The translations under genes were made by a program, and so were the position numbers. Shown in pieces: positions 1 through 64,000 of a stretch of 64,000 nt of DNA. Origin of the DNA: an uncultured Ignavibacteriota bacterium (GTDB lineage: Bacteria > Bacteroidota > Ignavibacteria > UBA10030 > UBA8401); NCBI GenBank assembly GCA_903861125.1, contig CAIOTF010000015.1:62001-126000 (forward strand), written 5' to 3'. Position 1 is the first letter of the stretch. Every line of letters starts with the position of its first letter. The notes beneath the pieces were generated by a model. That model saw only the letters and a list, made by a program, of their open reading frames with translations. It was not told the origin of the DNA and made no database searches.

Positions 1-900
<900 letters not shown>

Positions 901-1026
901 ATGTCAAGGAATTTCTCCTTCACATTCGGTCCACCGTACATTGCTGCAATTTCTTTTCTTGAAATTCTTAAAAACGTTTTGCACCTTACATGTATAAAAT
1001 GAGACACTACAGACGGCATTGGTATT

Positions 1027-1566
1027 ATGTTTGAAAAACAACGAAAAAATCTTGGAATAATACTAACACGGCTCCCGTCGCGAAAGAAGGCGTCAAAGCC
1101 AATTTCGTTTTCCAAATCATTTTCGAACGCTAAAACAGCTCTGGTGATTATCCCCGAGAGTCCCGAGCAGCACTCCGTTGTGGCAGAGACAATCGTTTTG
1201 CTCCAGAACAAATTTCAGGGCAACAAACTTACTCTGGTTGGCAAAGAAGCACAGCGAGGTATTTTCAATACTATCAACCGTTCGAACATCACAACGATAA
1301 AGAATGAACAACTGAATTATTTTTTCTTGCCGAAAAAAAATGAGATCAATGCGCTGCTCAGCCAGAAATTCGATCTTCTTCTTGATCTAAATTTTTCGCT
1401 TGTCCCTTTTTCTGCATATCTTTGCCGACATATCAACGCACCGTTGAAGGTGGGTTTTTCACAGGAACATGCCGATGCGTTTTATAATTTTCAATTCAAT
1501 GCTTCACCGAATCGAAATGCCAAATGGAGATATGAACAATTGTTCAAGACATTATCAATGTTTTAA
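1027..1566 (+). CDS. Hypothetical GT9-like / DUF6913-like protein
   Basis: A protein of 179 residues with no signal peptide. The middle (ALVIIPESPEQH, LTLVGKE, then FDLLLDLNF...APLKVGF) has the alternating strand-helix pattern of the N-terminal Rossmann half of family 9 glycosyltransferases, and resembles DUF6913 proteins of Bacteroidota. The C-terminal nucleotide-sugar-binding half is absent, so transferase activity is doubtful. The basic N-terminus (about 30 residues) is outside the fold. No clear ribosome-binding site precedes the ATG. It lies just upstream of a STAS gene on the same strand with an 11-base gap, suggesting co-transcription. The family link is from pattern recognition only. 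Confidence 0.6.
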   Translation: MFEKQRKNLGIILTRLPSRKKASKPISFSKSFSNAKTALVIIPESPEQHSVVAETIVLLQNKFQGNKLTLVGKEAQRGIFNTINRSNITTIKNEQLNYFFLPKKNEINALLSQKFDLLLDLNFSLVPFSAYLCRHINAPLKVGFSQEHADAFYNFQFNASPNRNAKWRYEQLFKTLSMF

Positions 1567-1577
1567 TTGAGGTTAGT

Positions 1578-1910
1578 ATGAAATTTGATGTTACAAAGAA
1601 CGGCACCAGTGCAGTACTGACGGTAAAAGAACGTAAACTTGATGTATCGGTCTCGCCGGAACTGAAAGGCGAATTTATACTTCTCTGCAGGCCTGCATTG
1701 AAAACACTCATCATCGATCTGACCACTGTAGAATTTTGCGACAGCAGCGGATTAAGTGCCCTGTTGATCGCCGACCGGCAGATGCGTCAACATGGAGGAG
1801 AGATTAAACTCGCAGGAGTGCATAAGAAGGTGCTTTCACTGCTCAAGATTTCCCAGCTTGACAAAGTCTTCCCTATCTTTGACACTGTTGCAAAAGCACA
1901 AAAGAATTAA
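1578..1910 (+). CDS. STAS-domain anti-sigma factor antagonist
   Basis: A 110-residue single STAS domain of the SpoIIAA/RsbV type. In this family an unphosphorylated antagonist binds an anti-sigma kinase and frees a sigma factor or another effector; phosphorylation of a conserved serine switches it off. The phosphorylation loop is visible as CDSSGLSALL around residues 54-63, after the strand TLIIDLTTVEF. Translation starts at ATG after a good site (GAGG). No RsbW-type kinase or PP2C phosphatase is encoded nearby, so its partners are elsewhere. It lies between the GT9-like gene and a sodium:solute symporter gene. Confidence 0.88.
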   Translation: MKFDVTKNGTSAVLTVKERKLDVSVSPELKGEFILLCRPALKTLIIDLTTVEFCDSSGLSALLIADRQMRQHGGEIKLAGVHKKVLSLLKISQLDKVFPIFDTVAKAQKN

Positions 1911-1949
1911 CTGTATTCCACATCATCGGTCCGTTGCGGTGGAACGGCA

Positions 1950-3446
1950 ATGGACCGATATACTGACTCCTTCATGGGCTTTTCTTTCATCGATTACGTT
2001 ATTGTAATAACCTACCTCCTTGGCGTTACGCTCATCGGCACTTACATCGGTAGGAAACAAAAAACCTCAAAAGATTATTTTCTCGGCGGCAAGGAAATGT
2101 CATGGTGGTCTGTCGGTTTCTCGATCGTTGCTAGCGAAACAAGCACCCTCACATTCATCAGCATTCCCGGTCTCGCATACAAAAGTGATATGCATTTCCT
2201 TCAGCTTGCCCTTGGATATTTCTTTGGACGGCTTTTGGTCAGCCTAATCTTTATTCCCGCTTATTATAAGGGTGATCTGGAAACCGCATATGATTTTCTC
2301 GGCAAACGGTTCGGCATGGGATTACGGAAATTCACCTCCTCCGTTTTCATCGTAACAAGAGTACTGGCATCCGGCGTGCGGCTCTTTGCCACGGCTATTC
2401 CCGTGCATCTGATCACCGGATATGATTACGGAACAAGTATCTTCATCATCGGTATTTTTACACTTCTGTATACCTACGTGGGTGGATTGAAAGCTGTCGT
2501 TGCCATGGATGTAGTTCAGATGTTTATCTATCTCGGCGGGGCGTTTGCTTCAATGCTGTTGATCCTCCACACGCTGCCGAACGGCTGGGATGACGTTGTA
2601 TTCTATGCGACGGCTAACGGTTCAAATAAATTTTCCATGGTCAATCTAACCACCGGCAACAGCTTCGTTGAATTTCTTTCTTCGCCTTATACTTTCCTCG
2701 GCGGATTGCTCGGAGGCACGTTCCTATCCATGGCATCGCACGGAACCGACCAGCTTCTTGTGCAACGGTTGCTCGGCTGCAAGTCGAGATGGGATAGTCA
2801 AAAAGCGTTGATCCTTGACGCATCGATCATTGTTCTTCAATTTGCGTTTTTTCTTGTTTTGGGATTGTGCCTGTTTGCCTTTTACAACGGCGTTCCGTTC
2901 CAGCAACTCGGCTTGAAATCATCCGACGAAATATTCCCGAAGTTTATCGTTGAAAATCTACCCACCGGCATGGCCGGGCTTGTGATAGCAGGAGTCCTTG
3001 CTTCGGCGATGGGAACACTCTCTTCTTCAATCAGTTCTCTGGCATCGTCTACATTTCTGGATCTCTTCAAGTTAACGGCACACGGAAAAAATCTTGATGT
3101 CCGAACCGAAATAAAATGGTCAAAACGGTTTACCCTGCTGTGGGGATTTGTTCTTATCGGCGGTGCGATGCTGTTTACCGATACAAAGAATCCTGTTGTG
3201 GAGATCGGATTGAAGATCGCTTCATTCACGTACGGCGGTCTGCTTGGCACATTTTTTCTCGGACTTCTCTTCAAACGAACGAATCAGTTCGACGCTTTTG
3301 CCGGTTTCATAGCTGGTATTGCCGCAATGGTCGTCGTTTTGACATTTACAAAAATCGATTTCACCTGGCATACCCTAATAGGGTGTTTCGCCACAATCAT
3401 TGTCGGAAATATCAGTCATCTCTTCACTAAAAACAATGAATCCTGA
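1950..3446 (+). CDS. Sodium:solute symporter family transporter
   Basis: A polytopic inner-membrane protein of 498 residues with about 13 hydrophobic segments, the size and pattern of the SSS (SGLT-like) family, which couples solute uptake to sodium. Family motifs include SETSTLTFISIPGLAYKSD in the early part and GTDQLLVQRLLGCKS near the middle. Substrate cannot be told from sequence; SSS members move sugars, sialic acids, amino acids or vitamins. The ATG at 1950 follows GGTGGA; a second in-frame ATG at 1974 (MGFSFIDYV) is also plausible and fits family N-termini. The 3' end overlaps the next gene by 11 bases. Confidence 0.9.
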   Translation: MDRYTDSFMGFSFIDYVIVITYLLGVTLIGTYIGRKQKTSKDYFLGGKEMSWWSVGFSIVASETSTLTFISIPGLAYKSDMHFLQLALGYFFGRLLVSLIFIPAYYKGDLETAYDFLGKRFGMGLRKFTSSVFIVTRVLASGVRLFATAIPVHLITGYDYGTSIFIIGIFTLLYTYVGGLKAVVAMDVVQMFIYLGGAFASMLLILHTLPNGWDDVVFYATANGSNKFSMVNLTTGNSFVEFLSSPYTFLGGLLGGTFLSMASHGTDQLLVQRLLGCKSRWDSQKALILDASIIVLQFAFFLVLGLCLFAFYNGVPFQQLGLKSSDEIFPKFIVENLPTGMAGLVIAGVLASAMGTLSSSISSLASSTFLDLFKLTAHGKNLDVRTEIKWSKRFTLLWGFVLIGGAMLFTDTKNPVVEIGLKIASFTYGGLLGTFFLGLLFKRTNQFDAFAGFIAGIAAMVVVLTFTKIDFTWHTLIGCFATIIVGNISHLFTKNNES

Positions 3447-3942
3447 ATATCGGTACGGATTTTTGTGCGGTGCCGGACTCAGCGCGTGGGTTCTGATCGA
3501 ATTTGCACTTGGCTTCCATACTACATCTCTTGAAATCGGTCAATATAGCGGGTATTTTTCCATCATCGTCCCCATTGTAGTTATTTTTACAGCGCTGCGG
3601 GAACAACAATCACGTTCGAACGGATTTTTGAGCGTAAAAGCAGGAATCAATACCGGCTTTCAGATTGCAATATTTTCTGCGGCGATCTTTTCTCTTTTCC
3701 TTTTCGTGTACAATACGTATATCAATCCTGATTGGATCATATCTATGGTCGAATGGCAACGGAAAAAACTTATCCTCGGCGGTGCTTCGGACGATGAGAT
3801 CGGACGCTTCATGCAGCAAAACCGACGCATGAACAATACTGTAGGACAAGGTGTTATGAGTTTCATCAGTTCAACCGGCATTGGTGTCTTAGTTACTCTC
3901 GTTGAGATACTGTTTATAAAAATGGTATCAAAAAAACGTTGA
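3436..3942 (+). CDS. DUF4199-type membrane protein
   Basis: A small integral membrane protein, 168 residues from the ATG at 3436. I chose this start over 3400 because MNPEYRYGF leads directly into the first membrane helix and the upstream extension lies deep in the symporter gene. It has four predicted membrane segments: near the N-terminus, YSGYFSIIVPIVVIFTAL, FQIAIFSAAIFSLFLFVY, and a last one before the basic tail SKKR. The motif after the second helix (ALREQQSRSNGFLSVKAGINTG) is typical of DUF4199 proteins of Bacteroidota. The function is unknown. The 11-base overlap with the symporter gene indicates coupled translation. Confidence 0.75.
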   Translation: MNPEYRYGFLCGAGLSAWVLIEFALGFHTTSLEIGQYSGYFSIIVPIVVIFTALREQQSRSNGFLSVKAGINTGFQIAIFSAAIFSLFLFVYNTYINPDWIISMVEWQRKKLILGGASDDEIGRFMQQNRRMNNTVGQGVMSFISSTGIGVLVTLVEILFIKMVSKKR

Positions 3943-4044
3943 CCTTGCTCCTTCAAACACCTCATCACCATCTTACAGAAGTTGTTTTTTGACTAATTTT
4001 TAATAACATTCTTCGAGAATATTTAGAAAGGGCACACCTGTACT

Positions 4045-5307
4045 ATGGATAAATTTGTCGTTAAAGGCGGGAAAAAACTGAACGGAACAGTTTCTATCAG
4101 CGGCGCAAAGAATGCTACGCTTGCACTGATGCCGGCAACACTTCTTGCCAGCGGAAAATATGAACTGCATAACACTCCGGATCTTCGCGACGTGACAACT
4201 ATGTCCAAACTCCTTCAAACTATGGGTGTAGCATTTGAACGGAAGAACAAAACGCTGGAAGTAAACACGTTCCGTGTGAACAAATTTGAGGCACCGTATG
4301 AACATGTAAAAAAAATGCGCGCATCAATTTATGTGCTCGGTCCGCTGCTGGCCCGTTACGGACAGGCAAAAGTATCGCTTCCGGGAGGATGTGCTTGGGG
4401 ACCGCGTCCTGTTGATCTCCATATTGAAGGGATGAAAAAACTCGGCGCAAAGATCGAGTTAGAACGCGGATATATTCATGCAAAAGCAAAACGATTGAAG
4501 GGTACACGGATCGCATTCAATGTTTCCAGTGTTGGGGCAACGGGAAATATTCTCATGGCCGCTGTTCTGGCAAAAGGAACAACACGGATTGAGAATGCGG
4601 CAATGGAACCCGAGATCACCAATCTTGTTGAGATGCTGATCTCCATGGGGGCAAAAATTGACGGCATAGGAACAACAACACTGGAAATTGAAGGAGTGGA
4701 AGAATTGCATCCGGCAATTGTCAATACGATACCGGACAGAATAGAAGCAGGCACGATGCTGATCGCCGGTGCCATGTGCGGAGGCAAGATAAGGATCGAG
4801 AATGTGATTCCTGAACATTTTTCCGCAGTAACCGCTCGACTTGAAGATTCCGGAGCGAAACTAACGATTGGAAAAGATTTCATAGAACTTATTGCGCCGA
4901 AATCGATTAAACCGGTCGATGTCACTACGGCTGTATATCCCGGATTTCCTACCGATATGCAGGCACAATGGATATCACTGATGGCCACTGCAAAAGGAAC
5001 ATCTACAGTTACCGATACGATCTATCATGACAGGTTTGCACATGTGCCCGAGATCGTGCGTCTGGGTGCAAATATTGAAATGAAAGACAATGCTGCTATC
5101 ATTCGAGGTGTGAAAGGATTATCCGGAACGAAAGTTATGTCAACGGATTTGCGCGCATCGGCGGCGCTTATTCTTGCGGCTCTGAAGGCTGAAGGTGAGA
5201 CAGAAGTGCTTCGTGTCTATCATCTTGACCGGGGCTATGAAGCGATCGAAAAAAAATTGAGTTCACTGGGTGCATCAATCACCAGAGTGGCAGGAGAAGA
5301 ATTCTAA
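4045..5307 (+). CDS. murA: UDP-N-acetylglucosamine 1-carboxyvinyltransferase
   Basis: Catalyses the first committed step of peptidoglycan synthesis: transfer of enolpyruvate from PEP to UDP-GlcNAc in the cytoplasm. The length (420 residues) is normal. Visible motifs are the N-terminal substrate-binding KNATLALMPA, the catalytic cysteine loop GGCAWGPRPVDLH (the usual cysteine, so fosfomycin sensitivity would be expected from this residue), the general-base aspartate in YPGFPTDMQAQ and DLRASAALILAAL near the C-terminus. A purine-rich AAAGGG lies about 13 bases ahead of the ATG. Its stop codon overlaps the convergent kinase gene by four bases, leaving no room for a terminator between them. Confidence 0.98.
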   Translation: MDKFVVKGGKKLNGTVSISGAKNATLALMPATLLASGKYELHNTPDLRDVTTMSKLLQTMGVAFERKNKTLEVNTFRVNKFEAPYEHVKKMRASIYVLGPLLARYGQAKVSLPGGCAWGPRPVDLHIEGMKKLGAKIELERGYIHAKAKRLKGTRIAFNVSSVGATGNILMAAVLAKGTTRIENAAMEPEITNLVEMLISMGAKIDGIGTTTLEIEGVEELHPAIVNTIPDRIEAGTMLIAGAMCGGKIRIENVIPEHFSAVTARLEDSGAKLTIGKDFIELIAPKSIKPVDVTTAVYPGFPTDMQAQWISLMATAKGTSTVTDTIYHDRFAHVPEIVRLGANIEMKDNAAIIRGVKGLSGTKVMSTDLRASAALILAALKAEGETEVLRVYHLDRGYEAIEKKLSSLGASITRVAGEEF

Positions 5308-6410
5308 TGTCTGCTCGGGACTCTCAAATAGAACGTTGAGCCTTTTTCCTCTTCACTTTCAAACCAGAGTTCGGCGCCGTTCAGCATGGCAAGATGATGC
5401 GCAATATACAACCCAAGACCTGACCCCTGCTGTTCATGTTTGTCTCTGTCAACCTGTCCGAATTTCTTGAAGATAATCGATTTTTTCTCTTCGGCTATCC
5501 CCAATCCGTAGTCCTGGATAGAAAAAACATAACCGTTGTTCTCATGAAGGTCTATTATAATGCCGCTACCCGGCCGGGAAAATTTAATGGCATTATCCAG
5601 AATACGGCGAAGAATATTTTCAATATGTGGAATGAACATGTGCACGGTGATCGTTGCATCGATGATCTTATTTTGGATCGTTATGCCTTGCTGACGGCTC
5701 TGAAATTCCATATCGGCAATCAATCGCTGAACCATCTGTTTAGGTGTAATACTTTCGTCTTTGATCTCCATTTCTCTGGTGATCTCGCCGGATTCAATCT
5801 TGGTTGCCGTTAGGTAATCATCCACCATCATGTTTAGCCGCTTGCTGCTGTTCTGCACCATCTGTAGAAATTCCGTCAGCTCGTTGGTCGTTAAATCCCC
5901 TCTCGAATTGGACATCATCTCCGTTGCACCAAGGATAGAGGTGAGCGGTGTCCTCATTTCATGCGTGATCAAACGAAAGATCTCCGTTTTTATCTTTTCT
6001 GTCTGCAGTACAGATGCTTCGTGTAATTGTTCTTTTCGTTTTAATTTTCCCCGGATTGACGAAAGTAAAAGATGAAAATCGACAGGTTTGGTCAGATAAT
6101 CATCGCTGCCGATCTCTTTACCGGCAATAACACTCTCCGAATCAGAATGCGCCGATAGAAACAGAAAGGGAACTTGCTGTAAATGAGGCAGTGACCGGAT
6201 ATGTTCAAAAAAATCGAACCCGTTTTTCCCCGGCATTGTAATATCGGAAATGATGATGTCGGGAGTAACGGTATTCAGAACTTCAATCCCTTTTTCAACA
6301 CTGTTTGCCAGCACAACATTGAAGCCTTCCGCTTCAAGGACGGAACCGACGATCTCTAAGAGGCTGGCTTCGTCGTCAACAAAAAGGACAGTATGTTTTT
6401 TAACGGACAT
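5304..6410 (-). CDS. Receiver domain-histidine kinase hybrid
   Basis: A soluble 368-residue signalling protein with the order receiver - HisKA - HATPase_c and no membrane segment. The receiver covers about 1-125, with acidic pocket DDE, phospho-acceptor aspartate in IIISDITMPG and lysine in YLTKPVD. The H-box is ITHEMRTPLTSI, followed by N-box (ILRRILDNAIKFS), G1 (QDYGLGI) and G2 (GSGLGLYIAHH). Having the receiver first means its kinase activity is probably set by phosphorylation from another kinase. The start codon overlaps the stop of the upstream phosphatase gene (TGATG), so the two are translationally coupled. Targets are unknown; no separate response regulator is adjacent. Confidence 0.93.
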   Translation of the reverse strand: MSVKKHTVLFVDDEASLLEIVGSVLEAEGFNVVLANSVEKGIEVLNTVTPDIIISDITMPGKNGFDFFEHIRSLPHLQQVPFLFLSAHSDSESVIAGKEIGSDDYLTKPVDFHLLLSSIRGKLKRKEQLHEASVLQTEKIKTEIFRLITHEMRTPLTSILGATEMMSNSRGDLTTNELTEFLQMVQNSSKRLNMMVDDYLTATKIESGEITREMEIKDESITPKQMVQRLIADMEFQSRQQGITIQNKIIDATITVHMFIPHIENILRRILDNAIKFSRPGSGIIIDLHENNGYVFSIQDYGLGIAEEKKSIIFKKFGQVDRDKHEQQGSGLGLYIAHHLAMLNGAELWFESEEEKGSTFYLRVPSRH

Positions 6411-7192
6411 CAGATTTTTTTCACCATCCTGATCACCTTCAGCATCTGTTCATGGATGATGCCGTTGGTTGCCAGTGTATTTGGATTATAAATGATATCG
6501 GTATCTGTATTGCAAAAATTTGTCACCACTCCGCCTGCCTCTTTTACAAGAAGGATACCCGCTGCTTTGTCCCACGGCTGCAGCGTCATTTCCCAATAAC
6601 CGTCAAATCGTCCTGATGCAATGTACGCAAGGTCTATCGCCGCCGAGCCAAGCCGCCGAACACCTTGTGTCACCGGAAGAAAGTTTACGAAATGTTCTAT
6701 CACATTGTCGGGATTATCCTTCACGTTATACGGAAATCCGGTCACAACCAAAGCGTTGATCAATGTTTCCGTAGTCGACACCGAGATTTTTTTTCCATTA
6801 AGAAATGCGCCCTTCCCTTTTTCTGCCGTATAGAGTTCGTCGGCATTCGGATCGTAAATAGCGCCAACAATGATCTCCCCGCGGTATTCTACTCCGATCG
6901 TCACACAAAAGATCGGAAGTCCGTGAGTGTAATTCGTTGTGCCGTCAAGCGGATCAATGATCCACTTGTAATCGGAAGCATTGCTGTCAGCACCACTTTC
7001 CTCGCCGAGTATCGCATGTCCGGGAAAATGTTCCTTAATCTTTTTAATAATAAGTGCTTCGGATTGTCTGTCGATTTCAGTAACCAGATTAGTTTCCTGT
7101 CCGGTCTTCCGTTCAATATGTTTTATTTTTCCGACATTTGCTTTCAGAAATTTCCCTGCTTCAAGTGCAGCTTCTATTGCAATATTCAGCAT
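6410..7192 (-). CDS. Inositol monophosphatase family protein
   Basis: A 260-residue Mg-dependent, Li-sensitive-type phosphatase of the IMPase/SuhB superfamily. Metal-binding motifs are clear: GEES, WIIDPLDGTTNYTHG, and WDKAAGILLVKEAGG near the C-terminus. Members hydrolyse myo-inositol 1-phosphate or related sugar phosphates; some (CysQ, FBPase IV) use PAP or fructose bisphosphate, so the exact substrate is open. The family average is about 260-270 residues, so the gene looks complete. It is upstream of and coupled to the receiver-kinase gene through TGATG, an unusual metabolic-signalling pair. Confidence 0.93.
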   Translation of the reverse strand: MLNIAIEAALEAGKFLKANVGKIKHIERKTGQETNLVTEIDRQSEALIIKKIKEHFPGHAILGEESGADSNASDYKWIIDPLDGTTNYTHGLPIFCVTIGVEYRGEIIVGAIYDPNADELYTAEKGKGAFLNGKKISVSTTETLINALVVTGFPYNVKDNPDNVIEHFVNFLPVTQGVRRLGSAAIDLAYIASGRFDGYWEMTLQPWDKAAGILLVKEAGGVVTNFCNTDTDIIYNPNTLATNGIIHEQMLKVIRMVKKI

Positions 7193-7310
7193 ACGTTTTG
7201 GATGATTTTAAAAAATGATTTCGCGCATTCAATTGATGAAAAACCGGCTGTTGCTCTCGTATCAAAATAGAAAATTATTTACCGCTGTTCAATGGATTTA
7301 TTATGCCGTA

Positions 7311-7339
7311 TTGATTGCGAAGTATGTTCCTTCTATATT
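7311..7339 (+). promoter_or_regulatory. Sigma-70-like promoter of the PLP decarboxylase gene
   Basis: TTGATT (7311-7316) and TATATT (7334-7339) are separated by exactly 17 bases, a good match to the housekeeping -35/-10 pattern. Transcription would begin near 7346, giving a leader of about 17 bases before the ATG at 7363. This also argues against the TTG start at 7315 in the ORF track, which would lie inside the promoter. Prediction only. Confidence 0.5.
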
Positions 7340-7362
7340 GGGTCACTAAACTGCTCATAATT

Positions 7363-8727
7363 ATGACTGAAATTGAATTCCGCAATCTTATCGACAGCAG
7401 CATTTCATCACAACAGCGCTTCCGTAACCGCTGGGAAAGCATGGATGAAGACGATACAGTCTCCCTTTCTGCGGAAAGATCGGCTTCGATCCTTACCGAA
7501 CTTTCAGAGCGGTTGGACGATAACTATCCCTTCTTTCATCCGCGATATGCTGGGCAAATGATCAAACCGCCTCATCCGATCGCCATTGCAGCGTATGTCA
7601 TGGCAATGCAGATCAATCCGAACAACCATGCACTGGACGGCGGACCGGCCACCGCAAAGCTGGAATTGGAAGTTGTCGGAGAAATAGCGAAGATGTTCGG
7701 ATACGGCGAACATGTGGGGCATCTGACATCAAGCGGAACAATCGCCAATCTTGAAGCACTTTGGGTAGCCCGTTCGATACATCCGGACAAAGCCATTGCC
7801 TATTCGCCCAATGCACATTATACACACAGACGGATGTGTGAGGTAATCAAAGCACGTTCCATTGAAATCGACCTCACTAATCTTGAAACTCTTGAATCCG
7901 AATTTAAAAAAGGTACCATCGGCACCATAGTCGTTACAATCGGAACTACCGGCACCGGATCGGTGGAACCTTTGCATGATATTCTTCCGCTGGCAAAAAA
8001 ATATGGCGTACGGATCCATGCGGATTGCGCGTATGGCGGATTTTTTACGATCTTGGCACGCATTCCGGACCCGATTATTGCACCGGAACCATTCCTTTCC
8101 CTTCACGAGTGCGACAGCATCGTTATTGACCCTCACAAACACGGATTGCAGCCGTACGGATGCGGGTGTGTACTGTTCAAAGATGCCGGTGCAGGGAAAT
8201 ATTATAAACACGATTCTCCCTATACATATTTTACATCCAAAGAACTGCATTTGGGAGAGATCTCGCTGGAATGTTCGCGTGCAGGTGCTTCTGCAGCCGC
8301 GTTGTGGGCTACACTTAAGGCATTTCCACTGAGAGCAGATGAAGGCCTCGGAACAATTCTGAGAAAAACACGGAATGCAGCCGTCGTGTGGAGCGAATTA
8401 ATCTCGACAAGCAAGGTCTTAAACGAGTACTGCAAACCTGACCTTGATATTGTCATTTATTTTCCCGCAACGCACGATTTTTCAGCATCATCTGTTTCTG
8501 CTGCGACCGAAAAACTTTTTACAGCTGCTATGAAACGTTCCGAATCACCGCTCTATCTTGCCGCATTTTCAGTACCGTCGTCGGCAATCGCAAAGAATTT
8601 TCCCTCATTCAAAGCAGATGCTCCTATAACGAAAGTTCTCCGCAGCGTGCTGATGAAACCCGAGCACGACCGCTTTGTTACAACCATTTTTAAGGAAGTA
8701 TCCGCACTATCCGAAGGCATACATTGA
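7363..8727 (+). CDS. Group II pyridoxal-phosphate-dependent decarboxylase
   Basis: A 454-residue PLP enzyme of the aromatic-amino-acid/glutamate decarboxylase family (fold type I). Visible features: LTSSGTIANLEAL in the cofactor phosphate-binding region, the histidine in NAHYTHRRM that stacks on the pyridine ring, HADCAYGG with the ring-nitrogen aspartate, and DPHKHGLQPYGCG with the PLP-binding lysine. Family members decarboxylate amino acids such as tyrosine, tryptophan, glutamate, aspartate or diaminobutyrate; the substrate cannot be set here. The start at 7363 is preferred over TTG 7315, which lies in a predicted promoter. It is a single gene, followed by a TonB-dependent receptor gene. 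Confidence 0.9.
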   Translation: MTEIEFRNLIDSSISSQQRFRNRWESMDEDDTVSLSAERSASILTELSERLDDNYPFFHPRYAGQMIKPPHPIAIAAYVMAMQINPNNHALDGGPATAKLELEVVGEIAKMFGYGEHVGHLTSSGTIANLEALWVARSIHPDKAIAYSPNAHYTHRRMCEVIKARSIEIDLTNLETLESEFKKGTIGTIVVTIGTTGTGSVEPLHDILPLAKKYGVRIHADCAYGGFFTILARIPDPIIAPEPFLSLHECDSIVIDPHKHGLQPYGCGCVLFKDAGAGKYYKHDSPYTYFTSKELHLGEISLECSRAGASAAALWATLKAFPLRADEGLGTILRKTRNAAVVWSELISTSKVLNEYCKPDLDIVIYFPATHDFSASSVSAATEKLFTAAMKRSESPLYLAAFSVPSSAIAKNFPSFKADAPITKVLRSVLMKPEHDRFVTTIFKEVSALSEGIH

Positions 8728-8819
8728 GAAGCTGCTCTATACAATTTTTCTTCAGAAATGGAACAATTCTTCACTCGAAACTGTTTACCATACTAAACTA
8801 CAAACACCATTAAAGGACT

Positions 8820-11105
8820 ATGAAAACACTATTATCCATTTTTTTCGTTTTTTTAACACTTCCCCTTTCGGCACAAGAAATTAAACAGAGGCAGACAGGT
8901 AACATTGTTGGTCATGTTAAAAATTATACAACCAAAGAAGCAGTTATCAGTGCAACGGTGATCATTCAGGGAACTGCGATCGGCGCAGCAACGGATATTG
9001 ACGGTAATTTTATCATCAGCAATGTACCGATCGGCACGTATAATCTACGTGCAAGCGCACTTAGTTTTCAGCCAATGGTAAAAACCGATGTTGTTGTTTC
9101 AGTCGGTAAACCTGCCGATGTTCATTTTGAACTGATGGAATCAACGGTGGAACTTGAAGGCGTTACGGTGTCCACGGAATATTTTCAAAAATCACCCGAT
9201 GCGCCGATCAGCGTGCAGGTGCTTGGTGCAGAAGAAATCAGGCGGCTTCCCGGAGGATTGGAAGATGTATTGCGCGCTATTTCCATACTGCCGGGTGTTG
9301 CTCAGGTGGAAAATGGACGCAATGATCTTATCGTCCGCGGCGGCGCCCCCTCGGAGAATCTTTTTGTAATTGATAATATTGAGGTTGCCAATATCAATCA
9401 TTTTGGTACACAGGGAGCCGGAGGCGGACCGTTAAGTTTTGTGAATTTGGATTTTGTTAATGAAACAACATTTAAAAGCGGAGGCTTCGGAGCAAAATAT
9501 GGCGACAAACTTTCTTCCGTTCTTACCATCGACCTAAAAGACGGACGCGAGGATCGCTTCGGTGGAAAGGCAACCATTTCCGCTTCTCAATTCGGCCTGA
9601 ATTTGGAAGGACCGACAAATGAACATGGCTCATTTCTTTTCTCTGCACGGCGAAGCTATCTTGATTTTATTTTCAAAGCGGCCGGTTTTGGTTTCGTACC
9701 TGAATATTGGGATTTCCTTGGAAAAGTGAATTATTTTCTCACACCAAAAGACCAGTTAAAATTTCTCGGCATTGCTGCTCTCGATAATGTTAAACTCTTC
9801 AACGAAACCGGTGAGAAACGATATACCAATTCACGCATACTCGCCAGCAATCAGAACCAATTCATCGGTGGAGTTTCGTGGCGACATTTGCTGGATCATG
9901 GTTTCACGACCGTAACAGTTAGTCAAACGTATTACGGATTCCGCTATCAACAGAATGATAGTTTGTTGAATCCACTGTTCCGCAGCAACTCCGATGAATA
10001 TGAAACGACTGTGCGGGGCGATGCCGTATATCAAATTGGTAAAGAAACCGAATTATCATTCGGTGTTTTGGGTAAATTCGTAAATTTCACATCAAATATC
10101 ATTTTGCCTTCATTCTGGACGAATTTCGGTCAGAACCTTTCCGTCAACGCCGTATTGGACACGACGGCGGTAAAATCTGCCGGATATGTTCAAGTGTCGC
10201 AAGCAATATTGCCCAATCTCCAAGCCACAATAGGTGGTAGATTTGATTATTTCAATCTTATAAAAAATACAGCAACATTTTCTCCGCGATTCTCGCTATC
10301 GTACGCTTTCTCTCCTTTATTTACGTTATCGGGAAGCATCGGAAAATATCATCAGGCGCCATCATATATTTGGCTTGTAGCCAATGCAGCAAACCGGAAT
10401 CTTAATTTTGTAACGGTCAATCAATACGTAGTCGGTATAGAATATGTGCTGCAGTCCGATGTAAAAATATCAGTTGAAGGATATAAGAAGGAATATTCCG
10501 ACTATCCTGCAAGTATGGTTCGCCCGTACTTGGTGCTTGCAAATACGGGTGGTTTTGGGGGATCGCAGGAAGGATATGCTTCTTTCGGATTGGATCCATT
10601 GTTGAGTGCAGGATCAGGCGCATCACGCGGCATTGAATTATTCCTGCAGAAAAAATTATCCGATGTTCCCTGCTACGGTTTACTGAGCGTAACGTACAAT
10701 GAATCCAAATTCAAGGCGTTGGATGGCGTTGACCGGTCATTCACTTACGATCAGCGATGGATCATCAACGTTGGCGGCGGGTATATACTTAACGAACTTT
10801 GGGAATTCAGCAGCAAATTCCGTTTCGCTACTGGCCGTCCCTACACGCCGTATAATGCAAACGGAACACAGAACATAGCAGCGTTCAATACCTCGCGTGT
10901 CGGTGCCAATCACAGCCTGGACCTGCGCGTTGACCGCCGGTGGAATTTTGAACGGTGGAATTTGATCACGTATATTGACGTGCAGAATATCTACAACCGC
11001 AAGGCTCTGAGTATCCCCATCTTTGATGAACGGACAAAGGAAGTGAAACAGCCGGAAGGTGGAATTGCATTACTGCCTTCAATCGGTGTGAGCGCCGAAT
11101 TTTAA
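8820..11105 (+). CDS. TonB-dependent outer-membrane receptor with carboxypeptidase-regulatory-like domain
   Basis: An outer-membrane active-transport channel of 761 residues. A signal peptide (MKTLLSIFFVFLTLPLSAQ) is followed by a CarboxypepD_reg-like beta-sandwich at about 28-105 (GNIVGHVKNYTTKEAVISATV), a plug domain at about 120-235 (DLIVRGGAPSENLFVIDNIEV) and a beta-barrel that ends in phenylalanine, as outer-membrane barrels do. AGGA stands before the ATG. The barrel is short for this class. The substrate is unknown: no SusD-like partner or ABC transporter is adjacent. A hairpin lies just after the stop. Confidence 0.93.
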   Translation: MKTLLSIFFVFLTLPLSAQEIKQRQTGNIVGHVKNYTTKEAVISATVIIQGTAIGAATDIDGNFIISNVPIGTYNLRASALSFQPMVKTDVVVSVGKPADVHFELMESTVELEGVTVSTEYFQKSPDAPISVQVLGAEEIRRLPGGLEDVLRAISILPGVAQVENGRNDLIVRGGAPSENLFVIDNIEVANINHFGTQGAGGGPLSFVNLDFVNETTFKSGGFGAKYGDKLSSVLTIDLKDGREDRFGGKATISASQFGLNLEGPTNEHGSFLFSARRSYLDFIFKAAGFGFVPEYWDFLGKVNYFLTPKDQLKFLGIAALDNVKLFNETGEKRYTNSRILASNQNQFIGGVSWRHLLDHGFTTVTVSQTYYGFRYQQNDSLLNPLFRSNSDEYETTVRGDAVYQIGKETELSFGVLGKFVNFTSNIILPSFWTNFGQNLSVNAVLDTTAVKSAGYVQVSQAILPNLQATIGGRFDYFNLIKNTATFSPRFSLSYAFSPLFTLSGSIGKYHQAPSYIWLVANAANRNLNFVTVNQYVVGIEYVLQSDVKISVEGYKKEYSDYPASMVRPYLVLANTGGFGGSQEGYASFGLDPLLSAGSGASRGIELFLQKKLSDVPCYGLLSVTYNESKFKALDGVDRSFTYDQRWIINVGGGYILNELWEFSSKFRFATGRPYTPYNANGTQNIAAFNTSRVGANHSLDLRVDRRWNFERWNLITYIDVQNIYNRKALSIPIFDERTKEVKQPEGGIALLPSIGVSAEF

Positions 11106-11113
11106 AACAACAA

Positions 11114-11146
11114 AGCCAACGGAATGTTACAAACATCCCGTTGGCT
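11114..11146 (-). terminator. Hairpin between convergent TonB-receptor and NtrC genes
   Basis: AGCCAACGG and CCGTTGGCT form a 9-bp stem around a loop that itself contains a short inner pairing (ATGTT/AACAT). On the minus strand the stem is followed by a T-rich run (TTTGTTGTTTT), so it fits a terminator for the two-component operon. It may also act on plus-strand transcripts of the receptor gene. Confidence 0.7.
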
Positions 11147-11163
11147 GAGCGGATCGAATCTTC

Positions 11164-12531
11164 TTACTTCTCTTTCAGCGGTATCCCCAGTTCTTCAAAT
11201 TTCCGGTACAGTGTTGAAAGACTTAATCCAAGGTCTTTCGCTACTTTATCTTTATCGCCGGCATGGTGTTTCAGTTTTTGTTCAATGTAGCGGCGCTCAA
11301 ACATGTGCACTGCATCCTTCAGAGACTGCGAAGAGTAGTCAATAACAGAGATTTGAGCACTTGCCTGCAGTTCTTCGGGAAGATGCTGTACGTCGATGAT
11401 CTCGGCATCGCAGAAAATCATCGCTCGCTCTACAATATTCTGCAGTTCGCGGATCTGACCTTTCCATTGATGATTCACAAGAGCACTCATCGCCTGATTG
11501 GATATCGCCTTGATCGCTTTTCCCATCTCCCCGCGGAATTTCGAGATGAACGAATTCACCAGCAGCGGAATATCTTCCGACCGCTCGCTCAGTTCCGGCA
11601 GATGGATCTCAACAACATTCAGCCGGTAAAAAAGATCCTCACGGAATTTTCCTTTAGCAATCTCTTCTTTAAGATTTCTGTTCGTTGCGGCAATAATCCG
11701 CACGTTGATCGGCAGCGTATCGTTGCTTCCAACGGGAGTAATCTCACGCTGTTCAAGCGCACGCAGCAGTTTCGGCTGCAGATGGAGCGGCATCTCACTT
11801 ATTTCATCCAGCAATAACGTTCCTCCCTCAGCCGCCTTGAATGCACCGTCTTTATCGTTCGTAGCGCCTGTAAACGACCCCTTTTTGTGGCCGAAAAGTT
11901 CGCTTTCAAATAACGTCTCAACGATAGCGCCGCAGTTGATGGCATGGAACCGTTTACCGGACCGTTTACTATGTCCGTGAACCGCCCGTGCTACCAACTC
12001 TTTACCCGTTCCGCTCTTGCCGGTGATGAGTACCGTACCTTCTGTCGGCGCCACTTTTTGGATATCCGAGAATATCTTTTTCATCGCTTCGCTTTGGCCG
12101 ATGATGGACGAGAAGTCGAACTTCCGGTTCACTTCCTGACGAAGAAGGGTATTTTCCAGAATGAGATCTTTATATTCAAACAGTTTTTTTATCCGGAACA
12201 GCAGATCATCGAATTCGATCGGTTTTAAGAGGTAATCATATGCCCCTTTGCGTATCGCGGCAATGGCAGTTTCGATGGAAGCATATGCGGTGATAATAAT
12301 AACAAACGTCTGCGGGAATCGTTCAGAGATCTTCTCCAGCAGTTCGGGACCGCGCAGTTCAGGCATCTCAATATCAGTGATGACCAGATCAAAGAGATTT
12401 TCATTCATCAACTTAAGTGCTACGGCACCATTCTCAGCCTTACGAACAGCATATCCTTCCTTTTCAAGGATAAAACTAATCGAATCGCGAATGATCTCTT
12501 CATCATCAACTACCAGAATTCTTTTCTTCAT
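11164..12531 (-). CDS. NtrC-family sigma-54-dependent response regulator
   Basis: A 455-residue transcription activator with three domains: receiver (1-120, phospho-acceptor Asp53 in ITDIEMPE, lysine in LLKPIEF), sigma-54 AAA+ ATPase (about 140-370) and a Fis-type helix-turn-helix at the C-terminus (VAKDLGLSLSTLYRKFEELG). The ATPase shows Walker A GKSGTGKE, the sigma-54-contacting loop GSFTGA and Walker B GGTLLLDEI. It would remodel RNA polymerase-sigma-54 at enhancer-dependent promoters after phosphorylation. The gene follows its kinase with a three-base gap, a classic NtrB/NtrC pair. I found no convincing -24/-12 promoter in the window by eye, so its targets are probably elsewhere. Confidence 0.96.
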   Translation of the reverse strand: MKKRILVVDDEEIIRDSISFILEKEGYAVRKAENGAVALKLMNENLFDLVITDIEMPELRGPELLEKISERFPQTFVIIITAYASIETAIAAIRKGAYDYLLKPIEFDDLLFRIKKLFEYKDLILENTLLRQEVNRKFDFSSIIGQSEAMKKIFSDIQKVAPTEGTVLITGKSGTGKELVARAVHGHSKRSGKRFHAINCGAIVETLFESELFGHKKGSFTGATNDKDGAFKAAEGGTLLLDEISEMPLHLQPKLLRALEQREITPVGSNDTLPINVRIIAATNRNLKEEIAKGKFREDLFYRLNVVEIHLPELSERSEDIPLLVNSFISKFRGEMGKAIKAISNQAMSALVNHQWKGQIRELQNIVERAMIFCDAEIIDVQHLPEELQASAQISVIDYSSQSLKDAVHMFERRYIEQKLKHHAGDKDKVAKDLGLSLSTLYRKFEELGIPLKEK

Positions 12532-12534
12532 GCA

Positions 12535-13920
12535 TTATCCTTTTTTCGGCATCCGAACGATGAATGTGGTTCCTTTGGTCAGTTCGCTTTCAACATGGAT
12601 GTCACCGCCAAAATTTCGGATGATTCCCAAACTAACCCAAAGGCCCAGTCCCGTTCCCTTACCAACTTCTTTAGTTGTAAAAAACGGATCGAATACTTTT
12701 CCTAAGTGATGTTCGGCAATTCCCGTGCCATTGTCGGATATGCTAATTTCGACTTTTTCATCCGATTGTTTTGTCAATACTGAGATTGATGATTCCGGAT
12801 TTCCCATGCTTGCGTCAACGGCATTCATTAAAATGTTGAGAAAAACCTGAAGGATCTGATCGTGGACTGCGCTGACAAAAGGAAGATCATCTTCCAGCGC
12901 AACATTAAATTTTATGGCACGAGCTCTTTTACCATACTGCACAATATTTAATGCCTCACGCACAACCAAATTGATACTGACATCCTTTACTTCGTGCGTG
13001 GATGGACGTGCAAAGTCTACAAGTTCACGAATGATCTTTGAAATACGGTTGATCTGATTCTTGACCAGTTCAAGCTTCTCTTGTACAAAATCATCCTCCG
13101 TCTCCCGCTGAACAACCTGAACGAGCGAAGAGATTGATGTGAGTGGATTACCAACCTCATGTGCTATCCCTGCCGCGAGCGTGCCGAATGTTTCCATCTT
13201 TTGCGACCTAACAACCTGACGTTCAAGGATCTTCTGTTCGGTAATGTCTCTGTGCGCCCCAAGAAATCCGATCACTTTTTTTCTATCATCAATAATCGGA
13301 GAAATCACCAAATCTGTATGAAAGAGTTCGCCGTTCTTTTTTCTGTTCTGGAGCTGACCAACCCACTGCTGGCCCGTATTAATTTTCAACCAGACCTTTT
13401 TCCAGAACTCTTTGCCATGTTTGCCGCTGCTGATCTTGTTCGGATTTTCACCGATCAACTCATCCCTCGTAAATCCGGTAATGTGTTCAAACGCAGGATT
13501 AACAAAGATCATTTTCCCTTCGGTGCTGGTTATTTGAATCGGATTCGCCGTACGGTAAATTACTTCGGTAAACCGCAGAAGGTCCAGTTCTTTATCGTGC
13601 TGTGCAGTAACATCCCTGACCACGATGAGAAATAATTTTTCTTTTGTGTCGGACAATGGTGCTACCGAAACCTCAGCATACAAACGATTATCAGAAGAAG
13701 TATAGAAATCGGCTTGAAAGACATGGGGATTATTGTGGAGCGATTGTAAAAAATGGGATCTGCCATCTTCAACAAAACAATCTACCAGCATGGCTTGGGC
13801 ACACTTTCGTTGTTTTGCTTTGCTGTTCATGTCGATGACGCGTGACGTATCATCGACAATAAAAACGAGATCCTGAAGTAAGTGAAAGACTTGTTTATAT
13901 GAATCTTGTGTGATAGCCAT
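12535..13920 (-). CDS. PAS-domain sensor histidine kinase (NtrB-like)
   Basis: A soluble 461-residue kinase partnered with the adjacent NtrC-type regulator. Two PAS-type sensor modules are visible (about 8-115, and about 118-230 starting at TEVIYRTANPIQITSTEGK, the second closing with the PAC motif VIGFLGAHRDITEQK). They are followed by HisKA with the H-box AAGIAHEVGNPLTSI and an HATPase domain with N-box (FLNILMNAVDA), DNGTGI and GKGTGLGLWVSLGI. No membrane helix is present, so it senses a cytoplasmic signal. The first PAS keeps FIVDDTSRVIDMN but has no recognisable heme or flavin cysteine motif. It is transcribed divergently from the GT39 gene. Confidence 0.95.
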   Translation of the reverse strand: MAITQDSYKQVFHLLQDLVFIVDDTSRVIDMNSKAKQRKCAQAMLVDCFVEDGRSHFLQSLHNNPHVFQADFYTSSDNRLYAEVSVAPLSDTKEKLFLIVVRDVTAQHDKELDLLRFTEVIYRTANPIQITSTEGKMIFVNPAFEHITGFTRDELIGENPNKISSGKHGKEFWKKVWLKINTGQQWVGQLQNRKKNGELFHTDLVISPIIDDRKKVIGFLGAHRDITEQKILERQVVRSQKMETFGTLAAGIAHEVGNPLTSISSLVQVVQRETEDDFVQEKLELVKNQINRISKIIRELVDFARPSTHEVKDVSINLVVREALNIVQYGKRARAIKFNVALEDDLPFVSAVHDQILQVFLNILMNAVDASMGNPESSISVLTKQSDEKVEISISDNGTGIAEHHLGKVFDPFFTTKEVGKGTGLGLWVSLGIIRNFGGDIHVESELTKGTTFIVRMPKKG

Positions 13921-14001
13921 AATGCAACAATGATATTTTTTTTTACAGTGTACTACTAATTTGCACTGATTTCAATCTATGTTTTTAATATATTGAATGA
14001 A

Positions 14002-15336
14002 ATGAATATCTCCGAAGTAAAAACAAACCTATTTTCCCCAATATCCATCATTATTCTTGCAGCATTTGGAATAAGATTGACAGTTGCTCTGTTATTCTCT
14101 CCCCCGTTGCTATCGGATGAAGTTGATTATGCTGCATTGGGTAATTCCGTCGCTCATGGAACAGGATTTAGCCTCGACGGAACGATCACTGCTTCCCGCG
14201 CGCCGGCATATCCTGCTATGATCGCGTTTTGTTTTTCCTTGTTCAATTATTCCATACCTGCCGTCAGGGTCTTTCAGGCGGTTGCCGACACTCTCACTTG
14301 TTTTCTTATTTTTTACTTTTGCCGAAATATTTTTTCTATTCGTACTGCATATATTGCCTTCATTGCGTATGCACTCTTTCCTGGCAATGCATTGTATGTT
14401 TCACTCCTCATGACGGAGATTGTTTTTACAACGTGTTTGATGGCCTCGGTACTGCTTGCGACTTCTGAATACCTAAAGAGATCATTAATACTGAAACTTT
14501 TGTTTGGTGGGGCACTGGCGGTAATGACTTTGCTGAAACCAAGTGCTTCCGTCATTATTATCTTTTTTGCCGTTTGGGAATGGTACCGTTCGCGATCGCT
14601 AAAAACTACCGTGACGAAATACCTCTACGTGGCCGTGGCATTTGCGATGATACTTTCTCCCTGGATGGTGCGGAATACAATCCAATTCGGCCATGCCGCG
14701 CTGACGAGCAACGGAGGAGTCAATTTCTGGATCGGACACAATGAACAGGCGACCGGTTCGTTTCGATATTATGCAGAGAACAATCCCTTAGAGAATGTCA
14801 GCGGCGAATTTGAACGTTCCCAATTTGCTTTCCATGAAGGATTAATCTACATGGTCAGTCACCCGTTGCGTGAACTGCAGCTGATCGTATTAAAATTCAT
14901 TCATCTTTTTGAACCGGATTTCGCGTTGATGCAATCGCTGCTCTACCGGCCAGAATGGAAAACGTATGCGCATGCCATTCAGATCTATAGGGAATTTCCG
15001 CCAATCCTCGCAGTATTAATTCATCTGTTTTCGGGTGGTTTAATTATTGCGGGATTATGGGGTTTGATCTTCGTTCAAGATTCTGAGAAAAAGTATTTCA
15101 TGCTAATGAATATTTTGATCGCTGGATGGATTGGTATTCACCTGGTTTTTTTTAGTGTCGCCCGTTACAGAATTCCACTTGTTCCGCTGTTTATCATTTT
15201 GGGAGCAAATGCGTATGAAGTGTGGAAATCGAAAACGTATATCATCACCCCGCTGCGAAAATTTATTTTCACATTCATCTCTTTGCTTCTTGTCGGTAGT
15301 TGGACGGCAATATTCGGTTTGATATATCTGGTATAA
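14002..15336 (+). CDS. GT39-like (PMT_2/ArnT-type) membrane glycosyltransferase
   Basis: A polytopic inner-membrane protein of 444 residues with roughly 10-12 hydrophobic helices. The acidic pair in the first external loop (LLSDEVDYAALG) is the catalytic signature of GT-C enzymes that use polyprenyl-phosphate sugars, such as ArnT and protein O-mannosyltransferases. A later periplasmic segment (NGGVNFWIGHNEQATGSF) is also typical. It could glycosylate lipids or proteins at the periplasmic face; the acceptor is unknown. ATG 14002 is preferred over TTG 13993. It stands alone, divergent from the NtrB-like gene and convergent with the dioxygenase gene, without an obvious terminator in the 43-base gap. 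Confidence 0.85.
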   Translation: MNISEVKTNLFSPISIIILAAFGIRLTVALLFSPPLLSDEVDYAALGNSVAHGTGFSLDGTITASRAPAYPAMIAFCFSLFNYSIPAVRVFQAVADTLTCFLIFYFCRNIFSIRTAYIAFIAYALFPGNALYVSLLMTEIVFTTCLMASVLLATSEYLKRSLILKLLFGGALAVMTLLKPSASVIIIFFAVWEWYRSRSLKTTVTKYLYVAVAFAMILSPWMVRNTIQFGHAALTSNGGVNFWIGHNEQATGSFRYYAENNPLENVSGEFERSQFAFHEGLIYMVSHPLRELQLIVLKFIHLFEPDFALMQSLLYRPEWKTYAHAIQIYREFPPILAVLIHLFSGGLIIAGLWGLIFVQDSEKKYFMLMNILIAGWIGIHLVFFSVARYRIPLVPLFIILGANAYEVWKSKTYIITPLRKFIFTFISLLLVGSWTAIFGLIYLV

Positions 15337-15379
15337 CGGACCATTCTGCCCAGACGCTTCCGTTACTTTTCCAGTTGGA

Positions 15380-16201
15380 TCAAATATGATAGATCATCGA
15401 CCGCATCGAAACCGAGCTCATGTCAAAATCATCGTTGAAGAATGACGGCGTTTCCTGTGCATGCTGGAACCCCAGCACATACATCAACGGAAGAAAATGG
15501 TCGTACGACGGATGGGCAAGTTGAGCCACTGCACCGAGTTTTTGAAATTCAATAACCGACGCATGGTTACCGTTCTCGATCCATTCGCGGATTTTGGAAT
15601 CAAATTCAATTGCCCAATCATAGGGCTTGGCATCGTCTCTGAAATTGATCGCTCTCAGATTATGAACGATATTCCCGCTCCCGATGACCATTACTCCTAT
15701 TTCCCGCAATGACCGTATCTCTTGTGCCAGTTCATAATGATAGCTCATCGGTTTTCCATAATCAATGCTGAGTTGGTAGACAGGTATATGCGCTTTCGGG
15801 AACATCTGCATCAAAATGCTCCATGTGCCATGATCAAAACCCCATTCATCATCGAGTACGATATGCTGTTTTGTAGAAAGACGCTGCGTTGCCTTTGCAA
15901 ATTCAGGGGCACCCGGTGCCGGATATTGCTGTGCAAACAGTTCTTCCGGGAATCCGCCGAAATCGTGTATTGTTTTCGGCTGCTGCATAGCAAGCACTCT
16001 TGTTCCCCGCGTTAACCAATGAGCAGAAATGGAGAGAATCGCCTGCGGTGTAGGAAGCGTAGAGCCAAGTTCCTTCCACGAACGGCTGAAACGATTGTCA
16101 ACGATTGCATTCATTGGACTCCCATGACCAACAAACAACAACGGCATTCGTTCACTCGCACCAAATGCATCGGAAATATTTTTTATATCGTTTAGATTCA
16201 A
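15380..16201 (-). CDS. Class III extradiol ring-cleavage dioxygenase, YgiD/DODA-type
   Basis: Related to E. coli YgiD (4,5-DOPA extradiol dioxygenase), a non-heme iron/zinc enzyme that opens catechol rings. Conserved stretches are LLFVGHGSPMNAI with a metal-ligand histidine, ISAHWLTRGT, TIHDFGGFPEELF, WGFDHGTWSIL and GSGNIVHNLRAI. The start is uncertain: the ORF track uses TTG at 16264, which overlaps the upstream gene by 49 bases; I give TTG 16201. ATG 16147, just before the conserved core, is also possible. A GGAGG inside the end of the DUF6069 gene lies about 20 bases upstream of 16201. Substrate is inferred from the family only. Confidence 0.88.
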   Translation of the reverse strand: MNLNDIKNISDAFGASERMPLLFVGHGSPMNAIVDNRFSRSWKELGSTLPTPQAILSISAHWLTRGTRVLAMQQPKTIHDFGGFPEELFAQQYPAPGAPEFAKATQRLSTKQHIVLDDEWGFDHGTWSILMQMFPKAHIPVYQLSIDYGKPMSYHYELAQEIRSLREIGVMVIGSGNIVHNLRAINFRDDAKPYDWAIEFDSKIREWIENGNHASVIEFQKLGAVAQLAHPSYDHFLPLMYVLGFQHAQETPSFFNDDFDMSSVSMRSMIYHI

Positions 16202-16215
16202 TGACTCAAACTGGA

Positions 16216-16635
16216 TTATTTCGCCTCCGCGGCAACTACCCGTGGAATGATGAATATTGCACAAAAACCGGATATAATGTGCATTGGTATTGTTAATGCT
16301 GCAAAACCATGCGGTGTTGGACTTCCGTCCGGCAATTGAGAGGCCAAAGGACCTGCAATACTCAATAAAGAAAATAATGCCGTCCCAATTACAAAGACCA
16401 GTAATGCTTTCGTTGTTATTTTTACCAATCCGAAATAGACAACAGCCGCAACGATCATAGGTATAACAGAACCAAGTGAAATTGAGATCGGATTTATAAC
16501 CGAAGCTATAGCAAACGAAGTCAACGAAGAATACATGCTGTTATACAAATTGTTGAGCACTGCTGCTACACTGCCGGCAATGATGCCCGAGTACAAATAT
16601 TTTGTGACAGAGAATGTCTTTAGTTTTTGATACAT
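16216..16635 (-). CDS. DUF6069-like small membrane protein
   Basis: A protein of 139 residues with four predicted membrane helices, beginning at ATG 16635 (MYQKLKTFSV) behind AAGGAT at good spacing; the longer ORF from 16692 has no such site. The pattern of helix 1 (YLYSGIIAGSVAAVLNNLY), a central PMIVAAVVYFGL and the closing IPMHIISGFCAIFIIPRV resembles DUF6069 proteins, whose function is unknown. It sits between a small ferredoxin-fold gene and the dioxygenase gene on the same strand with tight spacing, so the three are probably one transcript. Confidence 0.75.
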   Translation of the reverse strand: MYQKLKTFSVTKYLYSGIIAGSVAAVLNNLYNSMYSSLTSFAIASVINPISISLGSVIPMIVAAVVYFGLVKITTKALLVFVIGTALFSLLSIAGPLASQLPDGSPTPHGFAALTIPMHIISGFCAIFIIPRVVAAEAK

Positions 16636-16648
16636 TGTAATATCCTTT

Positions 16649-16945
16649 TTAATTGAGTGAAACAGCAGGAAACACGGAACCCACCATATCATGGAACATA
16701 AGTTCTGTAAAAGTATATCTGAAATATTTATCCATCGGCTGCTTTTGGAGTAATTCGATGGCTTCGATTTCCGTAGAAGCGTTCATTACAATCCATACTT
16801 TCGAACGATCGGCGGCGAGAGTATAACTTAAGAACTTTCGCTTCATCATTAGATCAATCACCATGGCTCGTTGGGATGGAATTAGCGCAAAATATTCCTG
16901 CGGTGGTTCCATCGGTAATTTCACTTCGACCATAAATGTTTTCAT
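16649..16945 (-). CDS. Small muconolactone-isomerase/YciI-like ferredoxin-fold protein
   Basis: A 98-residue protein opening with MKTFMVEVKLP and closing with MDKYFRYTFTELMFHD, the pattern of single-domain alpha+beta dimeric ferredoxin-like proteins (muconolactone delta-isomerase-like, YciI-like). Such proteins bind small aromatic or oxidised compounds, or are catalytic isomerases. The neighbouring YgiD-type ring-cleavage dioxygenase makes a role with an aromatic compound reasonable, but this is inference. No membrane segment or signal peptide is seen. It is the first gene of the three-gene group; the 190-base region upstream is AT-rich with a small palindrome (CTGATTTATCAG) near the start. 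Confidence 0.6.
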   Translation of the reverse strand: MKTFMVEVKLPMEPPQEYFALIPSQRAMVIDLMMKRKFLSYTLAADRSKVWIVMNASTEIEAIELLQKQPMDKYFRYTFTELMFHDMVGSVFPAVSLN

Positions 16946-17135
16946 TATAAATCCCCTGATTTATCAGTGAAATATCAATATCAGCTTTTTTGAAAATATA
17001 TGAGCAGTTAATATCACTTTTAAATGTACTCAAATATGTGTCCGTTTATTTTCACATAAACCATCTCTGAGTTCCGGTTCCTGCAATAGAAAATATTATT
17101 CCGGATTGAATTCAATATTTGAAAGTAAATAATCT

Positions 17136-17158
17136 CCGGTGCAGTGACTCTGCACCGG
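17136..17158 (-). terminator. Terminator after the yceI genes
   Basis: CCGGTGCAG and CTGCACCGG form a perfect 9-bp stem with a five-base loop, 13 bases past the stop codon of the first yceI gene on the minus strand. The following minus-strand sequence is T-rich (AGATTATTTACTTTC), which suits intrinsic termination of the marR-yceI transcript. Confidence 0.75.
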
Positions 17159-17171
17159 TGAACAGCATTCA

Positions 17172-17729
17172 TTATTTAGCTTCATTCAATTCAACATTCA
17201 GAGTCAATTCGATCTCTTCACCGACAAGGAATCCACCCGCTTCCAAAGCTGCATTCCACGACAATCCCCAATCTTTACGATTGATAGATGCAGTTCCCTT
17301 AAATGCAGCAACCAGCTGGCCCCAGGGATTGACTGCTCTGCCCTTGAATTTTGTATTAAGTACAACCGACTTCGTAATACCTCGCATAGTCAGATCACCA
17401 GTGAAAGCTAGAATTCCATTACCTTCAATACGGACATTTGAACTCTTAAATGTCAGCAACGGATGATTTTCAGCGTCAAAGAAATCTTTACTGCGGAGAT
17501 GATTGTCACGGTCATTATTCTCGGTATTTATGCTTTTTGCGTTAATTGATACTACTATCTGTGCGTCGCTGAAATCATCATTTGACGAAATAACGGTCCC
17601 TTCAAACTCCTTAAATGTTCCCGTCACTTCCGAAATGACCATATGCGATACGGCAAAATTAATGTTTGTATGTGCGGCATCGATTACCCAGTTTTTTTTG
17701 ATATCTACATTTTGCGAACTCTGTAACAT
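17172..17729 (-). CDS. YceI-family protein, no signal peptide
   Basis: A 185-residue YceI domain: a lipocalin-like barrel that binds isoprenoids or other amphiphiles in characterised members. It starts WVIDAAHTNINFAVSHMVISEVTG and contains FTGDLTMRGITKSVVL and NPWGQLVAAFKGTASINRKDWGL, all family hallmarks. The N-terminus (MLQSSQNVDIKKN) lacks a signal peptide, so this copy should be cytoplasmic. GAAGGAAG lies before the ATG. It follows a secreted paralogue by 53 bases; the two share the same motifs but are clearly diverged. Confidence 0.93.
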   Translation of the reverse strand: MLQSSQNVDIKKNWVIDAAHTNINFAVSHMVISEVTGTFKEFEGTVISSNDDFSDAQIVVSINAKSINTENNDRDNHLRSKDFFDAENHPLLTFKSSNVRIEGNGILAFTGDLTMRGITKSVVLNTKFKGRAVNPWGQLVAAFKGTASINRKDWGLSWNAALEAGGFLVGEEIELTLNVELNEAK

Positions 17730-17782
17730 GATATGTTTCTTCCTTCTATGATACGTTAATGATATGATGATATAATATTTTC

Positions 17783-18367
17783 TTATCCTTGAACAAGTTC
17801 AACATTGAACGTAAGATCGACACTTTCGCCAACCAGCAAACCACCGGTTTCAAGTCCTTTGTTCCATTTTAATCCCCACGCTGTGCGGTCAATCGTTGTA
17901 TTGGATTTGAAGATCGCCACAGTTTGTCCCCACGGATTTTTTGTCTTTCCTTTTAACTGTGTATCAAGAACAACCTGTTTCGTAACACCGCGCATAGTAA
18001 GATCGCCGGTAACTTTATATTTACCATCACCGGCTTTTTCGATTTTGGTGCTTTTGAAGGTTACAATGCTGTCAACTCCGGCGTTGAAGAAATCAGGACT
18101 TTTAAGATGTCCGTCGCGTTTTGGATCATCGGTATCGATGCTGTTCGATTTTATCGCTATATCAAGTTTCATATCTGAAAAATCTTCTTTGCCGGATTCT
18201 ATAGTTCCCGAAAATTCTTTGAATTTCCCTGTTACTTCCGAAACGATAAGATGTGCTACAGTAAAATTGATATTACTGTGTGATTTTTCAATCTTCCATT
18301 TGTTTTGACCGAACGAAACCGCCGAAACGATAAGAATTGCGATAAATAATTTAACTGCTTTTTTCAT
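17783..18367 (-). CDS. YceI-family protein with signal peptide
   Basis: A 194-residue paralogue of the next gene. A Sec signal peptide (MKKAVKLFIAILIVSAVSFGQ) directs it to the periplasm. The mature part has the YceI barrel: WKIEKSHSNINFTVAHLIVSEVTG, VTGDLTMRGVTKQVVL, NPWGQTVAIFKSNTTIDRTAWGL. Characterised YceI proteins bind polyprenyl chains; members are linked to stress from acid, base or osmotic change. It lies downstream of a marR-type regulator and a 22-codon ORF, suggesting repression by that regulator. The pair of one exported and one unexported YceI suggests the same ligand class is handled on both sides of the inner membrane. Confidence 0.94.
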   Translation of the reverse strand: MKKAVKLFIAILIVSAVSFGQNKWKIEKSHSNINFTVAHLIVSEVTGKFKEFSGTIESGKEDFSDMKLDIAIKSNSIDTDDPKRDGHLKSPDFFNAGVDSIVTFKSTKIEKAGDGKYKVTGDLTMRGVTKQVVLDTQLKGKTKNPWGQTVAIFKSNTTIDRTAWGLKWNKGLETGGLLVGESVDLTFNVELVQG

Positions 18368-18423
18368 AGTTTTATTCCTTATTATAAATGATTATTGTTT
18401 TGTTGTATAATTACAGTGACAAG

Positions 18424-18492
18424 TTAATGTGCCGCAGTGCCATCCAATATCTTTGAACCGTTTTGTTCAACGGAGGGAGTAAGATATTTCAT
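18424..18492 (-). CDS. Small ORF of 22 codons between marR and yceI
   Basis: Not in the ORF track. It reads MKYLTPSVEQNGSKILDGTAAH and stops at TAA. It is preceded by a strong site (AAAGGAGAA, six bases before the ATG) that directly follows the marR stop codon, so ribosomes leaving marR could re-initiate here. There is no membrane segment. The good site and tight fit between two related genes favour translation, either as a small protein or as a leader peptide for yceI. I do not recognise the sequence; it could also be the remnant of a longer gene. Confidence 0.5.
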   Translation of the reverse strand: MKYLTPSVEQNGSKILDGTAAH

Positions 18493-18510
18493 TGGACTTC
18501 TCCTTTCCAA

Positions 18511-18975
18511 TTATTGAATTTTTAATTTTAATGAACAGCCGAGTTTTTTTAATAGAATAGACATTTCATTGATTTCATTTTCGTTCAGCGCTGACCATAC
18601 CAGATCCTCTACAACTTCAGCATGACTTGGAAACATCTCTTTGAATTTCAAATCCCCTTTTGGAGTCAATCGGACAACGTAAGCTCTGCGGTCATCTGCA
18701 TCCTTGCTTCGTTCTACAAGACCAAGTTTTTCAAGATTGTCGATTACAACGGTCATATTCCCACCGGTCGTCAATTTTTTTGAACACATTTCACCTATTT
18801 TCATAGGTCCTAAATGCCCAAGTGTTTCAATAATCCCAAACTGTGAAACAGTCAATCCGGTTCGATCAATATCTTTTGACGTTAGCATGGCAAGAGTATC
18901 TGAAGCCCTGGCTAATTTTACCCACAATGAGAGAGCTAAATCAGCCTTTTTTCCGTATTTTTGAGTAGTTTTCAT
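18511..18975 (-). CDS. MarR-family transcriptional regulator
   Basis: A 154-residue winged-helix repressor. I use ATG 18975 (MKTTQKYGKK); the longer ORF runs through the promoter. Family features are an N-terminal dimerisation helix, the recognition region GLTVSQFGIIETLGHLGPMKIGEM...LTTGGNMTVVIDNLEKLGLVER, and the wing SKDADDRRAYVVRLTPKG with the conserved DxRxxxxxLT motif. Ligand sensing by cysteine is possible but unproved. Directly upstream lies a promoter overlapped by a 7-bp inverted repeat, a typical autoregulation arrangement. Downstream, in the same direction, are a small ORF and two yceI genes, likely regulated with it. Confidence 0.94.
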   Translation of the reverse strand: MKTTQKYGKKADLALSLWVKLARASDTLAMLTSKDIDRTGLTVSQFGIIETLGHLGPMKIGEMCSKKLTTGGNMTVVIDNLEKLGLVERSKDADDRRAYVVRLTPKGDLKFKEMFPSHAEVVEDLVWSALNENEINEMSILLKKLGCSLKLKIQ

Positions 18976-19001
18976 TTGTTTAGTATTAGTTAAGTATTTA
19001 C

Positions 19002-19018
19002 TAGTTATAATATAACTA
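19002..19018 (-). promoter_or_regulatory. Candidate MarR operator over the -10 box
   Basis: TAGTTAT-AAT-ATAACTA is a perfect 7-bp inverted repeat with a three-base spacer. On the minus strand it covers the -10 hexamer TATATT (19009-19014), 27 bases upstream of the marR start codon. MarR dimers usually bind such palindromes of 16-20 bp, so this is the likely autorepression site. Confidence 0.6.
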
Positions 19019-19037
19019 ATTAGTATCATTATGTCAA
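19009..19037 (-). promoter_or_regulatory. marR promoter
   Basis: On the minus strand, TTGACA (19032-19037), a 17-base spacer and TATATT (19009-19014) give a near-consensus sigma-70 promoter. It should drive marR, the small ORF and the yceI pair. The marR start codon is at 18975, giving a leader of roughly 25 bases. Confidence 0.65.
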
Positions 19038-19064
19038 GAAAAAACTATAAAATTTAAAAATAAA

Positions 19065-19086
19065 AAAGGGGTGAATATCCCCCTTT
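19065..19086 (-). terminator. Terminator after the M28 peptidase gene
   Basis: AAAGGGG and CCCCTTT form a stem with a loop of about seven bases. On the minus strand it is followed by TTTATTTTTAAATTTTA, a good U-tract. It lies 22 bases past the peptidase stop codon and separates that operon from the marR promoter. Confidence 0.85.
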
Positions 19087-19107
19087 GAAACAAAATCAAA
19101 AATTGTA

Positions 19108-20475
19108 TTAATTATTAAGTCCGTCTTGCGCAATTACCCATGCCAATATTGACATTGCAATTGATCCCAGTTCCAATTCCCGGGGATGAACTTTGTCAAT
19201 CGTATCGTTATTCGAATGGTGATAATCAAAATAGCGTTGCGAATCGGGATTGAGACCGATCTGCACAGTGCCTATTGATTGAAGAGTGCTGATATCGGCA
19301 CCGCCACCGCCGCGCTGGATCTTATCCGCACCGACAATTTCAAGTAGTGATCCATATGCCCTGATCTTCTCATATCTGACCGAATCGGTTGAAACACCAA
19401 ACCCATGCGGCAAAAATCCGCCGGCATCGCTTTCGATCGCCGCAATGTGATTTTCTGTATGATTTCTTTCACGTGCGGCATATGCACGTCCACCCTTTAA
19501 TCCATTTTCCTCGTTTGCATACAACACGGCGCGAATGGTCCGTTTTGTCTTTACTTTCAACGCTTTGATAAGACGAATAACTTCTATGCTCTGCACAATA
19601 CCGCTGCCGTCATCATGTGCACCTGTCCCTTTATCCCAAGAGTCGAGATGTCCCCCTACAACAATGATCTCTTTCGGGAATTCCGTCCCGCGCAATTCAC
19701 CAATGACATTGTATGACGGAACATCAGCAAATGTTTTAGCACTTAAACGAAGAGTAACCGATACGGACCGCTCTTTATGAAGAAGTTCACTCAGAAGGTT
19801 TGCATCAATAGTACTGACGGCAGCGGCCGGTATTTTTGGTATTGAATCGTTGTACCGCATTGCACCTGTGTGCGGTTCATCATCGATTGCATTCGTCATT
19901 GAACGGACGAGTACGCCGATTGCACCTACTCTGGCAGCTTCTATTGCTCCGCTTGTTCTTTGGTTCACCGCACCGCCGTATGCCTCGCCGGTATTGACCT
20001 TTGTCCTGTCAAAAGCACGGTTATAGAATATAATTTTCCCTTTTGCTTTCGAACCAAGTGCTTTCACTTCTTCGAACGAATGCACTTCCACCACTTCACT
20101 CTTGATCCCATCTTTGGATGTACCGACACTGCCGCCTAACGCACAGACAGTCAAATCATATTGCATTCTCCCGCACAATGCCGTTGCACGTTCTACATTG
20201 CCGCGTACCCATTTCGGAATCATCACCGGTTCAAGCCATACCGAATCTGCTCCTGCCTTTTCCAATTCTTTCTTACCCCACACTACAGCTTTTTCATAAC
20301 CATCAGAACCGCTCAAGCGGTGACCAACATTTGCCGTAAGATCTTTCAGCATGTCGTAAGCTGCAAGTTCTTCTAATCCTTTATTTTTTAAAAGGTTGGC
20401 AGCATCAGAATGGGATAGTTGAGCAGTGACCGGGAAAGAAACAGAGAGAAGGATACAAAAAATAAATATTCGCAT
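19108..20475 (-). CDS. M28-family zinc aminopeptidase/carboxypeptidase, exported
   Basis: A 455-residue metallopeptidase with a Sec signal peptide (MRIFIFCILLSVSFPVTA), so periplasmic or secreted. Family M28 binds two zinc ions; likely ligands are visible in VVGGHLDSWDKGTGAHDDGSG (His, Asp), ANEENG (catalytic Glu pair), ESDAGGF (Asp) and YHHSNNDTIDKV (His). A PA-type insert (about 120-240) precedes the catalytic domain, as in carboxypeptidase Q-like enzymes. It probably releases amino acids from peptides in the periplasm. Its start codon overlaps the stop of the HIT gene (TAATG), indicating coupled translation. Confidence 0.93.
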   Translation of the reverse strand: MRIFIFCILLSVSFPVTAQLSHSDAANLLKNKGLEELAAYDMLKDLTANVGHRLSGSDGYEKAVVWGKKELEKAGADSVWLEPVMIPKWVRGNVERATALCGRMQYDLTVCALGGSVGTSKDGIKSEVVEVHSFEEVKALGSKAKGKIIFYNRAFDRTKVNTGEAYGGAVNQRTSGAIEAARVGAIGVLVRSMTNAIDDEPHTGAMRYNDSIPKIPAAAVSTIDANLLSELLHKERSVSVTLRLSAKTFADVPSYNVIGELRGTEFPKEIIVVGGHLDSWDKGTGAHDDGSGIVQSIEVIRLIKALKVKTKRTIRAVLYANEENGLKGGRAYAARERNHTENHIAAIESDAGGFLPHGFGVSTDSVRYEKIRAYGSLLEIVGADKIQRGGGGADISTLQSIGTVQIGLNPDSQRYFDYHHSNNDTIDKVHPRELELGSIAMSILAWVIAQDGLNN

Positions 20476-20987
20476 TATTTCCTTTTTATTTTTTTAGTTT
20501 GCAGAACATCTATGATCTTTTTATACGTTGTCTTCATATCTTCCGATACAACCTTCACATCACCGAGCGTTGGCATAAAGTTTGTGTCTCCGTCCCATCG
20601 CGGAACAAGATGAAAATGGAGATGATCATCAATACCAGCACCCGCCGCCCGGCCAATATTTGCCCCAAAGTTAAATCCATGCGGTCCCATCACTTGTTTC
20701 AACACCTCCGTCATTTCCCCTGCCGTCTGCATGATCTCCGCGTTTTCATCGGCGGAAAGTTCGCTTATTCCTGTAGCTTGTTTATAGGGTATAATCATAA
20801 GGTGGCCGCTATTATAGGGATAGAGATTCATCATCACAAAACAAAACTTTTTTCGATTGACGATGAGGTTTTTTTTGTCTTTTTTTTCCCTTAAAAGCTG
20901 TGTAAATAGCGATTCACCTTTTCGGGGTTTCTCATCCTTGAATGATGCAATATACTGTGATCGCCAGGGTGAATGGAGTCTTTTCAT
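20475..20987 (-). CDS. HIT-family nucleotide hydrolase/transferase
   Basis: A 170-residue cytoplasmic protein of the histidine-triad superfamily, which hydrolyses or transfers nucleotidyl groups (for example Ap4A phosphorylase-like enzymes). The active-site triad HLHFHLVPRW is intact. The N-terminal WRSQYIASF and the NSGHLMIIPYKQ segment match the Ap4A phosphorylase-type branch common in Bacteroidota and actinobacteria. The stop overlaps the start of the M28 peptidase gene. Just upstream of the ATG a 7-bp inverted repeat partly covers the ribosome-binding site, described as a separate feature. Confidence 0.93.
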   Translation of the reverse strand: MKRLHSPWRSQYIASFKDEKPRKGESLFTQLLREKKDKKNLIVNRKKFCFVMMNLYPYNSGHLMIIPYKQATGISELSADENAEIMQTAGEMTEVLKQVMGPHGFNFGANIGRAAGAGIDDHLHFHLVPRWDGDTNFMPTLGDVKVVSEDMKTTYKKIIDVLQTKKIKRK

Positions 20988-20994
20988 AATGTCC

Positions 20995-21020
20995 CTCGTT
21001 AAAGAACTTAAAATAACGAG
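20995..21020 (-). promoter_or_regulatory. Hairpin touching the HIT gene ribosome-binding site
   Basis: On the minus strand CTCGTTA and TAACGAG pair across a 12-base AT-rich loop, and the second arm runs into GAGGG, the likely Shine-Dalgarno sequence of the HIT gene seven bases before its ATG. Such an arrangement can reduce translation until the stem melts. Function is inference from position. Confidence 0.35.
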
Positions 21021-21054
21021 AGAATATAGGAAGGAAAAGTATAGAAGAAAAGAA

Positions 21055-21095
21055 AAAAGGCCTGCTGCAGAGATCTCTGCCCCGGGGCCCTTTGG
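21055..21095 (-). terminator. Terminator-like hairpin after recD2 and the 30-codon ORF
   Basis: On the minus strand AAAGGGCC and GGCCTTT form an outer stem (one bulge) around an inner perfect palindrome GCAGAGATCTCTGC, followed by TTTCTTTTCTTC. It lies about 20 bases past the stop of the small membrane ORF, a good place to end the long upstream transcript. Confidence 0.6.
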
Positions 21096-21113
21096 TATGA
21101 CGGCATTTACTTT

Positions 21114-21206
21114 TTATACTGATTGTTTCGTGTTCCGTGCGTCCCATATTGTTACAAAGAATAATACGCATGCTAACACGAGATAGAAGAACTCTTTGTA
21201 TTCCAT
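21114..21206 (-). CDS. Small single-pass membrane peptide of 30 codons
   Basis: Missing from the ORF track. It reads MEYKEFFYLVLACVLFFVTI then WDARNTKQSV and stops at TAA. A very good site (GGAAGGTG) stands five bases before the ATG. Residues 6-20 form one hydrophobic helix, with a short polar tail, the shape of small regulatory or accessory membrane proteins. It lies 85 bases downstream of recD2 and just before a terminator. The tail loosely resembles CcoQ-like subunits but no oxidase is nearby, so I give no function. Strong initiation signals make translation likely. Confidence 0.55.
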   Translation of the reverse strand: MEYKEFFYLVLACVLFFVTIWDARNTKQSV

Positions 21207-21290
21207 TTTTTCACCTTCCATTGTCAATGCAAATATACACGCGGTATATTACTGCAATGTTAAGACGGTGATATGGATTTATGAAGGCAC

Positions 21291-23456
21291 TTAGACCAAT
21301 TTCTGAAGCCGTTTCAGTAAATTTGTGTTCCGAAGCCGTGTATCGGCATTATTGATGGCAACAGCCAGAGCTTTTCGCTGACCTACAAGAAATATCCGTT
21401 CTTTTGCACGGGTAACTGCCGTGTAGATCAAATTTCGCTGTAGCATTATATAGTGTGACATTGTGAGGGGTATAATAACAGCGTTGAATTCATTCCCCTG
21501 GCTTTTATGGATGGTCGTTGAATATGCAAGAACAAGCTGGTCGAGGTCGTCAAAGGAATAGTCGATTTTCTTGCCGTAAAAACTGACAAAGAGTTTGCCA
21601 TCATCTTTATCGTAACCGATTATTTTCCCGATATCGCCGTTGTATACCTCCTTCTCGTAATTATTACGCAGCTGCATCACTTTATCGTTCAGAAGAAACT
21701 TCCTCTCGCTTCCCTGCCAGCAGACGGAGGAATTTCCGTTCAGTATATGCTGCAGTTTTTTGTTCAGTTCTTTTACGCCGCACAGTGTGTTGTTCATCGG
21801 TGAAAGAACCTGAATATCAGTCAAAGGATCGTACTGGAAATTCTGAGGCAGCACTGTTGAACAAAGTCCGACAATGTGCGATTGGATCTGTTCCGGAGCA
21901 TCGGCATCGATGAATTGAAAATCTTCGGCAAATTCCGGTTCACCGCCATGATTGATGGTGTGGGAATTAGAGATGATCGAACTCCGTTCTGCCTGCCGGA
22001 AGATCGTGTCAAGCCGTATGATCGAAAGATATTTTGACTCAATCAAATCACGCAGCACCTGACCGGGGCCAACCGAAGGAAGCTGGTCAACATCTCCGAC
22101 CAGAACAAACTGTGTCTCCGGTTTCAGTGCATCAAGTAGTGAGAAAAATAATTGTACATCAACCATCGATACTTCGTCAACAATAACGATATCCGCTTCA
22201 ATCGGATCTTCACGGTTCCTGCGAAACATTCCGCTGTTCGGGTCAAATTCAAGAAGCCGGTGGATTGTTTTCGCTTCCCGCTGGCTTACTTCGGAAAGCC
22301 TCTTTGCCGCCCTTCCGGTCGGTGCACAGAGCACATATTTCATTCCCAATTCGTCCGCAAGTTCTATCATTCCGTTCACGCACAATGTTTTTCCCGTACC
22401 GGGTCCGCCGGTGAGTATCGTTACCGGATTCAACACTGCGCTAACAACGGCAAGCCGTTGTTTTTCGGCAAATTCCAATCCATGGCGGCGTTCAACATGC
22501 TTCAGCGCGGAATATAATTTTTTCTTATCAAGCGTGCGTTCCCCTTTTTGCATCAGATGCGAGATCTTTCGTGCAGACTGCTCTTCAGCTTCATACAATT
22601 TCAACGGGAAGATCGAATCTCCTTCAGCTATTAGATATCCAGTTTCTATAGCCGAAACAATCGCCCGCCCGATCTTTGCTTCGTCAACAATCAATAACGC
22701 TGCTGCACGTTCCGTCAGTTCATCCTTGGGAAGATAACAATGCCCCCCTGCACGGCAGGCATCATCAAGCACAAATCGCACTCCCGCAGTCAAACGGTAA
22801 TTGCTTTCCTCCTTCACTCCCATCTTTTTTGCAATCTCATCCGCTGTGTGAAATCCAATTCCCGTTACATCATCGATAATCTGGTAGGGATTCGTTCTCA
22901 AGATTTCCGATACTGTCTTTCCGTATGTTTTATACAACCGGATTGCTGTTCCTGTCGGAATCCCGTGTGACTTAAGGAACAACATGGTATCCTGCATTTC
23001 TTTCATCGCGGAGAGGGCAACCAGGATCGCAGCATACTTCTTCCGCCCGATCCCTTCCACCTGCAGCAGTTTCTCGGGGTGATGATTGAGTACATCAAGT
23101 GTCTCTTTACCGAATTTGTCCACGATCCGTTCAGCCAGAGACGGACCGATCCCCTTGATCAATCCCGAGGAAAGATACTGCTCAATACCCACCTCTGAAT
23201 TCGGCAAATGGGTTTCATACGAAGTGATCGCGAATTGTTTCCCGTACTTTGCGTGATTTGTCCAGCCGCCCGAAAGTGAATACTCCTCACCGTCACGCGG
23301 ATCATGCAGGTAACCAACAGCGGTAAATTTCTTGCCGCCGCTTTCAAACGCTGCGATCAAATAGGCATTTTCATTATTGTAATAGATCACCTTTTGCAGA
23401 AGTGCACGGAATGTTTCTTGCTGTAATAGGGGAGTGCTTTTTTTTTCGTAGGCCAT
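21291..23456 (-). CDS. recD2: RecD2-type ATP-dependent DNA helicase
   Basis: A 721-residue 5'-to-3' SF1B helicase of the RecD2 class, which acts without RecBC in DNA repair and replication-fork maintenance. An N-terminal OB-like part is followed by helix-hairpin-helix motifs (LIKGIGPSLAERI, VEGIGRKKYAAIL). The motor shows Walker A GGPGTGKT at about 350-357, Walker B IVIVDEVSMVD, motif III VLVGDVDQLPSVG, and the C-terminal motifs TTIHKSQGNEF and YTAVTRAKERIFLVG. The length is normal for the class. Its start codon follows the stop of the GT9 gene with no gap (TAA ATG), so the two are translated together. Confidence 0.96.
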   Translation of the reverse strand: MAYEKKSTPLLQQETFRALLQKVIYYNNENAYLIAAFESGGKKFTAVGYLHDPRDGEEYSLSGGWTNHAKYGKQFAITSYETHLPNSEVGIEQYLSSGLIKGIGPSLAERIVDKFGKETLDVLNHHPEKLLQVEGIGRKKYAAILVALSAMKEMQDTMLFLKSHGIPTGTAIRLYKTYGKTVSEILRTNPYQIIDDVTGIGFHTADEIAKKMGVKEESNYRLTAGVRFVLDDACRAGGHCYLPKDELTERAAALLIVDEAKIGRAIVSAIETGYLIAEGDSIFPLKLYEAEEQSARKISHLMQKGERTLDKKKLYSALKHVERRHGLEFAEKQRLAVVSAVLNPVTILTGGPGTGKTLCVNGMIELADELGMKYVLCAPTGRAAKRLSEVSQREAKTIHRLLEFDPNSGMFRRNREDPIEADIVIVDEVSMVDVQLFFSLLDALKPETQFVLVGDVDQLPSVGPGQVLRDLIESKYLSIIRLDTIFRQAERSSIISNSHTINHGGEPEFAEDFQFIDADAPEQIQSHIVGLCSTVLPQNFQYDPLTDIQVLSPMNNTLCGVKELNKKLQHILNGNSSVCWQGSERKFLLNDKVMQLRNNYEKEVYNGDIGKIIGYDKDDGKLFVSFYGKKIDYSFDDLDQLVLAYSTTIHKSQGNEFNAVIIPLTMSHYIMLQRNLIYTAVTRAKERIFLVGQRKALAVAINNADTRLRNTNLLKRLQKLV

Positions 23457-24491
23457 TTACAACCGTTCTTTCACTGCTGTGAATACTTCGTCCACGGTGA
23501 TCAGTTTCATGCATTCAAGGTACTCTTCGCCGATACGGAAACAGCTTGTTGTTCGGCAGGGTGAGCAGGGGAGCTTTTTGAACATCGGAAGATGTCCATC
23601 GTTTTTCTCATAAGGAAACCAGATCTCGACCGGTTCTGGGCCGAATATTCCTATGGTTTTCGTCCTTACAGCTGCGCCGATATGCATCGGGCCGCAGTCA
23701 TTGGAAATGAAGACTGTACACTGTGACAAAACGGACGCAAGAGTGCGCACCGGCAGCAGAGGAAGAGTGTGTACACGTGTACGGTCATTCCGGGAGAGAT
23801 ATTCCATCAAACTGCTGTCGTTTGGTCCGGGACTCAGAATAATTTCACAATTTGTCTTCTCAATCACTCTTTCTATTAAACCGGCGAATTGTTCTTTAAG
23901 CCAGATCTTGTTCGGCCACGTTGCACCGGGGTGAACTGCAATAATTTTCTTCGCTGTATCAACCCCTAAAGATCGAAGCCGCGCGGACGCATCTGCTTTT
24001 TCCTTTTCTGTGATAAAGATTTCAGTTGCATAATACTTCGGTTCTATCCCTAATGGTTTTAGCGATTGATAGTGATAGTCAATAGCAGATTTCAGTGCAC
24101 CGTCATCACCGATCTTTATGGTATAGAGATGCCTTCGTCCGCGTGTATCTCCGCCGATGCGGACTTTCGCCCGTGTTGCAAAAGTCATCAACGCGCTGCG
24201 AGGATTGCTGTACAAGTCAATCGTGAGATCGTAATTCCCGGTAAACATTTTGTAATACATCTTCATCTGATAGAACGCAGAATCCTGCGAGAAATCGAAC
24301 GGTATTATTTCGTCGATATACGGGTTATGTTCCAATAATGAAACAGCTTTTGCGTCGCCAAGATACGATATGTGTGCATACGGATAGGCTTCCCGAAGCG
24401 TTCTGATGACAGGAGTCGTCAGAACAACATCGCCAATATATTTCATCCGAGTGAGCAGGATCCTGTTATACACTATTTTTTTCTTCTCCAT
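23457..24491 (-). CDS. Glycosyltransferase family 9 (heptosyltransferase-like)
   Basis: A cytoplasmic, membrane-facing GT-B enzyme of 344 residues. The N-terminal motif ILLTRMKYIGDVVLTTPVIRTL and the C-terminal donor-site motif FISNDCGPMHIGAAV followed by TIGIFGPEPVEIWFP are typical of LPS heptosyltransferases (WaaC/F/Q). CSPCRTTSCF near the end is the cysteine-rich C-terminal motif often found in GT9. It likely adds a sugar to the lipopolysaccharide core or a related glycolipid. I chose ATG 24491 (MEKKK) over GTG 24512; either way it overlaps the end of the upstream lipoprotein gene. Confidence 0.92.
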   Translation of the reverse strand: MEKKKIVYNRILLTRMKYIGDVVLTTPVIRTLREAYPYAHISYLGDAKAVSLLEHNPYIDEIIPFDFSQDSAFYQMKMYYKMFTGNYDLTIDLYSNPRSALMTFATRAKVRIGGDTRGRRHLYTIKIGDDGALKSAIDYHYQSLKPLGIEPKYYATEIFITEKEKADASARLRSLGVDTAKKIIAVHPGATWPNKIWLKEQFAGLIERVIEKTNCEIILSPGPNDSSLMEYLSRNDRTRVHTLPLLPVRTLASVLSQCTVFISNDCGPMHIGAAVRTKTIGIFGPEPVEIWFPYEKNDGHLPMFKKLPCSPCRTTSCFRIGEEYLECMKLITVDEVFTAVKERL

Positions 24492-25834
24492 CGGTCTATA
24501 AAATACTGCCACAAATAATCGTTGACGGTAAATGGCATTAACACGAACACCGTTGTTTGTTCCCCTTCGCGGCGGAACTCAATCGGATATGCTCGATCAC
24601 CAATGGAATAATACCATGTTTCCACAAATGTTCCGCGGCAATCGATGTAGTCGGGTGTGCCGCATACAATATAAACAATTCCCATCGCAGTTCGCGACCC
24701 GTCAACGCACGATGTAAAAAGTGCATTCGCTTCAGCGACCTTTCGTTCGAATTCAACACGCCGCTCCATACCGCCGCGGTTCTCCCAAAAAGCATTTATC
24801 CTGGCGTTAAGCCCTATACTGTTTGCAGTTATCAGCGAATCATATTCCTGTTCCCGCACGATGTAGCGCATCGATGAGATTATTTCATCGTCCGATAATG
24901 AAGAAATATACGGCTTTTCTCGCCTAAAGATGTTCGTAGAAGAAACTACCGAATCAGATTTTCCATTCCTCTTCACCATAATCGTGCGTTTGATCTCACT
25001 GGCTCCTGCAGACGGAAGCGGATAGAATTGAAATAACTGATAAGTTCCGCTACGGTCCGAGATAAATATTGAATCTTTTCTAAAATAGACGGATTGATAG
25101 TTATTTTCGCATGGCTGAGCAGTCATACGGTACGGCGGCATAAGAAAGGAGAATGTTCGGTCCTCATTTTCCGGTGTGGATGCCGAACGATATTCTTCCG
25201 AAACATGAATGGTATCATTTTTCTTAAGATTGTACAGTTCCTGGAACATGCCGACGGAATCATTCAACAGTGATATCGCATTCGGCAAGATCGGTCGAAT
25301 GGATATTCCCTTTTCATTGACTAACATTGTATTAAGGAATAGAACATTACTGGCAATGGTACCGCTGGCAGAAAAGTCCTTAGCCGTAATTTTTTCAGTA
25401 TGCGCAAAATGAAGATGAGAAAGATTATCCGTTGCAATTATCTCAATACTGTATTCGTTGGGACCCAGTACAAACGGCTGGAAATGAAAATCAAACCGAG
25501 ATGAGACAGATTCTTCATATGTTCTTGCGGTGACAGGACACTCTAGTTCTTTGGTTTGTACTATCTCTTTTTTATTATCCCTGATGATAAATGCCAGTGA
25601 ATATGATGCTTTGAACCCATCGTTTGATTTTTCAAAACGGATATTTCTATATGGCATTTGCATATATATATCTACGCGGCTCATATCACCTGATTTTACA
25701 TTCATGATATAAAATGAAAACGCTGGCAATAAGAACTTGCGGAATTGCGATGTAGAATAACAATCAAGCGTACTATCGTAACCGGAAGAACATCCGCTCA
25801 TTACCAGTATAAATATGGCCACTGTAATTCTCAT
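24473..25834 (-). CDS. GWxTD-domain-like lipoprotein
   Basis: A 453-residue lipoprotein: the lipobox MSGC at the end of a short hydrophobic leader gives a lipidated cysteine near residue 15. The C-terminal 120 residues resemble the GWxTD domain of Acidobacteria and Ignavibacteria-like bacteria: NAFWENRG, then GIVYIVCGTPDYID and VETWYYS in the usual order. The name-giving GWxTD motif itself is not conserved; the aligned place reads VDGSRTAMG. The middle is a run of beta-strands without recognised domains. Function of the family is unknown. Four bases overlap the upstream metallopeptidase gene (ATGA), so the two products probably act together at the cell envelope. Confidence 0.75.
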   Translation of the reverse strand: MRITVAIFILVMSGCSSGYDSTLDCYSTSQFRKFLLPAFSFYIMNVKSGDMSRVDIYMQMPYRNIRFEKSNDGFKASYSLAFIIRDNKKEIVQTKELECPVTARTYEESVSSRFDFHFQPFVLGPNEYSIEIIATDNLSHLHFAHTEKITAKDFSASGTIASNVLFLNTMLVNEKGISIRPILPNAISLLNDSVGMFQELYNLKKNDTIHVSEEYRSASTPENEDRTFSFLMPPYRMTAQPCENNYQSVYFRKDSIFISDRSGTYQLFQFYPLPSAGASEIKRTIMVKRNGKSDSVVSSTNIFRREKPYISSLSDDEIISSMRYIVREQEYDSLITANSIGLNARINAFWENRGGMERRVEFERKVAEANALFTSCVDGSRTAMGIVYIVCGTPDYIDCRGTFVETWYYSIGDRAYPIEFRREGEQTTVFVLMPFTVNDYLWQYFIDRWRRKK

Positions 25835-28110
25835 TGAATTTCCATAGGGATAAAATCACATAATTCAATATTTTCATCTAATTGGTCCGATAATGCCTGT
25901 GTTGGGGCATAATTTTTTGCACGCCAATACATCCCTTTCGCCTCTTCAAACCGCTTCAGCGAATACAACCTGTCAGCCCACCGCATATCCATAAAATACT
26001 GCAGATCAGGCGATGGTGCTGCCGTCAAAGTTCTCATATTATTATCAGATGAATCGATTGTATTTTCTTTGCGGATCAAGCTTTGAACGTACAGTAATGA
26101 TACTACACGGCTTTTTATCCGGATAACACTGTCAATGAATGCAGATTTTGCAGAATCCTCAAGGCCGCCATAAAATATTTGGTAATAAATATCCGGATCG
26201 ACCTTGTCGGCAATGAACCGGAGTCTTAATGCTGCTGCTTCTGTAAATGGTTCCGAATAATTCATATCTCGTATCGTTCGATACAGCTTCTGCGCTGTAA
26301 CCTGTTGACGCTCCAGATAATATGAATCTGCAAGTAGCATCAGTATCGCCGGATTTGACTTCAACAATGATGAACTGCTCAATTCTTCATATCGCTTAAT
26401 AACGTCGTTTGCTTTTCGTTGAGCATTCAATGTCTGGAATATGCCCCGTAGAGCAAACGTGGTAGGAGCATTTTCATACGATGCATTAAATTCGTTCTCC
26501 GCTTGTAAATAATTTTTCGTTCGGACCGCCTGCGAAGCCCGTTTGTTCTGTTCCGCCACTTCACGAGCACAGGTCTTATAAAATATTGACTGCTGATTAA
26601 ACAGTGCTTTAATAGTTTCGCCCGGAATTCCTGAAGCATCGACAGTCGTGAGAAACGCTTTCCAATCTTTTATCAGACTTTCAAGAGATTCACCGAATGG
26701 CAAAACGAAATTTCCGTTTGGAAACGTTAGGCGAAATCTTTCAATACCGAACCGGTCCATAAGGTAACGGACAAATGAGCCGGAGACAAGATAAGCATAG
26801 GAACTTGATTGCACAGCAAAACCGGAATAAGAGAAAAGCTGTTCCGTGTTGGTCAGTCTGTTTTCCCTCAGCAGCGCGGCCGCATATTGGTGCGGTGTGA
26901 ACATCCCTTCATCCCAATCAACAGCAACCGCAAGGCCTTCGTTGAGCCCCATGCGTGTGCTTGCGTTTATAACCGGAAAACCAAAATCCGATGCGAGAAT
27001 ATGGACAAGTTCGTGACGAAAGGTCGATTTCAAGGTTGCTTGTGTCAGATGGATTTCACGCTTCCACGGTTTGGCAATATTAGTATTGGTTGTACCGATG
27101 AATCGTTGTTTCCACTCTGCATTCGGATAGATATAAATGGAAATCTTTTTGAGATTGGGATAATCCTGTTTCAATACGCCGGCAACTTTCCTGTAATGGA
27201 ATTCCGATTCTGCTTTCAGAATCTGCATTTGATCGGCGGAATAATCATTGTTATGGTAATAAAAAATAAAATGATCCGATTCCGACCTGCGGCCAAGCTG
27301 CTGCTGAATGCTTTGGGAAGAATATTCAAATCCTAATACATCCCTGTAAAGATGTCCTGCGCCTACGACAATTAAGCAAAACAAGACAATTCCCCACAGC
27401 ATCTTCTCCTTGGGTAAGTTCTTTTTTGCATAAGTGATATTCTCCGACAATGTATTCGTACTGGCAAACGATCCGGTAAGAACAACAAAAAGCGAGATCA
27501 TCATTAATGATGCGATCATGGTGAACTGGCGATAAATAATAAGCGGTGTAATATCGCTCATCGTTTCGTCATAGGTGATCCCCGGAAAGAACCCGAGAAT
27601 AAAATTATAGGCGAATAATTGCGGCTGCGTATAGGTAACGAATATAATATGTGAAAGTATCGCCGTGACGATAATTACATAGACGGTGACCGCTTTACGG
27701 AAAAGAATTCCAACGATCAATGCCAGCGAAACCGAAAAGAACATTGCACACACCGGCAACAGCAGATAATACGACAGCCCTTTCAGATATGCACAATTTT
27801 TTACCGCGAATGCATTAAAAGAAATGAGTATAAGAGGAATAAGGAGCAGCAAAATATTGACAATCATGTAATCAATGATCACAAAAAGCCACGTTCTTTT
27901 CGTAAGCGGCTTCGCCCGATGTTCGCGCATGAATTGTATCGTGAGAATACCGCTGATGCATGCGGCCGGAATGGTCATTAGGGCTGAAAATTCGTATCCA
28001 AGGTAGTTGAAGAGAGGAATCTGCGTCAGCGTTCCAGCTATGAGGAAATAGCTCAATGCAGCGATCTGAACGCGTGCGGTCTTACCATATGCCACCAGTA
28101 CACTCACCAT
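25831..28110 (-). CDS. Multi-TM membrane protein with peptidase MA-like metallopeptidase domain and TPR-like tail
   Basis: A 759-residue protein in three parts. About 1-260 is membrane-embedded, with seven or so hydrophobic helices. About 280-500 is a gluzincin (peptidase MA-like) domain: the zinc site FRHELVHIL around residue 367 and, some 20 residues later, GLNEGLAVAVDW supplying the third ligand. About 520-760 is alpha-helical with TPR-like repeats. The last hydrophobic helix (LWGIVLFCLIVVGAGHLY) places the catalytic domain on one side of the membrane, presumably the periplasm. ATG 28110 was chosen over TTG 28125; neither has a clear ribosome-binding site. It overlaps the GWxTD-like gene. 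The catalytic residues look intact; substrate unknown. Confidence 0.85.
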   Translation of the reverse strand: MVSVLVAYGKTARVQIAALSYFLIAGTLTQIPLFNYLGYEFSALMTIPAACISGILTIQFMREHRAKPLTKRTWLFVIIDYMIVNILLLLIPLILISFNAFAVKNCAYLKGLSYYLLLPVCAMFFSVSLALIVGILFRKAVTVYVIIVTAILSHIIFVTYTQPQLFAYNFILGFFPGITYDETMSDITPLIIYRQFTMIASLMMISLFVVLTGSFASTNTLSENITYAKKNLPKEKMLWGIVLFCLIVVGAGHLYRDVLGFEYSSQSIQQQLGRRSESDHFIFYYHNNDYSADQMQILKAESEFHYRKVAGVLKQDYPNLKKISIYIYPNAEWKQRFIGTTNTNIAKPWKREIHLTQATLKSTFRHELVHILASDFGFPVINASTRMGLNEGLAVAVDWDEGMFTPHQYAAALLRENRLTNTEQLFSYSGFAVQSSSYAYLVSGSFVRYLMDRFGIERFRLTFPNGNFVLPFGESLESLIKDWKAFLTTVDASGIPGETIKALFNQQSIFYKTCAREVAEQNKRASQAVRTKNYLQAENEFNASYENAPTTFALRGIFQTLNAQRKANDVIKRYEELSSSSLLKSNPAILMLLADSYYLERQQVTAQKLYRTIRDMNYSEPFTEAAALRLRFIADKVDPDIYYQIFYGGLEDSAKSAFIDSVIRIKSRVVSLLYVQSLIRKENTIDSSDNNMRTLTAAPSPDLQYFMDMRWADRLYSLKRFEEAKGMYWRAKNYAPTQALSDQLDENIELCDFIPMEIQ

Positions 28111-28165
28111 AAAGGAAGAATACAAAATTTTTAACAGAACTTCACGCGGAGTGAGGCTATCGAAG

Positions 28166-29497
28166 TCAGTAGTGAAACGGCGTTACGCCATTCTTATCAA
28201 CCACACTGATCACGAGCGGAGATGTTTTCGGCTTGGATACATCTATTGAAAATGCACCGGCTATCCTTGAATGCACAGAATCAACGATATCGGATTTTTC
28301 GGTAAAATATTCCGCGATAACTTCCCCCCGTTTTACAAGATCACCGGCTTTTTTCTTCAGCAGGATTCCTGCTCTCGGATCAATGATATCGTCCACCTTC
28401 GTCCGCCCTCCTCCAAGAGTAATAACTGAAAGTCCCAGTTCCAACGAATCAATCGAGGAAATAAATCCATCATCGGATGCAGTTATCTTCCTTTGGAACG
28501 CCGATCGGGGATAGAGTTCGGGATGAAGAAGATATTTTGTTTCCCCTCCTTGCCGCTCTACCAATGCCATAAATTTTTCAAAAGCTTTGCCATTCGCAAC
28601 AACTTCTTTACATCGGTCGATCCCTTCGCTGATGGAACTCGCCTTGCGGCCAAGCATCACCATTGCGCCACCGAGCACATACGTCAGCTCCATTACATCG
28701 GACGGACCGTTGCCTCGCAGACAGTCTACCGATTCCACTGTTTCGATCCAATTTCCGATGGCATATCCAAGCGGCTGATTCATGTCGGTAATGAAACCGA
28801 TTGTTTCTTTCCCGAAACTCGTTCCGATCCCGACCAATGCGCGCGCAAGTTCCACCGATTGTTCATATGTCTGCATGAACGCACCACGCCCTGTCTTCAC
28901 ATCCAGAACAAGTGCGTCAATCCCTTCCGCCAGTTTCTTGCTCATGATGCTTCCGGCGATCAGCGGAATACACTCCACAGTAGATGTTACATCACGCAGT
29001 GCATACATTTTTTTATCGGCGGGTGCGATCTCTTTTGTCTGCCCGATCATCACCAGACCGATTTCGGCGATTACTTTTTTATATTCTTCAATGGAAATGT
29101 TGGTACTAAAACCGGGAATTGCCTCTAACTTGTCGAGCGTTCCGCCGGTATGGCCCAATCCGCGTCCGCTGATCATCGGTACCGGTACACCGCATGCTGC
29201 AACAATCGGTGCAAGAGGAAGTGAAATCTTATCGCCTACTCCTCCCGTTGAATGCTTGTCGACCTTGGTCCCGGCAATCGATGATAGGTCGATGACGTCG
29301 CCGGAATGCAGCATCAACCGGGTGAATTCGGCCGTCTCTTCGGTCGTCATCCCACGGAAGTATGTTGCCATAAGAAATGCGGCGATCTGGTATTCCGGAA
29401 CGATCCCCTGCACATACCCATCGATAATGAATTTCATCTCATCCGATGCAAGTATCTCACCGTTCCGCTTTTTCCGTATAAGTTCAACAACGTTCAT
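28166..29497 (-). CDS. Pyrimidine-nucleoside (thymidine) phosphorylase
   Basis: A 443-residue cytosolic enzyme that splits thymidine or uridine with phosphate into base and (deoxy)ribose 1-phosphate. The family signature is visible as SGRGLGHTGGTLDKLEAIPGF, with the phosphate-binding KVDKHSTGGVGDKISL before it; a glycosyltransferase-type alpha domain comes first and a PYNP_C domain (about 345-420) last. The length is that of Bacillus Pdp/E. coli DeoA. pyrE and a Nudix hydrolase are encoded just upstream, so pyrimidine salvage and synthesis genes are grouped. The 3' end of the Nudix gene overlaps its start by four bases. Confidence 0.95.
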   Translation of the reverse strand: MNVVELIRKKRNGEILASDEMKFIIDGYVQGIVPEYQIAAFLMATYFRGMTTEETAEFTRLMLHSGDVIDLSSIAGTKVDKHSTGGVGDKISLPLAPIVAACGVPVPMISGRGLGHTGGTLDKLEAIPGFSTNISIEEYKKVIAEIGLVMIGQTKEIAPADKKMYALRDVTSTVECIPLIAGSIMSKKLAEGIDALVLDVKTGRGAFMQTYEQSVELARALVGIGTSFGKETIGFITDMNQPLGYAIGNWIETVESVDCLRGNGPSDVMELTYVLGGAMVMLGRKASSISEGIDRCKEVVANGKAFEKFMALVERQGGETKYLLHPELYPRSAFQRKITASDDGFISSIDSLELGLSVITLGGGRTKVDDIIDPRAGILLKKKAGDLVKRGEVIAEYFTEKSDIVDSVHSRIAGAFSIDVSKPKTSPLVISVVDKNGVTPFHY

Positions 29498-30036
29498 GCG
29501 ATGCCTAATTTCCTTGCGCCGAGCAAAATGCCGGCTATGGTTTTCCCGTCAACGATCTCTTCACGTTCGATCATGGCAATTGCCTCGCGGATCGGTACCC
29601 GGTTCACTGTCAGTGATGCTTCCCCTTCTTCAAGTTCTTGCCCCATTTCGTGCGGAGACAATTCTGCCGCAAGATAGATGTGAAGAATTTCATTGCAGAT
29701 GCCGGGTGTGGAATACATCGAAGTGAGTTTGCTCCATTGTTTCGCGCCGTATCCTGTTTCTTCACGCAATTCACGCTGTGCACAAAGTAATGGGTCCTCG
29801 TTCGGGCCCAATTTACCGGCCGGCAGTTCAATAACCTCTTTCCCGAATGGATGCCGGTATTGTTTCACCAAAAGAATATCGTTGTTCTCAAAACAACAAA
29901 GCACCACTGCTCCGCCCGGATGCTCGACAACCTCTCGAAGGGTTTGTTTCCCCGATGGATATTGAAGTATATCAACGGTCAGATCGATGATCTTACCGTG
30001 ATATTTTTTTTCTCTTTGTAGAAGTTTGAAGGACAT
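29494..30036 (-). CDS. Nudix hydrolase, ADP-ribose pyrophosphatase type
   Basis: A 180-residue Nudix enzyme that cleaves nucleoside diphosphate-linked compounds, most like ADP-ribose pyrophosphatases (NudF). The Nudix box GKLGPNEDPLLCAQRELREETGY is complete, preceded by VKQYRHPFGKEVIELPAG as in NudF relatives, and followed by the proline-containing YSTPGICNEILHIYLA. ATG 30036 is preferred over TTG 30048. Its 5' end lies 44 bases inside the MscS gene and its 3' end overlaps the phosphorylase gene by four bases, so translation is probably coupled across three genes. Confidence 0.93.
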   Translation of the reverse strand: MSFKLLQREKKYHGKIIDLTVDILQYPSGKQTLREVVEHPGGAVVLCCFENNDILLVKQYRHPFGKEVIELPAGKLGPNEDPLLCAQRELREETGYGAKQWSKLTSMYSTPGICNEILHIYLAAELSPHEMGQELEEGEASLTVNRVPIREAIAMIEREEIVDGKTIAGILLGARKLGIA

Positions 30037-31141
30037 CGTTATTCTCAAATACGCTATGCACTACCTGCTGGGGATACGGTATCTTTATGTTTGCTTTTGC
30101 AAATTCGTGACAGATCGCGATACGTATCTTTTCAGCAGTCGGGAATTGGAGTTTATATTCAGGGACCCTGCAGAATAGAGTGAAATGCAGTCCGTAATCA
30201 CCAAGTTTCATCAAAAAGGCTTCCGGTGCAGGGTCAGACAGAACATTCGGTTGAGAACGCGCGATCTTTAGAAGGATATTTTTCACAAGTTCAATATCAG
30301 ACCCGTATGCGGCGATGACATCAACAGCAACGCGTGTCTCTGCATCGGGGTAACCGAAATTGACAATTTTCGTTTTGATCAGTTCATTGTTTGGGACGAT
30401 CAATACGTTGTGATCAAAATCCAATATCTTTGTGCTGCGAAGGCCTATCTCATACACATCGCCGGTCTCACCGGTAGGTATTTTCACCCTGTCGCCAAGC
30501 CGAAAAGGCCGGTCGATCATTATGATAAACCCGGATATCATATTGGAGATCGTATCCTGCGCGGCAAGCCCCAGTGCAAGTGATCCTGCTCCGAGAATTG
30601 TCACCAAACTGGTAACACTTTGACCGAAGTGTTCCAGCACAACAATAGCAGTAAACGCAACGATAATGATTGTTATGATGCGGTTGATAAGTGGGGAAAG
30701 TGTCTTATTGAACTCGTCATTTTTTTGTCTTTCGGCAATGGAACGCATCGTGTGCACCGTTACAGTACGCACGATCCGAGCGGTAAGCGAAGCTACAATA
30801 ATCACCGTAATCAGATAAAGCGCAGTATCAGCAAAATCGAGGAACGAAAAAATATTTTCGTTTTGCTTCGTCAACCCAAGACGCAATTCCTTCATCCCGA
30901 GAAATATTCCGAAGATGGACGCTAATGCAATGATCCTGGAGTTGATAATATCAAGGATCTCGTCATCAATTTCCGTTTCGGTTTTTGAGATGATCCTTTT
31001 CCCAACCGTGCTGAGTAGCCATTTTACAATTTTTCCTGCTCCGATTACCAGCAGACCGACAATAGAGCCAACGACCGCGTGAAATAATATGTTGTTCTCA
31101 CCGGTAATGCCACGCAATATGTTCAATAAAGAGTCTGTCAT
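29993..31141 (-). CDS. MscS-family mechanosensitive ion channel
   Basis: An inner-membrane channel of 382 residues that opens under membrane tension to release solutes during hypo-osmotic shock. The membrane part has about five helices; the last is the pore-lining TM3 with the small-residue pattern LGAGSLALGLAAQDTISNMISGF. The cytoplasmic beta domain (DRPFRLGDRVKI...GDVYEIGLRSTKILDFDHNVLIVPNNEL) is well conserved. ATG 31141 was chosen; ATG 31159 is an alternative and has only AAGG touching it. A hairpin (ATCGGAG/CTCCGAT, 31170-31188) lies upstream, between this gene and pyrE. Confidence 0.93.
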   Translation of the reverse strand: MTDSLLNILRGITGENNILFHAVVGSIVGLLVIGAGKIVKWLLSTVGKRIISKTETEIDDEILDIINSRIIALASIFGIFLGMKELRLGLTKQNENIFSFLDFADTALYLITVIIVASLTARIVRTVTVHTMRSIAERQKNDEFNKTLSPLINRIITIIIVAFTAIVVLEHFGQSVTSLVTILGAGSLALGLAAQDTISNMISGFIIMIDRPFRLGDRVKIPTGETGDVYEIGLRSTKILDFDHNVLIVPNNELIKTKIVNFGYPDAETRVAVDVIAAYGSDIELVKNILLKIARSQPNVLSDPAPEAFLMKLGDYGLHFTLFCRVPEYKLQFPTAEKIRIAICHEFAKANIKIPYPQQVVHSVFENNDVLQTSTKRKKISR

Positions 31142-31220
31142 AAGTAAATAAAAAATCATCCTTCAGCGTATCGGAGAACCGCTCCGATGTGCCGAGGATG
31201 ATAATAATAAATTGTTTGTG

Positions 31221-31805
31221 TTAGCCCTGCAGCCCTCTGCTCCCGGGTTTCGATATCGGAACCGCCGCAAGTGATTCCGGTATTTCCTCTGGTTTGTACG
31301 TTTGCACGTCCATTTCCATTACGGAATAAAACTTCGCATCGAACTGCGCCTTGCCGTTACTTCGGTCAACAATGCAGCCGATACCGACAAGTTTTGCTCC
31401 GCTCTCAGTTACCAGCGCACAAACCTCTTCAACCGATCCGCCGGTAGTCACAACATCTTCCACGACAAGAACGCGTTCCCCTTTTTTAACGCCGAACCCT
31501 CTACGCAATTTCATTACGCCGTTTTCACGTTCCGCAAAGATCGTCCGCACACCTAACACACGGCCGATTTCCGTTCCGACAACGATGCCTCCTACTGCCG
31601 GAGAAAGGACCACTTCCACCTCGCTGTATTCGTAATGCTGCGCTATGTCACCCGCAAGAAGATGCAGATATTTTGGATATTGAAGCACTTTCGCACATTG
31701 AAAATAATGCGGACTGTGAAGCCCTGATGTAAGGACAAAATGCCCTTCCAATAATGCATCGGTTTCTTTAAATATCTGCAGAATCTGGTCTTTTGGTATT
31801 TTCAT
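31221..31805 (-). CDS. pyrE: Orotate phosphoribosyltransferase
   Basis: Joins orotate and PRPP to make OMP in de novo pyrimidine synthesis. The 194-residue protein from ATG 31805 has SGLHSPHYFQCAKV near the N-terminus, the VVLSPAVGGIVVGTEIG loop, catalytic-loop residues FAERENGVMKLRRGF, and the PRPP-binding VLVVEDVVTTGGSVEEV. The longer ORF (ATG 31832) adds nine residues without conserved sequence. It stands between the TPR gene and the mscS gene on the same strand. No other pyr genes occur in the window. Confidence 0.95.
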   Translation of the reverse strand: MKIPKDQILQIFKETDALLEGHFVLTSGLHSPHYFQCAKVLQYPKYLHLLAGDIAQHYEYSEVEVVLSPAVGGIVVGTEIGRVLGVRTIFAERENGVMKLRRGFGVKKGERVLVVEDVVTTGGSVEEVCALVTESGAKLVGIGCIVDRSNGKAQFDAKFYSVMEMDVQTYKPEEIPESLAAVPISKPGSRGLQG

Positions 31806-31903
31806 ATCGGCTTTATGTGTGATGTGAAACATATGATACGGCTACAGTCGTTTTCATTCGGACTAATGGAAAAATTATCGTTCCCATATATCTAAGAAAT
31901 TGG

Positions 31904-32230
31904 TTACCACTCGTCTTCTATTTCTTCCAATTCTTCCCGTATTTCCTTCGCAGTTTTTTCATCGTTCTGAATCACCGCAAGATCCATTCCTTTACGGTAA
32001 ATCTGCTTAGCTTCCTGCGTTTTATTCAATTTGCCGAGCATTTGACCGAGCTGCTGATAAGCCGGCAAATAATTTTCGTCGCGCTTCAGCAGTTCTTCAA
32101 GTATTTCAATTGCCGTTAATGGCTCATTAATACCGTTATACTCCAAGGCCAATGCATACTGGGAAAATGAATCGGTCGGGTCTTTTGCAATGAGCTCTTT
32201 TAATTTTTCAATGCGTTGTTCGTTCGCCAT
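31904..32230 (-). CDS. Small TPR-repeat protein
   Basis: A 108-residue, highly charged helical protein with about two tetratricopeptide repeats (DSFSQYALALEYNGINEPLTA and NYLPAYQQLGQMLGKLNKTQEA). No signal peptide or membrane segment is present. TPRs mediate protein-protein contacts; the partner is not evident. Small TPR proteins of this type occur widely in Bacteroidota/Ignavibacteria. It appears to be the first gene of the long minus-strand run. Upstream there is a 420-base gene-free stretch with a hairpin. Confidence 0.85.
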   Translation of the reverse strand: MANEQRIEKLKELIAKDPTDSFSQYALALEYNGINEPLTAIEILEELLKRDENYLPAYQQLGQMLGKLNKTQEAKQIYRKGMDLAVIQNDEKTAKEIREELEEIEDEW

Positions 32231-32651
32231 ACATACACCTATACTTGTGATTGTGTGAGTGAAGTGGACCGGGTCTCATGAAATACATCTTTTTTTGAAT
32301 GAGACCACTCGCTGTGCAGCAATTGCATCAGCGTCACGTTGTTCCATCGGATTTCACTATCGGATTGATGATGTGCTTTTCATCAATAAATGCTTTACCA
32401 TTCAATCCTGTAATGAAAATGACGGTTCAAATTAATTGTATGAATATAATTAAGTTTTGGTGAGGAAGCCAGAAATAGGATGACAAAAAAACACGAAAAG
32501 CTCAATATACCTACAGTTTTGCTTCACTATTTTAGATAGCAACATTTCGCCACCGAATATCCTGATCGCCTTCATGACATGTATTTCGTTGTACTTCCGA
32601 GAGTTATTGGAATTCCGCTGATATTTTGCATCTCGTAAAGATACGCAGCGT
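32231..32651. other. Gene-free stretch between TPR and beta-propeller genes
   Basis: About 420 bases with no convincing ORF. It should hold the promoter of the long minus-strand run that begins with the TPR gene, though I could not pick out a clear -35/-10 pair. The one clear structure is an 8-bp inverted repeat, GGTCTCAT (32272-32279) and ATGAGACC (32299-32306), around a T-rich loop. At its right edge a 19-base palindrome (GTTCATTCCGGGAATGAAC, 32650-32668) spans the stop codon of the propeller gene and may form its terminator hairpin, without a T-run. Confidence 0.6.
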
Positions 32652-33503
32652 TCATTCCGGGAATGAACATCGGTATAGTGTGGTCGGAGTTAGAATAATA
32701 AGTGTTGAATCCTGCACCACGGCATCGGAAAACGTTTCCGTTACCTGTGCACCCATGATTGATCCGGGAAGGATTGTTATTCGTTTTCCTGTGTTGATGG
32801 AAATGATCTCAATACGCGATGATGAAGTGACAATCATTGAAGTGCCTGAAATACTGATAGTTTTCCATGCTTCTTGCGGTGATAGTGCAATGATACGAAG
32901 ATAATTACCAAAACTGTCATAAATCTTTACTGAATGCCGGTCGAGTACACACACTTCATTAGCGGACGAAATATCAATATCCTTCGGATCAATCAATTTC
33001 CCACCTGTCTCGTTGAACGTACCGATCTCTCGATGGTATATTCCGCGTTGATCTATGACAATCACCCGCTTCCCGTCTTTTTCAAGAATAAAAAGTTCGC
33101 CTTGGATTGAAGTTGCAGCAGAAATCGGCTGGAACCGTCCGGAGAGCTTCGCCAAAACCTGCTCATCATACGATTGGGCATAGTTCAATTGTTTATCGTA
33201 ACGCTGTACGCGACGGTTATTGGCATCAACAACAAAAATATTAAGAAGGAATGACGATGCAACGTCTGTTGGAAGATCGAACTCTTCATTCCCCCATCCT
33301 TTCCCGCCGATGGTTTTTGCAACGGTGTTATCCTTTGATATTTCGTTCAGAGTGTTTGTCGACTGGTCAATCACAAATAATCTTCCATCGGCAGCAGCGG
33401 AGATGCTGAATGCTCCGCGAAATAGTTGCGCGGATGATTCGACGATAACCGTTTGTATCGAATCCGATTGGAACAGAAAGAATGTGAGCAGTGTGATGAT
33501 CAT
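32652..33503 (-). CDS. NHL/6-bladed beta-propeller protein
   Basis: A 283-residue protein starting with a short hydrophobic leader (MIITLLTFFLFQSDS), probably exported. Repeating units such as GRLFVIDQSTNTLNEIS, FDLPTDVASSFLLNIFVVDANNRRVQRYD and GELFILEKDGKRVIVID mark a six-bladed propeller of the NHL type, generally a binding scaffold. The exact blade count is not certain. It is downstream of the T9SS-sorted gene but separated by a strong terminator. No enzymatic motif is visible. Confidence 0.8.
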   Translation of the reverse strand: MIITLLTFFLFQSDSIQTVIVESSAQLFRGAFSISAAADGRLFVIDQSTNTLNEISKDNTVAKTIGGKGWGNEEFDLPTDVASSFLLNIFVVDANNRRVQRYDKQLNYAQSYDEQVLAKLSGRFQPISAATSIQGELFILEKDGKRVIVIDQRGIYHREIGTFNETGGKLIDPKDIDISSANEVCVLDRHSVKIYDSFGNYLRIIALSPQEAWKTISISGTSMIVTSSSRIEIISINTGKRITILPGSIMGAQVTETFSDAVVQDSTLIILTPTTLYRCSFPE

Positions 33504-33549
33504 ATGCCAATATACGAAATTGTCGGTTCAGATTGATTCTTTAAAACAC

Positions 33550-33577
33550 AAAAGCCCTCGAATATCCGAGGGCTTTT
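33550..33577 (-). terminator. Terminator of the cell-surface operon
   Basis: AAAAGCCCTCG and CGAGGGCTTTT form a perfect 11-bp stem with a six-base loop. It lies about 43 bases past the stop codon of the T9SS-sorted gene on the minus strand, and the T-rich arm allows termination in either direction. Confidence 0.9.
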
Positions 33578-33620
33578 GCGAAATGAAGAGAAGAGGTCTC
33601 TTCCGTTATTCACGAAAGGA

Positions 33621-35897
33621 CTATTTCATCAACATCATTTTCTTTACCTGCTCAAATGAACCTGCGTTCATCTGGTAGAAATAGATACCGCTAGCAACTG
33701 TCTTGCCGAAGCTGTCTTTGCCATTCCATGTAGCACGATGTGTGCCGGCTTCATGAACGTCATTGATGATGGTAGCAACTTTCTGACCGAGAATATTGAA
33801 GATGGAGATTTCAACATTGCTGCGGACCGGAACGTTGTATTCGATCACTGTTGACGGGTTGAATGGGTTCGGATAGTTCTGACCAAGTGCGAATTGTCCG
33901 GGAACTACTTCGCTGACAGGTTTTACACCGGTAACAAAATCCATGAACACGTTCGCCAAGGATTTTGTATCAACGATCCATCGGTATTTCGGGTCGGTGA
34001 CCGATGTATAAGCTGCATTGTGCAACGATGTATCACCGCGGAATTCCAAAGCACCTGCATCAAGTGCCATGAAAACAGCATTAAATGTTGTACCACTGTT
34101 CCGTACGCCATACACACCTGTTCCAGCTGCATCTTTCAAAATTGCTTTTGCAGATGATGTGGGTGTCATGAAGTCAGGATAAGCGGAGAACGCCAGTTCA
34201 AATGTCGGATAATGCCATAATGTTGTGGTGCTATCCGTGTTGTATTTGATGATGTAGTTCGTCACTGTATCAGCCTGCGGAACAACTTTCACCGGGCGAT
34301 TCGTCGAACCTTGATCTTGCGGTCCAAGTGTGGCAACACCAAGATATTTTTGTTCGAATGATCCTACCGGGAAGGTCGTGTCTGCGCATGCAGCCTGTAC
34401 ATAGCATCCATAATCCTGGCTCGAGAAGAAGAGACTCTTCTTTGCAGTTGTCGTGCCAGTACCCATCCACGTGTTCAACGCGGGGTAAACATTGCGCGAC
34501 GGGAATGAACCATCGATCAGAACTACTTTATCATACAATGCAAGCAATGTTGCAATTTCGCCAACTCCGTCTGTCGGACCTGACCAGCGATCGTATTTGG
34601 TCGAGCTGCCTGTATAGATAAGCGATGCATTGCTCATTGAATACTGCGTGTTGTTATAGATCAAAAGACGATCTTGTGTCTTTTTGAAGATCTTATACGT
34701 ACGAGCACCATACGATGTGCGGTTGTTGTTAATATCGGTAGCATTGATGTTCCAGTAAACTGTATCTCCAACACTTGCCGCAGGTACGTTTGCAGAATAT
34801 GTGGATCCTGAAGCTGTCATTAAAACGCTATCATAGGCAGCAACAGCACCTTTTTTGAATAAGAGATATGCATTTTTAATACCGAATGTACCGCCACTTG
34901 GGTTGTCATCGGTAATTGTAGCGGAGATCGCACGTGGTAATGTGCTCAATGTTGTGCTGTAGGTTGTGGGAACAACGATTTTCGGCGGACGGTCTGATGT
35001 ATAATCAACAACTACATAGAAACCCCAGTCGTAATCGCCGCGCAGCCACCAGCCGCCGTCTGTCGGTGCTGTTGTTACAAGGCGTCCACTTTCATAATAC
35101 TTAAATGAATGATATGGAGCCGGATTGCTGTTCGGTGCGGCAAGAATCAGCATAGCTGAGTCAGTGCCTGCGCCGTAATCGGCCTTTTTCGTGTCATTGG
35201 AGAACGTAAAACCAAACGGTTCGCCAAGTTTAACTGACATTGAATCGCCCCAGTCTTCCAACTTAATTCCCTGCCAAATGCCGGCCAGCAAATTAACCTG
35301 TAATCCACCGCCGAAAATCCAAGTTGGCACTTCAGTTCCGAGTGGATCAAAATTCCATGTAGAAGAATCTGCTGCGCCGTTGCCATAGAACCATGTGTTT
35401 CCTGTAGCCGGTTTATACGGAGATTTCAAACCATCACCGTCAGTCGGATCTGAATAGTATCCCAGATATTTTGTCTGAACTGTTGTCGGACGGCTTGTGA
35501 GTTTCGTATTTGCAATCCAAGCGCGAATGGTTGCTTTGCTTATGTAACCAGTCGTGGTATAGTTATGCCACCAAAACTCTTTTACCCTTCCGCCTGCTGC
35601 AGGAACGTACCATTGAAATGCAACATCCTGATGCGAATAGGAGAACGATGTTGTTAAACTTGCATCGTTTAAAAAATATTTCAATGTATCAATCTGTCCT
35701 GCCGGTGTTGCACTCTTCGTCAGTGATGCCTTTGCATGTTCAAGGCTCTGGATTACGTCTTGTGCGCGTTCACCTTTTTTCAACGGTATTGCTTCCTGTT
35801 TTCCATCCTGACCGTAGCGGATCAAAAAGCGATCACCCGCGGTAGCTGTCAAACAAAAAAGTCCGAGTAAAAAAAATGTAAGAAGTTTTTTTACCAT
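33621..35897 (-). CDS. Secreted protein with type IX secretion C-terminal sorting domain
   Basis: A 758-residue exported protein. It has a signal peptide (MVKKLLTFFLLGLFCLTATA) and a canonical T9SS type A sorting domain over the last 85 residues: LGQNYPNPFNPSTVIEYNVP, ISIFNILGQKVATI, then GIYFYQMNAGSFEQVKKMMLMK with the basic end. The body is beta-rich (DTVYWNINATDINNNRTSYG is Ig-like) and shows no catalytic motif I recognise; a cysteine pair in YGCYVQAACADT may form a disulfide. T9SS would transport it through the outer membrane and attach or release it. AGGAG precedes the ATG. It is the last gene of a five-gene surface operon. Confidence 0.88.
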   Translation of the reverse strand: MVKKLLTFFLLGLFCLTATAGDRFLIRYGQDGKQEAIPLKKGERAQDVIQSLEHAKASLTKSATPAGQIDTLKYFLNDASLTTSFSYSHQDVAFQWYVPAAGGRVKEFWWHNYTTTGYISKATIRAWIANTKLTSRPTTVQTKYLGYYSDPTDGDGLKSPYKPATGNTWFYGNGAADSSTWNFDPLGTEVPTWIFGGGLQVNLLAGIWQGIKLEDWGDSMSVKLGEPFGFTFSNDTKKADYGAGTDSAMLILAAPNSNPAPYHSFKYYESGRLVTTAPTDGGWWLRGDYDWGFYVVVDYTSDRPPKIVVPTTYSTTLSTLPRAISATITDDNPSGGTFGIKNAYLLFKKGAVAAYDSVLMTASGSTYSANVPAASVGDTVYWNINATDINNNRTSYGARTYKIFKKTQDRLLIYNNTQYSMSNASLIYTGSSTKYDRWSGPTDGVGEIATLLALYDKVVLIDGSFPSRNVYPALNTWMGTGTTTAKKSLFFSSQDYGCYVQAACADTTFPVGSFEQKYLGVATLGPQDQGSTNRPVKVVPQADTVTNYIIKYNTDSTTTLWHYPTFELAFSAYPDFMTPTSSAKAILKDAAGTGVYGVRNSGTTFNAVFMALDAGALEFRGDTSLHNAAYTSVTDPKYRWIVDTKSLANVFMDFVTGVKPVSEVVPGQFALGQNYPNPFNPSTVIEYNVPVRSNVEISIFNILGQKVATIINDVHEAGTHRATWNGKDSFGKTVASGIYFYQMNAGSFEQVKKMMLMK

Positions 35898-35988
35898 ACG
35901 GTTACTCCTGTATTAGTTTGTGAATATGTGAATTGTGATGTTCCTTTGTTATTTAAGGTATTTCGTTGAAAAATGCAATGGAAATTTG

Positions 35989-37023
35989 CTAGAACCCTAA
36001 TTTGATCGAGAACACGTGATTTGCATCAAAAAACTGCACTGCACGATATGCATAATCAAACGTGAAATCGAGCCCATCAAAATTCTGGTTGATACCTGCA
36101 CCGAATGTTGCTCCAAAGATGTACGAATCAACATACGATTGTTGGGAGACATTATAACCTCCGCGAACGAAGAACGTATTATCCCAGACAAATTCTCCGC
36201 CGAATTTATACTCATCGTCGGAGAGATTCTGATTTTGGAAAATCGAGGCCAGGTTCAACTGACTTTGTTCGCTGATATCGACTTTGTATGCAAAACCAAG
36301 TTCGATCACAGACGGCAATTCAGATTTTGAAGCAGTCAATGCATAATATGAACTGGCACGTATCACGTCATCAACCTGACCGCGCCGGATCAAGCCCGGA
36401 CCTTCATACTGCATTTGAGGACCGACATTCTTGATTGCAACGCCAAGATCAAGTCCGCCCACATTCGCAAAGTTCTTGTATTGCACGCCAAAGTCAAAAC
36501 CGATACCGCTGGAACTCGCGCGGTCAATTTGTTCGGAAATGATATTAACGGTCAATCCGACAGAGATGCGGTCTGTCATTGCGTTTGCATACGTGGCACC
36601 GATCGTTGTGAATTGCGGCGAGAATGTCTCGCCGGTGCCGTCCGGATTATTCTCCGTGGTGATCGGTATGGATCCGATCGACAGCGATTTAATTGTAAGA
36701 GCAAGCGTGCCGAATCCGCCAAAACGACTGCTGACACCGATGTAGTCTACACCGATATCGGCAATGTAGTTCATATGAGAGAAAATGGCCTCACTTTGCT
36801 TTTTTCCCCAGGCAACACCGGCGGGATTATAATGTACCGCTTCGATGCCATAAGAATTTGCAACGGTAGAACCGCCCATCGCAAGGTCACGTCCGCCCAC
36901 CGGGATCAACAGCATTGGTGCAGCAGCGGTACCGGCTTTGTCACCTCTGCCGGCAAAACCGTTCTCTGCAACAACCAATGCCAGCATCAAGATCACCAGC
37001 GAGAATTTTTTAAGAGTATTCAT
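35989..37023 (-). CDS. PorV/PorQ-family outer-membrane protein
   Basis: A 344-residue outer-membrane beta-barrel of the PorV/UPF0164 group (FadL-like). ATG 37023 follows AGGAGAG; the ORF track start is upstream of it. A signal peptide (MNTLKKFSLVILMLALVVAENGFA) leads into the hallmark GTAAAPMLLIPVGGRDLAMGG and AVHYNPAGVAW, and the chain ends in phenylalanine. PorV shuttles T9SS cargo from the translocon to the attachment complex. Here it stands between two secreted-protein genes in one operon, so a role as dedicated shuttle for them is likely but not proven. Confidence 0.9.
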   Translation of the reverse strand: MNTLKKFSLVILMLALVVAENGFAGRGDKAGTAAAPMLLIPVGGRDLAMGGSTVANSYGIEAVHYNPAGVAWGKKQSEAIFSHMNYIADIGVDYIGVSSRFGGFGTLALTIKSLSIGSIPITTENNPDGTGETFSPQFTTIGATYANAMTDRISVGLTVNIISEQIDRASSSGIGFDFGVQYKNFANVGGLDLGVAIKNVGPQMQYEGPGLIRRGQVDDVIRASSYYALTASKSELPSVIELGFAYKVDISEQSQLNLASIFQNQNLSDDEYKFGGEFVWDNTFFVRGGYNVSQQSYVDSYIFGATFGAGINQNFDGLDFTFDYAYRAVQFFDANHVFSIKLGF

Positions 37024-37079
37024 TATTGAACTCTCCTTCGAATTTAAATTTGTTTTCGTCATAATTGTCTCGCTGTGAA

Positions 37080-40000
37080 TTAGTAGTTATCCAAAAATTG
37101 TTGTTCCATAATAATGGCCGCTTTCAGTACCTTCACGCCAAGCGTTCCCATATCGATATGGAGCAAATAAATTCCGCTCGCAACCGGCAATCCTTTATGA
37201 TTCGTCAGATTCCATGTGATGAATTGCGATGGATCATCTTTGATAATCGTGTTCACGAGACTTCCGGCAAGATTAAAAATCCGGATCTTCGCCTGTTTTG
37301 GCAAATGATTGATCGTAACAAAACGGGATGCACGGTTCAATTCCGAGGTATTGACAGCATAATACGGATTCGGGAATACATTCACGTTTGAAACATTTGC
37401 TTTAGCAGCTGTTGTATTTTCGAGATCGATCGATTTTACAGTAAACCTGCGGATATCTCCGATCTTGATCGATTTGTTCATCAGGATTCGAATATTAGTT
37501 CCCGATGCAGGAGCTTTGCCGTCAGATGGCACATTGACGAACGATATATTTTTCAATACCCAGTTTGCTCCGTTGATCAAGCGGCCTTTAATAACATTGG
37601 ACGTATTCGGAACTTTCTTACCTGCTGAATTCGTTATCAGCGTCGGATAATATGAAATAACGTTGTTCGAACCATCTTTCACATCGCAAACGCCCTGTAT
37701 AAGATCAAAAAGAGGTTTGCCATTTAGTGTTCCGTTCAAAGGATCGATATCCCACACTGAATCCGTAACCGTTGTTGAGTTCAAAACAACCGGCCACAGG
37801 CGTGTCGTATCATCCTGATAAATTCCGAACGGAACGCTTATATACTTAGCATCCGGGGGAACCGGGATCAGTTTTCCGCGGGGAACCGTTATTGCATAGT
37901 TTGAATCGCCGGGAAGGAATCTGATTTCAAATGTTGATTCGCTTGCCTTTCCCGTCCAGGCAGACATCGGACCAACCATGCTGTATGTTCCGTTCGGGTT
38001 CGTAACGCCAACAACATTTCCTGTTGTAGGAGCTACCTGTTGAACAGATTTTGCACCGATCGGAGCAGGGCTTACATAGAACGATAGTCCTTCGTTCGGT
38101 ACACGGTTTTCAGCATATGTCGTCAATACAGGAAGTGTTCCTGACGGTGCTGTTGCAATCGTTGCTCGTGGGAAAATGCCGTCGGTAATTTGTCCGCGGA
38201 TTTCTCCATTTACTCTCAAAGCAGTGCTGACACTGACATACAAATTTCCCGAAGTGAAATCATCAACCAGAGAATCAGGAAGCGTCCAAGTTCCGGCAAC
38301 GACTTCATTATTCGTAACGGTGAGTGCATGCACAATAGGACCGTTTGTTGTTGCCGATGTACCAATGCGCACAGCTGCCCCGGTGATTGGACCCGACAGT
38401 GATACGGTGGTCAATTTAGCCCAGGTTACCTGATTCTTTGCATCATTAATAGTGAAACTGCCTGAACCGTTTGCTTTTTTAATTACGGTCGCCGTGTCGG
38501 CTGGCAGAAGTGTTGCATTAACTGTTGCATAGTCTGTGCTTCCTTCGATCGGTTTCACAACTGTATATGTACGTGTCGTACCCGAACCGCCGTACCAAAT
38601 ATCATATGTTGAGCCAACCTGCAATGTCGGATTGAACACGGTGATACCGACAGCAGCATCGTTTAGACCAACAATCATTTGGGAAGGAACTACCAGCGTA
38701 TCGTTGATATTGTAAGGCAAAACAACGCCGGAATTAGGTGAATGCGGATAAACGGTTTTAACATTTGCAGCACTTTCCAAAGATTTGGATGTGCTGAGCG
38801 GATCTTTTGTATAATTATATGCCGTAACAGCAAAATAATACGGTTGGCCGTTCACCAGCGGTTTGTTGCGAACTTCATCCCGCGTTAAATACATATAGCG
38901 CGTGATACCGCTGTTCTTGCCAAGTTGTACCGGCGAGACCTGAATCTGACCTGACGCTTCATTAAATTCTTCCTGAGAAACTGTGGCCGGATCCGTAATA
39001 AGATCGTAGGTGACGAGTTTTTTTGCACTCGAAACCGGAGCGGTGGCAGAAGGGAACTGATAAACATTATACCCTTCAAATACGAATCCTTGAGAATTAG
39101 ACTCTTCGGTTGTTTTCACAGCTGCCGCATCATTATCCCACTCTAACACTATTCCATTCGACAATTCAACGACCGTTACTTTTGGTGCCGGCGGAGGTTT
39201 TGGCAAATTGAACAGATTATTATATGCAGCTTGCGCAGTCTTATCGTAAAATTTTAGTACTGAAACACTGGAAAGATAGTCGGAACCGATACCAGCCAAT
39301 ACCGCAGAAACAAGTTCCTGCGTATCGCCAACTGCCATGTTAAATGGTCCCGAATTCAAAAGTATGCGTCGGTCACCCGGAGCATCAATCGTTCCGTCAA
39401 TCCAACCCGTTTTTGCCACCGGATCTCCATTGAGCCAGAACGATGAAGGAAGTCCGGTCTTAGGATCAGCAAGTGGTGTCGGATCCGGCGGACCCTGAGG
39501 TGTCGGAGGTAATCCTCTGAACATTTGATACCATTGGAACGATCCATTGTATGTAAACGGAGGATCACTATACCGACCGCCAGCCGCAAAATAGATAAAC
39601 GAAGTCATCGGCATGTTTTTATATCCCTGACGATACTTAAGATCAAATACAGCACTGTCTGTAGCAGAAGGCAAAATCGGTCCCTGCAAAAAATCATATC
39701 CGGAGGCAGGTGGAGCTATACTGAATTTCCGATACTCTGCATCAAGCGTTTTTGAGTTATAGACAAAACCCAAACTTAATGTAACATCGCATCCTGCAAA
39801 ATCATCGCCGGAATCGCCAAGATCCGGATCTGACCATTGGCACAGATACATATTATTGATCATTGAATTTGCCGGTGTTGCGCTCGTTCCTTTATAGATA
39901 ATCCTGAATTTCTTAAAGATCATATTTCCAAGAGCATCGGTTCTATTGTAGCCCCAAAACGTATTTTGAACTTCAATACCTAATGCTTTTGTTTTCCAGG

Positions 40001-40811
40001 GAGATTCAAGTGTTCCGATATCATTATTCACCGCCCAAATAACCTGGTCGGCGTCGGCAATACCCGGCGTTTCACCGTCTAACACGCCGTTACCATTTGC
40101 ATCTTCACCATCGTCCAAAACACCGTTTCTGCGGCGTTCATCGTTGACAGGATATTTATCATCTTCACCCCAATCGATCGTTTTGTTGCCTGCGCCGACT
40201 CTTACGTTATTGGCATCCAAATAACCGATATCATAAAAAGGAGCTCCTTTTTGTGTCGGCCATTCTCTCCAATCTTTTTTATACTGTTCGCGCACCAAAG
40301 CAATCTGTCCGTCGCTTACCGATGAAAGCGCAACAGTATTGATCTCGGCTGCATCCTGGCGAAGATCGGCAGTGACATAATCTTTACGAATACGCCATAT
40401 GCGGACATCAACATTATCGGGACTTTCAATCACGCCGGTTCTTGATCCCAGAATCGCGCCAGTTTGAAAACCTTTGTTATATGAGAATCCGGTAACGCGC
40501 TGACCACTTTGTATACCATCTGTGGATACACCGCCCATCATTAGACCTGAGCAATAAATAACAAACGATGTGCCGCGCGGATATGAGAGACCCGAATTTC
40601 CGGTTGCAGGATTCCGTTCGTGCTGTCCGTCAGCATTATACCATGAGGACATTTTATTGATATTCATCATCGTTGCATTGGGCGTACCCGTTGATTTCGA
40701 AAAGCTATTATTTTTTGTGACTCCCGGTGGCTCCTTTGCTACAAGAGTCATTGCAGCAAGCAGCACCAGTCCAACCAACAATTGAATGTAGGGGATTTGC
40801 TTTTTCATCAT
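37080..40811 (-). CDS. Large secreted protein with CHRD domain and sorting-domain-like C-terminus
   Basis: A 1243-residue exported protein from the ATG at 40811 behind CGGAG; two further ATGs upstream are less likely. A signal peptide (MMKKQIPYIQLLVGLVLLAA) is followed by a long beta-rich region. Near residues 780-880 is a CHRD-type domain: ITGAAVRIGTSATTNGPIVH, then VSTALRVNGEIRGQI. A fibronectin-III-like segment lies near residue 560-680 (VVELSNGIVLEWDND...YYFAVTAYNYTKDP). The end (VFPNPYYAVN...IRIFNLAGSLVNTI...LPVASGIYLLHID) matches a T9SS type A sorting domain but carries an extra tail, IIMEQQFLDNY. Function unknown; probably cell-surface. Confidence 0.82.
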   Translation of the reverse strand: MMKKQIPYIQLLVGLVLLAAMTLVAKEPPGVTKNNSFSKSTGTPNATMMNINKMSSWYNADGQHERNPATGNSGLSYPRGTSFVIYCSGLMMGGVSTDGIQSGQRVTGFSYNKGFQTGAILGSRTGVIESPDNVDVRIWRIRKDYVTADLRQDAAEINTVALSSVSDGQIALVREQYKKDWREWPTQKGAPFYDIGYLDANNVRVGAGNKTIDWGEDDKYPVNDERRRNGVLDDGEDANGNGVLDGETPGIADADQVIWAVNNDIGTLESPWKTKALGIEVQNTFWGYNRTDALGNMIFKKFRIIYKGTSATPANSMINNMYLCQWSDPDLGDSGDDFAGCDVTLSLGFVYNSKTLDAEYRKFSIAPPASGYDFLQGPILPSATDSAVFDLKYRQGYKNMPMTSFIYFAAGGRYSDPPFTYNGSFQWYQMFRGLPPTPQGPPDPTPLADPKTGLPSSFWLNGDPVAKTGWIDGTIDAPGDRRILLNSGPFNMAVGDTQELVSAVLAGIGSDYLSSVSVLKFYDKTAQAAYNNLFNLPKPPPAPKVTVVELSNGIVLEWDNDAAAVKTTEESNSQGFVFEGYNVYQFPSATAPVSSAKKLVTYDLITDPATVSQEEFNEASGQIQVSPVQLGKNSGITRYMYLTRDEVRNKPLVNGQPYYFAVTAYNYTKDPLSTSKSLESAANVKTVYPHSPNSGVVLPYNINDTLVVPSQMIVGLNDAAVGITVFNPTLQVGSTYDIWYGGSGTTRTYTVVKPIEGSTDYATVNATLLPADTATVIKKANGSGSFTINDAKNQVTWAKLTTVSLSGPITGAAVRIGTSATTNGPIVHALTVTNNEVVAGTWTLPDSLVDDFTSGNLYVSVSTALRVNGEIRGQITDGIFPRATIATAPSGTLPVLTTYAENRVPNEGLSFYVSPAPIGAKSVQQVAPTTGNVVGVTNPNGTYSMVGPMSAWTGKASESTFEIRFLPGDSNYAITVPRGKLIPVPPDAKYISVPFGIYQDDTTRLWPVVLNSTTVTDSVWDIDPLNGTLNGKPLFDLIQGVCDVKDGSNNVISYYPTLITNSAGKKVPNTSNVIKGRLINGANWVLKNISFVNVPSDGKAPASGTNIRILMNKSIKIGDIRRFTVKSIDLENTTAAKANVSNVNVFPNPYYAVNTSELNRASRFVTINHLPKQAKIRIFNLAGSLVNTIIKDDPSQFITWNLTNHKGLPVASGIYLLHIDMGTLGVKVLKAAIIMEQQFLDNY

Positions 40812-40851
40812 TGTGGCTCCGTTCATGATATTATTATTCATTAAATTCAGA

Positions 40852-43824
40852 TTAAAGTTCTAAGCGCATTCCAAAACGAATTTGGCGCGGTGTACCGTAA
40901 AGATTATTTCCTGTTGTGTTTTTGTAATGCCGTCCATCAACAAGATTAATGTTCCGGTACAGTTCAACATAACCGGGGCCAAGTTGATTAACAATGTTTG
41001 CACTCAGATCCGGATTGCTTAAGAAACCGTCTTCAAATGCATTGCCGGTTCGGCGATACACGTTGATTACGGTTTTCGTGTTCAAAATGTTCTGAACATA
41101 CATGTACACTTCCGCATTCACTCCGCCAATTTCAAATCCTTTATACAGGCGTCCGTCAAAATTGAAGACCCAGGGAGTGGTTGAAGAATTGATCGCCTCA
41201 AGCGGCACGCTGAAACGCGCATCGGATTCAACAAGTGCGCCTGTTGAAGCACCCTGCTGTCCGATACTTCCGGTGGAACGTGTGAACGGATGTCCGCTGT
41301 TGAACGTGAATAATAAGTTCGTTCCTACCTGCTCAAGAATTGGTCCGCCATCGCCTTTATCGAATGCATAGTCAAGATTGACAGACCCTTTATGAGTTTG
41401 ATTAAAGTCCAATGGTGAAATAACGGATGGATACAATGTCCCTTGCTCTAATGACGATACCGCAGAATTTGTTGCGGAACCGGTCCCTTGTGCATCGGAG
41501 AATGTATAATTGAATTGAGCTTTCAATCTATTAATACGACGTAAACGCAAACTCAGTTCAACACCTTTCGTCGTTACAAAGTCGCCATTCGCATACGTAT
41601 TGTATCCGGCAACCGGTGAACCGACCGCTGTAGTAATCCGTTGAATCTGAATCTGTCCTCTGATATCCTTGTAGAATCCGGTGATATCAAAAGCGGCATT
41701 ATCGGTAAACTGTTGTGTGAAACCGACCTCATACGTTGTGGTGCGTTCCGGCTGGATATTGAAGCCAACAGGATTCGGAATAAAATTTCCGCCGCTGAAG
41801 ATCGTTGCCTGGTTGCCGCGTCCACGATAGATAACTGCCAGTGAGGGCGATTGAATGAACTTGCCATACTGCAAATGGAACACCGTTCTATCGGAAACCG
41901 GGAACGAGAATCCTAAACGCGGACTGACACCCACAAACGGTTTTGATTTTGCGATACCAGAAGCTTTGTAAATCGGATAGGCTGTGAAGATCGAATTATC
42001 AACAGCCGGATTTTCCGGGCCTTCAACAACATTGGGTGTTGCCGGATCATCAACGAATCTGATATCATCGTTGTCGATATAATCCAAACGAACACCGGCA
42101 TTCACAACGAGATCGGAATATTCAATTTTGTCCTGAATATAGGCTCCGATATATCGCGGTGCTTTCGGTCCATCGATATTGTTGATATCGGTGATTTCAT
42201 TGCCATACCAGTCATAACCATAATTATTCACGCCGCCGTTTTGTGAAACTGCGTAGTCACGTTTTAAACCGGCAGTGCGAGCATCGTCCGGGTTGTTGCG
42301 GTAATAACCAAGTAGTGACGACGAACCGGTCGAGAAATTGCTTACACGATACTCTTCAATTGATGCACCAACCTTCAGCTGATGTTCACCGCTTACCTGA
42401 CTGGTGATATCCAATGAAGCACCAAGCCGTGTTTGTTTCTGTTTATTGAATGTTGCCTGCGTGGTGCCAAATTTATTCACGCCAAAATTATAAAGATTAT
42501 ATGCTGTCGGTCCATTATTATAATTTCTGAATGTATAACCGAGCTTTGCATTTGCAACACTGTCATTATACAGAAAGAAATTATCGCCATGATCAGGATC
42601 GTACGTTTTGCTGCGATTATCCATGTAACTCACGTTAAAATCATACGATGTGGTGGTATTGAGAATATGGGTGATCTTGGTGTTCAATAATAAGTTGCTG
42701 TTGTCCGTGATTCCAAGGCGCTGCATCGCAAATAAATTTGCAAGGATATCGCCTGTGTTCTGTGTTTTCTGACGGCTAAACGATCCGCCAATACGTATCA
42801 GGAACGGCTGAAAATCGAACGACAGGGTTCCGTTTGATGTGTAACGGTTTGATAGTCCGGGAATGTTGCCTGGTTTGATCTCAAGCAATGGAAGGACGTA
42901 ACCGGTCGAAGAGTTAAGATCCGGCAGCGAATCCATTTTGAAACCTTCCCAGAACATAACCTGGTTGTCGCGTTGGAATTGGTTCTCGCCAGCGAGAAAG
43001 AATTTAACATTCTTCATTCCGGGAACGGGTCCGCCGATGGTCAACGTATAATCGCTGTATCCATAGGAATACGTTCCTAAGCGTTTTGTATATTGCGACG
43101 TGAAATTATCTGTTTCGCCTTGAGCAGAAATTTTATATTCTTGTCCGCCTGCTTTTAATGACTGACGCACAATTCCTGAGTTGGCGCCGCCGTATTCCGC
43201 CGTATAACCGCCTGCCTGCACCTGAAATTCTTCAAGAGCATCGGGGATAACCGTGGTCAGGTTGTTTCCGGAAGATACACTTCTTGTATTTGCACCCTCA
43301 AGATAATATCCCACTTCGTCAGAACGTCCTCCGCGGATATATAAGGAGCCATTTTGCAGCACAACGCCGGGGGACAGTGCAACAGCCGCTTGAATGCCGC
43401 GAACCGGAAGTTTTTGAATATCTTCCTGCGTTCCAATACGGACTGCGTTTGTAGCGTTCTTATTCACTAACGGCCGGTCGTTAATAATAATGACCTCGCT
43501 CAACTGTACTTCGGAAGAAATCAAACGGTAATTCACCTCCGTCGACAGATCTTCGCTCACTTTAATATTGTTGACCGTTGTGTTCTGATATCCGATGAAT
43601 GATGCACGAAGTGCATACGTTCCGGGAGGAACGTTTAAGATGATAAAATTACCATCAACATCGGTTACCGCACCGTAGTTCGTCCCGACAATTACAACAC
43701 TGGCGCCTACAAGCGCTTCTTTGGTCTTATCATCAATTATTTGACCGCGAATCTTTCCGGATGCCGCAAAGATCAACGTCGGAATAATTGAGAAGATCAT
43801 TACATACAGTAAAAATTTTTTCAT
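40852..43824 (-). CDS. TonB-dependent receptor, carboxypeptidase-regulatory-like domain at N-terminus
   Basis: A 990-residue outer-membrane receptor. ATG 43824 (MKKFLLYVMIF) follows AGGAG; the ORF track start adds 20 residues upstream. After the signal peptide comes a CarboxypepD_reg-like domain (GKIRGQIIDDKTKEALVGAS), a plug (NGSLYIRGGRSDEVGYYLEG) and a 22-strand-type barrel ending in RQIRFGMRLEL. No SusD gene follows. It lies between a DUF4397 lipoprotein gene and the large CHRD protein gene, so the operon probably encodes one envelope assembly in which this protein spans the outer membrane. Substrate unknown. Confidence 0.92.
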   Translation of the reverse strand: MKKFLLYVMIFSIIPTLIFAASGKIRGQIIDDKTKEALVGASVVIVGTNYGAVTDVDGNFIILNVPPGTYALRASFIGYQNTTVNNIKVSEDLSTEVNYRLISSEVQLSEVIIINDRPLVNKNATNAVRIGTQEDIQKLPVRGIQAAVALSPGVVLQNGSLYIRGGRSDEVGYYLEGANTRSVSSGNNLTTVIPDALEEFQVQAGGYTAEYGGANSGIVRQSLKAGGQEYKISAQGETDNFTSQYTKRLGTYSYGYSDYTLTIGGPVPGMKNVKFFLAGENQFQRDNQVMFWEGFKMDSLPDLNSSTGYVLPLLEIKPGNIPGLSNRYTSNGTLSFDFQPFLIRIGGSFSRQKTQNTGDILANLFAMQRLGITDNSNLLLNTKITHILNTTTSYDFNVSYMDNRSKTYDPDHGDNFFLYNDSVANAKLGYTFRNYNNGPTAYNLYNFGVNKFGTTQATFNKQKQTRLGASLDITSQVSGEHQLKVGASIEEYRVSNFSTGSSSLLGYYRNNPDDARTAGLKRDYAVSQNGGVNNYGYDWYGNEITDINNIDGPKAPRYIGAYIQDKIEYSDLVVNAGVRLDYIDNDDIRFVDDPATPNVVEGPENPAVDNSIFTAYPIYKASGIAKSKPFVGVSPRLGFSFPVSDRTVFHLQYGKFIQSPSLAVIYRGRGNQATIFSGGNFIPNPVGFNIQPERTTTYEVGFTQQFTDNAAFDITGFYKDIRGQIQIQRITTAVGSPVAGYNTYANGDFVTTKGVELSLRLRRINRLKAQFNYTFSDAQGTGSATNSAVSSLEQGTLYPSVISPLDFNQTHKGSVNLDYAFDKGDGGPILEQVGTNLLFTFNSGHPFTRSTGSIGQQGASTGALVESDARFSVPLEAINSSTTPWVFNFDGRLYKGFEIGGVNAEVYMYVQNILNTKTVINVYRRTGNAFEDGFLSNPDLSANIVNQLGPGYVELYRNINLVDGRHYKNTTGNNLYGTPRQIRFGMRLEL

Positions 43825-43880
43825 AATTTCTCCTCTTGATGCTTCATAGGGTTTATTCATAGTATCGTTAGAGAGGCTGA

Positions 43881-44636
43881 TCATAATTCTTCCAAGACCT
43901 TTACTTTGACTTTTGCAGTTTTAGCTGTCGATGTTGCACCTGTTGAGTCAAATTTATCGTAGACGAAAACAGTATAAATTTTTCGTGACGCTCCACTGAT
44001 AACAATTGAATCTTTGAATACCCTATTTGTGTTGCTGGGATCTGTGAAGAAGTATTTGTAAGACTTGCCTGCCGGAACCTTTTGTGTCGTGCTGGCAGCA
44101 GCATACAGTATATTGTTGACACTCACAACGCCAGTCGCGAACGTGCTGTCGGAACGATAGACGTCGATTGTATCCTGCGCTTTTTGAACCAGGTTAACAA
44201 ATCGAACTAACGAAGTATCAGCAAGACCATTTGCGGCAAATGTATTACGATAAGGAAGCTTCAGCGCCTGGAATGTGCCTGTCTTCGTCATGGCAAAAGC
44301 AAGCGTTCCACGCTGATCTGTTTCGAACGTCAACCGGAACGTATCGGCTGCTCCAAAAACAATGCGTTTGCTGCCGGAGAATAGTGTGTAATATTCAGAT
44401 CCAACGGCATTCGCTCCAATAGCGTATGTTTTGTAAGTGGTAAAGTTCGGCCCTTCGGTAATTTGGACACTGGTAGGGGGCACAGTACCATCCGGCATGA
44501 CAGAAATAAAGCGGTATTCCGCATTGAGGACTGGCGGATCGGGAGCTTTGTCTGGAATTTCAACGCAGCTCACAAGTACCATTGCCATCGTAACGATAGC
44601 AACAGAGAACAGCAAATGTAATCTGTTCAAAATCAT
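43881..44636 (-). CDS. DUF4397-domain lipoprotein
   Basis: A 251-residue lipoprotein with lipobox LVSC at about residue 21-24. The beta-rich body carries DUF4397-like repeats (AEYRFISVMPDGTVPPTSVQI; LVRFVNLVQKAQDTIDVYRSD with later KIYTVFVYDKFDS). Members of this family are surface or periplasmic proteins of unknown function. AAGGAG stands before the ATG. It is the first gene of the surface operon, 56 bases upstream of the TonB-dependent receptor gene, and could be its outer-membrane lipoprotein partner in the place usually filled by SusD. Confidence 0.82.
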   Translation of the reverse strand: MILNRLHLLFSVAIVTMAMVLVSCVEIPDKAPDPPVLNAEYRFISVMPDGTVPPTSVQITEGPNFTTYKTYAIGANAVGSEYYTLFSGSKRIVFGAADTFRLTFETDQRGTLAFAMTKTGTFQALKLPYRNTFAANGLADTSLVRFVNLVQKAQDTIDVYRSDSTFATGVVSVNNILYAAASTTQKVPAGKSYKYFFTDPSNTNRVFKDSIVISGASRKIYTVFVYDKFDSTGATSTAKTAKVKVKVLEEL

Positions 44637-45072
44637 TGGTGGGGTCTCCTTATGTTTTTTGAACTATTGTGTTATGATGATGTAGTTATTGTTTGTTTTC
44701 GGTATAAAGGGATGATAATAATAAATATTTTTTGCGTTGATATTAACACGTTAAAGAGGAGTGTACCAAATGTTAAATAATACGTCCCGAATAATGAGTG
44801 TTTCTTTTATTGATTAGATTGAATATAGGGACAGCAGGTTCAATTGTCAAGGGTCACAACAAATTTGTTCATATTTCCCTATCTGTGGTGTCCAGTGCTG
44901 AAGACCCAAATTCAATAGAAAAAACAGATCGTTTTCATCACGTGATAACGTATTTTGTCCCACCTTTTCATCAGTTCATCCCAAAAAGATTTTGAGTTTT
45001 CGCTCGTTTTTCTATTATACATAACGATAATATCATCGTTACAATCATCAATATTTTTTTTCGGAGGCATGC
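44637..45072. other. Divergent intergenic region between the surface operon and the HTH gene
   Basis: A 436-base AT-rich region without a credible gene. It must hold the promoter of the surface operon (minus) and of the HTH-LytS-LytTR group (plus). A 12-bp palindrome AACAAATTTGTT lies at 44858-44869 and a longer inverted repeat at 45022-45041, listed separately. A TTGAGT near 44992 and TATTAT/TATACA near 45013-45021 are a possible plus-strand promoter, with spacing that does not fit well. Confidence 0.6.
45022..45041. promoter_or_regulatory. Inverted repeat upstream of the HTH gene, candidate operator
   Basis: TAACGAT-AATATC-ATCGTTA is a perfect 7-bp inverted repeat with a six-base centre, ending 31 bases before the HTH start codon and close to the probable transcription start. 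Lambda-CI-like repressors bind such sites, so it is a candidate autoregulatory operator of the adjacent HTH protein. Confidence 0.45.
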
Positions 45073-45438
45073 ATGAAACTAAATAAGAAGGAAGTGTCGC
45101 AGAACTTGCGCCTGTTCGGCTATAAACGCTATGGAACGATGAAAAATTTTGCCGAGGCGCTGGATATGAATCCATCCACACTGTATTCGGGGTATCTCAA
45201 TGGAAGAAGTTTACCAGGACCAGCGTTGCTCGTTAAATTGATCGATCTGGGATGCAACATTAACTGGCTGCTAACCAGCAGAGAGACACCATTTGCAGAC
45301 GAAGAAAACGGCAAGACGAAAAGAATAGATGAGGAACATCTTCGTCCGCGCGGTCCCCTACCACACACGCCGATAGGATCACCATCATTTGTTGAATCGA
45401 AAAAACCGAACGGGATATTTTCGGGTTCCCACCGTTGA
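45073..45438 (+). CDS. CI-repressor-like helix-turn-helix regulator
   Basis: A 121-residue protein with one N-terminal DNA-binding domain (about 1-70): MKNFAEALDMNPSTLYSGYLNGRSLPGPALLVKL, then GCNINWLLTSRE, a hallmark of the phage CI-repressor N-terminal HTH family. The remaining 50 residues are proline- and charge-rich and look disordered; no peptidase or dimerisation domain follows. A very good GGAGG site stands before the ATG. No other phage gene is near. It is 44 bases upstream of a LytS-type kinase gene, so it may control or assist that pathway. Confidence 0.8.
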   Translation: MKLNKKEVSQNLRLFGYKRYGTMKNFAEALDMNPSTLYSGYLNGRSLPGPALLVKLIDLGCNINWLLTSRETPFADEENGKTKRIDEEHLRPRGPLPHTPIGSPSFVESKKPNGIFSGSHR

Positions 45439-45482
45439 TCTTTCTACTGGAGTTTTTGTAAAACATTGATTACACTCGGTGG

Positions 45483-46637
45483 ATGATGACAACGACGACG
45501 TATTGGCAAAAGTACAAAACCGAACTGCTCTTTTATTTTGGTTTTTTAACCATCCTTGGGATCGCCTTTTTCATTCAGGCAATCTACGCGGATTCGTATG
45601 AGATGTCCGCAACAAAACCTACGTCCGAAGAAATCATAAATGTCTTTGCCGACCGGGTGATTGCAGCATATCTATGGCTTTTGCTTACCCCTTTCATTAT
45701 TTGGGTATCCGAAAAAATATCTTCAACAAAACTCCCTTTCGTGATCATCCTCACCGCTCATCTTTTTGCCGGATTATTTTTTTCTTTTATTCATATTCCA
45801 ATTTACACAACCTACATTTATCTGGTACATTCGTTCGTTCCGTGGATGTACAGCGGTATTTTTGAGAAGATGCCCAATGTAACATATGGTGAGTATGTTC
45901 TGAATTCGATGGCACGTGTAAATCATGTGTACCGTTTGCTCTATTATAGTATCATCATCGCAATTCACTTTGCGTTCGATTATTTCAGGAAATACACGGA
46001 ACGCGAACTGCGTGCATCGCAGTTGGAAGTGCAGTTGAAAGAAGCGCAGATCCGAACACTCCATCAGCAACTACAACCGCATTTCCTCTTTAATACGCTC
46101 AACGGAATATCTTCCCTAATGTATAAAAGCGTGGAGGAAGCCGATACTATGCTGACGTATCTGGGAGATCTCCTGCGTATTTCTCTTGAACGGATGAACG
46201 TGCAGGAAGTCCCGTTAAAAGACGACATTGCCTTCATCGAACGGTATTTGCTGATCGAAAAAGCACGGATGGGGGACCGCCTGATTGTGCAGACAAATTT
46301 CCGTCCTGATACGCTCGACGCACTTGTGCCATGCATGATGGCTCAGCCGCTGCTTGAGAATGCCATCAAACATGGAGTAGCACCGAATGTTAAACAAGGA
46401 ACCGTCACAGCTACGTCGTGGCGAGCTGCCGAAAAGCTCTTCCTGCAAATTGAAGATGACGGAAGCGGCTTTTCCCTCTCTCTGGATGATAACCTGACCA
46501 AAGGACACGGAATAAAAAATACCCTCGAACGTCTGAAGATCCTCTACGGAAATAACTTTTCCCTGACGTTCACAAACAAAGAAACAGGCGGGCTGCGTGT
46601 AACTCTTTCCATTCCGTTTCGTATGATAACGGACTAA
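45483..46637 (+). CDS. LytS/YehU-type sensor histidine kinase
   Basis: A 384-residue inner-membrane kinase. Four hydrophobic segments lie in the first 170 residues (for example LLFYFGFLTILGIAFFIQAI, LPFVIILTAHLFAGLFFSFI). The kinase core belongs to the His_kinase (PF06580) class: LHQQLQPHFLFNTLNGISSL with phospho-acceptor His200, then MMAQPLLENAIKHGV, the ATP-binding DDGSGF and GHGIKNTLERL. It should phosphorylate the LytTR regulator encoded 34 bases downstream. There is no ligand-binding extracytoplasmic domain, so it probably senses a membrane state or a small hydrophobic signal. Confidence 0.94.
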   Translation: MMTTTTYWQKYKTELLFYFGFLTILGIAFFIQAIYADSYEMSATKPTSEEIINVFADRVIAAYLWLLLTPFIIWVSEKISSTKLPFVIILTAHLFAGLFFSFIHIPIYTTYIYLVHSFVPWMYSGIFEKMPNVTYGEYVLNSMARVNHVYRLLYYSIIIAIHFAFDYFRKYTERELRASQLEVQLKEAQIRTLHQQLQPHFLFNTLNGISSLMYKSVEEADTMLTYLGDLLRISLERMNVQEVPLKDDIAFIERYLLIEKARMGDRLIVQTNFRPDTLDALVPCMMAQPLLENAIKHGVAPNVKQGTVTATSWRAAEKLFLQIEDDGSGFSLSLDDNLTKGHGIKNTLERLKILYGNNFSLTFTNKETGGLRVTLSIPFRMITD

Positions 46638-46671
46638 CTTCTTTTCTCAAACACTACTTACAGTGCAGCAT

Positions 46672-47439
46672 ATGATCCGCGCGATCATCGTTGATGATGA
46701 ACCACTCGCCCGCGAAAAAGTTCTGCTTTTTGCGCGAAGCGAAAATGACATAGAGATCGTCGATGTCTGCGCCAACGGGCATGATGCACTCTCCTCCTGT
46801 AAAAAATTCAAACCCGATCTTCTGTTCCTTGATATTCAAATGCCTGAAATGAACGGCTTCGAAATGCTGAATCAATTAAAGATAGATCCGCTGCCCGGCA
46901 TAATTTTTATAACAGCATACGATGAGTTTGCACTGCGTGCGTTCGAGTTCCACGCAGTCGACTATCTGCTGAAACCCTTCGACAGAAATCGGTTTACAAA
47001 AGCGGTTAACCACGCCCGTGAGTCCATACAATCGCACACACAATCCGACGAAACCGCTTTACAGATACAAACGATGCTGAATTCGATAAACCAAGAATCT
47101 GCACGGCCGGAGCGTTTAATTGTTAAGACAAATGGAAAGATAATTTTTTTGCGGATGAACGAGATCGACTGGATGGAAGCTGCGGGGAACTATGTGAACG
47201 TCCATGTTGGAAATGAAGCACATCTGATTCGTGAGACAATGAATAACATTCAGGATCAGCTGGACCCACAACATTTCATTCGTATCCATCGCGGCACGAT
47301 CATTAACATAGAAAAGGTCAAAGAACTGCAGCCGTACTATAACGGAGAGTACAAAGTTGTTCTTCAAAACAACACCCAGGTTATCTTAAGCCGCGGATAC
47401 AGAGAAAACTTCAAAAAAATACTCGGAAAACCGCTTTAA
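46672..47439 (+). CDS. LytTR-family response regulator
   Basis: A 255-residue regulator with a receiver domain (acidic DDE at 8-10, phospho-acceptor Asp54 in LFLDIQMPEM, lysine in YLLKPFDRNRF) and a C-terminal LytTR DNA-binding domain (about 155-255: ERLIVKTNGKIIFLRMNEIDWMEAAGNYVNVHV, HFIRIHRGTIIN, VILSRGYRENF). ATG 46672 (MIRAIIVDDE) is preferred over GTG 46663. The partner is the adjacent LytS-type kinase. Targets cannot be read from the window; a terminator follows the gene. Confidence 0.95.
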   Translation: MIRAIIVDDEPLAREKVLLFARSENDIEIVDVCANGHDALSSCKKFKPDLLFLDIQMPEMNGFEMLNQLKIDPLPGIIFITAYDEFALRAFEFHAVDYLLKPFDRNRFTKAVNHARESIQSHTQSDETALQIQTMLNSINQESARPERLIVKTNGKIIFLRMNEIDWMEAAGNYVNVHVGNEAHLIRETMNNIQDQLDPQHFIRIHRGTIINIEKVKELQPYYNGEYKVVLQNNTQVILSRGYRENFKKILGKPL

Positions 47440-47443
47440 AACG

Positions 47444-47472
47444 AAGAACCCCCGAACGAATCGAGGGTTCTT
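47444..47472. terminator. Bidirectional terminator between LytTR and serA genes
   Basis: AAGAACCCCCG and CGAGGGTTCTT form an 11-bp stem with one mismatch and a seven-base loop. It sits between the convergent stop codons at 47439 and 47490 and has A-rich and T-rich sides, so it can serve both genes. Confidence 0.8.
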
Positions 47473-47489
47473 TGCCAATCTAACAAAAA

Positions 47490-49067
47490 TTATAACGTTA
47501 CAACCTTAGCGTTAAATACTCCGTCTAGTGCGGCAACCTTTTGTAATACAGGTTCGGGGATCGGCGTATCAACATTCATAACGGTCAATGCTCGTTCGCC
47601 CATACCGGACCGGCCGAGAGAAAGACCTGCAATATTAATATGAGCATCTGCGAGTATCGCGCCAACCTTTGCCAGCATTCCGGGTCTGTCTATATTAGTA
47701 TAATAGAGGAATGTTCCGTCCGGAGTTCCCTCAATGGAATATTTATCCAAACGGACAAACTTCAGATGTTTTCCACCCAAGACTGTTCCCGAAAATGAGC
47801 GCTGTTCCGATTCTGTCTTGTATCCTATTGTGAGCAGATTTGCATAATCTTCTGCATCTGAAATCTTCTTCTCACTGATGCGTATCCCCTTTGATTGTGC
47901 CAGGACCGGAGCGTTGATATAATTCACCGGCTGACTCATCAATTTGGAAAAAAGACCTCGAAGCACGCCCGCTTTAATCAATTCTGTATGTTTCTGAAGC
48001 AGTTCACCGCTTAATTCAACGCTCAATTCCTTCAACTGACCTTTCATCACCTGTGCCAGAAGCGAACCGAGCTTTTCAGCGAGAAGCAGGAATGGTTTAA
48101 TCTCGTTCGGAACTCCGGCCTGCAATGCAGCTGCATTAACGGCGCCGACAATCCCGCGGTCTTTCAATGCGTCAGCAATTTGTTCTGCGATCTGAATCGC
48201 AACTTTTTCCTGGGCCTCTTCTGTAGAAGCGCCAAGATGAGGCGTAGCGACAACATTCGGATGCTGAACAAGCGAAAAATCTTTCGGAGGTTCTTCAACG
48301 TACACATCTAGTGCGGCACCGGCAACATGTCCGCTCTTCAGACCGCGCAATAATGCAGCTTCATCAATGATGCCGCCGCGGGCACAATTGATCAGACGAA
48401 CTCCTTTTTTGCATTTGGCGATCGTTTCATCGTTCAACAGACCTCGTGTCTCATCGCTTAGTGGAGTGTGAACTGTTATGAAGTCCGAACGGCGGTAGAT
48501 CTCATCGAGAGAAACAAGTTCAACATTCATTTTCTGCGCGACATCTGCACTCAGCACAGGATCAAACCCAATGGTGATCATTCCGAACGCCTTCGCGCGT
48601 ATAGCCACTTCGCGGCCAATCTTGCCCATACCGATAATACCTATGGTTTTGCCGAAGAGTTCGGTTCCCATGAATTTTTTACGGTCCCAGCGTCCTGCCA
48701 CCAGACTGGCATGGGCATTCGGTATATTGCGAGAAAGTGCCATCAGCATAGAAAAGGTGTGTTCGGCGGTGGAGAGAGTATTTCCGCCCGGCGTGTTCAT
48801 GACAATAATACCTTTGCGGGATGCGGCGGCCGAATCAATGTTGTCAACCCCTGCCCCGGCGCGCCCAATCACTTTCATCGCCGCAGCCTTCTCTATAATA
48901 TCTGCAGTTACTTTGGTTCCACTGCGGACAACCAGTGCTGCATATTCGTGAATAATCTGTTTAATTTCTTCCGCCGGCAGTCCCGGTTTTGAGTCCACTT
49001 GAAAACCCTCGCGGGTTAAAATGTCAACGCAGCTTTGTTCTATCGGATCGGTAATCAGTATTTTCAT
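47490..49067 (-). CDS. serA: D-3-phosphoglycerate dehydrogenase
   Basis: First enzyme of serine synthesis: oxidises 3-phosphoglycerate with NAD+. The 525-residue form has substrate and nucleotide domains (VIGRAGAGVDNID, NAD-binding GKTIGIIGMGKIGREVA, catalytic NCARGGIIDEAAL and HLGASTEEAQ), an intervening ASB domain and a C-terminal ACT domain (IDRPGMLAKVGAILADAHINIAGL) that usually binds serine for feedback control. ATG 49067 follows GGAGGAT; the longer ORF start is a TTG inside that site. It is downstream of a serine-type aminotransferase gene, with an attenuator-like hairpin between them. Confidence 0.97.
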   Translation of the reverse strand: MKILITDPIEQSCVDILTREGFQVDSKPGLPAEEIKQIIHEYAALVVRSGTKVTADIIEKAAAMKVIGRAGAGVDNIDSAAASRKGIIVMNTPGGNTLSTAEHTFSMLMALSRNIPNAHASLVAGRWDRKKFMGTELFGKTIGIIGMGKIGREVAIRAKAFGMITIGFDPVLSADVAQKMNVELVSLDEIYRRSDFITVHTPLSDETRGLLNDETIAKCKKGVRLINCARGGIIDEAALLRGLKSGHVAGAALDVYVEEPPKDFSLVQHPNVVATPHLGASTEEAQEKVAIQIAEQIADALKDRGIVGAVNAAALQAGVPNEIKPFLLLAEKLGSLLAQVMKGQLKELSVELSGELLQKHTELIKAGVLRGLFSKLMSQPVNYINAPVLAQSKGIRISEKKISDAEDYANLLTIGYKTESEQRSFSGTVLGGKHLKFVRLDKYSIEGTPDGTFLYYTNIDRPGMLAKVGAILADAHINIAGLSLGRSGMGERALTVMNVDTPIPEPVLQKVAALDGVFNAKVVTL

Positions 49068-49087
49068 AGTATCCTCCAAAAAATAAT

Positions 49088-49112
49088 TTCCCCAATATTG
49101 GTTATTGGGGAA
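49088..49112 (-). terminator. Attenuator-like hairpin between the aminotransferase and serA genes
   Basis: TTCCCCAATA and TATTGGGGAA pair perfectly over 10 bp with a five-base loop. On the minus strand it is followed by ATTATTTTTT and then by the serA ribosome-binding site. It fits an intrinsic terminator that would end some transcripts before serA, or a processing site. Confidence 0.65.
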
Positions 49113-49143
49113 GGGATGAAGATGCTTCGTTCATAAATGTTTT

Positions 49144-50280
49144 TTATTTTGTCATCAACGAATTCAATGTAGCTTTCACGCCTGAGCCCATTTCAAATTT
49201 GTGGCCGCACTCCTGCAGTGTCATCTCCAATGCCCCGATCATCGTGATCATATCAAGTTCATCATAATAACCAAGATGTGAAATGCGGAAGATCTTTCCG
49301 GTAAAATCATCCTGTCCGCCGGCGATTGTAATGCCGTATTTGCCTTTCAGGATCTTATTAAATTGTTTCCATTCGACTCCTTCGGGAACCCAAACCGGTG
49401 TAACGGCAAACGACGGGAATGATGAAAATAATTTCAGTCCGGCTCCGACAACACCGGCGCGGATCGCATTGGCCAGCCGTTTGTGTCTTGCCCAAACATT
49501 TTCGATCCCTTCTTCACGGATCTTTTGTAATGCGGCATCGACACCGATTACCAGTGAAACAGCCGGAGTCCAAGGCGTATCATTATCGGCATACGATTTC
49601 AAAGCTTTCTTCAGGTCAAAATAGAAACGTGGCAATTTTGCCGTTTCGATCGCAGCAACAGCTCGTTTGCTCAATGCTACAAATGCAAGTCCGGGAGGAA
49701 TCATTAATCCTTTTTGAGATCCGGTCACGCAAACGTCTATTCCCCATTCGTCAAAGCGCATTTCGTGGGCACCCACTGCCGTGATTCCGTCAACACAAAC
49801 AAGAGCGTTTGAATTTTCACGGATCAGCTTTGCAAGTGTTTTAACATCCGTTGCCGCTCCGGTCGAAGTCTCACTATGAACAAGATAGACGGCTTTTGTA
49901 TCCGGATGCGCTTTTAATGCGGTGAGTATTTGTTCTTCGGTCGGCGCTTTCCCCCATTCGACTTTGATCTCTACAACATTTAATCCGAACGCTTTTGGCA
50001 ACTTTACCCAGCGTTCGCCGAATTTTCCGCCATTCGATGCAATAATCGTATCGCCAGGAGAGAACAAACTGACGAACGTCGATTCGACACCGCCGGTTCC
50101 CGAACAGGTCAGCGTCAAAACGGGCTGCTCTGTCTGGAAAAGATATTTTAAATTCTGATTGACGCGGGTAAGTATCTCGTTGAATTCCGGATTACGGTGA
50201 TGAATGATGGGCTCTGCCATCTTTAACATTACGGTTTCAGGAATTGGGGTTGGACCTGGGGTAAATAATCGTTTTTTCAT
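49144..50280 (-). CDS. Alanine-glyoxylate/serine-pyruvate-type aminotransferase (class V)
   Basis: A 378-residue PLP enzyme of aminotransferase class V. MKKRLFTPGPTPIPETVM is the typical N-terminus of the AGT/SPT group; TCSGTGGVESTFVSLFSPGD forms the cofactor phosphate site, VCVDGITAVGAHE holds the ring-binding aspartate and VTGSQKGLMIPPGLAFVAL the PLP lysine. Enzymes of this type use serine, alanine or phosphoserine with glyoxylate or pyruvate. Being next to serA, it could replace SerC as phosphoserine aminotransferase; this is inference. ATG 50280 follows AGGAG. Confidence 0.92.
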   Translation of the reverse strand: MKKRLFTPGPTPIPETVMLKMAEPIIHHRNPEFNEILTRVNQNLKYLFQTEQPVLTLTCSGTGGVESTFVSLFSPGDTIIASNGGKFGERWVKLPKAFGLNVVEIKVEWGKAPTEEQILTALKAHPDTKAVYLVHSETSTGAATDVKTLAKLIRENSNALVCVDGITAVGAHEMRFDEWGIDVCVTGSQKGLMIPPGLAFVALSKRAVAAIETAKLPRFYFDLKKALKSYADNDTPWTPAVSLVIGVDAALQKIREEGIENVWARHKRLANAIRAGVVGAGLKLFSSFPSFAVTPVWVPEGVEWKQFNKILKGKYGITIAGGQDDFTGKIFRISHLGYYDELDMITMIGALEMTLQECGHKFEMGSGVKATLNSLMTK

Positions 50281-50353
50281 ATGTGTGCTCCTCACAATAT
50301 AGGACTGTAAGAAAATAACCGTGCGGGGTGAACGGTGTAACGTGAAACTGAGG

Positions 50354-50983
50354 TTACGCTACTGCTGTAACAAGCTTTGACGAAGGAAGTTCCTTTTCCT
50401 CGATCTGACGATCGATCGTTTTCAATAATTCCATTCTGCCGTCGCCGGTTACTGCGGAGAACGGCTGGAGGCCAACAAGATGTTTATACTTACTCAATTG
50501 TGCCCCAATGGTATTCATTTGAACTACCAATTTATTTTTCGGGAGTTTGTCGGCTTTAGTAAGGATAAGAAGGAACGGAACTTTATAAAAGTCAAGCCAA
50601 CCCATCATCGTATTGTCCAACTCGGTTGGACCAAGACGAGCATCAACAATCTGAATCGCAAGCGCAATTTGTCTGCGCGTGTGAAAAAATTCTTCGATCA
50701 TCTGTGTCCAGCCGGCTTTCACATGCTCGGCGACCTTAGCATACCCATAACCGGGAAGATCCACAAAGTATAATTCTTTGTTGATCAGGTAATAGTTCAA
50801 TTCGCGGGTTTTGCCTGGGGTCGCGCTGACGCGTGCAATATTTTTCCTGTTGCAGAGTTTATTGAGCAGCGAGGATTTGCCGACGTTGGAACGGCCGATA
50901 AAAATAATTTCGGGAAGATTGGTCTTAGGAAGTTGCTTCAAGTTTGCTACGCCAACAACAAAATCAACAGAAGAAATTTTCAT
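50354..50983 (-). CDS. engB: Ribosome biogenesis GTPase EngB/YsxC
   Basis: A 209-residue essential GTPase that helps late assembly of the large ribosomal subunit. G1 IFIGRSNVGKSSLLNKL, switch region SATPGKTRELNYY, G3 VDLPGYGYAKV and G4 LILTKADK are all intact. It follows the ribosomal protein operon on the same strand, separated from rplQ by a 26-bp palindrome that may end the upstream transcript. Confidence 0.96.
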   Translation of the reverse strand: MKISSVDFVVGVANLKQLPKTNLPEIIFIGRSNVGKSSLLNKLCNRKNIARVSATPGKTRELNYYLINKELYFVDLPGYGYAKVAEHVKAGWTQMIEEFFHTRRQIALAIQIVDARLGPTELDNTMMGWLDFYKVPFLLILTKADKLPKNKLVVQMNTIGAQLSKYKHLVGLQPFSAVTGDGRMELLKTIDRQIEEKELPSSKLVTAVA

Positions 50984-51020
50984 ACTTCACACACACAGGA
51001 TTGATGTTTCACTTGAAGAG

Positions 51021-51046
51021 CAAAGGATAGCAATTGCTATCCTTTG
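51021..51046 (-). terminator. 26-bp perfect palindrome after rplQ
   Basis: CAAAGGATAGCAATTGCTATCCTTTG is its own reverse complement over all 26 bases and lies 13 bases after the rplQ stop codon. It can fold into a stem of about 11 bp with a minimal loop, fitting the end of the ribosomal operon. There is no T-run after it, so a Rho-dependent end, an RNA-stability role or a protein-binding site is also possible. Confidence 0.55.
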
Positions 51047-51058
51047 ATGAATACATTG

Positions 51059-51568
51059 TTATGCGGAAGGTGTTGCCGGATCTTCCGCAGCAGTTTCGCT
51101 CTTCGCCTTCTTCTTCTGATTGACGCGGGTACGGCGATCTTGTTTCTTTTTCACCGGTTCTGCCGGTGCATCCGCACCAAGGGCGAAGTCAACAAGTTCG
51201 ATCATGGCAACATGGGCACCGTCGCCGAGGCGCTGACCTAGTTTGATCACGCGCGTATAGCCGCCCGGGCGTGAAGCAACTTTCGGTGCAATTTCACTAA
51301 ACAGCATTTTTACCACTTCCTTATCGTTGATATGGCGGGCAATCTCACGACGTGCGTGGATGTTCTTCGGTCCGCCTTCAACCTCTTTTGCTACGGCATT
51401 CTTCGCACGGGTGATCATTTTTTCAACGACCAGCCGTGTTTCTTTTGCCTTTGCCAGAGTGGTTTGAATCCGTTTATGACGCAATAGCGAAGTTGAAAGC
51501 GAGTTCAATAATGCCTTCCGGTGACTTGCTGTGCGTTGTAATTTTCTTCCTGCTCGTCCGTGTATCAT
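51059..51568 (-). CDS. rplQ: 50S ribosomal protein L17
   Basis: Large-subunit protein near the exit tunnel. The core ([45 protein letters not shown]) is conserved. At 169 residues it is about 40 longer than E. coli L17 because of a C-terminal lysine/alanine-rich tail ([17 protein letters not shown]...) that looks disordered. It is the last gene of the operon, 14 bases after rpoA. Confidence 0.97.
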
Positions 51569-51582
51569 TACAATGATTCCTT

Positions 51583-52569
51583 TTAGTCGCTGTCTTTCAA
51601 ATATTTGTCCACATCCATACCGAATGTAAGATTGTTTACTTCCACGATCGCCGATAATTCGGCAAGCGATTTACGTCCGAAGTTACGGAACTTTAACAAC
51701 TCAGATTCATCCTTACGAACAAGATCGCCGAGTGTTTTGATATCTGCAGCACGCAGACAATTGTGCGAACGGACTGAAAGTTCAAGTTCGTCAACAGGCG
51801 TGATTAGGATCTTGCGAATACGTGAGATTTCTTCGTCGCGTTCGTTATCTTCTTTTTCAGTTTCCTGAGTTGCATCAAAATTGATGAAGAATTGAATGTG
51901 GTCGCGAAGCACTTTCCCGGCATATGCAACAGAATCTTTCGGAACGATGGAACCGTCTGTTTCCACTTCAAGAATCAATTTTTCATAGTCAGTCTGCTGA
52001 CCAACGCGTGTTGATTCCACAGTATAGCGGACATTCACAATTGGCGTGAAGATAGAATCTATCGTGATCATGCCGACCGGCTGATCGGGCATTTTGTTTT
52101 CTTCTGCAGTCACATACCCTTTGCCGCGTCCGATGCGGAACTCAATCTCGAAATCAGCATCTTTATTCAGTGTTGCAAGGTGAAGATCAGGATTTAATAT
52201 CTCCACTTCCGGACTTGCCTTTTGAATGTCGCCCGCCAAAAATTTTCCCGGACCTTTCAAATGCACTGTCACTTTGCCAACTTTTTTGTTGGTTGCTTTC
52301 AGACGCACTTGTTTAAGATTCAAGATCATATCGGTAACATCTTCAACGATGCCCGGCAGCGCCGTAAATTCATGAACAATGCCTTCGATACGAATTGCCG
52401 TAATGGCATACCCAGGAAGGGATGAAAGAAGAACGCGGCGCAATGCATTGCCGATCGTGACTCCGTATCCTTTTTCCAACGGTTGTACGATGAATCGACC
52501 GAATCTGTCTGTACTGGATGATTCTTCCAATACAACATTGTCCGGCATTTGAAATTGTGTATTGCTCAT
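51583..52569 (-). CDS. rpoA: DNA-directed RNA polymerase alpha subunit
   Basis: A 328-residue alpha subunit: N-terminal assembly domain ([22 protein letters not shown], with the conserved dimer motifs) and C-terminal domain ([35 protein letters not shown]) that contacts UP elements and activators. Length is normal. It lies between rpsD and rplQ in the conserved alpha-operon order. Confidence 0.98.
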
Positions 52570-52608
52570 AGTTTGGTTCTCACCAAGTAAAGGAAAAATT
52601 CAATTAGA

Positions 52609-53220
52609 TTATTTCGAGTACAACTCAACAACGAGTTGTTCGTTTGCAAGCATCGGAATTTCTTCACGTTCCGGCACGCGTAAAAATGTACCAGCCATGG
52701 CAGCCTTATCAAGGCTCACCCATGTGTAGACCGAAGCATCTTTTACACGCTTCATAGCGTTATGAATGATGTCCAACTGACGGCTTTTTTCGCGAACAGC
52801 AATGACATCACCGGTCTTCATTTGGAATGAAGGAATATTCACTTTTTCCTTATTGATACGGAAGTGACCGTGTGTCACCAATTGACGCGCACTACGACGT
52901 GTCGGGGCAAACCCCATACGGTAGACAACGTTGTCAAGACGAAGTTCAAGCAGCTTCACAAGATTATCGCCGGTCTTGCCTTTCATGTGAGACGCTTTTT
53001 CAAAATAATTTCTGAATTGCCGCTCAAGAACACCATAGATATACTTCATCTTCTGTTTTTCTTTCAACTGCAGTCCATATTCAGAAACCTTCGTGCGTTT
53101 TCCCTTGCCATGCTGGCCGGGGCCGTACGGACGGCGTTCCATGAATTTGTTTGCTTTGTTGCTCAGCGCAATCCCTAACTTGCGGGATTGTTTTGTTACT
53201 GATCCGGTATTACGTGCCAT
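52609..53220 (-). CDS. rpsD: 30S ribosomal protein S4
   Basis: A 203-residue primary assembly protein of the small subunit, with the S4 RNA-binding domain RLDNVVYRMGFAPTRRSARQLVTHGH. The N-terminal region has none of the zinc-binding cysteines found in some S4 forms, so this is the zinc-free type. In E. coli S4 represses the alpha operon; that cannot be judged here. Confidence 0.98.
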   Translation of the reverse strand: MARNTGSVTKQSRKLGIALSNKANKFMERRPYGPGQHGKGKRTKVSEYGLQLKEKQKMKYIYGVLERQFRNYFEKASHMKGKTGDNLVKLLELRLDNVVYRMGFAPTRRSARQLVTHGHFRINKEKVNIPSFQMKTGDVIAVREKSRQLDIIHNAMKRVKDASVYTWVSLDKAAMAGTFLRVPEREEIPMLANEQLVVELYSK

Positions 53221-53255
53221 TCTGTTTTAATTTCCTTAATTAAAAAGATAAAAAA

Positions 53256-53660
53256 TTACACTCTACGTCGTTTCGGCGGTCGGCAGCCGTTGTGCGGAAT
53301 TGGTGTCATATCGCGGATGATCGTAACCTCAAGTCCTGCGGTCTGCAAAGAACGGATCGCAGCTTCACGGCCCGAACCGGGACCTTTCACGAATACTTCA
53401 ACTTTACGAAGTCCGAGATCGTATGCTTCTTTTGCAGCTCCTTCGGCAGAGACCTGCGCTGCGAACGGTGTGTTCTTACGCGAACCCTTAAAAGCATTCT
53501 TGCCTGCCGATGACCAAGCGATGGTGTTGCCGTAGGTATCGGTGATAGTGACAATGACATTATTGAATGTCGCTTTCACATACACTTTCCCATTCACGTC
53601 AACGTGAATTTTCTTTTTCTTTTTTGCCGCAACTGTCGGTGCAGATTGTTGTTTAGCCAC
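53256..53660 (-). CDS. rpsK: 30S ribosomal protein S11
   Basis: A 134-residue S11 located in the platform of the small subunit. Conserved parts are [38 protein letters not shown] and the C-terminal [19 protein letters not shown] basic N-terminal tail ([15 protein letters not shown]) extends the usual length slightly. Confidence 0.98.
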
Positions 53661-53682
53661 AATATTCCTTTCAGGTATCTAA

Positions 53683-54066
53683 TTACTTCTTAGCGATTGC
53701 TTTTTTCTTTCCTGCTACGGTCTTACGTTTGCCTTTGCGTGTACGCGAATTGGTACGTGTGCGCTGACCACGAACCGGCAGGCCTTTACGATGACGCAGT
53801 CCGCGATATGCCCCGATGTCCATCAAGCGTTTGATGTTCATCTGGTTCTCAGCACGAAGTGCACCCTCGGTTTTATAATCTGTTTGGATTATTGTACGGA
53901 TCTTATTGACCTCTTCATCCGTCAACGAACCGATTTTCTTATTTTCATCCACTCCTGCTTTCGCAAGAATCTCTTTCGAAACGGTATCACCGATTCCAAA
54001 GATGTATGTCAATCCGATAACGGAACGCTTATTTTTCGGTAGATCTACGCCAGCGATACGAGCCAC
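53683..54066 (-). CDS. rpsM: 30S ribosomal protein S13
   Basis: A 127-residue S13 at the head of the small subunit near the subunit interface. It opens [21 protein letters not shown] and contains [28 protein letters not shown], the conserved C-terminal motif that reaches the P-site tRNA. It follows rpmJ and precedes rpsK, as expected. Confidence 0.98.
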
Positions 54067-54084
54067 TGATTACTCTCCTAAATT

Positions 54085-54201
54085 TTAACCTTGACGTTGC
54101 TTGTGTTTTGGATTTTTCTTGCAGATTACCATCACTTTGCCTTTGCGGCGGATGATCTTGCAGTTTTCACAGATCTTTTTTACTGATGCACGAACTTTCA
54201 T
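54085..54201 (-). CDS. rpmJ: 50S ribosomal protein L36
   Basis: A 38-residue protein too short for the ORF track. It begins [19 protein letters not shown] and ends [11 protein letters not shown]. The zinc-binding set is complete (CENC, then a cysteine and a histidine in VICKKNPKH), so this is the zinc-containing form. It sits between infA and rpsM, its usual place, with AGGG upstream of the start. Confidence 0.97.
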
Positions 54202-54220
54202 TGTCGTCCCTTTTTAACAC

Positions 54221-54439
54221 TTATTTGTATCGATACGTAATTCTGCCTTTTGTCAAATCATACGGCGAAAGTTCCACTGTTACTTTATCGCCGACCAGAA
54301 TTTTAATGTAGTGCATTCGCATTTTGCCGGAGATATGCGCCAAAATTTCGTGGCCATTGTCTAACTTTACCCTAAACGATGCGTTCGGCAATGTGTCTGA
54401 AATTACTCCGTCAATTTTTATTGCGTCTTGTTTTGCCAT
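54221..54439 (-). CDS. infA: Translation initiation factor IF-1
   Basis: A 72-residue OB-fold protein that binds the ribosomal A site during initiation. The sequence [20 protein letters not shown]...[33 protein letters not shown] is typical. Its start overlaps the map stop codon by one base (TAATG), indicating coupled translation. Confidence 0.98.
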
Positions 54440-55206
54440 TAATGATAGATTGTTAACACTTCTGCTTTACCTTTGCGAACAACCACCGTGTACTCAAAGT
54501 GCGCTGAAGGCCTTCCGTCTTGCGTAACGATCGTCCATCTGTCTGGTGCCGTCAACACTTTGTATGTTCCTGCATTCACCATCGGTTCAATCGCGAGTGT
54601 CATTCCTTCTTTCAACACTGTCCCTTTTCCCGCTTTCCCGTAATTTGGAACCTGCGGATCTTCGTGTAATTCCCTTCCAACAGCATGTCCAACTAAATCC
54701 CGCACCACCGAAAACCCTTCTGACTCTACCAGTGACTGAACAGCGTGTGCAATATCGCCGATCCTATTTCCGTCAACTGCCTTTTCAACCGCACGGTCAA
54801 GAGATTCTTTCGTCACCCTCATTAACCGCTTCTTCTCTTCGCTTACTTCCCCAACAGAGAATGTAAAAGCTCCATCTCCGTAAAATCCATTTTTTTTTGC
54901 GCCGACATCGATCGAAACAATCTCTCCCTCTTTCAGCACCCTTGTTCCGGGGATCCCATGAACAACTTCATTGTCGATCGAAATACATAATGTAGCAGGA
55001 AAAAGATTCTTCGGATCCGAACCGTATCCTTTGAATGCCGGTTCCGCATTACAGCTTCGAATGTAATCTTCCGCCATCGAATCAAGTTGTGCTGTCGAAA
55101 CTCCCGGCTTCACCTGCGTCCCGATCAATTTGATCACATCACCAACGATCCGACAACTTTCCCGCATTAACTCTATCTCTGCCGCAGACTTAATACTGAC
55201 TGCCAT
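54439..55206 (-). CDS. map: Methionine aminopeptidase, type I
   Basis: A 255-residue metalloenzyme that removes the initiator methionine from new proteins. Metal ligands are visible in [20 protein letters not shown] (two Asp), [19 protein letters not shown] (His), [10 protein letters not shown] (Glu) and the last Glu in [10 protein letters not shown]. It overlaps secY and infA by one base on either side. The adk gene, often found between secY and map, is absent here. Confidence 0.97.
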
Positions 55207-56546
55207 TACCGACCAATTCGGCCTTTAATCTTGCCGCTCTTCATAAAACCATCATAATGTCTCATCATCAGATGCGATTCGATCTGCTGTAGAGTATCCA
55301 ATGCTACGCCGACGGAAATCAACAAACTTGTGCCGCCAAAGAAAGAGGCAAAACTTGATGTAATACCAAACTTCACCATGAACGCCGGCAGAATAGCGAT
55401 GATCGCAAGGAAGATCGAACCAGGCAGCGTAATTTTTGTCAAAATGTTATCAATGAAGTCCGACGTATGTTTTCCGGGACGAATACCTGGGATGAATCCG
55501 CCATTCTTCTGCATATTGTCAGCAACATCATTCGGGTTGAATGCAATTGCCGTATAGAAATATGTGAAGAAGACAATCATCAAACCGTAAAAAAACGAAT
55601 ACGTCAGTGATGTATAGCTGAAATATCCTGCGATCGAGCCTACAAATTCGCTTTCAGGAAAAAATGTCAGGACCGTACTAGGGATGAACATCAACGATTG
55701 CGCAAAAATGATCGGCATAACTCCGGCCGTATTCACACGCATCGGAATATATTGAGTAACGCCACCGTACACCTTACGACCCACGAGGCGTTTCGCATAC
55801 TGCACGGGAATACGCCGTGTGCCTTGCGTTACCATTATAACACCGGCAACAATGAGCAGCATCAATCCCCAAATAATTAATTCGATAATGATAGGACGCG
55901 CGCCGGATCCGACCAATTGAATTTCATCAAGAACCGCTTGTGGAAAACGTGCGATGATACCAATAAAAATGATCAGTGAAATACCGTTGCCAAGTCCGCG
56001 TTCTGTAATCTGTTCGCCAAGCCACATCATAAACATCGTGCCTGCGGTTAAAAAAATCATCGTGCTGAACGAAAAAAACAATCCGTGCACTTCTGCAGGA
56101 ACAATCGGAATTCCATTAGCATTCAGACTTCCTAAACGCACACTCACGCCCCACGCCTGCATCAATGCAATCAGTACAGTACCGACACGTGTATATTGAT
56201 TGATTTTTTTCCTGCCGGTTTCCCCTTCCTTTTGCAATTTTTGGAAGAACGGAACAACGGCGCCAAGCAGCTGAATAATGATCGAAGCACTAATATAGGG
56301 CATTATGCCAAGAGCAAAAATCGCAGCGTTATGGAATGCACCGCCAACGAAAAGATCGTATAATCCAAAAAGTGAATTACTGTCTTGATTGCGCATGGCC
56401 GCAGCAAGAACACCCGCATCAACACCGGGTAATGTAATGTGAGCACCAAGCCTAACAACCATCAACAATCCCCCCGTAAAAAGCAGGCGAGTGCGAAGTT
56501 CTTCTATCTTGAAGATATTTCTGAAACTTTCGGTGAATTTACTCAT
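55206..56546 (-). CDS. secY: Preprotein translocase subunit SecY
   Basis: The central channel protein of the Sec translocon, 446 residues with about ten membrane helices. It starts FRNIFKIEELRTRLLFTGGLLMVVRLGAHITLPGVD and keeps the cytoplasmic loop motif GTRRIPVQYAKR and the late-helix PGIRPGKHTSDFIDNIL. It lies after rplO as in most bacteria and overlaps map by one base. Confidence 0.98.
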   Translation of the reverse strand: MSKFTESFRNIFKIEELRTRLLFTGGLLMVVRLGAHITLPGVDAGVLAAAMRNQDSNSLFGLYDLFVGGAFHNAAIFALGIMPYISASIIIQLLGAVVPFFQKLQKEGETGRKKINQYTRVGTVLIALMQAWGVSVRLGSLNANGIPIVPAEVHGLFFSFSTMIFLTAGTMFMMWLGEQITERGLGNGISLIIFIGIIARFPQAVLDEIQLVGSGARPIIIELIIWGLMLLIVAGVIMVTQGTRRIPVQYAKRLVGRKVYGGVTQYIPMRVNTAGVMPIIFAQSLMFIPSTVLTFFPESEFVGSIAGYFSYTSLTYSFFYGLMIVFFTYFYTAIAFNPNDVADNMQKNGGFIPGIRPGKHTSDFIDNILTKITLPGSIFLAIIAILPAFMVKFGITSSFASFFGGTSLLISVGVALDTLQQIESHLMMRHYDGFMKSGKIKGRIGR

Positions 56547-56565
56547 TGTGAATATTCAGATTAAG

Positions 56566-57048
56566 TTAAGCAGCAACTTTTTCGTTAGAAATTTCTTTTA
56601 TCGAACCGCCCGCCGCAGTGATTTTTTCCGCAGCTGTCTTGCTGAACTTATGAGCCGTTACGGTTAACTTTGCTTTCAATTCGCCGTCGCCAAGAATTTT
56701 CAAAGGCTGATTCTTATCGGAGACTGCACCGATCTTAACGAGGACTTCCGGCGTGATAATACCATCGGTGATCTTTTTGTCGTCAACAAGTTTTTGCAGT
56801 ATTTCAACATTCATGATCGCATATTCTACACGGTTGCGGGGTGTAAAACCAAATTTCGGCAAACGCCGTACAAGCGGCATCTGTCCGCCTTCGAAATTCC
56901 GCTTTAAGCCGGAACCAGACCGTGAGCCCTGTCCTTTATGTCCACGCGTTGATGTTCCGCCGTGCCCTGAACCTTGTCCGCGGCCGATACGTTTTCTTTT
57001 TTTGCGTGAACCTGCTGCATATTTTAAGTTGCTGAGAATATTTGCCAT
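56566..57048 (-). CDS. rplO: 50S ribosomal protein L15
   Basis: A 160-residue L15 needed late in large-subunit assembly. The glycine-rich, basic N-terminus ([25 protein letters not shown]) is diagnostic, and [20 protein letters not shown] follows. It ends with a short C-terminal addition ([14 protein letters not shown]). Confidence 0.97.
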
Positions 57049-57107
57049 TACTGTCTCCTGTGAAGTACTAACGCCCCGGAGCCGGAGCTCGCATCTTCAG
57101 TTGAATA

Positions 57108-57302
57108 TTATGATTTAACTTCTTCTACGGTCACCAAATGGCGCACCGAGTTGATCATTCCGCGTATCTGCGGGGTTTCTGTATGAACAACGGAATAATT
57201 CGGACGGCCGAGACCGAGCGCTTTGATCGTTGCTTTGTGTTTTGCCAGCGTATCAATAATGCTGACCTTTTGCGTAATCTTAATTTTTTTCGGCGCTGCC
57301 AT
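57108..57302 (-). CDS. rpmD: 50S ribosomal protein L30
   Basis: A 64-residue L30 with the typical LGLGRPNYSVVHTETPQIRGMINSVRHLVTV. The N-terminal MAAPKKIKITQK is normal. It is absent in some lineages but present here between rpsE and rplO. Confidence 0.96.
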   Translation of the reverse strand: MAAPKKIKITQKVSIIDTLAKHKATIKALGLGRPNYSVVHTETPQIRGMINSVRHLVTVEEVKS

Positions 57303-57323
57303 TGTCGCTCACACTTTGTTTGG

Positions 57324-57824
57324 TTATGAAAAAAGTTCTTGAACGGAAATTCCGCGTTCTGCTGCAACCATTCTTGCATCACGCATTGAGAGCAGCGCAC
57401 GCAGCGTTGCTTTCACAACGTTATGCGGATTTGCCGATCCCATCTGCTTTGTCAGAATATCTTTCACTCCAGCCATCTCCAGTACGGCACGCACACCTCC
57501 GCCGGCGATCAAGCCAGTTCCGGGCGCTGCAGGACGAAGCAATACTTTTCCTGCACCGAATTTTCCAAGGGCCTCGTGTGGAACAGTTCCATTGATAAGC
57601 GGAACTTTCACAACATTCTTTTTGGCATCATCAGTCCCTTTGGATATCGCGTCAGCAACTTCATTCGCCTTACCGAGTCCGATCCCTACGTATCCGTTCC
57701 CGTCGCCGACAACAACAATTGCATTAAAGCTGAAACGGCGTCCACCCTTCACCACTTTTGCTACGCGGTTGATGTGCACCAATTTGTCTTTCAGATCGAG
57801 ATCACTTGTTTTAATTCGAGCCAA
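57324..57824 (-). CDS. rpsE: 30S ribosomal protein S5
   Basis: A 166-residue S5 involved in decoding accuracy. The double-stranded-RNA-binding half [21 protein letters not shown] and the following [20 protein letters not shown] are well conserved, as is [26 protein letters not shown] tRNA-Gln gene lies directly upstream, which is unusual for this operon. Confidence 0.98.
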
Positions 57825-57862
57825 GGTAAATCCTCACAGTTATTTTTTTTCGTTAAATGTTG

Positions 57863-57933
57863 CTGTCGTGCCAGGATTCGAACCTAGATTAACGCCTCCA
57901 AAGGGCGCTGTCCTGCCATTGGACGACACGACA
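57863..57933 (-). tRNA. tRNA-Gln (anticodon TTG)
   Basis: Read on the minus strand it gives a full cloverleaf: acceptor TGTCGTG/CACGACA (7 bp, U1-A72 as in other tRNA-Gln), discriminator G73, D-arm GTCC/GGAC, anticodon stem GCGCC/GGCGT with loop CTTTGGA and anticodon TTG, and T-arm CTAGG/CCTGG with TTCGAAT. The length is 71 bases and no CCA is encoded (next bases are CAA). It lies inside the spc part of the ribosomal operon, between rplR and rpsE, in the direction of transcription. Confidence 0.95.
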
Positions 57934-57948
57934 ATTGGACAGCACGAC
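57918..57948 (-). repeat. Tandem partial copy of the tRNA-Gln 5' end
   Basis: On the plus strand ATTGGACGACACGAC (57918-57932, inside the tRNA) and ATTGGACAGCACGAC (57934-57948) are nearly identical 15-base units differing at two positions. The second unit sits just upstream of the tRNA 5' end and looks like a scar of duplication or insertion. Confidence 0.6.
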
Positions 57949-57955
57949 GAGCAGT

Positions 57956-58324
57956 TTAGAATTTCAATCCGCCTTCGCGAGCACCATCGGCAAACGCCTT
58001 CACGCGTCCATGATACAAATACCCGTTACGATCAAACACGACCGCGCTGACATTTTTTTCTATAGCTTTCTTTGCCAGAAGTTTCCCCACCAGCGTACTC
58101 TGCGCCACTTTTGTTTTTACACCGGCCACATCCTGTTTCACCTCTTTAGAATTCGTTGAAAGTGAAACGATTGTTTTTCCCGTTACGTCATCAATAATCT
58201 GTCCGTAAATTTCATTCAGACTGCGATAGACGGAAAAACGTGGGCGTTCCGTTGATCCAAAAATTTTCTTTTTGATCGTTTTTTTGATCCGAATGCGGCG
58301 TTTTGTAGTGTCTTTTTTAATCAT
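57956..58324 (-). CDS. rplR: 50S ribosomal protein L18
   Basis: A 122-residue L18, which binds 5S rRNA. Conserved parts include STERPRFSVYRSLNEIYGQIIDD and VSAVVFDRNGYLYHGRVKAFADGAREGGL at the end. It is followed, before rpsE, by the tRNA-Gln gene. Confidence 0.97.
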   Translation of the reverse strand: MIKKDTTKRRIRIKKTIKKKIFGSTERPRFSVYRSLNEIYGQIIDDVTGKTIVSLSTNSKEVKQDVAGVKTKVAQSTLVGKLLAKKAIEKNVSAVVFDRNGYLYHGRVKAFADGAREGGLKF

Positions 58325-58344
58325 AATCTCAATTCACAAATTTA

Positions 58345-58890
58345 TTATTTCGAACTTGCTGCTGTTTTACCGGCTTTACGACGGAGCACTTCACCTTCAT
58401 ATTTTACTCCTTTGCCTTTGTATGGTTCGGGGAGCTTGAACGACCGAATTTTTGCTGCAACAAGTCCGACAAGTTGTTTGTCGAAACCGGCTATAACAAT
58501 ACTTGTTGGTGTCGGCGTTTCGATCTTTATTGAATCAGGAGCACGGAAAATAATCGGATGTGAAAATCCAAGCGCAAGTGCAAGGTTCTTGCCTTTCATT
58601 TCCGCCTTGTAACCGACACCCACTAACTCCAATTTTTTGGCAAATCCTTCTGCAACACCCTTGATCATATTCGCAACATTGGCGCGGGACGTTCCGTGAA
58701 TAGCACGATTCGAACGCTCTTCTGTTTTTCTCGTGAGCGTCACTTCGCTTCCCTTAATGTCAATGCCGACATTCGGATGCAGCTGAGTTTTGAGTTCTCC
58801 GTTTTTTCCTTTTACGGTAACAATGCCGTTGTTCACTGCCACTGTTACACCGCTTGGAACTGTAATAAGTTTTTTACCTATACGTGACAC
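58345..58890 (-). CDS. rplF: 50S ribosomal protein L6
   Basis: A 181-residue L6 near the factor-binding centre. It opens MSRIGKKLITVPSGVTVAV and keeps ANMIKGVAEGFAKKLELVGVGYKAE and, near the end, EPYKGKGVKYEGEVLRRKAGKTA. Length and place are normal. Confidence 0.98.
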   Translation of the reverse strand: MSRIGKKLITVPSGVTVAVNNGIVTVKGKNGELKTQLHPNVGIDIKGSEVTLTRKTEERSNRAIHGTSRANVANMIKGVAEGFAKKLELVGVGYKAEMKGKNLALALGFSHPIIFRAPDSIKIETPTPTSIVIAGFDKQLVGLVAAKIRSFKLPEPYKGKGVKYEGEVLRRKAGKTAASSK

Positions 58891-58904
58891 GTTCTAAACT
58901 CCTT

Positions 58905-59300
58905 TTACCAGATAAGGCAGAGCACTTCTCCGCCGACATTTTCTTTACGCGCTTGTTTATCAGACATCAAACCTTTTGATGTTGATACAATCGCAAGACC
59001 AAGACCGTTGCTGACGCGCGGAAGGTCTTCTACCTGACGATAGACCCTGCGGCCCGGCGTACTGACGCGGCGAGAACCCTTAATCACGTTCGAGCCCGCA
59101 TAATATTTCAATGCGATGCGAATCGTACCTTGTTTGTCGTCGGCAACAACATCATATTTATTGATGAGTTTGTTCTCCGAGAGGATGCGGGTGATTTCCT
59201 TCTTCACATTGGAAGCGGGAATTTCAACTTTCTTGTGCTTCGCCTGGATCGCGTTGCGAAGACGAGTAAGATAATCTGCAATTGGATCTGAATGAGCCAT
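58905..59300 (-). CDS. rpsH: 30S ribosomal protein S8
   Basis: A 131-residue S8 central to 16S rRNA folding. The N-terminal MAHSDPIADYLTRLRNAIQAKHKKVEIP and the C-terminal VSNGLGLAIVSTSKGLMSDKQARKENVGGEVLCLIW are characteristic. Confidence 0.98.
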   Translation of the reverse strand: MAHSDPIADYLTRLRNAIQAKHKKVEIPASNVKKEITRILSENKLINKYDVVADDKQGTIRIALKYYAGSNVIKGSRRVSTPGRRVYRQVEDLPRVSNGLGLAIVSTSKGLMSDKQARKENVGGEVLCLIW

Positions 59301-59320
59301 TCTAAAACCTTCTCCTATTG

Positions 59321-59590
59321 TTACCAGCTTGCTTTCGTAAGACCTGGAATTTTTCCTTCGTGGGCTAATTTTCGAAACGCCATGCGTCCGAGACCGAACT
59401 TTCTAAAATATCCGCGTGAACGTCCGGTTTGGAAGCAGCGATTATGCAACCGTGTTGGATTGCTGTCGCGCGGAAGAAGCCGAACGGCATCCATATCGCC
59501 TTTTTCAATCAACTCTTTACGTATAGCAGCATACTTTGCTACCAATTTTTCGCGCCGTTTTTGACGGGCAACTGAACTAAGTTTTGCCAT
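59321..59590 (-). CDS. rpsN: 30S ribosomal protein S14, zinc-free long form
   Basis: An 89-residue S14 of the long type. The usual zinc ribbon cysteines are missing (only one Cys, in HNRCFQTGRSRGYFRKFGLGR), so it does not bind zinc, unlike the L36 form in the same operon. It lies between rplE and rpsH. Confidence 0.97.
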   Translation of the reverse strand: MAKLSSVARQKRREKLVAKYAAIRKELIEKGDMDAVRLLPRDSNPTRLHNRCFQTGRSRGYFRKFGLGRMAFRKLAHEGKIPGLTKASW

Positions 59591-59598
59591 AGTGTCCT

Positions 59599-60237
59599 TT
59601 AACTTACTTTCGCTACTGGTTGTTCACGTTTTACAAATGGAACACCGAACAATTTCAGCAATTCCATTGCTTCCATGTCTGTATCCGCAGTGGTCACAAA
59701 TGTAATATCCATACCGGATATCTTTGTGACACGGTCCGCATCAATTTCAGGGAAAATAATTTGCTCTTTAATACCGAGCGTATAATTTCCGCGTCCGTCG
59801 AATGACCGATCGGAAATCCCGCGGAAATCGCGTATCTGCGGCATCGCAAGACTTATTAAGCGGTCCAGGAACTCATACATCATATTGCTGCGCAGCGTAA
59901 CGCGCGCGCCGATAGCCAATCCCTGACGAAGTTTAAAATTTGAGATAGCTTTTTTCGCTTTGGTAATTGCAGCTTTCTGTCCGGTGATTGTTTCCAATTC
60001 GGCAACAGCTACGTCCAGCAATTTCGCATCCTGCGTTGCCTGACCGACACCAACATTCACGGATATCTTTTCAAGCTTCGGAACCTGCATAACGTTCTTA
60101 TATTTGAACTGTTTCATCATTGCAGGGATGATATCCTTCTTATATTTTTCAGCAAGACGGGGATATACGCCAACTTCGCGGACTCCCGGCCCTTTCTTTT
60201 CTTCTTTTTTCTGCTGCTGTTTTTTTTCTTTTGCCAT
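59599..60237 (-). CDS. rplE: 50S ribosomal protein L5 with lysine-rich N-terminal extension
   Basis: L5 contacts 5S rRNA and the P-site tRNA. The core starts at [19 protein letters not shown] and keeps [21 protein letters not shown] and DRDFRG-type segment [18 protein letters not shown]. At 212 residues it is about 30 longer than usual. The extra part is an N-terminal tail, [18 protein letters not shown], likely disordered. The start is supported by the position of the upstream rplX stop. Confidence 0.97.
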
Positions 60238-60288
60238 TGTCGTCTATTGTTTGCGTGTTACGTTATTCGCGTAACACCGATGAAAAAA

Positions 60289-60612
60289 TTAAAACATTTC
60301 TCCGCTCTTCTGTGCGATACGCATTACTTTCTTTTTGCCGCTGACGGCATCCTTTGTGCGCGAATATCCGATACGGGTCTTCTCGCCGGACTTTGGATCC
60401 TTCAGCATCACATTGGATGAATGAATCGGAGCTTCCTTTTGCACTACTCCGCCTTGCGGATTGCTCTGGGAGGGACGTGTATGACGTTTCATAATATTTA
60501 CGCCTTCCACGATCACTCGATTCTTTTCAGGAAACACTTTCAGCACTTTTCCCTCTTTGCCTCTGGAGTTTCCCGAGATCACAACAACGATATCATTTTT
60601 TTTAACGTGCAT
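60289..60612 (-). CDS. rplX: 50S ribosomal protein L24
   Basis: A 107-residue L24, an early assembly protein with a KOW motif ([33 protein letters not shown]). It closes with [22 protein letters not shown]. Length is normal. Confidence 0.97.
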
Positions 60613-60631
60613 AATAAGTTCTCTTTCTGAG

Positions 60632-61000
60632 TTACAAAACTTCCGGAGCTAGTGAAACGATCTTCATAAATTGTCGTTCGCGAAGTTCGCGTGCTACTGG
60701 ACCGAAAATACGCGTTCCGCGCGGTTCATTCTGCGGATTGATCAGCACAACGGCATTTTCATCAAAGCGGATATACGAACCGTCTTTTCGTCCAATCTCT
60801 TTTGTCGTACGAACAACAACCGCCCGCGATACTTCGCCTTTTTTTACGCCGGCACCCGGTATAGCAGACTTTACCGATACCACAACAAGGTCGCCGACTG
60901 ACGCATAGCGTCGATCATGTCCGCCGAGAACGCGGATACATCGTACCTTCTTTGCACCTGAATTATCTGCAACAACTAAATTGGTTTCTTCTTGGATCAT
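60632..61000 (-). CDS. rplN: 50S ribosomal protein L14
   Basis: A 122-residue L14 at the subunit interface. It opens [22 protein letters not shown] and holds [34 protein letters not shown] and [14 protein letters not shown], all diagnostic. Confidence 0.98.
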
Positions 61001-61036
61001 TATCGTCTCCGGACTTTCTATCGTCTATCGATCAAA

Positions 61037-61294
61037 TTATTTGGCTTTTGTAACGATTTCGACCAGGCGCCAGCGTTTCAATTTGCTCAGCGGGCGTGTT
61101 TCCATGATCTTCACCATGTCACCCACACCGGCTTCATTCTTCTCGTCATGAGCATAGAACTTCGTTGTCCGCTTAAAATATTTTTTGTACAACGGATGAG
61201 CGACTTTGCGCTCGATTGCAACAACAATGCTTTTTGCCATTTTGTTGCTGATGACTTTACCGGTTCTGGTCTTTCGATTGTTCCTTGTTTCCAT
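61037..61294 (-). CDS. rpsQ: 30S ribosomal protein S17
   Basis: An 85-residue OB-fold protein from ATG 61294 ([22 protein letters not shown]), the normal N-terminus; the ORF track start adds 19 unrelated residues that run into rpmC. Conserved KTIVV-type strand appears as [21 protein letters not shown] and the end as [12 protein letters not shown]. Confidence 0.97.
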
Positions 61295-61310
61295 TGAGTT
61301 TTCTCTTCTC

Positions 61311-61523
61311 TTACTTTGCTGCTGCGTTTGAAGTGCTAAGTTCACGTTCACGAATGATCGTTTTCATTCTCGCAATATCTCTGCGAAGCAACATAAACTT
61401 TGATGAATTTTCAACCTGACTGGTTGCTTTTTGGAACTTCATGGTTGCAAGCGCATCGAGATTTTCGTCGATACGTTTCCCGAGTTCTTCATTTGTCATT
61501 TGCCGTAATTCTTGTGATTTCAT
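61311..61523 (-). CDS. rpmC: 50S ribosomal protein L29
   Basis: A 70-residue helical L29 near the exit tunnel, with [20 protein letters not shown] and [16 protein letters not shown]. It lies between rplP and rpsQ. Confidence 0.97.
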
Positions 61524-61534
61524 ATTCTCTATCC

Positions 61535-61954
61535 TTACGCTACCAGGTCGATACGTGAAACAAACTTTGTTTTAATAGGAAGTTTGTGTGTTGCAAGTTT
61601 CAATGCTTCCTGTGCCGTCGCTTTATTGATGCCACCGACTTCGAACATGATCCGACCGGGCTTCACAACTGCTACCCAGAATTCCGGAGCTCCTTTACCG
61701 CTTCCCATACGGGTTTCCGCAGGCTTCTTTGTCACCGGTTTATCCGGAAAAATTCGGATCCAAACCTTACCTTCGCGTTTCATTAAACGTGTGAGAGCAA
61801 CACGAGCTGCTTCGATCTGACGCGCTGAGATCCAACCCGGTTCCATGGCTTTCAATCCGTAATCACCGAATGCGACCGTTGCTCCGCGTGTTGCCACGCC
61901 GCTCATTCGTCCGCGTTGCGCTTTCCTAAACTTAACTCTTTTGGGCATTAACAT
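61535..61954 (-). CDS. rplP: 50S ribosomal protein L16
   Basis: A 139-residue L16 that helps shape the A-site tRNA pocket. It begins [17 protein letters not shown] and contains [34 protein letters not shown] and [18 protein letters not shown]. Start at ATG 61954 matches the family. Confidence 0.98.
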
Positions 61955-61982
61955 AATTCAAAACTCCAAATGCAGTTCAACA

Positions 61983-62621
61983 TTATTTTCCAGAACGGTC
62001 CAGAACTTCGCCTTTGCAGATCCATACTTTAACGCCTATTTTTCCATAGATCGTTGCGGCTTCTGCGTGAGCGTAATCGATATCGGCACGCAAAGTATGA
62101 AGCGGAATACGTCCTTCTTTGTATTGCTCTGTGCGTGCAATTTCTGCGCCGCCTAAACGACCGCCGCATTTCACGCGAATCCCTTCAGCTCCCATTCTCA
62201 TTGCCGCCGTAATAGCCTGTTTCATTGCACGGCGAAATGCTATGCGTCCTTCAAGCTGAGCTGCAATATTTTCCGCAACCAGTTGAGCATCAAGCTCCGG
62301 ACGCTTTACTTCGCTGATAAGGATTTTTACTTCTTTGTTTGTTACTTTTTTCAGTTCTTCTTCAAGCTGTCCGATCTCTTTTCCGCTCTTTCCGATCACT
62401 ACACCGGGACGCGATGTATTGATGGTGATGCGGGCATTTTTCGGCGTACGTTCGATCAGTATTTTAGAAACACCAGCTTTTTTCAGACGGTTTCGAAGGT
62501 AGTTCCGAACCATCATATCTTCTTGAAGTTTCCCGGCGTAATTTTTTTCGTCGTACCAATTAGAATCCCAACCCTTGATGATGCCTAAACGAAAACCGAC
62601 CGGATTAATTTTTTGTCCCAA
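61983..62621 (-). CDS. rpsC: 30S ribosomal protein S3
   Basis: A 212-residue S3 at the mRNA entry channel. The KH domain signature is [19 protein letters not shown]; the N-terminus [14 protein letters not shown] and the C-terminal [20 protein letters not shown] and [10 protein letters not shown] are diagnostic. Confidence 0.98.
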
Positions 62622-62641
62622 AGTAACTCCTCAACTGAAAA

Positions 62642-62998
62642 TTATTTTTTTTTGGATGTACGTTTATCGACAATAATTGTTAAATGATGCGAACGTTTTA
62701 AGATTTTGTATGCCCGGCCCATCGGCGCGGGAAGGATACGTTTCATTGAAGCTCCCCCGTTCACAAATACTTCCTTCACAATAAGTTCGTCCGTGCTGAT
62801 TCCCGTATTCGCATCTTTGTTCTGAAAATTTGAAACCGCTGAACGAAGAACTTTTTCTGCGGATTTAGCTGCATGTTTCGGCTGGAAATGAAGGATATTC
62901 ATTGCTTCACCGACCGACCTGCCACGGATCAAATCAATAACTATGCGCATCTTGCGCGGTGACGTTCCTACAAATCGTTGTAATGCTCTTGCTTCCAT
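62642..62998 (-). CDS. rplV: 50S ribosomal protein L22
   Basis: A 118-residue L22 from ATG 62998 (MEARALQRFVGTSPRKMRI), behind GGAG; the TTG of the ORF track is five codons upstream. L22 reaches the exit tunnel through the beta-hairpin region GGASMKRILPAPMGRAYKIL. The length is normal. Confidence 0.97.
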   Translation of the reverse strand: MEARALQRFVGTSPRKMRIVIDLIRGRSVGEAMNILHFQPKHAAKSAEKVLRSAVSNFQNKDANTGISTDELIVKEVFVNGGASMKRILPAPMGRAYKILKRSHHLTIIVDKRTSKKK

Positions 62999-63022
62999 GA
63001 TACTAGACTCCAATTAGAATGA

Positions 63023-63301
63023 TTACGCCGCTGCTTCGGTTTTCAAACCAGGATGCCCGCGGAAAATACGTGTCGGTGCAAATTCCCCGAGCTTATGACC
63101 TACCATTGCTTCCTGCACATACACAGGGATGAATTTATTGCCGTTGTGCACAGCAAATGTATGCCCAACAAATTCAGGAGAAATGGTGCAGGCTCGCGCC
63201 CACGTTTTAATCACTTGCTTTTTGTTTGACTTATTGAGCGTCTCGACTTTTTTCAGAAGACGCAAATCAATGTATGGACCTTTTTTGAGTGAACGACTCA
63301 T
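63023..63301 (-). CDS. rpsS: 30S ribosomal protein S19
   Basis: A 92-residue S19 of the small-subunit head. It opens [16 protein letters not shown] and keeps [29 protein letters not shown] and [12 protein letters not shown]. Confidence 0.98.
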
Positions 63302-63314
63302 AATACTCTCTTGA

Positions 63315-64000
63315 TTACTTACGACGCTTTACGATATATTGACTTGATTGTTTTTTGTGCTTGCGTGTCTTCAATCCTTTTGCTTTTTGGCCCCACGGAC
63401 TAACCGGATGACCGCCACCTGACGTTTTTCCTTCACCACCGCCCATCGGATGATCCACAGGATTCATGGCAACACCGCGAACATATGGACGAATTCCAAA
63501 CCAGCGTGAACGTCCTGCTTTACCAAAACTGATATTTTCGTGATCCAAATTTCCAATTTGACCGATCGTAGCATAGCATTCCGCAAGAACATTGCGTGCT
63601 TCACCGGAAGGGAATTTCAATAGAACAAAACGACCTTCTTTTGCCTGCACTGTTGCAAAATTTCCAGCCCCGCGTGCAACCTGTCCGCCTTTACCGGGAC
63701 GAAGTTCAATATTATGCACCTGTGTGTTTACAGGAATCGCTTTCAACGGAAGAGCATTGCCAACAAGAATATCTGCAGTTTCGCTCGCAATAATCTTCGT
63801 CCCAACTTTCAACCCTTGTGGTGCAATAATATATCGTTTATCGCCATTGACATAATGTATCAACGCAATATATGCTGAACGGTTCGGATCATACTCGATG
63901 GAAAAAACCGTTCCTTCGATGTTGTGGTTATCGCGTTTGAAATCAATCAAACGGTAACGTCGCTTATGACCGCCGCCGCGATGACGCGAAGTAACCCGTC
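63315..64000 (-). CDS. rplB: 50S ribosomal protein L2, C-terminal part (5' end off the window)
   Basis: L2 is required for subunit joining and peptidyl-transfer. The frame stays open to the window edge, reading [22 protein letters not shown] just before the internal start of the ORF track, so the true start lies outside. The visible 228 residues include the C-terminal [19 protein letters not shown] with the conserved histidine and end normally. Roughly the first 45 residues are missing. Confidence 0.98.

What the first reader, a model, noticed from the sequence alone, without database searches (positions are those of the whole stretch)
57863..57948. tRNA-Gln embedded in the spc ribosomal operon, with a tandem copy of its 5' end
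A complete tRNA-Gln(TTG) lies between rplR and rpsE, in the direction of transcription, in a gap of only 131 bases. Ribosomal protein operons of this type rarely contain tRNA genes. Next to its 5' end is a 15-base near-copy (two differences) of the first part of the tRNA, 16 bases away. This looks like a scar of duplication or of an insertion event. The tRNA would have to be cut out of the ribosomal mRNA by RNase P and a 3' nuclease, linking glutamine tRNA supply to ribosome synthesis and cutting the mRNA between L18 and S5.
Basis: partly seen in the sequence, partly recalled or inferred. Interest (0 to 1): 0.62.

Follow-up and report, generated by a model that had tools for sequence, protein, structure and literature searches.

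The report
Conserved glutamine tRNA inside ribosomal operon
In this Ignavibacteria-type bacterium the only glutamine tRNA gene found that reads CAA codons sits inside a ribosomal-protein operon; this is not a recent accident but an old arrangement kept in at least ten related families, so the cell probably has to cut an essential tRNA out of ribosomal messenger RNA.

Summary
Observation confirmed. A complete tRNA-Gln(TTG) (57862-57933, minus strand; Rfam 60.5 bits) lies between rplR and rpsE, in the direction of the spc operon. A tandem near-copy of its first 16 bases abuts its 5' end. The genome's other tRNA-Gln reads CTG, so this is the only TTG gene found.

It is not an oddity of this genome. 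Of 143 genomes of the class with rpsE found, 61 have a tRNA-Gln directly upstream of rpsE. The split follows families exactly: all sampled genomes of 10 families have it (61/61), none of 14 others (0/82). All 30 loci fetched from elsewhere in the phylum lack it. An r-protein tree fits one gain and about three losses.

The near-copy is real and not chance, but it is a later tandem duplication found only in four species of the window's genus, not a scar of the tRNA's insertion. It could pair with the tRNA's 3' acceptor strand; evidence for a function is weak.

Best reading: a mixed mRNA/tRNA operon whose tRNA is released by RNase P and a 3' nuclease. Co-transcription and processing are inferred; leaders of 3-8 bases in several lineages leave no room for a promoter in the gap.

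The parts
57956..58324 (-). rplR (ribosomal protein L18), upstream neighbour
   Evidence: open frame of 122 aa; conserved synteny in 30 of 30 relatives
57934..57955 (-). 22-nt leader between the rplR stop and the tRNA
57934..57949 (-). tandem near-copy of tRNA bases 1-16 (CGTCGTGCTGTCCAAT)
   Evidence: shared by G000, G002, G004, G006 only
57862..57933 (-). tRNA-Gln(TTG) gene; CCA not encoded
   Evidence: only TTG gene found in the genome
57825..57861 (-). 37-nt trailer and rpsE leader with GTGAGGA before the TTG start
57324..57824 (-). rpsE (ribosomal protein S5), downstream neighbour
   Evidence: open frame of 166 aa

Best explanation
A mixed tRNA/mRNA operon. The single tRNA-Gln(UUG) is transcribed as part of the spc r-protein transcript. 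It folds within that transcript and is released by RNase P at its 5' end and by a 3' nuclease such as RNase Z; CCA is then added because the gene does not encode it. Cutting splits the message into a part ending after rplR and a part starting in the rpsE leader. The arrangement arose once in an ancestor of much of the class and is inherited vertically, with a few losses. The 16-nt near-copy is a later tandem duplication of the tRNA 5' end in one sub-clade. Shown: position, orientation, single TTG gene, conservation and its limits, lineage-specific duplication. Inferred: co-transcription, processing steps, any coupling of tRNA supply to ribosome synthesis.
For: Intact tRNA, same strand, in 30 of 30 fetched relatives and in 61 of 143 class genomes with complete family structure. 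Anticodon TTG kept in all slot genes read except one. Stems vary with pairing kept across 25 aligned genes, so selection maintains the tRNA. Leaders of 3-8 nt in several lineages leave no room for a promoter in the gap; no promoter-like site and no terminator on this strand in window 57700-58500. Tree: one gain and about three losses.
Against: No RNA data. A promoter inside rplR cannot be excluded, since promoter types of this group are not covered by the scan. The RNase Z family gave only sub-threshold matches in this genome. Deep nodes of the tree are weakly supported.
Confidence: 0.83

Rival explanations
1. One reading: a rare, recent insertion of a tRNA into the operon, with the near-copy as its duplication scar.
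For: The near-copy is real and directly abuts the tRNA. The tRNA body of the four-species clade is more like that of another genus of the family (93%) than that of two sister species (83%), so the tRNA itself may have been exchanged in this clade.
Against: The tRNA is in the same slot in ten families. Sister species carry slot and tRNA without the copy, with leaders CTGCT and ATGCT that match the bases before the copy.
Confidence: 0.04
2. The tRNA has its own promoter inside rplR and is independent of the operon; its place there is a historical accident kept because moving it is hard.
For: Many tRNAs have their own promoters (general knowledge). Families without the slot carry the TTG tRNA elsewhere without harm.
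Against: No promoter-like site found; any promoter would lie in coding sequence, and there is no terminator after the tRNA, so it would still read into rpsE.
Confidence: 0.13
3. In the four-species clade the duplicated 5' end is a working switch: it pairs with the tRNA 3' acceptor strand and delays cloverleaf folding and RNase P cleavage unless ribosomes finishing rplR cover it.
For: The predicted best fold pairs the leader with the 3' acceptor strand in all four species (probability 0.98-0.99), 4.8 to 9.5 kcal/mol better than the best fold that keeps the cloverleaf. The 11-nt core GCTCGTCGTGC is invariant; 18 of 22 leader columns are invariant where 26% of fourfold sites are (p 9e-8).
Against: Several precursors without the copy also fold away from the cloverleaf in this model, which ignores tertiary contacts. 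Other spacers of the operon are nearly as conserved (12/16, 13/23, 16/23 ungapped columns). Sister species do without it.
Confidence: 0.05

Closest known systems
E. coli secG-leuU polycistron (tRNA-Leu on a transcript with a protein gene)
   Same: tRNA on a transcript with a protein gene, released by RNase P (Mohanty and Kushner 2008, cited as reference 63 in PMC3985628)
   Different: There the tRNA follows one protein gene; here it lies in the middle of the spc r-protein operon and essential genes follow it
E. coli thrU-tyrU-glyT-thrT-tufB operon (from memory)
   Same: tRNAs transcribed together with a translation-apparatus gene
   Different: There the tRNAs lead the operon; here a single tRNA interrupts it between two r-protein genes
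Ordinary spc operon of Bacteroidia and relatives
   Same: Same gene order around rplF-rplR-rpsE
   Different: No tRNA; rplR-rpsE spacer usually 3-36 nt in the Bacteroidia-type loci read

Membership tests
tRNA-Gln(UUG), functional gene | Full cloverleaf with intact stems, T-loop TTCGAAT and UUG anticodon | tested here: met
   60.5 bits against a gathering score of 29
tRNA-Gln(UUG), functional gene | Maintained by selection (stems vary with pairing kept, anticodon constant) | tested here: met
   alignment of 25 genes. One exception, L104, anticodon GTG
tRNA-Gln(UUG), functional gene | Charged with glutamine and used in decoding | not testable with these tools
   needs RNA or protein work
Mixed tRNA/mRNA operon | tRNA on the same strand within an uninterrupted gene series, no terminator | tested here: met
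Mixed tRNA/mRNA operon | Common transcript | not testable with these tools
   inferred from leaders of 3-8 nt in several lineages
Mixed tRNA/mRNA operon | Release by RNase P and a 3' nuclease | tested here: inconclusive
   RNase Z family TIGR02651: only sub-threshold matches, best 43 bits in a 311-aa frame; cleavage itself not testable
Insertion scar / target-site duplication | Duplication present wherever the inserted gene is present, or at least in the first carriers | tested here: not met
   slot in 10 families, copy only in four species of one genus

The most novel reading that the evidence does not exclude
In the four-species clade the duplicated tRNA 5' end acts as a switch: it competes for the tRNA 3' acceptor strand, so that release of the only CAA-reading tRNA depends on ribosomes finishing rplR, a feedback between L18 translation and glutamine-tRNA supply.
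Probability: 0.05. Interest if true: 0.65.

Novelty: new member of a known kind. Interest (0 to 1): 0.33.

Why it matters
What looks like an essential single-copy tRNA has stayed in the core of a highly conserved bacterial operon across at least ten families, so r-protein mRNA and a tRNA probably come from one transcript. It gives a natural case for asking whether tRNA supply is tied to ribosome synthesis, and how an r-protein message tolerates being cut in its middle. I found no report of it in the open-access papers searched. It also serves as a rare-genomic-change marker within Ignavibacteria.

Tried and rejected
Insertion scar: rejected by the spread of the tRNA and by sister species without the copy. 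A general cap hairpin in the leader that would protect the cut upstream mRNA: clear hairpins in some lineages (L045, L062, L069, L299), but over 62 leaders the signal is weak (mean z -0.27; 8 with p<=0.05 against about 3 expected; Mann-Whitney against trailers p 0.03 with non-independent sequences), so not claimed. Conservation of the near-copy as proof of function: strong against fourfold sites, not clearly so against other spacers of the operon. Plasmid search with the tRNA: none. Laying the whole genome for scripts was not available. A short R1-like match in G003 (same genus, 79% complete) was not a tRNA; G007 (82% complete) gave no match, so the slot is untested in these two. Literature searches for a tRNA between rplR and rpsE gave nothing relevant.

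Full report
What is there. ARAGORN finds one tRNA in the window, tRNA-Gln(ttg), 57862-57933 minus strand; Rfam agrees at 60.5 bits, full length. It lies between rplR (57956-58324) and rpsE (57324-57824), all on the minus strand. The gap of 131 bases is made of a 22-nt leader, the 72-nt tRNA and a 37-nt trailer. The tRNA ends in discriminator G followed by CAA, so CCA is not encoded. Its first 16 bases are repeated in tandem directly upstream (CGTCGTGCTGTCCAAT against TGTCGTGTCGTCCAAT). The scan of 57700-58500 found no sigma-70-like promoter, and no terminator on this strand.

The rest of the genome. The window lies in a 4.19-Mb assembly of 54 contigs, estimated 100% complete. Of 38 tRNAs listed, two are tRNA-Gln: this one (TTG) and one with CTG on another contig. 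A covariance model made from 25 slot tRNAs (R1) shows only the slot gene at E<=1e-13 and one further match at E<=1e-12, presumably the CTG gene. The window's gene is therefore very likely the only dedicated reader of CAA codons.

Relatives. A search of 60 relatives gave 30 loci, and all 30 hold the order rplF-rplR-tRNA-rpsE-rpmD-rplO, as far as the contigs reach, with the tRNA intact. Named genomes with the slot are Ignavibacteria, Ignavibacteriales and 'Bacteroidetes/Bacteroidota' MAGs; the Bacteroidia, Cytophagia and Rhodothermia loci lack it. A draw of 149 genomes of the class was searched with an S5 alignment and with R1. Joining coordinates: S5 found in 143; a tRNA-Gln 39-153 bases upstream of the S5 match on the same strand in 61. 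The split by family is complete: f1, f2, f3, f5, f7, f14, f16, f18, f59 and f60 all positive (61/61); f6, f8-f13, f15, f19, f57, f58 and f61-f63 all negative (0/82). S5 was also located in 37 of 40 chosen genomes elsewhere in the phylum; the 30 loci fetched from them have no tRNA near rpsE.

Evolution. A tree of L6, L18, S5, L30 and L15 from 43 loci places negative families f6, f10 and f58/f61 among positive ones; the nodes around f1 and f6 are well supported (98-100), deeper ones are weak. Parsimony needs four changes, which fit one gain and three losses. In families that lack the slot gene, tRNA-Gln(TTG) lies elsewhere and scores about 65-73 bits with R1, against 87-103 for nearly all slot genes; R1 was built from slot genes, so this contrast is partly by construction.

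The near-copy. It occurs in four species of the window's genus (G000, G002, G004, G006) and not in two others of the genus (G001, G005), whose leaders are ATGCT and CTGCT; the window's leader has CTGCT before the copy. So a 16-nt tandem duplication was added to an existing short leader. The match is not chance (9 of 200,000 shuffles; only this clade among 63 leaders). The four species have an identical tRNA that is more like that of genus g4 (93%) than that of the two sister species (83%), so the tRNA body may have been exchanged in this clade.

Does the copy do anything? RNA folding pairs it with the tRNA 3' acceptor strand in all four species. The same method also misfolds several precursors that lack the copy, so it is a poor judge. 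The leader is invariant at 18 of 22 positions where only 26% of 383 fourfold sites are (p 9e-8), but three other short spacers of the operon are invariant at 57-75% of ungapped columns. Leader columns 3 and 15, two of the four variable ones, are T/T in one species pair and G/C in the other, and face each other in a small leader hairpin. This is a lead, not a demonstration.

Mechanism. The most likely working is release of the tRNA from the spc transcript by RNase P and a 3' nuclease, followed by CCA addition. Direct evidence stops at the DNA. Leaders of 3-8 nt in several lineages leave no room for a promoter in the gap, so transcription must start in or before rplR. A known parallel is the E. 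coli secG-leuU polycistron, processed by RNase P (title of reference 63 in PMC3985628). Depletion of RNase P and RNase Z in Bacillus subtilis alters mRNAs of ribosome assembly factors (PMC10100781), which shows that tRNA maturation and ribosome production can be linked, though not by this route.

Verdict. Observation confirmed; interpretation partly supported. It remains an operon architecture for which I found no report: a new member of the known kind 'tRNA inside a protein operon'.

Noticed in passing
window 57049-57107 (minus strand), rpmD-rplO spacer: A conserved hairpin element GCGA-GCTCCG-GCTC-CGGGGC-GTTAGT before rplO: invariant over about 44 nt in four species at 26% fourfold-site invariance, kept in several genera of the family, no Rfam match up to E=1, normally one copy per genome. 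Candidate cis-regulatory RNA of the operon.
   Followed up: partly
L104 2880-2951 (= G060 C46:24847-24918, record JAUQWO010000076.1): The slot tRNA has anticodon GTG (His) through one base change in a tRNA-Gln body; no TTG-Gln gene was found among that genome's 45 tRNAs and a normal tRNA-His exists. Sequencing error or a real anticodon shift.
   Followed up: partly
L299 and L300, rpmD-rplO interval: In the family f16 and f18 representatives about 1.4 kb lies between rpmD and rplO; by eye it holds a long open frame with a signal-like start inside the spc operon.
   Followed up: no
L300, L328, L330, L332, L334 (family f18), leader before the tRNA: A shared motif AGCGGCCCTAACTCCA in the rplR-tRNA leader of this family.
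   Followed up: no
slot tRNA genes: Two tRNA body types (GTCCAATGG with AATC, GTCTAATGG with other variable loops) are patchily spread over genera of families f1 and f5, which suggests exchange of the tRNA body within the fixed slot.
   Followed up: no
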